From positions 1 through 36,192 of the forward strand of contig JACQFT010000038.1 of NCBI GenBank assembly GCA_016199925.1: a stretch of DNA of 36,192 nucleotides, read 5' to 3'. How positions within the stretch are numbered: the first letter of the stretch is position 1; the number at the start of each line of letters is the position of its first letter. The notes under the pieces are model-generated. The model was not told the origin of the DNA, made no database searches, and worked only from the letters and a program-made list of their open reading frames with translations. This stretch comes from Opitutia bacterium (GTDB lineage: Bacteria; Verrucomicrobiota; Verrucomicrobiia; Opitutales; Opitutaceae). Shown in pieces: positions 1 to 36,192 of the stretch. The position numbers and the translations under genes were made by a program.

Positions 1-564
1 AAAGCCTACGACACCAAGGTCGGCACGCACGTCTTCCTCGCGCAGATGGACGACGCGCATCCGCTCTGCGTCATCCTGAAAAAGATCGAGTTCGGCACGA
101 TCACCGGCCGCCAGCGCATGGTCGGTTGGTTCGACGCCGTGGAAAAAGGCGACGCGCTTCGCTACGGCGGCTTTCAGGATTTGATGATCAACAAAATCGA
201 CGCCCTGACGCACGCCGGCGACTGGCGAGGCGATTTGCTCATCTGCACGGCGTATCAGTCGCCCGACGGCACGTTGCACCGCCATGTCCCGCGTGACGAC
301 GCCATCCGCCGCACGCTCCGCCCCGTGTATGAAAAATGTCCCGGCTGGTCGGAGGATCTTTCCCGCATCCGTCACTTCGCCGATCTCCCGCCCAACGCCC
401 GACGCTATGTCGCCGCGATGATGCGCAGCATCTGCGACGTCGCCTACGAGGGCGGCGAGCGGCCGGCCACGTTGCCGAATCTCCGCTACCTCGGCGTCGG
501 CCCCGGCGAATCGCAGCTCATCAAGGACGTCCCCGCGACCCGCGAACTCCTCGCGCTGAAGTAA
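1..564 (+). CDS. purA: Adenylosuccinate synthetase, C-terminal part (truncated by window start)
   Basis: Frame open from base 1: [12 protein letters not shown]...[16 protein letters not shown]...[16 protein letters not shown]...[13 protein letters not shown]...LPPNARRYV...LGVGPGESQ, matching the PurA C-terminal pattern; TAA at 562-564. Confidence 0.85.
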
Positions 565-568
565 GGAT

Positions 569-588
569 CCCCGGAGCAAGCTCCGGGG
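569..588. repeat. Perfect hairpin CCCCGGAGC-AA-GCTCCGGGG
   Basis: 9-bp stem just after the purA stop; related CCGGAGCAAGCTCCGAGG lies at ~690-708. Confidence 0.6.
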
Positions 589-614
589 CATTCCAGAAAC
601 CTGTTCACTGCTTT

Positions 615-678
615 TGTGGGAGCGAGCTTGCTCGCGACACGCACACCACACTGGGTCGCGTTCAAGCACGCTCCCACA
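615..678. repeat. REPIN-like palindromic element, copy A
   Basis: TGTGGGAGCGAGCTTGCTCGCGAC ... GTCGCGTTCAAGCACGCTCCCACA, imperfect inverted ends around a short loop; aligns end-to-end with the reverse complement of copy B (21213-21277). Confidence 0.8.
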
Positions 679-728
679 GCCCAACCAAGCCGGAGCAAGC
701 TCCGAGGTATAGAACCCATAGGGACTAG

Positions 729-754
729 AAAACCGGAGCCGTCGCTCCGGTTTT
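729..754. terminator. Bidirectional intrinsic terminator between convergent purA and HTH gene
   Basis: AAAACCGGAGC-CGTC-GCTCCGGTTTT, 11-bp perfect stem with A and T tracts on either side. Confidence 0.8.
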
Positions 755-792
755 CGAGTCGTTTGCCGTCTGGCCGACGGCAACGGGATCAC

Positions 793-1155
793 TCAGCCGC
801 GTTTCTTTACCAGGCCGAGTTCTTTTTTGATATTGTGCACACTCGGGAGCGAGATGCCGAGCGCCTTGGCAATTTCACCGCCGGTCTTGCCGGCCTGCGC
901 CAAGCCTTTCAGCTTTTGTTTCATTTCCGGCGTAATCACCGCGCGCTTGCGGCGGGAGCCGCCGGACTGGTGCGCTCGTGGGGCCGGCCCGCCTCGGTCG
1001 GCAGCGCGCAGCGCCTTGATGAATTCATCCATCGACTTGCAACCGAACTTGGCCGGCAAAGCGCAGAGCTTGCGCTGAGATCCCTGAAGTTGTTTTTCCA
1101 ACCTGGCGACCATCCTTTGATATTTCGCCAGTGCCTGAAGTTTATTGGTAACCAT
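793..1155 (-). CDS. Small basic helix-turn-helix protein
   Basis: MVTNKLQALAKYQRMVARLEKQL...ITPEMKQKLKGLAQAGKTGGEIAKALGISLPSVHNIKKELGLVKKRG; C-terminal HTH of the resolvase/Hin type. Start placed at internal Met rather than 1191. Confidence 0.65.
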   Translation of the reverse strand: MVTNKLQALAKYQRMVARLEKQLQGSQRKLCALPAKFGCKSMDEFIKALRAADRGGPAPRAHQSGGSRRKRAVITPEMKQKLKGLAQAGKTGGEIAKALGISLPSVHNIKKELGLVKKRG

Positions 1156-1239
1156 GCGCCATACTAGTATCCCGCGGTCGCGTATAGGCAAGCCGCCGTT
1201 GGCTATAGAATCATAAAACCCTGCCGGCAGCCACGCCCG

Positions 1240-2550
1240 CTAGAAATCCTGGAGGTGCGCCTCGCCGAGTCCCCGGGCCGGCTCGATCCGCGCCAGCACT
1301 TCGCCCAACAGATAGACCGAGCCGGTCACCACGACGGTATCGCCCGGCTGCCCGATCGCACAGGAGCGGGCGTCGGGGAAAACCTGCTCCAGCGTGGCCC
1401 GCCGCAGGAGGGCGCGCGCGGCGGGGGGCGTGTATGATTCGAGCTGCTCCTGGGTGCAGGCGCGCTCCATCCGCGGCGGCACCAGGTAAATTTCCCGGGC
1501 GTGGCGCCCGAGAACCTCGAGCAGCGCCCGCGCCCGGGATTCGCCCAGCACGCCGGTCACGACGACGGGTTTGCGGCCGGTCTCGGCGACGAGCTGCCGG
1601 AGATTGGCCTCCAGCGTCTCCGCCCCCTCCGGATTGTGCGAAGCGTCGAGCACGAGCGGCCGGCCCCCGATGCTGGTGCGCTGCCACCGGCCCGGCCACC
1701 AGACTTGCCGCAAACCCGCCGCGATGGTCTCCGCCCCGAGCCGCCACTCCGGCGGCATCAGCCGCGCGACCAGCGTCGCCGACGCGGCATTCCACCGTTG
1801 ATAGTCGCCTGCGAGGTTCGTCGCCGGGTATCCGCTGATCGCCTCGCCAAAAATTTCGCGCACGGAATGCACCGGCGCGTGGCGCTCGCGGGCAATCTCG
1901 CGGATCACCACCTCCGCCTCGGCGGGCACGCGCCCGAGCACCACCGGCCGGCCTTCCTTGATAATTCCCGCCTTCTCCCGGGCGATCTGGCCGATGGTGT
2001 CGCCCAACATTTCGCAGTGGTCCAGCCCGATGGACGTGATGACCGCGACCTCCGGCAGCACGACATTCGTGGCATCGAGCCGGCCGCCGAGCCCGACCTC
2101 GACGATGGCGACGTCCACCTGCTTCCGCTGGAATTGCAGGAATGCCATCGCGGTCATGAACTCAAAAAAACTCGGCCGTTCGTCCGCGTGGGCCGCCGCG
2201 AGCCGGTCGGCCGTCGGCTTCAGTTCCCGGGTGTAAGCGACGATCTCCGCCTCCGTCAGCAACTGCCGCTCAACCTGCACGCGCTCGCCCAGCCGCACCA
2301 AATGCGGCGACGTGTAGAGTCCGGTGCGCCAGCCGGCCGCGTGAAAAATTGCGTCGAGCATCGCCGCGACCGACCCTTTGCCGTTCGTGCCCGCGATGTG
2401 CAGCACCGGATAATCCCGCTCGGGATGCCCCAGCGCCGCCGCCAGCCCGCGCATCCGGTCGAGGCCAAACTTCGGCCCGGCGGCTTTCAACGCATAGAGA
2501 TATTCCGTCACCGACGCGTAGTCGGCCAGGAACGGTGACGACGGCGACAT
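1240..2550 (-). CDS. folC: Bifunctional folylpolyglutamate synthase/dihydrofolate synthase
   Basis: MSPSSPFLADYASVTEYLYALKAAGPKFGLDRMRGL...YPVLHIAGTNGKGSVAAML... ; Mur-ligase-like P-loop; start moved from 2691 to the conserved N-terminus. Confidence 0.88.
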   Translation of the reverse strand: MSPSSPFLADYASVTEYLYALKAAGPKFGLDRMRGLAAALGHPERDYPVLHIAGTNGKGSVAAMLDAIFHAAGWRTGLYTSPHLVRLGERVQVERQLLTEAEIVAYTRELKPTADRLAAAHADERPSFFEFMTAMAFLQFQRKQVDVAIVEVGLGGRLDATNVVLPEVAVITSIGLDHCEMLGDTIGQIAREKAGIIKEGRPVVLGRVPAEAEVVIREIARERHAPVHSVREIFGEAISGYPATNLAGDYQRWNAASATLVARLMPPEWRLGAETIAAGLRQVWWPGRWQRTSIGGRPLVLDASHNPEGAETLEANLRQLVAETGRKPVVVTGVLGESRARALLEVLGRHAREIYLVPPRMERACTQEQLESYTPPAARALLRRATLEQVFPDARSCAIGQPGDTVVVTGSVYLLGEVLARIEPARGLGEAHLQDF

Positions 2551-2563
2551 CGTGCAGGCCGCG

Positions 2564-3469
2564 TCAGTTCGCCGCGGCGACGGCCACCGGGAACGGCGCC
2601 GACGTCGGCACTTTGCGCGACTGGTATTTGTGCAGATGCAGCACCTGCAGCAACGCGGCGAGCCGGTCGCGCATCTCCGTGCGCGGCACAATCTGGTCGA
2701 TCAGTCCGTGCTTGAGCAAAAACTCCGCCGTCTGGAAACCGGCCGGCAGGGTCTGCTTGGTCGTCTCCTTGATGACGCGCGCGCCGGCGAAACCAATCAG
2801 CGCCCCCGGCTCGGCGAGGAGGATGTCCCCTAGCGTGGCGAAGCTCGCGGTGACACCGCCCGTCGTCGGATAAGTGAGGACGGAGATGTAAGGCAGCTTC
2901 GCCGCCGCCAGCCGGCCGAGCGCGGCGCTCGTCTTCGCCATCTGCATCAGGCTGAAAATGCCCTCCTGCATTCGCGCGCCGCCCGAGGAGCTGACGATGA
3001 TGCAGGGAACCCTCTTCTTCAGCGCGCGTTCGACGGCGCGGGTGATCTTCTCCCCCACCGCCGCGCCCATCGCCCCGCCGCAGAAACGAAAATCCATCAC
3101 CGCCAGCGAAACCTCGATCCCGTGGATTTTTCCCACGCCGCAAACGACCGCCTCCGGCAGACCGCTGTCCTTTTCGTATTTCTTGATCCGGTCCGGATAC
3201 GCCGCCGAGTCGACGAACTTCAGCGGGTCGCCCGACTTCACGTTCGCGTCGAACTCCGTGAACGACCCCTCGTCGACCATGCTCTTGATCCGCTCGCGCG
3301 ACCCGATCGGGAAATGGTAGCCGCTTTTTGGGACGACCATCAGGTTGTCCGCGAGGTCCTTGTTGAAGATGATTTCGCCGGAGACCGGGCACTTGGTCCA
3401 CAGGCCTTCCGGGATATTTTTCTTCTTCTTGGTGGAAGTCGTGAGCTTGGGCTTGGAAAAATGTGTCAT
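2564..3469 (-). CDS. accD: Acetyl-CoA carboxylase carboxyltransferase subunit beta
   Basis: [18 protein letters not shown]...[39 protein letters not shown]...[25 protein letters not shown]...[32 protein letters not shown]. Confidence 0.93.
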
Positions 3470-3478
3470 GAGTGAGGA

Positions 3479-4225
3479 TCAACCGTGGCCGAAAGTGGCG
3501 ACGTCGAGGTTCAGCGCCCCGGCGCGGCGGAGCACGGCGGCGCAGGCATTGAGAGTGGAACCCGTGGTGAAAACATCGTCGACGAGGACGTAACGTCGGG
3601 CCGGATGTATGGCCGCGCCGGAGGACATGGCAAAGGCATTTTTCAGATTCTTCTGCCGCGCCGCCCGGTCGTAGTGCGTCTGCGATTCCGTATCGACGAC
3701 GCGCCGCAGCAGCAGTTCGACGCTCGCCTGCCCGCCGGCGGCCCGCACCGCGCACTCGGCGAGCAGTTCGCTCTGGTTGTAGGTGCGCTCGCGCCGCTTG
3801 CGCGGATGCAACGGCACCGGCACGAGCACGGCTCCGCAAAGATAGTCGGTGTAGCCCGGTGCCGTCTGCATCAGCGTCACCACGTCCTCCAGCACGTGCA
3901 GTCCGTGGTGGTATTTCAGCGCGTGCACCAACGAGCGCCCGGGGCCCTTGAGCAGCACGGCCGTTTTGCCCCGGCCGAATTCGGGCACCAGCGCCTCGCA
4001 GTGCGGACACAGCCGGTTGGCCTCCATCTCACCGAAAAACGGATGCCCGCACGTCGTGCAATGCGGCTCGGCCACCACGTGCAGCTGCCGCTCGCAAGCC
4101 GGACAAACATGCCGGAGCGCGCCGTCTTCAACGAGACCCTCGCAGTGCACGCAGCTGCGCGGGAACACCACATCGAGGGTGTCTCGCCAGCGGCCTTGCA
4201 GCGTCGCCTTCATCGCCGCACTCAA
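3479..4225 (-). CDS. comF: ComF family phosphoribosyltransferase-like protein
   Basis: CxxC-rich N-terminus (CVHCEG...CPACERQ...CTTCGHPF...CPHCEA), VPVPLHPRKRRERTYNQSELLA, YVLVDDVFTTGSTLNACAAVLRRAGA. Confidence 0.88.
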   Translation of the reverse strand: MSAAMKATLQGRWRDTLDVVFPRSCVHCEGLVEDGALRHVCPACERQLHVVAEPHCTTCGHPFFGEMEANRLCPHCEALVPEFGRGKTAVLLKGPGRSLVHALKYHHGLHVLEDVVTLMQTAPGYTDYLCGAVLVPVPLHPRKRRERTYNQSELLAECAVRAAGGQASVELLLRRVVDTESQTHYDRAARQKNLKNAFAMSSGAAIHPARRYVLVDDVFTTGSTLNACAAVLRRAGALNLDVATFGHG

Positions 4226-4980
4226 TAGAAAACTTTCACCAAAAACAATCCCTGCGCCGGCGCCGTCTGCACGGCCGCCGTGCGCCGGCCGGTCTCGAGC
4301 ATCGCGGCGACGTCTTCGGGCCGCAGCTTCCCCAGGCCCACGATCACCAGCGCGCCGACCAGACTGCGCACCATCTTGTAGAGGAAACCATCGGCCTCCA
4401 AAGTGAACCGCACCCGGCGCCCCCGGCGCACAATCTCGAACCGGCGCAGGTCGCGCACCGTCGTTTCGCGTTCGGTGCCGTTATTCGCCGAGAATGCTTT
4501 GAAGTCGTGCCTCCCGCGCAGCAGCGCCGCGGCTTTTTCAACCGCCTTCCAGTCGAGCTCGCGGTTGATCGACCAGCAGTAGCGCGTGGCGAACGGGTCC
4601 GCGTCGCCGAGGAAAACGTGGTAGCGGTAAGTCTTTCCCTTCGCGTCGAAGCGCGCATGGAAATCCGCCCGGGCCCGCCGCAGACTCTTGATCCGGATCG
4701 CGCGCCCGAGACCGCCCTGCAACGCCGTGCGCAGTTTCTCCGGGCCATGCGCCCACTCGCCGTCGAAATGAAAAACCTGTCCGAGCGCGTGCACGCCCGA
4801 GTCGGTCCGCCCGCTGCCGTGGATGCGCACCTCGCGCGCGAAAATTTTCCGCAGTTGCCGCTCGATCACATCCTGGATCGCCTGCCCGCTCGCCTGACTC
4901 TGCCAGCCCTCGAACGCGCTCCCGTCGTAGGCGCACCCGCAGCGCCAGCGCATCGTGGTGGTGGGTTTGGTCGGCAGCAT
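4222..4980 (-). CDS. truA: tRNA pseudouridine(38-40) synthase
   Basis: RWRCGCAYDGSAFEGWQSQASGQAIQDVIERQLRKIF...RIHGSGRTDSGVHALGQVFHFD; 4-nt overlap with comF. Start may be 4953 or 4980. Confidence 0.88.
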   Translation of the reverse strand: MLPTKPTTTMRWRCGCAYDGSAFEGWQSQASGQAIQDVIERQLRKIFAREVRIHGSGRTDSGVHALGQVFHFDGEWAHGPEKLRTALQGGLGRAIRIKSLRRARADFHARFDAKGKTYRYHVFLGDADPFATRYCWSINRELDWKAVEKAAALLRGRHDFKAFSANNGTERETTVRDLRRFEIVRRGRRVRFTLEADGFLYKMVRSLVGALVIVGLGKLRPEDVAAMLETGRRTAAVQTAPAQGLFLVKVFY

Positions 4981-5088
4981 CGGCTGCACGTTGCGCGGCC
5001 CGCGCCTGCGCCGCAAGCCGGAGATGCAGCGGCGCCGGCGGCGAAAAATGTTGTGCGGCACCGGCCCGCCCCGGCAAATTGCCCGTTT

Positions 5089-5751
5089 GTGAAGCACCCG
5101 AAATACCGGCACATCATCTGGGACTGGAACGGCACCCTGCTCGACGATCTCGACTACTGCATCGGCGTCATGAACGGCATCCTGCGCCGTCGCCAGTTGC
5201 CCGAGATGGACCGCGTGCGCTACCACGACCTCTTCGATTTTCCCGTCCAGCATTATTACGAGCGACTCGGTTTCGATCATACCAAGGACACGTTTCACAC
5301 GCTGAGCGTCGAGTTCATCGCCGGCTACGACGCCAACCGCTGGGACTGCGCGCTCCACCCCGCCGCACGCGCCACGCTCGCCGGCGTGCAGGCCAGCGGC
5401 ACGACCCAGTCGATCCTCTCCGCCTACCGCGACGCCACGCTGAAAGAGATCGTCGGCCACTTCGGCCTGACGCCGCACTTCAGCCATCTCGCCGGCCTCG
5501 ACGACATCTACGCGCACAGCAAAGTCGAACTCGGCCACGCCCAAGTCAAAGCGCTCGGCCTGGCGCCCGCCGATATTGTCCTCGTCGGCGACACCGTCCA
5601 CGACCTCGAAGTCGCGCGCGAACTCGGCGTCGACTGCGTGCTCGTCGCCGCCGGCCATCATCCTTTCGCCAAACTGCGCCACCACCACGACCGCGTGCTC
5701 CACACGCTCGCCGAGCTTCCTTCGGTGCCCGGCCTGGAGTTCCTCGCTTAA
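5089..5751 (+). CDS. HAD family hydrolase (phosphoglycolate phosphatase-like)
   Basis: HIIWDWNGTLLDDLDYCIGVMNGIL ... IVLVGDTVHDLEVARELGVDCVLVAAGH; HAD motifs I and IV; GTG start proposed. Confidence 0.82.
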   Translation: MKHPKYRHIIWDWNGTLLDDLDYCIGVMNGILRRRQLPEMDRVRYHDLFDFPVQHYYERLGFDHTKDTFHTLSVEFIAGYDANRWDCALHPAARATLAGVQASGTTQSILSAYRDATLKEIVGHFGLTPHFSHLAGLDDIYAHSKVELGHAQVKALGLAPADIVLVGDTVHDLEVARELGVDCVLVAAGHHPFAKLRHHHDRVLHTLAELPSVPGLEFLA

Positions 5752-6179
5752 CTCTGCTCGGGCCATGCCGGCGGGATTCGCTGGTCGAGGAAATCCTGCA
5801 AGATCAGACAGGCCGCGCGCGAATCGATCAGGCCGCTGTCGCGCACCCCGCGCCGGTCTTTCTTCGCGATCGACGACTCCGCGGCGTAACTCGTGAGCGT
5901 CTCGTCGATCAGATGCACGGGCAGACCGAAGTCGGCCTTGAGCCGCGCCACAAACGCATCGACTTCCTTCGCCTTGAAACCGGTCGAGCCGTCCAGGTTG
6001 AACGGATAACCGACGACGAGGTCCGTGATGCGCCGCTGCCGGATCGCCTCGCCCAGCTTCACCCAGCGAATCGTCGGGTCCGCGTCGATGAGTGCCGGCA
6101 ACGGCGTCGCGACGCCAACCTCGTCGCCGTGCGCGAGGCCGACGCGCTTCGTGCCGTAGTCGATTCCGAGGCAGCGCAT
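5748..6179 (-). CDS. ruvX: Holliday junction resolvase-like protein YqgF/RuvX
   Basis: MRCLGIDYGTKRVGLAHGDEVGVATPLPAL...DLVVGYPFNLDGSTGFKAKEVDAFV...LIDETLTSYAAE. Confidence 0.9.
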   Translation of the reverse strand: MRCLGIDYGTKRVGLAHGDEVGVATPLPALIDADPTIRWVKLGEAIRQRRITDLVVGYPFNLDGSTGFKAKEVDAFVARLKADFGLPVHLIDETLTSYAAESSIAKKDRRGVRDSGLIDSRAACLILQDFLDQRIPPAWPEQS

Positions 6180-6182
6180 CGC

Positions 6183-7271
6183 TCAGAGAAATTTCTTTCC
6201 ACCCGCGTCGCCTTCGAGGCGCTTGAGCAGTGCCTTGATCTCCTGTGCGCGCGCCTTCGTGCAGACGAGCGTGGCGTCGGGCGTGTGCACCACCACGAGA
6301 TCGTCGGCACCGACGACCGCGGTGAGATGGCCGTCGGTCGAGACCACGATGTTGTTCTTGCCGCCCTCGACCATCGCGAGCCCGCGCAGCACGTTGCCGG
6401 CAGCGTCCGGCGGGAAATGTTTGGCAATCGCCGGCCACGCACCGACGTCGTCCCAGTCGAACGTCGCAGGCACGACGACGACGTTCGTCGATTTCTCCAT
6501 CAGCGCATAGTCGACGGAAATTTTCGGCAGCGTCGGATAAAGCGCCGCCAGCGCCGCATCCCACGTCCCGCTGCTCTTGGCCGCCGCCTCAACCTTGGCA
6601 AGGCCCGCGTAGAGTTCGGGCGCGTGCGCCTTGAAGGCCGCTTCCACGACCGGCACGCGCCAGACGAACATGCCGGCGTTCCAGAAATATTCGCCTGAGG
6701 CCAAGTAGCCCTCGGCCGTCGCGAGACTCGGTTTTTCAACAAAACGCTTCACGGCCATCGCCCAGTGTCCGTCAAATTCTTTCCACGGTCCGGCTTGCCG
6801 GATGTAGCCGAAACCCGTGTCGGGCGTCGTGGGCTTGATGCCGATGGTCACGAGCACGTCGTCGCTCTCCGCCGCCGCGAACGCCACGCCGAGCAGGCGC
6901 TGATACTCCGCGACGTCGTGGATGACGTGATCGGCCGGCAGCATCGCGAACGCCGCGCCGGGAGCGCGCTGCTTGACCAAGAGCATCGCCAATCCCGTCG
7001 CCGCGGCGGTGTCGCGGCCCATCGGCTCGGCGACGAGGTTGCCCGCCGGCAAAGCCGGGCACGCGGCGCGCACGCCGGCGAGCTGCGACTGCGTGGTGAT
7101 GACGAAAATATTTTCCTTCGGCGCCACGCCGAGCACGCGCGCCACGGTCTGCGTCAGCATCGGCTCGTCGCCGACGATGGGCAGAAGGTGCTTGGGCGTG
7201 TTGCGCCGGCTTTGCGGCCAGAACCGCTCGCCGCGGCCGCCCGCCATGATGACAACGAATCGTTCGGACAT
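6183..7271 (-). CDS. manC: Mannose-1-phosphate guanylyltransferase
   Basis: MSERFVVIMAGGRGERFWPQSRRNTPKHLLPIVGDEPML...FAMLPADHVI...ITIGIKPTTPDTGFGYIRQ...VKRFVEKPSLATAEGYLASGEYFWNAGMFVWR. Confidence 0.88.
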   Translation of the reverse strand: MSERFVVIMAGGRGERFWPQSRRNTPKHLLPIVGDEPMLTQTVARVLGVAPKENIFVITTQSQLAGVRAACPALPAGNLVAEPMGRDTAAATGLAMLLVKQRAPGAAFAMLPADHVIHDVAEYQRLLGVAFAAAESDDVLVTIGIKPTTPDTGFGYIRQAGPWKEFDGHWAMAVKRFVEKPSLATAEGYLASGEYFWNAGMFVWRVPVVEAAFKAHAPELYAGLAKVEAAAKSSGTWDAALAALYPTLPKISVDYALMEKSTNVVVVPATFDWDDVGAWPAIAKHFPPDAAGNVLRGLAMVEGGKNNIVVSTDGHLTAVVGADDLVVVHTPDATLVCTKARAQEIKALLKRLEGDAGGKKFL

Positions 7272-7359
7272 GCCTGCCACGATTTCGCCGGGCGAGGACT
7301 CGTCAACGGCGAACTGGATTTGCTTTTCGCCGCCACCTCCCCTTCCTTCCGCGCTCTTC

Positions 7360-7683
7360 ATGGACGTTCCGCTCGAAATTGATGTGCTCGAAGCCCGCCG
7401 CTTGCTCCAGGCCGGCGGCGCTCTGCTGCTCGACGTGCGCGAACCCCACGAGTTCGCCGTCGCTCAGGTCGCCGGCAGCACCCTCATCCCGATGCGCCAA
7501 ATTCCGGCGAAACTCGCCGAATTGCCCGCCGACCAACACCTGCTGATCTTCTGCCACACCGGCGGCCGCAGCCTGCGCGTCACCCAGTTTCTGCGCGCCA
7601 ACGGCCTCCCGCGCGTCAGCAACGTCGCCGGTGGCATCGACGCTTGGTCGCAGCTCTGCGACCCGACTGTTCCGCGCTACTGA
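7360..7683 (+). CDS. Rhodanese-like domain protein
   Basis: ALLLDVREPHEFAVAQVAGSTLIPMRQIPAKLAELPADQHLLIFCHTGGRSLRVTQFLRANGLPRVSNVAGGIDAWS; active-site loop CHTGGRS. Confidence 0.88.
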   Translation: MDVPLEIDVLEARRLLQAGGALLLDVREPHEFAVAQVAGSTLIPMRQIPAKLAELPADQHLLIFCHTGGRSLRVTQFLRANGLPRVSNVAGGIDAWSQLCDPTVPRY

Positions 7684-7745
7684 TTGCCGCTACTCCGCTC
7701 GACGCGCCTAGGCTTGTTCAACCAAGGTTGTGCGGCAGCGGCACA

Positions 7746-8105
7746 TTACTTTCCTTGTTGGGCTCTGCCTTTCTTAACGATGCCGCGATCGATCATGCTC
7801 GATGCGAATTCGACGACCTCCTGAGCTTGAATGCCGGCACGAGCCACGTCGATGGTAAGATCACCGAAGCCGGTAGTTTGGGTCGCCTTATGGAAGAGAC
7901 GGCGCAGAAATCCCAGCCTCGCCTTCAGAGCTGCGCGGTCGCGCACTACAACGCAAACATACTCGCGAGTCCCGTCCTGCTGCACAAAAACGTCCCTTAC
8001 TTCTCTCCACGTCAATGTGCCGATGCCCCACAAGGGATTGAAGATTCCTTCTTCGTCTAGCTGGAAGCGCCCTTCGCCGGGCCTAGCAATGTAGGAAGTG
8101 GTCAT
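7746..8105 (-). CDS. Hypothetical protein, STM3941-like pattern (tentative)
   Basis: FQLDEEGIFNPLWGIGTLTWREVRDVFVQQDG...VVVRDRAALKARLG...FGDLTIDVARAGIQAQEVVEFASSMI. Confidence 0.6.
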   Translation of the reverse strand: MTTSYIARPGEGRFQLDEEGIFNPLWGIGTLTWREVRDVFVQQDGTREYVCVVVRDRAALKARLGFLRRLFHKATQTTGFGDLTIDVARAGIQAQEVVEFASSMIDRGIVKKGRAQQGK

Positions 8106-8266
8106 TTTTATCTGCCAGCAGTGTTATTCGCCCTTACTCGATGGTCTCGCCGGATGCCTGTTCATGGGCGGAGACAATGGGTGGAACGGTCCCTTGGCAA
8201 GAGTTTGGTCTGAACCGGGAGACGTGCGTGGCGGATCAGTGAAAGCACGGCACTCAATTGCGACGC

Positions 8267-8297
8267 TTGACTCCGGCCCGCGATTTTGAAGTTATCT
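8267..8297 (+). promoter_or_regulatory. Candidate sigma70-like promoter for the basic microprotein
   Basis: TTGACT then TTATCT with 19-nt spacing, 19 nt upstream of the ATG at 8317; spacing is suboptimal. Confidence 0.3.
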
Positions 8298-8316
8298 CCC
8301 CTTACCTTTCCAACCT

Positions 8317-8421
8317 ATGGGCAAACAATATAACAAAGTCATCAAGAAGAAACGCCGCGTCGCTTACCACAAGCGCAAGAACGCCAAAATCGCCAAGACG
8401 ATCAAGTCCGCCAAGAAGTAA
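8317..8421 (+). CDS. 34-aa very basic microprotein (below the ORF-track cutoff)
   Basis: MGKQYNKVIKKKRRVAYHKRKNAKIAKTIKSAKK*, followed by an intrinsic terminator; own ATG and TAA. Confidence 0.7.
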   Translation: MGKQYNKVIKKKRRVAYHKRKNAKIAKTIKSAKK

Positions 8422-8448
8422 CGGCCGGGCTCCGCCCTTCCCCGCAAG

Positions 8449-8475
8449 AGCGCGCCCCCGGTGGCGCGCTTTTCC
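8449..8475 (+). terminator. Intrinsic terminator after the basic microprotein
   Basis: AGCGCGCC-CCCGGT-GGCGCGCT followed by TTTCC. Confidence 0.75.
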
Positions 8476-8488
8476 ATTTTTGCAGCAC

Positions 8489-9904
8489 ATGATCAAAGTC
8501 AGTCTCGTCTCCCTCGGTTGCGCCAAGAATCTCGTCGATAGCGAGATCATGATCGGCCATCTCCACGCGGCCGGCATGAGCGTGATCCCCGACGCCGAGA
8601 AGGCCGACGTGGTGATCGTCAACACCTGCTCGTTCATCGACTCGTCGAAGGAAGAATCGATCAACGCCATCCTCGAGGCGCACAAGGGCAAGGGCATGCG
8701 CAAGCGCCACGCGCAGCAGAAACTCATCGTCGCCGGCTGCATGGCGCAGCGTTTCTCGAAGGACTTGTCCGGCTCGCTCAACCAGGAAGTCGACGCCTTC
8801 ATCGGACTCGACCAAGTCACCAAGGTCGCGCCGATCATCGAGGAAATCTACGCCAAGGAACGCGGCGCGAAGGAAGCGCCCGCGTCGTTCGTCACGCCGC
8901 GCTCGACTTACATCCCCGACTATCACACGCCGCGCTTCCGGCTCACGCCGCGCCATTTCGCCTACATCAAGATCGCCGAGGGCTGCAACCACCCGTGCAC
9001 GTTCTGCATCATCCCGCAGATTCGCGGCCGGCACCGCAGCCGCACCGTCGAGAGCGTCGTCGCCGAGGCGCGCCAGCTCGTCAAGGAGGGCGTCAAGGAG
9101 CTCAACCTGATTTCGCAGGACACCACTTTCTTCGGCATGGACACCTGGGAGCAGCGCCCGAATCCGCGCACGCCCGTCGATTCCTCACGCGGCACCGCGC
9201 TCACGACTCTCCTCCGCGAACTCAACGCCATCGAGGGCGATTTCTGGATTCGCCTCCTCTACACGCACCCGGCCCATTGGAGCGACGAGCTCATCAAGAC
9301 CATCGCCGAGTGCCCGAAGGTCGCACGCTACATCGACATTCCGCTCCAGCACATCTCCGACCACATGCTCGGCCGGATGCAACGCGAGACGAGCGGCGCC
9401 TATATCCGCGATCTCATCCAGCGCATCCGCGCCGGCATCCCCGGCATCGCCATCCGCACGACCTTCATCGTCGGCTTCCCCGGCGAAACCGAGGCCGATG
9501 TCGACGAACTCTGCGCCTTCATCAAGGAAGCGAAGTTCGAGCGCCTCGGCGTTTTCCGCTACTCGCAGGAAGAAGGCACCCGCGCCGCCAAGATGGAGGA
9601 GCAGATTCCCGCCAAGGTGAAGGAAGCCCGCTGGCACCGCACCATGGCGCTCCAACAGGAGATCGCCCGCGAAGTTTCCAAATCCTACGTCGGCCGCACG
9701 CTCAAGGTGCTCGTCGACGAAGCCGGCGTAGCCCGCGGTGAAGCCGATGCCCCCGACATCGACGGCCGCGTCTACCTCGCGCGCGCGCATCCCGTGAGCG
9801 AGTTCGCCGAAGTCGCCATCACCGGCTACCACGACTACGATCTGCTCGCCTTGCCGAAGGGCGCCCGGCCCGCCGAATACAAAGTCGCCAAGCAGGCGCA
9901 GTGA
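8489..9904 (+). CDS. rimO: Ribosomal protein S12 methylthiotransferase
   Basis: MIKVSLVSLGCAKNLVDSEIMIGHL...VNTCSFIDSSKEESINAI...AEGCNHPCTFCIIPQIRGRHRSR...ELNLISQDTTFFG...FPGETEADVDEL. Confidence 0.94.
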   Translation: MIKVSLVSLGCAKNLVDSEIMIGHLHAAGMSVIPDAEKADVVIVNTCSFIDSSKEESINAILEAHKGKGMRKRHAQQKLIVAGCMAQRFSKDLSGSLNQEVDAFIGLDQVTKVAPIIEEIYAKERGAKEAPASFVTPRSTYIPDYHTPRFRLTPRHFAYIKIAEGCNHPCTFCIIPQIRGRHRSRTVESVVAEARQLVKEGVKELNLISQDTTFFGMDTWEQRPNPRTPVDSSRGTALTTLLRELNAIEGDFWIRLLYTHPAHWSDELIKTIAECPKVARYIDIPLQHISDHMLGRMQRETSGAYIRDLIQRIRAGIPGIAIRTTFIVGFPGETEADVDELCAFIKEAKFERLGVFRYSQEEGTRAAKMEEQIPAKVKEARWHRTMALQQEIAREVSKSYVGRTLKVLVDEAGVARGEADAPDIDGRVYLARAHPVSEFAEVAITGYHDYDLLALPKGARPAEYKVAKQAQ

Positions 9905-9998
9905 CGACGGTGGTCCGATGCAGCGCGGCGCTTGGGCCGCGAGCTTCGTCCCGGCCCGCGAGTCTCCGTCCTCGGGCGCGGCGAACTCGCGCAGCGCC

Positions 9999-11486
9999 CT
10001 ACCCGCCGGCCGCCCGCACGAACTCTCCGATGATGCCGCCGAACGAGCCGTTCGTGAAAAAGACCACGAGCCTCGGCCTGCCCGTCACCGGCAGTGTGTG
10101 CGCCGCGAGTTGCTCCAACACCGCCGCGTTCGTCGGTGCCGCGTGCGCGCCGACGCCCTGCGCGGCGAGGAGTTCGCACACCGCGGCCGGATCGAACCGC
10201 TCGTCGGGCTTGATCCGCTCGGCGCGGTTGACTGCGCCGACAAAGACTTCATCCGCGAGCGCGAGCGCCCGCAGGAAGCCCGCTTGCATCGCCCGGGAAC
10301 ACGCCGTGTTGCTGCGCGGCTCAAACACCGCCGTGAGCACCCGGTCGGGAAACCGGTTCCGGAGCGACTGCAGCGTCTCGGCCAGCGCCGTCGGGTGATG
10401 GCCGAAATCCTCGACGATCTTGAGCTGCGGCGTGTCCAGCAGCAGTTCCTGCCGGCGTCTCACCCCGCGGAATTTCGCGAGGGCCGCAAGATTCAGCGCC
10501 GTCGGCTCTGCGACCGGTAGGGCGAATCCTCCGGATGTGCCGCGATTGACCGACGGCTCACCGGGACGGTTCGCCCGACCCTCAAGCGCCAGCCCCGCGG
10601 CGCAGGCCGCCATTGCGGCGTTGCGGGCGTTGAAGAGTCCGGACTGCGTCCACTGCACCTCGGTCCAGAGCGCGCCCCGCCAGAGCAACTTGAAACTCGC
10701 GCCGGCCGCCGTCTCGGCAAAATCGGCGATGCGCAGGTCGTTGCCCTCGCCGGTGCCCACGCGAACGACGCGCGTCCAGCCGAGCGGGCCGAGCGCGGCG
10801 AGGTTGGCGTCGTCGCCGTTGAGCACGATCCAGCCGTTGCGCGGCACGATGCGCGTCAGGTGGAAAAACGTTCGCTGCACGTCCTGCAGGTCGCGGAAGA
10901 TGTCGACGTGGTCGAACTCAAGATTGTTCAGCACCGCGATGTGCGGCGCGTAGTGGATGAACTTGCTGCGCTTGTCGAAGAACGCGCTGTCGTATTCGTC
11001 GCCCTCGATCACGAACGGATCGGCCGCCGTTCCGAGATGGCTGCCGACGGGCGGGTCCCGCGGCACGCCGCCGATGAGAAAACCCGGATCGCGGCCGTTC
11101 TCGCGCAGGAGAAACGCCGTGAGCGCCGTCGTGGTCGTCTTGCCGTGCGTGCCAGCGATAACGACATTCTTGCGGCCCTTGAGCACGAAATCCGCGAGCA
11201 ACGCCGGCAGCGACGTGAAGGGGAACGCGCGCGTGTCGAGCAGCCACTCGACCTCGGGATTGCCGCGTGACATGGCGTTGCCGATGACGACGAGGTCGGG
11301 CGCGAGTTGCGCCAGCCGCGCGGCGTCGTAACCCTCGTGCAGGGTGATGCCAGCCTGCGCGAGCACCATGCTCATCGGCGGATAGACGCCGGTGTCGGCG
11401 CCGAGCACCTCGTGCCCGGCCGCGCGCGCGAGCAACGCCGCGTTGCCCATCGCCGTCCCGCAAATGCCCATGAAGTAGATTTTCAT
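9999..11486 (-). CDS. mpl: UDP-N-acetylmuramate:L-alanyl-gamma-D-glutamyl-meso-diaminopimelate ligase
   Basis: MKIYFMGICGTAMGNAALLARAAGHEVLGADTGVYPPMSMVLAQAGI...VVIAGTHGKTTTTALTAFLL...VIEGDEYDSAFFDKRSKFIHY...LNNLEFDHVDIF. Confidence 0.9.
   Translation of the reverse strand: MKIYFMGICGTAMGNAALLARAAGHEVLGADTGVYPPMSMVLAQAGITLHEGYDAARLAQLAPDLVVIGNAMSRGNPEVEWLLDTRAFPFTSLPALLADFVLKGRKNVVIAGTHGKTTTTALTAFLLRENGRDPGFLIGGVPRDPPVGSHLGTAADPFVIEGDEYDSAFFDKRSKFIHYAPHIAVLNNLEFDHVDIFRDLQDVQRTFFHLTRIVPRNGWIVLNGDDANLAALGPLGWTRVVRVGTGEGNDLRIADFAETAAGASFKLLWRGALWTEVQWTQSGLFNARNAAMAACAAGLALEGRANRPGEPSVNRGTSGGFALPVAEPTALNLAALAKFRGVRRRQELLLDTPQLKIVEDFGHHPTALAETLQSLRNRFPDRVLTAVFEPRSNTACSRAMQAGFLRALALADEVFVGAVNRAERIKPDERFDPAAVCELLAAQGVGAHAAPTNAAVLEQLAAHTLPVTGRPRLVVFFTNGSFGGIIGEFVRAAGG
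10516..10580. repeat. 65-bp palindromic element inside the mpl coding sequence
   Basis: Ends GGTAGGGCGAA/TTCGCCCGACC are inverted repeats; core (minus strand) GCCGTCGGTCAATCGCGGCAC matches the intergenic element at 17330-17395. Confidence 0.7.
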
Positions 11487-11597
11487 TTCAGTCGCTATGC
11501 GGGGCAACGTTGGCGGCCGCGACGCGCTATGGAAAGCCCGGAAACTCGCGCCGGGACGTCTCTTTTTTTCCGCGGCCCGGCCGGCGAACCGCCCCGT

Positions 11598-12197
11598 TCA
11601 GAACCGCGCGGCCTCAAAGCTCCAGAACGCCGGCTCGCTGCGCAGCGGCCGGATTTGCCGGCTAACCGGATCCAGCACGAACGTGCCCTTCTCGGTGGCG
11701 ACCACGAGGCAGTCGTGGGCCTCGCCCGCCGCGATGCCGCCCCACGGTTGCCTGAGCTTCACCCGGATCAAGCCGAGCGCCGGCGCGGCTTCGACCTTTT
11801 CGTCATGCCGAGTCAACGACAGCGACACGAACACCCGCAGCACCCGGATCGCGCGGTCACTCTGAAACCCGTCCTCTTGCAGACTTTGGGGGCTGAATCC
11901 GTGGACCGCGACCATCGCTTCATACCAATCCAGCAATGTCGGCAGCGCGGCGTGCTCGACCAGGATATAGTTCTCGTCGGACATCAGGGCGAAATGCGCC
12001 CCGGCGCCGATCAGGCGGGCATACAGCGCGGACTTCGGCAGCATGATCGAGGCCCGCGTGTCCGGCGCCGACGCCCACGCGGTTACCCGACGGTAGGGCA
12101 CGACCGGCCAGTCGACCGTGGCGCCAAACGGGCTGGAGCAACCTCCCGCGAACAGGATCGCGCCGAGTAACAGCAGGGCTTTGAGACGCGCGGGCAT
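11598..12197 (-). CDS. Lipoprotein, paralog of the 12207-12866 product, degenerate transglutaminase-like
   Basis: LLLLGAILFAGGCSS lipobox; C-terminal GEAHDCLVVATEKGTFVLDP parallels the neighbour's GALHEVVLVATDRGLFVVEP. Confidence 0.65.
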   Translation of the reverse strand: MPARLKALLLLGAILFAGGCSSPFGATVDWPVVPYRRVTAWASAPDTRASIMLPKSALYARLIGAGAHFALMSDENYILVEHAALPTLLDWYEAMVAVHGFSPQSLQEDGFQSDRAIRVLRVFVSLSLTRHDEKVEAAPALGLIRVKLRQPWGGIAAGEAHDCLVVATEKGTFVLDPVSRQIRPLRSEPAFWSFEAARF

Positions 12198-12206
12198 CGG
12201 GTCACC

Positions 12207-12866
12207 TCAGTTCAGCACCAGCCAGCGCAGATGCGCCCGGTTCGGATAATTTTCCAATTCGACCATCCGGCCGTCTTGCGGCTCGACCACGAACAAGCCG
12301 CGGTCGGTGGCGACCAACACGACTTCGTGCAGCGCCCCGGCGCCCACGTTGGCCCAGGCCTCCGCTTGGTGCACCACCAACCGGCCGACGAGCGCCGGGC
12401 TCGACTGGGCGCCCGCCCGCAGCATCGCGAGGTCAACGAACGCCACCATGCCGAGACTGTAATCATCGCAATCCAGCAGCTCCGCCTGAAATTCATGGTC
12501 GAACTTCCATCGAAAATGCCGCTGCCATTCGAGGAACCGGCGCAGCCAACCGTGATCGAGCACCACGAACTCACGGCTCCGGTGCCGCACGATCGGCCAA
12601 TTCGCGCCGGCGGCAGTGAAGCGGGCCCGCACCTGATCGAGCGTCAGCACGGCGGACTTGCCCGCCGCCGCTTCAAACGCGGGAATTTCTGGCACGGTCC
12701 GGTGCTTGGGGCGCCAGTCCGCCGCATGCGGGACCAGCCCCTCGGTCCCGGCGAAGGCCGCACTGCGCAGAGTCGGAGATACCGTCAGTAAGAGCGCGAG
12801 CAGCACGAGCGGCCGAATTCCGCGCAACGCCGCAACGCGCGGCGAGAGGGTTTGCCGGGCGTTCAC
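12207..12866 (-). CDS. Secreted transglutaminase-like cysteine peptidase candidate
   Basis: Signal-like N-terminus; LLDCDDYSLGMVAFVDLAMLRAG...GALHEVVLVATDRGLFVVEPQ: Cys/His/Glu order resembling BTLCP (PF06035-type) enzymes. Confidence 0.6.
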   Translation of the reverse strand: MNARQTLSPRVAALRGIRPLVLLALLLTVSPTLRSAAFAGTEGLVPHAADWRPKHRTVPEIPAFEAAAGKSAVLTLDQVRARFTAAGANWPIVRHRSREFVVLDHGWLRRFLEWQRHFRWKFDHEFQAELLDCDDYSLGMVAFVDLAMLRAGAQSSPALVGRLVVHQAEAWANVGAGALHEVVLVATDRGLFVVEPQDGRMVELENYPNRAHLRWLVLN

Positions 12867-12997
12867 AGGAGCGCAGCAGTCAGGATGGCAGAGGACATGG
12901 TGGAAATGCTCGCTGATCGAATCAGTCGCGCTCCGATTACGCGACTGTGCATTTCAACGGATGCGACCGCTCGCCGGGCGGCGGCGCCGGCAGGACC

Positions 12998-15232
12998 TCA
13001 AGTCAGGCTCATCGGGTCCACGTCAAGAACCTGAGAAACGTCGTCGGGCCAGGTAAACTCGTTCTGCATCTTCACGAGCTCGGGCACGAACGCCGTCACA
13101 CGCGCGACGAAATACCAGACTTGGTAGCGATACTCGTCCTTCACCTTCTCGATCGGCGCGGGCGTCGGGCCGCGGATTTCCACGGCGGCGCCGAAGGTCT
13201 TCTCGACCCGCTTCACCCACTGGTCGGCGTAGAACTGGATCTTCTCCGGATTCCGCCCGCGGAAAAGGTGGTGCACGAGGTGGCGATACGGCGGGTAGTT
13301 GAATTTCTTGCGCATCCCCAGCTCGGCCTCGGCGAAACCGTCAAAGTCGGCGTGCCGCGCGAACTGAATCGCCTCGGCCTTGGGCGTAAACGTCTGCACG
13401 ACGACTTCGCCCGTGCGGTCGCCGCGCCCCGCGCGACCCGCCACCTGCACGAGCAGTTGAAAGGTGCGCTCGTTCGCGCGAAAATCCGGCACGTGCATCG
13501 ACAGGTCGGCGTCGACGAGGCCGACGAGCGTGACGTTGGGAAAGTCGAGCCCCTTGCCGATCATCTGCGTGCCGATGAGCACGTCGATCTTGCCGGCGCG
13601 AAAATCATTCAGGATTTGGCGGAAGCGGTTCTTCTTCGACATCGTGTCGGTGTCGACCCGCTCCAGCCGCGCGCGCGGCAGCACGCGCCGCACGGCCTCC
13701 TCGATGCGCTGCGTGCCAAGCCCGCGCCAGCGGATGTCGGGTGCCGCGCATTTCGGGCAAACCGCCGGCGCGCCGCGCTCGTGGCCGCAAAGGTGGCACT
13801 TCAGCGTCTCGTCGGCGCGGTGGTAGGTCAGCGTCACGCTGCAATGCGGGCACTCCTCCACGTGGCCGCATTTCCGGCACAGCATGCTCGACGAATAGCC
13901 GCGGCGGTTGATGAAAAGGATCGTCTGCTCCTTGCGCTCGAAACGCTGGTGCATGTGGTCGACGAGCAGCCGCGACAGCGTGACGAGCCCGCGCTGGCGC
14001 ATGAGCTCGATGCGCATGTCCACGATCTGGATGTCGGGCATCTTCTTGTCGTCGACGCGGCGCAGCAGGCGGTTGATCTGGTATTTGCCGGCACGCACGT
14101 TGACGACCGACTCGAGCGACGGCGTCGCCGAGCCGAGCAGGCAAACGGCATTGGCCAACTTCGCGCGATAGACGGCGACATCGCGGCCGTGGTAGCGCGG
14201 AGTCTCGTCCTGCTTGTAAGCGGGCTCGTGTTCCTCGTCGACGACGATGAGCCGCAGATCATGCACCGGCGCAAAGACCGCCGAGCGCGCGCCGACCACC
14301 ACCCGCGCCTGCCCCGACGCGAGCGCCTGCCAGCCGTCGAGCCGCTCGCCTTCGCTGAGACGGCTGTGCCAGACGACGGTCTGGTGTCCGGCCGCCTCGA
14401 AGCGCCCGCGCAACCGCGACACCGTCTGCGGCGTGAGCGCGACTTCCGGCACGAGGTAGATCGCGCTGCCGCCCGCCGCGAGCACCTCCTCGACGGCACG
14501 CAGATAAACCTCGGTCTTGCCCGAGCCCGTGACGCCGTGCAGCAGATGCACCGCGAACTTTTCGCGCGCGAGACTCGCGTGAACCGAATCGACCGCGGCG
14601 GCCTGCTCCTCGTTGAGCTTCGGCGGCAACCCGGTGACGATCTCGCCGCCGCCGCTCAGGCTGTCGGCGTAGGCCACGCGCTCGACGTGCCTGGTCTCCT
14701 CGCGCACGAAGCCGCGTTTGATGAGCGCCGCCGCAACGGCAGCGGTGCAATCGAGGCGCGAGAGCACGAGCGATTTCTTCGCCGGCTTGAACTGCTGCCG
14801 GAGAAATTCGCAGAGCCGCGCCTGCTGCGGCGCTTTTTTGCGGAACGCCGCCAGCTCGTCGGCCGTCAGCGTGCGCGCAAGCGAAAGATACTTCTCCTCT
14901 TTCACGTTGGCCTCGCCGCGCACGGCGGCGGGAATCATCGCCTCGAACACCGACTCCATGCGCGCCGCATAGTAGGCGTGCATCCATTTCGCCAGCGCGA
15001 GCAGATCGGGCGTCAACGCCGGGAACGCATGCAGCGCCGCCGTGACGAGTTTCAATTTCTCCGGCGCGCAGTCCGGGATGGCATCCACCTCGACCACGAT
15101 CGCGAGCTTCTGGCGGTTGACGATGGGCACGCGGACGAGCGACCCCGGCCGCACATCCGCGCGCAGCGACGCCGGCACGCGGTAGTGCAGCAGCTTGTCA
15201 AAGCCCGCCATCGGTTGGACGCCCACAATCAT
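12998..15232 (-). CDS. priA: Primosomal protein N' (replication restart helicase)
   Basis: LLHGVTGSGKTEVYLRAVEEVLAAGGSAIYLVPEVALTPQTVSRLRGRF...VVDEEHEPAYKQDETPRYHGRDVA...LCRKCGHVEECPHCSVTLTYHRADETLKCHLCGHE. Confidence 0.94.
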   Translation of the reverse strand: MIVGVQPMAGFDKLLHYRVPASLRADVRPGSLVRVPIVNRQKLAIVVEVDAIPDCAPEKLKLVTAALHAFPALTPDLLALAKWMHAYYAARMESVFEAMIPAAVRGEANVKEEKYLSLARTLTADELAAFRKKAPQQARLCEFLRQQFKPAKKSLVLSRLDCTAAVAAALIKRGFVREETRHVERVAYADSLSGGGEIVTGLPPKLNEEQAAAVDSVHASLAREKFAVHLLHGVTGSGKTEVYLRAVEEVLAAGGSAIYLVPEVALTPQTVSRLRGRFEAAGHQTVVWHSRLSEGERLDGWQALASGQARVVVGARSAVFAPVHDLRLIVVDEEHEPAYKQDETPRYHGRDVAVYRAKLANAVCLLGSATPSLESVVNVRAGKYQINRLLRRVDDKKMPDIQIVDMRIELMRQRGLVTLSRLLVDHMHQRFERKEQTILFINRRGYSSSMLCRKCGHVEECPHCSVTLTYHRADETLKCHLCGHERGAPAVCPKCAAPDIRWRGLGTQRIEEAVRRVLPRARLERVDTDTMSKKNRFRQILNDFRAGKIDVLIGTQMIGKGLDFPNVTLVGLVDADLSMHVPDFRANERTFQLLVQVAGRAGRGDRTGEVVVQTFTPKAEAIQFARHADFDGFAEAELGMRKKFNYPPYRHLVHHLFRGRNPEKIQFYADQWVKRVEKTFGAAVEIRGPTPAPIEKVKDEYRYQVWYFVARVTAFVPELVKMQNEFTWPDDVSQVLDVDPMSLT

Positions 15233-15321
15233 CGCGCCATGTGACGCGGCGTGCCGCGGCGTGGCAACGAGTTTTCGGCCAACGCCAGCGTGTCGCGCCC
15301 ACGACGGATTCTTCGTCTGTC

Positions 15322-15391
15322 GTAGCGGCCGGCGTCCCTGCCTGCTGTGCTCTCGCGACCGAACTCGGCAGGCAGGGACGCCTGCCGCTAC
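15322..15391. repeat. 70-bp palindromic element, 24-bp arms
   Basis: GTAGCGGCCGGCGTCCCTGCCTGC ... GCAGGCAGGGACGCCTGCCGCTAC; arms match 23/24 around a 22-nt centre. Confidence 0.8.
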
Positions 15392-15469
15392 TGGGAACCA
15401 TCGCGCCCTCGCGCTCCGGGAAGAACAGATGGGTTGACAGGCGGAAAACGGCCAAGCGACACTGCCCCC

Positions 15470-15937
15470 GTGAGCGTCGAAGCCTCCCGCGAAAAATTCA
15501 AAACCAGCCTGACCCAGAAGGGCCTTCGCGTGACCAGCCAGCGACTGGCCATCTTTGAGGCGGCCTTCGCGCGCAAGGAGCATTTCACCGCCGAACAGCT
15601 CCTCAAGCATGCCAAGGCCATCGACGACTCGGTCTCGCGCGCGACCGTCTATCGCACACTGCCGCTGATGGTCGAGAGTCACGTGCTGCGCGAAGTCGAC
15701 ATCGGCAGCGGTGAGAAATTCTATCTGCCCGACACCGGCGCGAACACTCAGGTCGCCCAGGTCGTCTGCGTCGACTGCGACAAGATTTTCGAGATCAGCG
15801 CGCCGTTCATGGAATGGTATGGCAGCACGGTTTCGCTGAAGCTCGGCCTCAAACCCGTCTCGCAGCGCCTCCAGGTCAGCGCGCAGTGCATGGCGTTTCG
15901 CCAGCACGACCGTTGCCCGAACCACGCCAAGAATTAG
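15470..15937 (+). CDS. Fur family transcriptional regulator
   Basis: LTQKGLRVTSQRLAIFEAAFARKEHFTAEQLLKHAKAIDDSVSRATVYRTLPLMVESHVLREV...CVDCDKIFEI...; GTG start proposed. Confidence 0.88.
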   Translation: MSVEASREKFKTSLTQKGLRVTSQRLAIFEAAFARKEHFTAEQLLKHAKAIDDSVSRATVYRTLPLMVESHVLREVDIGSGEKFYLPDTGANTQVAQVVCVDCDKIFEISAPFMEWYGSTVSLKLGLKPVSQRLQVSAQCMAFRQHDRCPNHAKN

Positions 15938-15938
15938 C

Positions 15939-16313
15939 ATGGCCAAGACCACGAAACACGATCCCGCCTATGAGATCGCTTTCTACGAGCGCGTGCTGCG
16001 CCGTTGCCCGGATTATGTCGAGGTCGTGGAGCTGCTCGGCGGCCTCTACACCAAGACCGGCCGTATCGCCGCCGGCCTGCGCATGGACCGCAAGCTCGTG
16101 CGCCTGCAGCCGGCGAACCCGACCGCGCACTACAACCTGGCGTGCAGCCTCGCGCTGAGCCAGAAGCGCACCGATGCGCTGCGCGCCCTCCGCGCCGCCA
16201 TCACGCTCGGCTACTCCGACCGCGACTGGATGGAACAGGACCCGGACCTCGAAAGCCTCAAGGGCGACCCGGAGTTCGAAATGCTCCTCGGCAAACTGAA
16301 GCCGCAGAGCTGA
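15939..16313 (+). CDS. TPR-like small protein
   Basis: AFYERVLRRCPDYVEVVELLGGLYTKTGRIAAGLRMDRKLVRLQPANPTAHYNLACSLALSQKRTDALRALRAAITLGY. Confidence 0.8.
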   Translation: MAKTTKHDPAYEIAFYERVLRRCPDYVEVVELLGGLYTKTGRIAAGLRMDRKLVRLQPANPTAHYNLACSLALSQKRTDALRALRAAITLGYSDRDWMEQDPDLESLKGDPEFEMLLGKLKPQS

Positions 16314-16318
16314 CCGCC

Positions 16319-17290
16319 GTGGCCACCTACCTCGTCACCGGAGCCGCCGGGTTCATCGCCGCGCGCACCGCCGAAATGTTGCTCGACGCCGGGCACACCG
16401 TCGTCGGCGTCGACAATCTCAACGACTACTACGACGTGCGCGTGAAACAGCACCGGCTGGCGCGACTCACGACGCGACCGAATTTCACCTTCGTGCGGCT
16501 CGACATCGAGCAGATGGCGGCGTTGGAGCCGCTGTTCGCGCGCCACCGCTTCGACGCCGTGCTGAACCTCGCGGCGCGCGCCGGCGTGCGCTACAGCATC
16601 CGGAATCCGCATGTCTATCTGACGACAAACATCAACGGCACGGTAAACATCCTCGAGTTGATGCACCGGCACGGCGTGCAGAAACACGTCATGGCGTCGT
16701 CGTCCTCGCTCTACGCCGGCCAAGCGATGCCCTTCACCGAGGACCTGCCGGTCAATGCGCCCGTGTCGCCTTACGCCGCCTCGAAGAAAGCGGCCGAGAT
16801 GATGGCCTACACCTACCATCACCTCTATCAGATCGATTCGTCCGTGCTGCGTTTCTTCACCGTCTACGGCCCCGCGGGCCGGCCGGACATGAGCCCGTTC
16901 CGCTTCACGAAGTGGATCGACGAAGGCGTGCCGCTCGAGCTCTTCGGCGACGGCACACAGGCGCGCGACTTCACCTACGTCGACGACATCGCCCGCGGCA
17001 CCATCGCGGCGCTCAAGCCGCTTGGATATGAAATCATCAACCTCGGCGGCGGCCGCGATCCGGTGATGCTGACGACGCTTATCGAGAAGCTGGAAACCCT
17101 TCTCGGCAAAAAAGCACGCTGCGACCGAAAGCCGTTTCATGTCGCCGACGTCAAGGCAACCTGGGCCGACATCACGAAGGCGAAGCGCCTGCTCGACTGG
17201 CAGCCCGAAGTCGGCCTCGACGAAGGTTTGCAGCGCAGCGTGGCATGGTATCGCGAGAACAAGAGCTGGCTGAAAGACGTGAAGCTGTGA
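16319..17290 (+). CDS. NAD-dependent epimerase, UDP-glucuronate 4-epimerase-like
   Basis: VATYLVTGAAGFIAARTAEMLLDAGHTVVGVDNLNDYYDVRVKQHRL...SSSSLYAGQAMPFTED...SPYAASKKAAEMMAYTYHHLY...LRFFTVYGPAGRPDM; GTG start. Confidence 0.9.
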   Translation: MATYLVTGAAGFIAARTAEMLLDAGHTVVGVDNLNDYYDVRVKQHRLARLTTRPNFTFVRLDIEQMAALEPLFARHRFDAVLNLAARAGVRYSIRNPHVYLTTNINGTVNILELMHRHGVQKHVMASSSSLYAGQAMPFTEDLPVNAPVSPYAASKKAAEMMAYTYHHLYQIDSSVLRFFTVYGPAGRPDMSPFRFTKWIDEGVPLELFGDGTQARDFTYVDDIARGTIAALKPLGYEIINLGGGRDPVMLTTLIEKLETLLGKKARCDRKPFHVADVKATWADITKAKRLLDWQPEVGLDEGLQRSVAWYRENKSWLKDVKL

Positions 17291-17329
17291 GCGCGGTCGT
17301 TCGAGAGCGCCGGTTGGCTTGAGACAAAC

Positions 17330-17395
17330 GTAGGGGCCGACGCTCGTCGGCGCGCCGTCGGTCGCTTGCGGCACGGCCACCAGGGCCGGCCCCAC
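17330..17395. repeat. 66-bp palindromic element, intergenic copy
   Basis: GTAGGGGCCGACGCTCGTCGGCGCGCCGTCGGTCGCTTGCGGCACGGCCACCAGGGCCGGCCCCAC; same core and same arm lengths as the element inside mpl. Confidence 0.7.
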
Positions 17396-17403
17396 ATTCG
17401 AAT

Positions 17404-18417
17404 TCACCGCACGCCGAAGACCTGCTGGAGCATCGTCTCCAGGTCCGAGCCGGGAAGGTAGCCGCCGCGATGCGGGCGCACGAGCGACCGGCACCGATGG
17501 GCGCGCACGACGGCAGAATCAGCCCACACGATCTGCGGCACGTTCAGACGCATCCCCGCGACCTGTGCCGGCGTGAGCGGCGTCCACGCGAACGGAATGC
17601 CGGTGGCGTTGCACTCGATCTCCCAACCGCCGACGAAGCCCGCCGGCCGCGGTTTCCGCAGGAGCGACGGATAGCGTTCGATAAAATCGGGCACCCGGCT
17701 CGTCGCGATACGCACGCGCACCGCCGGTTGCAGCCGCCCGAAGTATTGCCGGATATTGTCCACCCGCCGCGCCCGCCACTCGCGCAGAAAATCGAGCGGG
17801 TCGATGCCCATCAGATTCATCCCGTTCCACTCGCCGTGTTCGTTCGCCGTGCCGAACCGTTTGGTGAGATACCACGCTTGGAAGTTCACCGTGGCGACGA
17901 GGCCGATCTCGAAATGCAGGTGCGCGCGCTCGCGCGGAATCGGCGAGCCTCCGGCGCTGAGGCCCATCGTGGCGATGACCTGGCCGTGCCGGACCGGCGC
18001 GCCGACACGGAGGCCCGGCTCGATGCGGCTCAGGTGCGCATAGAGCGTGTAGACGGCGGGCTGCGAATCGGGATGTTCGAGCACGATGTAGCGGCCGTAG
18101 TTGCTCTCGCCCGGGTGCGGATTCACGTAGCGCACGACGCCGTCCATCGCCGCGAAAATCTGGTCAGTCGGCTCGCCGCGGCGGTCGCGGGAAACGGATT
18201 TGAGGTCGAGTCCCTCGTGAAACTGCGCGCCGCCGCTGCGCACGCAGCCGAAGAGGCCCGACTCGGGATCGCCCGACACCGTCGGCTGGATGAAACTCCC
18301 GATGCCGCGACCCTGCGCCCAGGCGGGATTCGGCGTGGGCCAGACGATTTCGAGCCGTTGCGCGCGGGCGGCGGACGCCAGCACGAGAAGAGAAAAGACG
18401 AGGAGGGCGCGGCGCAC
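17404..18417 (-). CDS. Secreted M23 family metallopeptidase-like protein
   Basis: Signal peptide; GAQFHEGLDLKSVSRD...GRYIVLEHPDSQPAVYTLYAHLSRIEPGLRVGAPVRHGQVIATMGLSAGG...RAHLHFEIGLV. Confidence 0.85.
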   Translation of the reverse strand: MRRALLVFSLLVLASAARAQRLEIVWPTPNPAWAQGRGIGSFIQPTVSGDPESGLFGCVRSGGAQFHEGLDLKSVSRDRRGEPTDQIFAAMDGVVRYVNPHPGESNYGRYIVLEHPDSQPAVYTLYAHLSRIEPGLRVGAPVRHGQVIATMGLSAGGSPIPRERAHLHFEIGLVATVNFQAWYLTKRFGTANEHGEWNGMNLMGIDPLDFLREWRARRVDNIRQYFGRLQPAVRVRIATSRVPDFIERYPSLLRKPRPAGFVGGWEIECNATGIPFAWTPLTPAQVAGMRLNVPQIVWADSAVVRAHRCRSLVRPHRGGYLPGSDLETMLQQVFGVR

Positions 18418-18421
18418 GCGG

Positions 18422-18934
18422 CTACGTGGATTTCTTTTTCTGGCTCGCGAGGACGATGTCCACCGCCGTCCGCTTCAGGCGCGCGACGAGGCCGGGCAGG
18501 TCGGCGTCGGGCAGCTCGACGAAGACCAGGATATTGCCGTCGCCCATCGCGCGCTCGATCCGGCGCGCGCCGACGAGTTTGTCGTTGAGCGAAAGCACGA
18601 GGCGGCGGCCGACGCTCGCGACCGAGAGCCGGTAGAGATCGCGCGAGGCGGCGGGCGTGAGCTGAAAGAGCAGGCACTGGCCGAGGTCAACCTGCGTCAC
18701 CTCGGCGTTGACGATGTCGTATTCGACGAAGACCGGCTTCGGGCCGACGTTGATGGCCACGCCGCTCTGCGGCAACTGCACCGCGAGGCCGGCCTCGGCG
18801 GGCTTGGTCTCGAGATAAAATCGCGCGACCAGCGGCGCGTAGTCCGCGGGCACGGCCGGCGCCGATTGGCAACCGCCCAGCCACAGCGCCGCGGCGGCGG
18901 CAAACGCGAGCGGGGCGAGGCGGCGGCGGTTCAT
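18422..18934 (-). CDS. Hypothetical lipoprotein
   Basis: MNRRRLAPLAFAAAAALWLGGCQSAPAVPADY lipobox; tight spacing to the M23 gene. Confidence 0.65.
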   Translation of the reverse strand: MNRRRLAPLAFAAAAALWLGGCQSAPAVPADYAPLVARFYLETKPAEAGLAVQLPQSGVAINVGPKPVFVEYDIVNAEVTQVDLGQCLLFQLTPAASRDLYRLSVASVGRRLVLSLNDKLVGARRIERAMGDGNILVFVELPDADLPGLVARLKRTAVDIVLASQKKKST

Positions 18935-20124
18935 GGGGCGGCAGCATTTGCCGGCTCGGCGAAAGCCTCAAGGATTTCCGCGCCGACCGCGTCGGCGAGC
19001 AATCGCCCGCGCGGGGTCAGGCTGAGTTGTCCCTCGGGCGTCGCGACCGCAAGCCCCTCGAGCAGGAGCTGCGGGAAAAAATTCTGCGCCTGCTTCCAGC
19101 GCGGTGTCGGGAAACGCCGCTGGAGTCTCGGCACGGAAACGCCGTCGTTCATCCGCAGGCCGAAGATCACGCTGTCGGCCGCGAGCAAGTCGTTCGTCAA
19201 CTCCGCGCGGTCGCTCATCGCGCGGCGGCCAGCGGCGGTTTCAGCGAGCCACAGCTCGAGATTCGCCGGATTGCTGCTGCGCCAGCCGCCGAACTGCGAC
19301 GCAGCCGACGGCCCGAGCCCCACCCACTCGTGCATGTTCCAGGTGTTGAGATTGTGCCGGCAGGTGTGGCCGGCGCGCGCGAAGTTCGAGACTTCGTATT
19401 GCGCGTAGCCGGCGGCGGCGAGCAGCTCCCACGTGCGGAGATAGAAATCGGCCTCCTTGTTCGCGTCGAGCTTCACCTTGCCCTGCGAGAGTTTCACCCA
19501 CAGCGCCGTGTCCTCCTCGAAGGTCAGGCAATATGTCGAGAGATGGTCCGGCGCGAGCCGCACGGCCTCGGTGACGTCGGTGCGCCACTCCTCGTCGCTC
19601 TGGTTCGGCAGGGCGAACATCAGGTCAAGATTCACGCTCGCGAAATCCTGCGCGCGGATGAGTTCGTAGGCGCGGTAGGCCTGCGCCGCCGTGTGCTGGC
19701 GGCCGAGCGCATCGAGCAACCCGGGCTGAAAACTCTGCACGCCGAGGGAAAGGCGCGTGACGCCGAGCTCCTTGAGCACCCGCAGGCGGTCGGCGGTCAC
19801 GGTCGCCGGCGCGAGTTCGACGCTCCACTCGGCCGGCGTGCCGCCGCAGTGCACGAGCATCGTTTCGCCGAGAAGCGCCAGCTCGCGCGGCCGCAACAGC
19901 CCCGGCGTGCCGCCGCCCCAGAACGCTGTCGCCACGCGGCGACCGTCCCAATCGACCAACCGCGCCTCGGCGGCGACGGACTCCAGATAGCGCGCCACGG
20001 CATCACCTTGCGGCACCGTCTGGTAGAACGCGCAGAAATCGCACGTCGTCGCGCAGAACGGCACATGCACATAGAGGCCGAGCGGCGGCTCCGCTTTTTC
20101 TTGCGCTGTAGGGAACTGGACCAT
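18931..20124 (-). CDS. hemW: HemW-like radical SAM protein (coproporphyrinogen III oxidase-like)
   Basis: GLYVHVPFCATTCDFCAFYQT...AFWGGGTPGLL...GVTRLSLGVQSFQPGLLDALGRQHTAAQAYRAYELIRAQDFASVNLDLMFALPNQ. Confidence 0.88.
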   Translation of the reverse strand: MVQFPTAQEKAEPPLGLYVHVPFCATTCDFCAFYQTVPQGDAVARYLESVAAEARLVDWDGRRVATAFWGGGTPGLLRPRELALLGETMLVHCGGTPAEWSVELAPATVTADRLRVLKELGVTRLSLGVQSFQPGLLDALGRQHTAAQAYRAYELIRAQDFASVNLDLMFALPNQSDEEWRTDVTEAVRLAPDHLSTYCLTFEEDTALWVKLSQGKVKLDANKEADFYLRTWELLAAAGYAQYEVSNFARAGHTCRHNLNTWNMHEWVGLGPSAASQFGGWRSSNPANLELWLAETAAGRRAMSDRAELTNDLLAADSVIFGLRMNDGVSVPRLQRRFPTPRWKQAQNFFPQLLLEGLAVATPEGQLSLTPRGRLLADAVGAEILEAFAEPANAAAP

Positions 20125-20186
20125 TATGAACGCGTCATTATTTGCGGCCAGCCAACGGACTACGGGGCCGGCGACCACTTCACCCA

Positions 20187-21107
20187 ATGCACAAGACTAC
20201 ACTCCCTCACGCGAGCAGAATTTTCCCGGCGCTCGCCGCGCTCACCGCCCTGCTGTTTTTCAGCGGCTGCGCGAGCATGACGATCACGAACCTCACCCCC
20301 GACAAAGTGCCGGCCAATCCGTCCCAAATCTACACGATCACCGCCAGCTTCCACACCGACAACTCCAACATCGCGCCCGCCAGCATCAAGCCCCGCATCA
20401 TCATCGACGGCTCGAGTTATCCGATGACGAAGAGCACCGTCGGCGGCGACATCTGGGAGTTCGACTACCAACTCCCCACCGGGCGCACCGTCGGCTCCTA
20501 CTATTTCCTCGTCGACTACGCCTCAAAGGTCGGCCAAGGCGTCGGCCCCACCATCGAGGCCAGCAGCGAACTGCAGACGATCCGCATCGAAGGCCGCTAC
20601 GTGCTGCGGCCCGAAGCGACCCGCGCTCCCATGGGCGCACGCGTCAGCGTGCTCGGCGCCGGCTTCACGCCGCAGGACGTGGTTTATTTCGAGACCACGC
20701 CCACGCGCACCGTCTTCGAGTCGCCCAGCTCGCTCAGTTTCTTCGTGCCCGCCGTCGAGGCCGGAAAAAATTACCGGCTACACATCGGCGGCGGGGGCGG
20801 CGATCTCGCCGTCGGCTCGTTCCGGGTCGACGCGATCAGTTTCGACGTGTCGCCGTCGTCGCTCCGCCTCCGCAGCGGCGAACAGCAGGCGCTCACGTTC
20901 ACCATTCCGAATCCCGCGCCCGCGGGCGGCATGCTGATCGACGTGACGACTGACGCTCCCGAGTCGATCGTAATGCCCGAGGTGATGGTGCCGGCCGGCC
21001 AGACCAGCGTCACCGTCGCGATCCAAGGCGGCAAACCTGGCAGCGGCTCGCTCTTCTTCAAGAGCAGCGCCGGCGAAAGCTCCGTGCCCGTCACGGTCAC
21101 GAAGTAA
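20187..21107 (+). CDS. Lipoprotein with IPT/TIG-like domains
   Basis: LTALLFFSGCASMTITNLTPDKVPANPSQIYTITASFHTDN...APMGARVSVLGAGFTPQDVVYFETTPT... Confidence 0.75.
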   Translation: MHKTTLPHASRIFPALAALTALLFFSGCASMTITNLTPDKVPANPSQIYTITASFHTDNSNIAPASIKPRIIIDGSSYPMTKSTVGGDIWEFDYQLPTGRTVGSYYFLVDYASKVGQGVGPTIEASSELQTIRIEGRYVLRPEATRAPMGARVSVLGAGFTPQDVVYFETTPTRTVFESPSSLSFFVPAVEAGKNYRLHIGGGGGDLAVGSFRVDAISFDVSPSSLRLRSGEQQALTFTIPNPAPAGGMLIDVTTDAPESIVMPEVMVPAGQTSVTVAIQGGKPGSGSLFFKSSAGESSVPVTVTK

Positions 21108-21134
21108 CGGCCCGAACGCTCTCCTCCGCTTCTC

Positions 21135-21162
21135 GGCGCGCCCGTCACGGCGCGCCCGTTTG
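21135..21162 (+). terminator. Candidate intrinsic terminator
   Basis: GGCGCGCC-CGTCAC-GGCGCGCC then CGTTTG, downstream of the lipoprotein stop; short T tract. Confidence 0.5.
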
Positions 21163-21170
21163 ATCCCGGC

Positions 21171-21277
21171 GGGTTCAATATCTCGAAGCTAGCTTCGGCT
21201 CGGTTGGACGGTTGTGGGAGCGTGCTGGCACGCGACTCAGTGTGGCGGGCGAGTCGCGACCGAGATCGCTCCCACGA
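21171..21277. repeat. REPIN-like composite element, copy B, inverted relative to copy A
   Basis: Minus strand: TCGTGGGAGCGATCTCGGTCGCGACTCGCCCGCCACACTGAGTCGCGTGCCAGCACGCTCCCACA then CCAACCGAGCCGAAGCTAGCTTCGAGATATTGAACCC; both parts align with 615-717. Confidence 0.8.
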
Positions 21278-21566
21278 CGTCGGCAAGCAGCCGTCCGGAC
21301 CGCACGTCTCGTGGCTTGCTCCGAGGAGCTTTATTTCGGCCCGCCGCGAAGGAGCAGAACTGCGGAGCGGAGATTCGTTTCTCCGGCGATCTTCAACGCC
21401 GTGGGGCCCGCCCTCCAGGCTGACTGCGGACGGTTTGTTTTCCGCGGGTCGCCTGCGCCCAGTGTGCCCGAGCTGACGTTTCGCCGGTTCCTCCGGAAAT
21501 CCTCGGCGGGCCGCGGGGATCGCTCGTCCGGCTTGCCAGCGGAAGACGCTCTCGGGAAAAAGAGTG

Positions 21567-23465
21567 TCAGCGTCTCGCGCGAGCCTCGATCGCTCGGTTT
21601 CCGCGGCGCAGCCGCTGCCGGCCGAGCAGCGCCGCGACGATGAGCAGGGTGAACGGCCAGCTCGGCGCGCCGCCGCCGCCTTTGCCGGCTGGCGCGGCGG
21701 CGGGAGCGACAACCGGGCCGGTCGGCGTCGCGGGCGGAGCCGCAGGCGCCGCGGCGGACTGCCCCCGAAACGCGCCCTGGCTCGCGGTGAAGTAGGTGCC
21801 GCTGGCGCTCGTCTCGAGGGCGACAGCCCGGACCATGTAATGGTGCTCCGCCGTGCCCGCCGGGTCGGTGAACTCTGTGGCCGTCACGAGCGCACCGGTC
21901 ACGCGCGTGTAGTCGCCCTCGGCGGTGTTGGCCCGGTAAACGTGATAGCCCCGCACCGGGTCGGGCGACGCCGCCCATTGGAGCTGCGCGCCTGCCGGCA
22001 CCATCGTCACGGCCAGGGCCGACGGCGGGGCGATCACGCCCATCCGCAAGGTGGGGTCGCCCATGAGCGCGATGTGCACGCCGCGGGTCTGCCGGTTCGC
22101 GTGGTTGGTGTAGAGGGTGTCGTTGTTTTGACTGAGGCGGATGCCGGCCCCCACTGTTTCGCCCATCGCCATCCGGTGAAAATACAAATGCGGCCGGCCC
22201 GACCAGGCGGCCGTGAGTCCGTAGTCGGGCGCGGCCAACGCGGCCCGCATCAGGTTGTCGGTGCGGTCCCATTCGACAAACCAACTGCCGAAGAGCAGGT
22301 AGAAAGTTCCTTTGGCCCGCAGGTTCACGAAATCCGAAGACCACACCTCGAAACCCGTGCCGTGCGTGCCGAGTCCGGCCATGGTCGTCGGGCTGCCGCC
22401 GCCGGCGCCGAACACCCAGAGATAGTCCCTCGCCGCGAGCCGGGTCATCCAGTTGTTTTCCGCCGGCGCGTCGGTGTTCACCAACTCGGTGTTCTGGTGC
22501 CCGAAGAAGGTCGAAAACGCGCGGAACGCGCTCGCCGAATTCGCCAGGTTGGCCTGCCGTCCGAACGTGTCGGCGATGAGCCCGCGCCGCGCGGGGCGGA
22601 CGACGGCGTGGCGGTAGTCGTGGTCCTTGAACAGATATTGCTGGAGCAAGACTTCCTCGGCGGCGAAACGAGTGTTCGTGTCGGTGCCGGGCATATTGGA
22701 AAAATCCACGCGCCCGACCTCCAGCTCGAGGTTCGACGGAAACGTGCTCGGATCGAAAAGGCCGTCGTTGTTCGCGTCCGCCCACACGCCGTCCATGTCG
22801 CCGTAGAATCCGTCGCAGGCCAGCGGGCGGCCGCCATGCCCGTCCACGCTGAGGTTGCCCGAGCGGGCGATGGGAATACGGCCGAGCAGAAACACCGCGC
22901 GGGTGTTGGCGGGATCGGCGCGGTATTGCGCGCGGATCGCGTCGCGCACCTGGGTCGGCGTGGCGGTGCGCGCCGCGCTGAGCTGGGTGACACTCCAGCC
23001 GTCGCCGATGAGATCGCGGCGGAGCGTTTGGATTTCCTCCGCCAAGACGGCGGTGAGCGCGCTGTCCACGACGAGCAGGACGCGCCCGCGGCGGTCGACC
23101 AAAGGCGCGTTCACGCCCGCGACGAGATAGCCGTAGCCGGTCACGTCGGCGCGCTTGACGATCTGGTATTCGTAGAGCGTGCCTTCCACGACGTTGTCGT
23201 CGGTGAACGACGTCGCATTGCCGGGCAACGCCGTCCCCGGTCCCCATGCGGCGTCGGGGACGGCCTTGCGGTGGACGGTGAAGCTCGTCGCCGGGGTCGC
23301 ATCGAGCGGCCAGGTGAGGACGATCTGCGCCGGATTCGCGCGCACGGTGGCGCTCGCCTGCACGGCGTATTCCCAGGTCGGGTCCAGGGCCCAGGCCCGC
23401 GCGGCGAGCAGGGCGAACCATCCGGTGCAGGCAATTCGCGGAGACCAACTGGCGGCGTAGTTCAT
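21567..23465 (-). CDS. Secreted C25/gingipain-fold-like protein with FN3-like domains and a GlyGly/sortase-type C-terminal tail
   Basis: Signal peptide; GTFYLLFGSWFVEWDRTDNLMRAALAAPDYGLTAAWSGRP...HIALMGDPTLRM resembles C25-type layout; C-terminus GKGGGGAPSWPFTLLIVAALLGRQRLRRGNR. Confidence 0.6.
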   Translation of the reverse strand: MNYAASWSPRIACTGWFALLAARAWALDPTWEYAVQASATVRANPAQIVLTWPLDATPATSFTVHRKAVPDAAWGPGTALPGNATSFTDDNVVEGTLYEYQIVKRADVTGYGYLVAGVNAPLVDRRGRVLLVVDSALTAVLAEEIQTLRRDLIGDGWSVTQLSAARTATPTQVRDAIRAQYRADPANTRAVFLLGRIPIARSGNLSVDGHGGRPLACDGFYGDMDGVWADANNDGLFDPSTFPSNLELEVGRVDFSNMPGTDTNTRFAAEEVLLQQYLFKDHDYRHAVVRPARRGLIADTFGRQANLANSASAFRAFSTFFGHQNTELVNTDAPAENNWMTRLAARDYLWVFGAGGGSPTTMAGLGTHGTGFEVWSSDFVNLRAKGTFYLLFGSWFVEWDRTDNLMRAALAAPDYGLTAAWSGRPHLYFHRMAMGETVGAGIRLSQNNDTLYTNHANRQTRGVHIALMGDPTLRMGVIAPPSALAVTMVPAGAQLQWAASPDPVRGYHVYRANTAEGDYTRVTGALVTATEFTDPAGTAEHHYMVRAVALETSASGTYFTASQGAFRGQSAAAPAAPPATPTGPVVAPAAAPAGKGGGGAPSWPFTLLIVAALLGRQRLRRGNRAIEARARR

Positions 23466-23625
23466 GGTGGTAGGTGGTGGGCGGCAAACGCCGGCGCCGG
23501 AGAAAACTGCGGCGCCGGAGCCGGACCTTGCGTGCTCAGGCCTATCGGGCCGCTCCGCCCGATCAAGACTGGTGCGATGTCTCGCCGTCCCGGTGCGGCG
23601 AGATAGATGCCGGCGGCGCCGAGCC

Positions 23626-24516
23626 TCACTTCGGCGCGTCGAGCTGCAGCTTCACGAAGACGGGGCGGTGGTCGCTGGCAGCGGAGGTGCCGGGGCCGTC
23701 GTAGATCGCGGCGCGGTTGCCCGGCACGAATTTCTTCAGCGCGGCGGACACCATGAGGTAGTCGATGCGGCTGTAGCTGTCTTCGCGGCGGTAGAAGTGC
23801 GTCCATGTCTCGCCGCGCGAGTCGAGCGCGCGGAGGATGTCGCCCACTTCTTTGTCACCGCGCTTGGCGAGCGCGCGCACCGGTTTGCTGCTGCGGTGGT
23901 CGTTCCAGTCGCCGCAGACGAGGAACTTCGCTTTTGCCGGATCGGGGAAACGCGCGAGCACGAGATCGCGCACGGCCTCGGCCTCGAGCAGGCGCTGCCG
24001 GGCGCCCTCGGGATCGTCCTTGCGCTCGGTGCGGCGGCTCTTGAGGTGGACGACGAAAAGCGTGAGGTCGCCCGCGGAGGTGGCGAAGGTCACCTCCAGC
24101 ACGCCGCGCTTCACGGCATCCTTCGTGCCGAAGAGCGTGATGGGCACATTGGCGTGGCGCTGCACGGCCTTGAACGGCAGCTTGGACAGCACCGCCACGT
24201 GGCGGTCGGGATCGCCGGCTTCGAGCACGGTGGCGAACGGATAATCCTGCCCCTCGGCCTTGAGGTCGCGCTGCAGCTCGTCGAGGAACGGCTGCCGGCC
24301 CATCTCCTCGAGCGCGAGGATGTCGGGCGCCATCCCGGCGACGACCTGGCGCAGCGCCTGCTTTTCGCTCTCGGGTTTCGGGTAAGCTTGGCGGAAAACT
24401 CCGTCCACCTGCCGGTCGGTGACGAGGTAGTTCTCGACGTTGTAGGTGGCGACGGTGAGCGCCGGCGCCAAGGGCGCGACGAGGAGCAGCCACGCGGCGA
24501 GCAGGAGTTTTTTCAT
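23626..24516 (-). CDS. Endonuclease/exonuclease/phosphatase family secreted protein
   Basis: MKKLLLAAWLLLVAPLAPALTVATYNVENYLVTD...DILALEEMGR...FVVHLKSRRTERKDDPEGARQRLLEAEAVRDLV...LVCGDWNDHRSSKPV...SRIDYLMVS...ASDHRPVFVKL. Confidence 0.87.
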   Translation of the reverse strand: MKKLLLAAWLLLVAPLAPALTVATYNVENYLVTDRQVDGVFRQAYPKPESEKQALRQVVAGMAPDILALEEMGRQPFLDELQRDLKAEGQDYPFATVLEAGDPDRHVAVLSKLPFKAVQRHANVPITLFGTKDAVKRGVLEVTFATSAGDLTLFVVHLKSRRTERKDDPEGARQRLLEAEAVRDLVLARFPDPAKAKFLVCGDWNDHRSSKPVRALAKRGDKEVGDILRALDSRGETWTHFYRREDSYSRIDYLMVSAALKKFVPGNRAAIYDGPGTSAASDHRPVFVKLQLDAPK

Positions 24517-25757
24517 CAGCGAAACTTCAGGGCGCGCAGCCGCTCGACGACGGTCGGGTGCGAGTAATAGACGGCGCTGTAGAGCGGGTGCGGCGTGAGG
24601 TTGGACAGGTTTTTCTGCGCGAGCTTGAGCAGCGCGCCGGCCATCGGCGCGGCGGAGCTCAGGGCATCTTTCGCGAAAGCGTCGGCCTCGTATTCGTGGC
24701 GGCGCGAGATCCAGTTGCCGACGGGCGAGAACCAGAACGTGACGAGTCCGCCAAGCAGACCGAAGAGCAGGAACGTCGGCGCGAGCGCGCCGCCCGGGAG
24801 CGAGAACGCGGCGTTGAACCACCCCGCCTGCGCGAGCCACGCGATGAGCGCGAACGCGCCGAACTGCATGAGCGCGACCGTGGCGAGGCGCTGCGGGATG
24901 TGGCCGCGCCGGTAGTGGCCGATCTCGTGCGCGAGCACGGCCTCGAGTTCCTCCTGCGAGAGCTGCGCCAGGAGCGTGTCGAAAAGCACGATGCGGCGGA
25001 AGCGGCCGAAGCCGGTGAAGTAGGCGTTGGAGTGCGCGGAGCGTTTCGAGCCGTCGATCACGTCGATGGTCTGCGCCTTGAAGCCGGTGCGCTCGGCGAG
25101 GGCGAGGAGGCGCGCGCGTTGCTCGCCGGCGGCCAGCGGCGTGAGCTTGTTGAAGAGCGGCAAAATCAGCTTCGGATAGAGCACCATCATCAGGAGCTGG
25201 AAGCCGAAGAGCAGCCCGAAGCCCCCCACCCACCAGAGCGGACCGGCCCGGCGCACGAGCGCGAGCAACCCCCACGCGAGCGGGAACCCGAGCGCGAGCC
25301 CGAGCAGCATTCCCTTGAGCTGGTCGACGACCCACAGGCCGGGCGTGCTTTTGTTGAACCCGAATCTCTCCTCGAGCCGGAAGTGCGACCACCAGTCGAG
25401 CGGCAGCCCCGGCAGGCTGAGCAGCACGCCGCTCGCCGCGAGGAACAGTGCGCCGCTCCAGGCCGCGCCGGGCGCCAACGCGTCGAAGCGCTCCCACAAC
25501 CACGGCAGCACCCCGCTGAACAACACGCCGCTCAGCACCGCGGCGTCAAAAACCAACTCGAACGAGGCGAACCGGCTCTTCGCCTGCGTGTAGTCGGCGG
25601 ACTTGGCGTAAGTCGCGTCGTCCATCAGGCCGACGAAGGCGCCGGGCAGCACGCCGGAATGCAGGCGCGTCTCGGCGCGGTTGAGGGCCTCGAGCGCCAG
25701 TTGCGCCGCCAGACGGGCGAAGAGCAGAAGCACGACGGCGGGGGGCAGCCAATACAT
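24516..25757 (-). CDS. M48/Ste24-family zinc metallopeptidase
   Basis: QEELEAVLAHEIGHYRRGHIPQRL (HExxH), RFGFNKSTPGLWVVDQLKG, SAHSNAYFTGFGRFRRIVLFDTLL, HEYEADAFA. Confidence 0.92.
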   Translation of the reverse strand: MYWLPPAVVLLLFARLAAQLALEALNRAETRLHSGVLPGAFVGLMDDATYAKSADYTQAKSRFASFELVFDAAVLSGVLFSGVLPWLWERFDALAPGAAWSGALFLAASGVLLSLPGLPLDWWSHFRLEERFGFNKSTPGLWVVDQLKGMLLGLALGFPLAWGLLALVRRAGPLWWVGGFGLLFGFQLLMMVLYPKLILPLFNKLTPLAAGEQRARLLALAERTGFKAQTIDVIDGSKRSAHSNAYFTGFGRFRRIVLFDTLLAQLSQEELEAVLAHEIGHYRRGHIPQRLATVALMQFGAFALIAWLAQAGWFNAAFSLPGGALAPTFLLFGLLGGLVTFWFSPVGNWISRRHEYEADAFAKDALSSAAPMAGALLKLAQKNLSNLTPHPLYSAVYYSHPTVVERLRALKFR

Positions 25758-25920
25758 CGGGCCACTCCAAACGATTTTCCCGCCGCGCCAACCTTAATTC
25801 TCCGGAACGGGCGGGGCCGGTCGCCGGGCGGTTCTTTTTTCTGGCGGCGTAAACGCGGGCGGCGGATGACGGTTTCTTTTCCCGAAACAGAATCCGCCTT
25901 TTCTGTCCGGGTTCGCTGGG

Positions 25921-26862
25921 ATGAACCGTTCCCTTCAATCCGCATCGACCCTCCTCACCACCGCCGGCGCCGAGTGCGACGTGCAGATCGTGACCGCGGC
26001 AGAGGTGGCCTGGTTCGATCAGCAACTGGCCGACCAACGCTATCTCGGGGCGGGCCAGCCGGTCGGCGACTATCTGCGGCAGGTGGTCTGCATGCGCGGC
26101 CGGCTCGCCGCTCTGCTGGCGTGGGGCCGGCCTGCAATGCGCTGAAGGACCGCGACCGCTGCTGGGGTGGAACGCGCCCCAGCGCGTGGAGCGTCTGAAG
26201 CTCATCGTGGAGAGCCGCCGCGTCCTCGTGCTCACCGCCAAGGGCATCGCGCTCGACCTCGCTTCGCAAACCCTCGCCGCAGCTCTGCGCGCGCTCCCCG
26301 TCCACTGGCGGCTACCCTTCGGCTACCGGCCACTGTTGGCCGAAAGCTACACCGATCCCGAGGCGTATGCGGGCACTTCTGACAAGGCGAGCAACTGGCA
26401 ATCCGCGGGCTCCAGCGCCGGCTACCGCCGGCACCGCGCAGATTTCTACGTGGCCCACGATCGCCCGAAGCGCTTCCGGCTGCGCCCGCTCGACCCGCCG
26501 GCCCGTCCCCAACCTATGCGCCGCGTCATCGTGGTGCGCAGCGAGGTCACGGTCAAGAAGACCGGCCAGACCGGCGCCGAGCCGCGCTACTATCTGACCA
26601 GCGCCGAGCCGAAGGAACGCCCGCTCGCGCACCGGCAGGAGTTGGTGCGCGGCCACTGGGCTGGCGTTGAGATCCGCCACCATTGGCGCCGCGACGCCGT
26701 GTGGGCGAAGACGGTTCGCGCACGCGCCACGCCCCGCCCTGGCCAACCTCGCCCGGCGGCGCAACGCGCTCTTCGCGTTGCTGCCCGAGCACTTTCCCGA
26801 GATCTCCCGCCCCGAAATCCACGAGCAACTCCACTCCCGTCCGGCCAAACCTGGCACTAGGT
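25921..26862 (+). pseudogene. Remnant of a DUF4338 (DruA-like) - ISAs1-type DDE transposase fusion, with frameshifts and internal deletion
   Basis: DruA-like text is spread across frames: WFDQQLADQRYLGAGQPVGDYLRQVVCMRGRLAALLAWG / GPACNALKDRDRCWG / RVERLKLIVESRRVLVLTAKGIALDLASQTLAAALRALPVHWRLPFGYRPLLAESYTDPEAYAGTSDKASNWQ; then RYYLTSAEP...ELVRGHWAGVEIRHHWRRDAVW / GEDGSRTRHAPP / PALANLARRRNALFALLPE. Confidence 0.75.
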
Positions 26863-26874
26863 CCGGCTCGACCC

Positions 26875-26935
26875 TGTGGGAGCGAGTTCGCTCGCGACGT
26901 TCGGTGAACGAGTCGCGAGCCAGCTCGCTCCCGCA
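26875..26935. repeat. REPIN-like palindromic element, copy C
   Basis: TGTGGGAGCGAGTTCGCTCGCGAC ... GTCGCGAGCCAGCTCGCTCCCGCA; same head sequence as copies A and B. Confidence 0.8.
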
Positions 26936-27338
26936 CCCGCGCGACGCGCGCCGGAAGTCTGAGGGACTGCGTCGGTGCGCCTTCCGACCTTGCCGCCTTG
27001 GAGGGACCGGCTCCGTCCGGCCCGCGCATCGACAAGAAGCGCGCCCTCGCGCCCGACCCGCCCCCGCCATGCAACGGAAACCCGCCCTCCACTTCCCCGG
27101 CGGCGCACCCGCGCGGTCCTTGGACTCTCCCCAAAGCAATCTGAGGAATCGACCTTAGCGAAAATATCTTGCCGCGATAGATACAGCGCGCTGTCTTCCA
27201 CCCGCACGACGGTGCGGCCGGCGCGGCGACGCGCCCGGTTCTCCAGTGTCCAGTCCACCCACGTTCCAACTGCCCGGATCGCGGGAGCCCGCTCGAGGTC
27301 AGGGGCGCCCGTAGTTTGCGGCCGCCTTTGTTTTTCCC

Positions 27339-27902
27339 ATGAAAAATACCTCTTGGTTCCGCGTCACTGCGCTCGCGAGTTCCCTCGCGTTCCTCGCGCC
27401 GCTGTCGGCGCAGCTCAGCAAAGAAATGCAGGACGGCCTCACGCTGCGCACCGCCGCCGCGGCGGCCGTCATCAATGGCTCCGAGAGGAGCGCGGACGCC
27501 ATCACGCGGCTCAAAGCGCACGCTTCGCCGTCCGGTCTGAAGATCGACCGGGACGCGGACTTCGCCTTTGCCGCCCTCGACGTGGGGCAGCGGTTGCTCG
27601 CCGCCGGCAAGGCGGCCGACGCGGAGGAATTTTTCCGCGCGGCGGAGAAGTCGCTCGACAAGGTTTTGAAGAAAACCCCCGACTCAGCCGCGAACGACAA
27701 GGTGCAGTTCCTGAGCGCCCTCGCCATGATCCGCGCGCGCTACCTCAACAACGCGCCGCAGGCGAAAGCCGATTTGGACGCGGCGATCAAGCTCAAGCCG
27801 GAGGACAAGCAGCTGGAAAGTCTGCGCGGCACGCTCGGCAAGGAGCACGGCGATACCTTCACCGAGCGCCCGGCGAAAGACGGGAAACCCGCCAACGGCT
27901 GA
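27339..27902 (+). CDS. Secreted hypothetical protein, TPR-like helices
   Basis: Signal peptide MKNTSWFRVTALASSLAFLAPLSAQLS; AAGKAADAEEFFRAAEKSLDKVLKK...NNAPQAKADLDAAIKLKPEDKQLESL. Confidence 0.7.
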   Translation: MKNTSWFRVTALASSLAFLAPLSAQLSKEMQDGLTLRTAAAAAVINGSERSADAITRLKAHASPSGLKIDRDADFAFAALDVGQRLLAAGKAADAEEFFRAAEKSLDKVLKKTPDSAANDKVQFLSALAMIRARYLNNAPQAKADLDAAIKLKPEDKQLESLRGTLGKEHGDTFTERPAKDGKPANG

Positions 27903-27915
27903 GGAGAACCCGACC

Positions 27916-28764
27916 ATGCTACCGAAGATTTCCCTCCTTGCCCTGTTCGGTCTCTCCTTCGCGCTCGGCTTCGCCCAGCCGACGATCCAAGTCACTCCCC
28001 AAGCACTCGCCGGGTGGTCGTTCACCGGAACGGACCAACCAAGCATGGCGGCGCGGTCCACTCTGACCTTGCCGCCGAGCGCCCAGTTGGCGCGGACGTT
28101 TGCCACCGCCGCTCTGACGCTCCGAGTGAGCACCCGGCCCGCGATCGGGCTCACCGCGACCGACTGGCCGGTGCTGGAGATCGGTGCTGCGGCTCTGGTG
28201 TTCCTGCGCGACGGTGAGACCGGGAAGCTGGCGCTCGTGCTCGGGACGCACAGCCCGGTAGAGCTGCCGGGGAGCTACGCGCTGGACGTCGACGGTCGCA
28301 GTGTCGACCCGCTGACGGTCACTTTTGCCCGCGAGGGTGCGGTCGGGAAGGTTGAGGCCGTTGGGCAAAAGCTTTCGTTTCCGGCCGACCCGGCCGGCGG
28401 GCCGGGACTGGAAGTGGTGGCTTCTGCCGGGGCGGGTCATGACTGGAGTTTTGACCGGTTGGAGGTCGCGCTGCCGGCGGGCGCGACGGTTGTCCCCGGC
28501 GCGGCCGAACGGCCGTTTGCCGGCTCGCGGTCCGGCGCAGCCGCCGGCGCGCCCGAGCGCGAGCGCGCCGGGGCGGAGACGAACCCCCGGATCAGCCGTT
28601 TCGAGTCGGACGCGGAACCGGATCCCGCAGGTGCGCCGGGCGTGGCCGCGAGTGCGCCCGCTCCGGCCGGCGCGGGCACGCTGGAGATTTTCACGCCGCC
28701 GGCGATCCGGCACGGGCGGGCTGATGCAGTGCGCAAAACGGTGGCCACGGGCCTTCAGAAGTAA
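27916..28764 (+). CDS. Secreted hypothetical protein
   Basis: Signal peptide MLPKISLLALFGLSFALGFAQ; GAGGAG upstream of ATG; 13 bp after the previous stop and 15 bp before the Rhs start. Confidence 0.7.
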   Translation: MLPKISLLALFGLSFALGFAQPTIQVTPQALAGWSFTGTDQPSMAARSTLTLPPSAQLARTFATAALTLRVSTRPAIGLTATDWPVLEIGAAALVFLRDGETGKLALVLGTHSPVELPGSYALDVDGRSVDPLTVTFAREGAVGKVEAVGQKLSFPADPAGGPGLEVVASAGAGHDWSFDRLEVALPAGATVVPGAAERPFAGSRSGAAAGAPERERAGAETNPRISRFESDAEPDPAGAPGVAASAPAPAGAGTLEIFTPPAIRHGRADAVRKTVATGLQK

Positions 28765-28779
28765 ACGGAGCCGCGCCCC

Positions 28780-31700
28780 ATGAAAAAATTCCTCGCCTCG
28801 CTCTTTTTGGTTTTGGTCTCCCGCCTGCTGGCCGTCGCGCCGGTGCCGCTCACCGAGGGCGTCAGTTTTTCGTTCCGGATTTCCGGCGTGGGCAACGGCA
28901 TCATGTCGGTTTACGACGAGGCGGGCACCCCGTCGCTCGGGCAGACGACGAACAACGCGACGACGGAGTCGGCGATTGCCACCGCGTGGCTGCGCCCGGG
29001 CAAGCAATACGCGGTGAATTTCCAGGCGAGCGGCCCGTATGAATTCTGGCTCAGTTACATTGCGCCCGCGGGCTATGTGCTCCTCGTGAACGACCAGCCG
29101 ACGACGATCAGCTACGCCAGTCCGGGCGGCGGCTGGTATAGCTACAACTACACGGTCGAGCTGCGTCCGCTCGCCAACTACGAACCCGCGCCGATCGGCT
29201 CGTTCAGCGGGATCGATGTCGGCAAATCGCTCACGTGGGAGGTCGGCACCGGCATGCTGCGCAACGGGCGCAGCGCGGGCCGGTTCGTTTTTAAGGAACT
29301 CGATTTGAGCAACAGCCCCGCGTCGCGCTCGCGGCTCTACTATTCGGTCGCGGGCAACTACGGGGAGATCACGGTCATCAAGGACGGGGCTTCGAACCAG
29401 ACGCTCCGGCAGATCGCGACTCCGCAGGGGTTCATGGATTTGGTGGACGACGCGGGCGGCGGCTACTGGATCAACTGCTATCAGAACAGTCAGGTGCAGA
29501 CCGCGCCGCCGGGCCAGACTTGGGTGATCATTCCCGGCCAGACACCGTGGAAAACCATCCGGGTGGAGTCGCCGTCTGCCAGCCAACTGAAGATCACCGA
29601 AACCGAAGGAGCCGTGGCGCACGTGTCCTTGCTCTCGCTCACGAGCGGCACGGTGGCGTCAGGGAATTATGGTTGGACGCTGCAGGAAGGCGACGGCACG
29701 AATTGGCTGCGCACGACCCAGCACACGAGCACGAGCGGTAGCAGCACCTCCGGGCCAACCAGCACGGGCGGCACCGTGACCACGAGCGGCGGCTATCGGA
29801 TCCACACGTTCACGGGCTCCGGCACGTTCTCGCTGTCGGCGCCGGTGACCGCCGACCTCTTGGTGGTCGGCGGCGGCGGCGGGGGCTCATCCGGTGGCGG
29901 TGGTGGTGGCGGGGTAAACTACCTGGCGGGCTACGCGTTGGCGGCCGGCTCTTACGCTGTCACCGTCGGGGCCGGGGGCGCGGGCAACGGCGGGTTCACC
30001 GCGACGGCAAATTCGGGCGGCTTCTCGGCGTTCAACGGAAATTACGGCTACGGTGGCGGTGGCGGCGGCGACTGTTTCGGTAACACCGGCCTCTCCGGTG
30101 GGTCGGGCGGCGGGGCCGGCCGTTATTGGAACCCGGGCACTCTGGCGGGCGGCGCCGGCACCGTCGGACAGGGCTTCAACGGCGGGGCCAGCCCTGGGAA
30201 CTCCTCGAGTCTCGCGCCCGCCGGCGGCGGCGGCGGCGCCGGTGGCGCGGGTTTCGACGGGATCGCAGCCACGAACACCTCCGGTGCCGGCGGGTCGGGC
30301 GTGGCCAATTCAATTTCCGGAGCCAGCGTGACCTATGGGGGCGGCGGCGGCGGCGGCAGCACCAACGCCGTGACGGCCGGCGCGGGCGGCACCGGCGGCG
30401 GCGGAGCCGGTTCTTCGACCAGCTACGCCAACGGCACCTCCGGCACCAACGGCCTGGGCGGCGGTGGCGGCGGCTGCTTCGATTCAAACGGCGTCGGCGG
30501 CAGCGGTGGCTCCGGCGTCGTGATCATCCGTTATGTTGCGTCCGGGACAACCACCTATTTCCGCGACGATGCCGTCACCGTCCGCACGGGCGACGTCACC
30601 GGCCCGGTCGTGGCCAAAACCAACTACCACTACGTCACGCTGCCGTGGGGCGAGGAAGTCACGCAGGTGACCGCCGATCCCGGCGGCGCGGCCCTCACGA
30701 CGACCTACGACTACTACACCGATCCGGCTGCGCCCGGCAATTATCGGAAGGTCAAGTCCGTCACCGCTCCGACCGGCGCGTGGTCGGCCTCCCAGTATTA
30801 CGACGACTGGAACCGGCGCGGGCAGCTCCAGTATCAATTTCAGCCTTATCTCGACGCACCGGCCACCGTGACGCTGGATCCCGCCCAAGGCCGCGTGGTC
30901 TCCCTGGACTACATGGCCGATTGGACCGGCCGTTTCACCCGACCGACCGTGCGGCAGGAAAAAATCAACAACGTCCTCACGGGCCAGACGACCTGGACCC
31001 ACGGCGACAACGTTGGCGTCGGCTGGCCGCGCGAGTATTCCTTCGCCAACGCCTATCGCGACGGCACCAACTACCAAGTCAGCTACGAGGAGCATTACCG
31101 CGGCGATGCCGGCCTTGAGCAACCCTTCCGCCCCTACACGAACTATAGCGCCGATCGGGTGCGGACGACGACGAGCGAGACGAGCGGCAGCTATAACGCC
31201 GGCACCCAGACCTTCACCGCCGACGGCAGCAACGGCGGCTGGCGGCAACTCGTCCTCCACGGTTCCGATCTGAGTCTCGGCGCCGATTCCGTCTCCAGTT
31301 GGGGCGGCCAATCCTTCGCCGCCACCTACCTCGTGCCCAACAAGTCCACGATGGACGCCGTCATCCGCGACGTCGCCGGCAACCCCATCCGCACCGAGAC
31401 CTACGTCTACACCGGCGCCGGCAGCTTCAGCCTGGTGACCTCCGAGAACCTCGCCTACGACGCCGCCGGCCGCCTCACCTCGCGCGTCTCCGGCAACGGC
31501 TCGGGCGCAACCACGACCAACGCCTATGCCAACGGTTACCTCACCAGCACCGTCGGCATCGACGGCACCGAGACGCAGTTCACCTACGATCTGCTCGGCC
31601 GCGTCGCGACCAGCATCAAAAAAGGCGCCGCCGCCTCGGGCACTTTTACCGCGCAGAGCGACATCACCACCACCTACACCTACGATGGCGTTGGCCATGC

Positions 31701-34700
31701 GTCGCAAACCGTTTCCACCGGCGGCTCCCTCTCGCAAACCGCCACCAGCGCCTACGATCTCGCGGGCCGCTTGATCCAGACCGTCGCGCCCGGCGGCTAC
31801 ACCACCGCGATGGCCTACGCCGCCGGCGGCCGCATCGTCACCGCCACCCTCCCCGGCGGCGCCACCAAGACCACTGAAACCTACCTCGACGGCCAGCTCA
31901 AGAGCGTCTCCGGCCCCGCCGTCGTCGCAGAAAACTACAGCTACGCGATCGACGGCAGCACCGGCCAGCGCCTCCGCCAGTCGTTCTACGGCGGCAATTA
32001 CTCGGCGTTCACCAACACCTATACGGACTGGCTCTGCCGGCAGGTCGCCGAGTGGAAACCCCGGTGGGACGGCAACAATTGGGCCACCTTCTGGACCTAC
32101 AACAGTTCCGGCCAGCTCGTGAAGGTTTCCCAACCCGGCCTCGCCGACACCCTCTACGAATACGACACGCTCGGCCAGGTCGTCCGGGAGGGCCGCGATG
32201 TGAACGCCAACGGCACGCTCGACCTTGCCAGCGATGACCGCATCACGGATCACGCCTACTCCCTGTTCATCGACGGGCTCGGCCGGGCGACGAGTTCGCA
32301 GCAATCCAAGGTCTATGCTTCCTCCGGCTCCGGCACTGCGACCACCACCAGCACCCACTCCGTGATCCTCTCCGGGCTTTCCGCCGGACAGATCGCCAAC
32401 ACCACCGACTTGGACATCTTCGGCAACGCGACCTACTCCTCCACCACGGTCGACCGCGCAAACAAGACGGTGACCACCACCGTCACGGTGCCCACCTCCA
32501 GCACCCCCGTCCAGCAGATCGCCTACAACGGCCTCCTCATGTCCGCGCGCGACCAGACGAACATCACCATGACCTACGGCTACGACGCGCTCGGCCGCCG
32601 GGTCACCTCCGTCGATCCGCGCACCGGCCCGACGACCACCGCCTACGTCGCCGGCACCAGCCAAGTCCTCTCGGTCACCGACCCCGCCGGCTTCGTGCAG
32701 GCCACCTATGCTTACGACTCCGCCGGCCGCACCGCCGCCGTGACCAACGCGCTCGGCAAAGTCTGCCGTTACGACTACACCGCCCGCGGCGAGAAACTCC
32801 ATGTCTGGGGCGACACCGACTATCCCGTCGAATACGGCTACGACTCGCAGGGCCGCCAGACCACGCTCAAGACCTACCGCACCGGCACCGGGTTCACCGG
32901 CCCCACCTGGCCCGCCGCCACCGCCGGCACCGCCGACACCACGACGTGGAACTTCCACGCCGCCACCGGCCTGCTTTCCTCAAAGGTCGATGCCACCGGC
33001 AAATCCGTCGCCTACACCTACACCGTCGCCGGGCAGATCGCCACCCGCGCCTGGGCCCGCACACTGCCCAACTCCACCATCCCCGTCACCACCACCTACG
33101 CCTACAGCCCCACCACCGGCGAGCTGACCGGCGTCTCTTACAACGACGGCACCCCGGCTGTCACCTACACCTACAACCGCCTCGGCCAACAGGCCACCGT
33201 CGCCGACACGACCGGCACGCGCACGTTCGCCTACAACCTCGCCGGTTCGCTCGAGCTCCAGTATGAGTCCCTCCCCACCGCGTTCTACGGCGACCGCCGC
33301 ATCAACCGCGGCTACGACACCGCCGCCGGCACGGTCGGCCGCTACAACCGCCTCTCCGTCGGCAACGCTGCCGGCACCCTCGAATACGATGTGAGCTACG
33401 GCTACGACCCCCTCGGCCGTCTCAACAAATCCTACGTCTTCGACTACACCTACCTCGCCAACTCCAACCTCCTCCAGTCGGTGGCCTACTCCGGCTGGAA
33501 CTACACCGACACCCGCAACTACGACCCCACGCACGATTGGGTCGCCAGCCGCACCACCGTCGTCGGCACCACCAAAGCCAGCTTCGGCTACACGCGGGAC
33601 AGCCTCGGCCGCGTCACCCAAACCGGCAAGACCGGCGAACTGTTCAATCGCTACGGCGACGGCACCCAGGGCCTGTGGACCAACTACGGCTACGACGACC
33701 GCAGCCAGTTGACCAGTGAGCAGACCAGACTCGCCGGCACCACCACCGTGCTCACCGGCCGTGACGACGCCTATGCGTTCGACAATCTCGGCAACCGCTC
33801 CACCGCCACCCATAACGGAAACTCTACAGCATACACCTCTAACAGCCTAAACCAGTATTCCTCCCGCACCGTGCCCGGCGTGTTCGATGTCGCCGGTGCC
33901 GCCGCGTCGGCCGCCACGGTCACCGTCAACGGCTCCGCCGCCGGCGTCGCCCGCCACGGGGATTATTTCTTCAAGGGCCAGCCGCTCACCAACACCTCCT
34001 CGGCCGTTTACTCTTCGCTCAGCATCAGCGACGGCACCACGACGACCGCGTTGCAGGCCTTCCTCCCCGCCAGCCCCGAGCCGTTCGCCTACGACGCCGA
34101 CGGCAACCTGCTCGCCGACGGCCGCTGGACCTACACTTACGATGCGGAGAACCGGCTGACCGCGATGGAAACGACCGGTGCCGCCGCCAGCGCGGGCACG
34201 CCGCGACAGCGGCTGGAGTTCCGCTACGACGGTTTCGGCCGGCGCATCGGCAAGAAAGTTTTTCACGACGCCGCCGGCTGGGTGCTGGATTTCGAGCGGA
34301 GGTTCGTTTACGATGGCTGGAACATGATCGAGGAATTGAACGGCACGACCGGCGCCAAGCTTCGCACCTACGCGTGGGGGCTCGACTTGGTCGGCTCGCT
34401 CCAAGGCGCGGGCGGCGTCGGCGGGCTGCTGCTCACCCGCGACGGCAGCGACAGCTACTTGCCCGTTTACGACGGCAACGGCAACGTTCACGGTCTGGTG
34501 AAAGCAGCCGACGGCTCCCTCGCCGCCGCGTATGAGTATGATGCATTCGGCCGGACGTTGCGTGAGAGCGGCCCCTACGCCGCCACCCATGCGCTGCGCT
34601 TTGCCACCAAATACACCGACCTCGAAACCGGCCTCCTCTACTACGGTCTGCGTTACTATTCGCCCGGGCTCGGCCGGTTCATCAACCGCGATCCGTTCAG

Positions 34701-35703
34701 CGAACGCGGCGGACTGAACCTGTATGAGTTCGTGCAAAACAACGCAGTGAGCCGCTGGGATTACCTGGGACTGGATGCACCGGAACACAGTTTTTTCACG
34801 ACAGTTTATGTCCCCTCTACTGGCCACGTGCGCGCGGGGATCGTGGTGGTCGGAGCGACTCCAGTTTCCCACGCACATGGATGGTTGGATGACAGCCAGC
34901 TTGCGCCAGGCGGACCGATCGGATTCGTCGGCGGCTCAAGTGGGCTTGGCGGGGTAAGTGGAAGTAATGGCCGTCGCGGCGCCCGTCGACTGCCGCCGCC
35001 GCCCACGCCATCGGAGGAACCGAACAAGAATCCCAAGCAGGAGCCGGCCCCAAACAAACCACCGTGCGCTCAGCTCCAAGCGCTGCGCGCGAAGATTAAC
35101 GCGCAATTAGGTGCCGGTAACCAGGCGATCACCCGCGCGACGGGGAACACGATTTCAACAATAAATGGGACAGCGGAAGGCTCTACACTCGATGCGTTGG
35201 GAAGCCTTTCGAACAATCAAAAGATGGTGGAGATCGTCGCGCCGCTCGTTGAAACCATTGCTACGGAAGGCAACGTCGAATTTGCTGCTCTCGGGTCGCT
35301 CGGCAAATCAGGCGTTGGTCACGTGTTCACTGGTTTTGGTATTATCAGTTCGGCTGTGAGCTTCAGCTCCGGCTACGACGCCTACAATCGAGGGCAATAC
35401 GTGGACGCGGCAGTCAACTTTGGGAACGGCACCCTTGGCACGGGTCTTATGCTGGGCTCGCACATGGCCGAACAAGGAGTCTTCCGAGCTGGAACTGCTG
35501 CGGGCATCAGGTTGGCCGGTGCTACTGCTGCGATTGGTCAGGCTGCTATTTTTGCCGGCCAAGAATGGTATAGCTTTAGCGCATATTACGGCGATCTTCG
35601 CAATCAGGGCGCGACCTTGGATCAACTTCAGGACCGCCAGAGCCAGAAGCTCCAAGAACTCCGCACCGTTCATGAGCAACTGAAGGCGAACAACTGCCAA
35701 TGA
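28780..35703 (+). CDS. Sec-exported Rhs/YD-repeat protein with glycine-rich domain and variable C-terminal (putative toxin) tail
   Basis: Signal peptide MKKFLASLFLVLVSRLLAVAP; many YD repeats (YDxxGRxxxxxxxxG); Rhs core YYGLRYYSPGLGRFINRDPFSERGGLNLYEFVQNNAVSRWDYLGLD; then Pro-rich linker and unrelated tail. Confidence 0.92.
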   Translation: MKKFLASLFLVLVSRLLAVAPVPLTEGVSFSFRISGVGNGIMSVYDEAGTPSLGQTTNNATTESAIATAWLRPGKQYAVNFQASGPYEFWLSYIAPAGYVLLVNDQPTTISYASPGGGWYSYNYTVELRPLANYEPAPIGSFSGIDVGKSLTWEVGTGMLRNGRSAGRFVFKELDLSNSPASRSRLYYSVAGNYGEITVIKDGASNQTLRQIATPQGFMDLVDDAGGGYWINCYQNSQVQTAPPGQTWVIIPGQTPWKTIRVESPSASQLKITETEGAVAHVSLLSLTSGTVASGNYGWTLQEGDGTNWLRTTQHTSTSGSSTSGPTSTGGTVTTSGGYRIHTFTGSGTFSLSAPVTADLLVVGGGGGGSSGGGGGGGVNYLAGYALAAGSYAVTVGAGGAGNGGFTATANSGGFSAFNGNYGYGGGGGGDCFGNTGLSGGSGGGAGRYWNPGTLAGGAGTVGQGFNGGASPGNSSSLAPAGGGGGAGGAGFDGIAATNTSGAGGSGVANSISGASVTYGGGGGGGSTNAVTAGAGGTGGGGAGSSTSYANGTSGTNGLGGGGGGCFDSNGVGGSGGSGVVIIRYVASGTTTYFRDDAVTVRTGDVTGPVVAKTNYHYVTLPWGEEVTQVTADPGGAALTTTYDYYTDPAAPGNYRKVKSVTAPTGAWSASQYYDDWNRRGQLQYQFQPYLDAPATVTLDPAQGRVVSLDYMADWTGRFTRPTVRQEKINNVLTGQTTWTHGDNVGVGWPREYSFANAYRDGTNYQVSYEEHYRGDAGLEQPFRPYTNYSADRVRTTTSETSGSYNAGTQTFTADGSNGGWRQLVLHGSDLSLGADSVSSWGGQSFAATYLVPNKSTMDAVIRDVAGNPIRTETYVYTGAGSFSLVTSENLAYDAAGRLTSRVSGNGSGATTTNAYANGYLTSTVGIDGTETQFTYDLLGRVATSIKKGAAASGTFTAQSDITTTYTYDGVGHASQTVSTGGSLSQTATSAYDLAGRLIQTVAPGGYTTAMAYAAGGRIVTATLPGGATKTTETYLDGQLKSVSGPAVVAENYSYAIDGSTGQRLRQSFYGGNYSAFTNTYTDWLCRQVAEWKPRWDGNNWATFWTYNSSGQLVKVSQPGLADTLYEYDTLGQVVREGRDVNANGTLDLASDDRITDHAYSLFIDGLGRATSSQQSKVYASSGSGTATTTSTHSVILSGLSAGQIANTTDLDIFGNATYSSTTVDRANKTVTTTVTVPTSSTPVQQIAYNGLLMSARDQTNITMTYGYDALGRRVTSVDPRTGPTTTAYVAGTSQVLSVTDPAGFVQATYAYDSAGRTAAVTNALGKVCRYDYTARGEKLHVWGDTDYPVEYGYDSQGRQTTLKTYRTGTGFTGPTWPAATAGTADTTTWNFHAATGLLSSKVDATGKSVAYTYTVAGQIATRAWARTLPNSTIPVTTTYAYSPTTGELTGVSYNDGTPAVTYTYNRLGQQATVADTTGTRTFAYNLAGSLELQYESLPTAFYGDRRINRGYDTAAGTVGRYNRLSVGNAAGTLEYDVSYGYDPLGRLNKSYVFDYTYLANSNLLQSVAYSGWNYTDTRNYDPTHDWVASRTTVVGTTKASFGYTRDSLGRVTQTGKTGELFNRYGDGTQGLWTNYGYDDRSQLTSEQTRLAGTTTVLTGRDDAYAFDNLGNRSTATHNGNSTAYTSNSLNQYSSRTVPGVFDVAGAAASAATVTVNGSAAGVARHGDYFFKGQPLTNTSSAVYSSLSISDGTTTTALQAFLPASPEPFAYDADGNLLADGRWTYTYDAENRLTAMETTGAAASAGTPRQRLEFRYDGFGRRIGKKVFHDAAGWVLDFERRFVYDGWNMIEELNGTTGAKLRTYAWGLDLVGSLQGAGGVGGLLLTRDGSDSYLPVYDGNGNVHGLVKAADGSLAAAYEYDAFGRTLRESGPYAATHALRFATKYTDLETGLLYYGLRYYSPGLGRFINRDPFSERGGLNLYEFVQNNAVSRWDYLGLDAPEHSFFTTVYVPSTGHVRAGIVVVGATPVSHAHGWLDDSQLAPGGPIGFVGGSSGLGGVSGSNGRRGARRLPPPPTPSEEPNKNPKQEPAPNKPPCAQLQALRAKINAQLGAGNQAITRATGNTISTINGTAEGSTLDALGSLSNNQKMVEIVAPLVETIATEGNVEFAALGSLGKSGVGHVFTGFGIISSAVSFSSGYDAYNRGQYVDAAVNFGNGTLGTGLMLGSHMAEQGVFRAGTAAGIRLAGATAAIGQAAIFAGQEWYSFSAYYGDLRNQGATLDQLQDRQSQKLQELRTVHEQLKANNCQ
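29785..30540 (+). other. Glycine-rich (polyglycine-II-like) domain within the Rhs protein
   Basis: GGYRIHTFTGSGTFSLSAPVTADLLVVGGGGGGSSGGGGGGGVNYLAG...GGGGGGCFDSNGVGGSGGSGVVIIRYV: repeated GGxGG blocks bounded by the beta strands typical of this domain type. Confidence 0.75.
34779..35700 (+). other. Variable C-terminal tail of the Rhs protein (putative effector module)
   Basis: Begins right after the Rhs core WDYLGLD; Pro-rich linker RRLPPPPTPSEEPNKNPKQEPAPNKPP, then Gly/Ala-rich hydrophobic segments; visibly less GC-rich than the preceding 6 kb. Confidence 0.65.
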
Positions 35704-35930
35704 AGCCTTTTCAGAGATACCTTTGGTTCTTTGCCCTCTTCATTGTCGCCGCGAATGGCTGGCACGCGTTCAAGCTAAAGCTGGCCGGACACTCTGGTCT
35801 CGGTCTCGTCAGCGTGCCGTTTTTGCTTGTGACACTTGCGTTCGCCGCCGTCTGGCTCGCGCTCATTTACTTCCTGTTTAAACGGAAACTGAAGAGAGAG
35901 CAGGCGGAGAAACTTGGGCAGAAAAGTTAG
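35700..35930 (+). CDS. Small membrane protein with two predicted TM segments; candidate cognate immunity protein
   Basis: MKPFQRYLWFFALFIVAANGWHAFKLKLAGHSGLGLVSVPFLLVTLAFAAVWLALIYFLFKRKLKREQ; ATGA overlap with the Rhs stop codon. Confidence 0.65.
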   Translation: MKPFQRYLWFFALFIVAANGWHAFKLKLAGHSGLGLVSVPFLLVTLAFAAVWLALIYFLFKRKLKREQAEKLGQKS

Positions 35931-36192
35931 TGCTTCTACCTCAACGCGGAGCCATGCGGCAGATCGCGCGCCAGCAAAGCTGTCACGCGATCCGCTGTTA
36001 GAGTTACCCCCGTTTTGTGGACAGAGGGCCGAGCGGACAGGGTCAGGCTTAGTAGTTTGTGGTTGGCAACGTCGGCAATGATCCTGCGGCACCCGTCGCG
36101 CCAGGCTTCGACCTACTCAGCCTGTCACGTCGGCTGCTTCCTCCCTCCAGTCGCTTACGCTCCTTCCGGTCCGGTGGAGTGCAGCCCCGCCC

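Follow-up and report, generated by a model that had tools for sequence, protein, structure and literature searches.

A GTAG-tagged palindromic repeat dimer lies in frame within mpl, in a loop entered by several palindrome families across Opitutaceae

The palindromic element within mpl

In the window, the 36,192-nucleotide stretch of Opitutaceae DNA analysed here, the minus strand carries at 9999–11486 the gene mpl, which encodes UDP-N-acetylmuramate:L-alanyl-gamma-D-glutamyl-meso-diaminopimelate ligase (495 aa, insert included). Its 495 codons contain no internal stop, and the frame runs unbroken through a 65-bp hairpin with inverted ends (GGTAGGGCGAA / TTCGCCCGACC), which the first-pass annotation had placed exactly, at 10516–10580. 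This feature is a GTAG-tagged REP dimer, REPIN-like, in which two inverted REPs form one hairpin with a folding energy of -36.7 kcal/mol (z-score of the insert -2.1 against dinucleotide shuffles). Specifically, unit 1 (GGTAGGGCGAATCCTCCGGATGTGCCG; 10516–10542, plus strand) is delimited by its family consensus, GGTAGGGCGAACCSTCCSGGTGAGCCG, and keeps an intact 5′ GTAG tag, and the inverted unit 2 (10554–10580, minus strand) has the single mutated tag of this copy, GTCG for GTAG at its outer end on the coding strand. In the Mpl frame the tag change turns AGG into CGG, Arg in both cases. Read on the minus strand, the dimer codes for GRANRPGEPSVNRGTSGGFALP, residues 303–324 of Mpl, which sit between Mur_ligase_M and Mur_ligase_C of a protein composed of Mur_ligase, Mur_ligase_M and Mur_ligase_C domains. 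The intact frame and the conserved domains suggest that the insert is translated and that Mpl is active.

The comparison set for Mpl comprised 57 related genomes and 80 named contigs; some rows are one genome reached twice, and identical rows were merged for the tree (96 different rows). One short linker length is common to 67 of the 108 aligned Mpl proteins, in which the segment is missing. The same-genus Mpl (L047, equal in sequence to L068) reads GLALHPENPTQLNLDCLFLFRGVKRRQE without insert, and it is grouped with the window Mpl at support 99 in a tree built without the linker. The extra stretch of product that had been noticed on first inspection is indeed absent from the same-genus protein and from most Mpl; its size had been put at 24–29 aa, and the net gain is 22 codons (66 nt, a multiple of three). 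The alignment to the same-genus DNA is too diverged at the junctions to reveal a target duplication or the exact junction.

In an AlphaFold2 model of Mpl (35 sequences, mean pLDDT 81), residues 304–323 have pLDDT values below 50 and form part of a loop that joins helix 283–301 and helix 333–338; the solved structures nearest to Mpl are 3hn7 and 3eag. The model predicts the 22-residue insert to be disordered.

A dispersed repeat family and its copies inside genes

The mpl element belongs to a dispersed family, here family A: BLAST against the 3.79-Mb genome (264 contigs) gives 67 matches, with a best non-self E value of 9e-13, spread over no fewer than about 40 places; the counts are lower bounds, as 40 of the 93 candidates were scored. 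Across the 40 places the consensus unit is followed by a spacer of 0–20 nt and then by an inverted unit ending in CTACC, and 34 delimited copies, 53–77 nt long, show the head-to-head GTAG...CTAC layout. Family A thus has the unpaired tag (GTAG, or GTGG and the like) at one end of a short stem-loop, the dispersed copies and the head-to-head dimers that characterise the GTAG-tagged REP superfamily.

The first-pass annotation had equated the mpl element with another palindrome in the window, at 17330–17395. That element, delimited here as 17330–17397, belongs to a second GTAG family, GTAGGGGCCGACGCTCGTCGGC, which the genome carries at about 40 places: the mpl query misses it even at E ≤ 10, and none of the roughly 40 places retrieved by either element is shared with the other. 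Because the two sets of places are disjoint, the two elements represent two separate GTAG-tagged families.

Further palindromes were observed in the window. A REP, TGTGGGAGCG(A/T)GCTTGC(T/A)CGCGA, occurs at 615–637 and 21213–21235 and has 82 exact matches genome-wide; one of its forms, GTGGGAGCGAGCTTGCTCGCGA, matches the PF8 REP of Pseudomonas letter for letter (PMC3686654, Table 1), a case of one REP shared between phyla. Two 66-nt arms, at 616–681 and 21210–21275, are 85% complementary. Additionally, a 70-bp near-perfect GTAG...CTAC hairpin at 15322–15391 (-57 kcal/mol), a further REP dimer, adjoins the downstream side of the frame ending at 15244, and similar REPs adjoin a Y1_Tnp gene on contig C240.

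The genome has seven Y1_Tnp genes. Two RAYTs (on C240 and C96) adjoin other GTAG REPs, and none of the seven adjoins a family-A copy, the nearest lying about 1.8 kb off, on C32, in a draft genome of 264 contigs that is about 89% complete and from which a cognate RAYT may be missing. Since family A lacks an adjacent RAYT, we use the label REPIN-like rather than REPIN. For other systems, the portions of the literature available to us establish that the Y1 transposases known as RAYTs recognise GTAG REPs and cleave them, with trans mobilisation as the presumed mode for REPINs (PMC3733652, PMC3116915). With RAYTs near other GTAG REPs and none beside family A, we infer by analogy that a RAYT (Y1) transposase would act on the GTAG ends of family A and mobilise it in trans.

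Seven of the 40 family-A places are inside genes, across six genes. These are mpl (one copy), mfd (two copies), the genes for an HrpA-type helicase and an adenine deaminase, in both of which the copy lies between domains, and those for a NuoG-like protein and a family 31 glycosidase, with one copy within each. Several long frames across other copies (for example on C20, C213 and C10) lack any Pfam domain and were left out of the gene count. Measured from GTAG to CTAC, the length is a multiple of three in 5 of 6 full intragenic copies, compared with 6 among the 28 other copies (Fisher p=0.008). The full intragenic copies are also shorter (61 versus 70.5 nt elsewhere, p=0.003). Both samples are small, and some of the 28 may themselves be intragenic. 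The notion that family A is coding-compatible by design was dropped, because open frames per copy are not enriched (mean 3.4 of 6, versus 3.8 in shuffles). As the copies are no more open than shuffles, those that appear coding-compatible are survivors of selection, and it is selection after insertion that accounts for the frame-multiple and shorter lengths of the intragenic copies. The initial proposal of a coding-compatible mobile palindrome analogous to the Rickettsia RPEs is borne out: the family is dispersed, its mpl copy keeps the frame and falls in a loop predicted to be disordered, the corresponding site of the sister genome is empty, and at least five other genes contain the element.

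Reuse of the Mpl loop by several palindrome families

Mpl inserts in Opitutaceae concentrate in one loop between two helices, immediately before FRGV(K/R)RRQ. Nearly all insertions of at least 15 aa among the 108 homologs fall at core columns 301–307, the sole exception being an 18-aa Pro-rich stretch at column 445. The inserts can be assigned to palindrome families that recur elsewhere in genomes. Family A (GTAGGGCGA) is present in the window, in L084 and, decayed, in L076 and L096, and it recurs in genomes G063 and G064. Family B (GTAGGTCGGG...CCCGACCTAC; L086, L094 and L122) has 40 or more scored matches per genome in three genomes, and family C (GGTGGAGCGCGTTG...CAACGCGCTCCACC; L033/L070 and L124) has dozens in G018 and G025. 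Family D (GGTGGAGCG(T/C)GACCTCCGG; L032/L087 and L092) recurs in G061, and family E (GGGCGAAGCCTCCGGCTGAG; L043) is found at about five places in G003. Family F, in L048 at a contig end, reads ACATGTCAAC...GTTGACATGT, after which a C/D-like element begins, and occurs at four places in G025. Families C and D have their outer 9 nt in common and may be related, so the count is given as five or six families. L069 was considered for family D and dropped, since its genome gives no D matches; the Mpl tree still labels it as D.

The mean folding z-scores of the inserts of families A to E range from -1.6 to -7.9 against dinucleotide shuffles, compared with +0.26 for short linkers and -0.26 for the other long linkers, of eleven Mpl homologs; L076 and L096 are individually near zero. 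Those eleven long linkers, having no excess folding, suit a reading in which the mpl insert is an ordinary low-complexity linker expansion that merely looks palindromic. The copy number of family A refutes it: with about 39 or more other family places, E values down to 9e-13 and a z-score of -2.1 for the window insert, its probability is negligible.

On the Mpl tree there are ten insert/no-insert changes, which may be gains or losses, and the starred branches by themselves force at least two changes for each of families A, B, C and D. Because separate families need separate insertions, five or six insertions are a floor. The loop inserts are polyphyletic, and the same Mpl loop has been entered independently by unrelated hairpins in other Opitutaceae genera. 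A single ancient insertion in the mpl loop of Opitutaceae, later diverged into unlike palindromes, would explain why every insert lies within a few codons in one loop, and the junction common to the B-type inserts of L086, L094 and L122 indicates that the pattern may be partly inherited. We nevertheless consider it very improbable, given that each insert matches its own repeat family with several to many copies per genome, that sister taxa have empty loops along with the forced changes in four families, and that empty-loop lineages separate the window family-A insert from those of L076, L084 and L096.

A parallel pattern is seen in Mfd. The Mfd of the window genome contains two family-A copies; other GTAG palindromes occupy the first position in L185 (GGTAGGGCGCGGACTCCG...) and the second in L174 (TGTAGGGCGGGGTCTCC...), both from other genera, and the same-genus Mfd is without the second insert. 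In the mfd on contig C165 of G000 (L003), two REP inserts of one family lie about 150 residues apart and encode the near-identical peptides GRANPPGEP.NGSAGRFALP. The same-genus mfd (L186) has a 49-residue insertion near Mfd core column 257.

The concentration of inserts could instead reflect target-site preference, for a DNA sequence or for single-strandedness, rather than tolerance of the protein. The insertions span only about seven codons, the B-type inserts have a common flank, GGACGATCC, and REPIN movement is thought to be akin to IS200/IS605 single-strand targeting (PMC3116915). This account is unlikely in view of the several unrelated families in the loop, the repetition of the pattern at two other loops, in Mfd, and the copies between domains of HrpA and adenine deaminase. 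Across the Mpl, Mfd, HrpA and adenine deaminase sites, the common factor is protein architecture, not one DNA motif.

The insert could also be mildly functional, having been co-opted as a linker that modulates Mpl domain closure or as an mRNA hairpin that tunes translation, in line with the long loops kept at the Mpl site in some lineages and with the stable hairpin in the coding strand. Co-option is quite unlikely, because the same-family inserts of L076, L084 and L096 differ in length and sequence, the standard short linker prevails in 67 of 108 Mpl proteins and the segment is without structure in the model.

Taken together, we propose, with a probability of roughly 0.88, that a non-autonomous GTAG-tagged REP dimer (REPIN-like) transposed into mpl, in a solvent-exposed loop that would separate the final helices of the middle domain, and was retained owing to its frame-preserving length and open frame. 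The insert would now be translated as a disordered 22-residue stretch, probably neutral for Mpl activity, and the loop, on this account, is hit repeatedly because an insert there costs the protein little, those elsewhere in Mpl being purged by selection. More tentatively, and with somewhat less than even confidence, a few interdomain loops of Opitutaceae housekeeping proteins (Mpl, Mfd) may be permanent landing sites, in which unrelated mobile hairpins insert time and again, are translated and decay to ordinary disordered linkers, so that mobile DNA would be a main source of new linker sequence in these proteins. The Opitutaceae Mpl loop provides a system, still evolving, for tracing how mobile DNA becomes protein linker.

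Relation to known translated and dispersed palindromes

The analogy to RPEs stands as far as it goes, and the class to which the mpl element belongs is GTAG-REP/REPIN, which the available text of Di Nocera et al. (2013; PMC3733652) already reports inside genes of Opitutus terrae. According to that text, translated GTAG REPs exist, the O. terrae genome is the richest in intragenic GTAG repeats, helicase and repair genes are among the targets, and loops and linkers are suggested as neutral sites. The O. terrae repeats resemble the present element in the GTAG tag, the head-to-head dimer, translated inserts of 20–30 aa and membership of the same bacterial family. In the same portion of that study, same-site insertion is mentioned only for recB of two Xanthomonas, whereas here several palindrome families occupy the same loop in different genera.

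REPINs (Bertels and Rainey 2011, PMC3116915) are likewise dispersed inverted REP pairs that form one hairpin, and the present genome has RAYTs; unlike family A, which has copies in genes and no RAYT alongside, they were described from extragenic space (PMC3116915).

The Rickettsia RPEs and Wolbachia WPEs are also in-frame palindromes whose peptides lie in solvent-exposed regions and recur at the same site of orthologs (PMC3767692), and the mpl element, like an RPE, is an in-frame insertion into a pre-existing gene with an apparently translated product. RPEs are 100–150 bp long (PMC3767692), as against 65 bp here, and RPE-4 and RPE-6 are CGTC-tagged in the available text of PMC3733652, family A being GTAG-tagged. 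We liken the element to RPEs by description and do not file it as one. For RPEs, the literature is open on whether repeated occupation of one protein site reflects a hotspot or one diverged old insertion (PMC3767692), the latter being the preferred reading for RPE-4, RPE-6 and RPE-7 in Rickettsia. Unlike these, the Opitutaceae loop inserts are of separate origin: separate families with their own genomic copies, polyphyly and empty sister sites together identify the Opitutaceae Mpl loop as a hotspot. Translated GTAG REPs in O. terrae were thus already known in 2013, as the available text of that report documents (PMC3733652), and what the present analysis adds is direct evidence that one loop is reused by unrelated palindromes.
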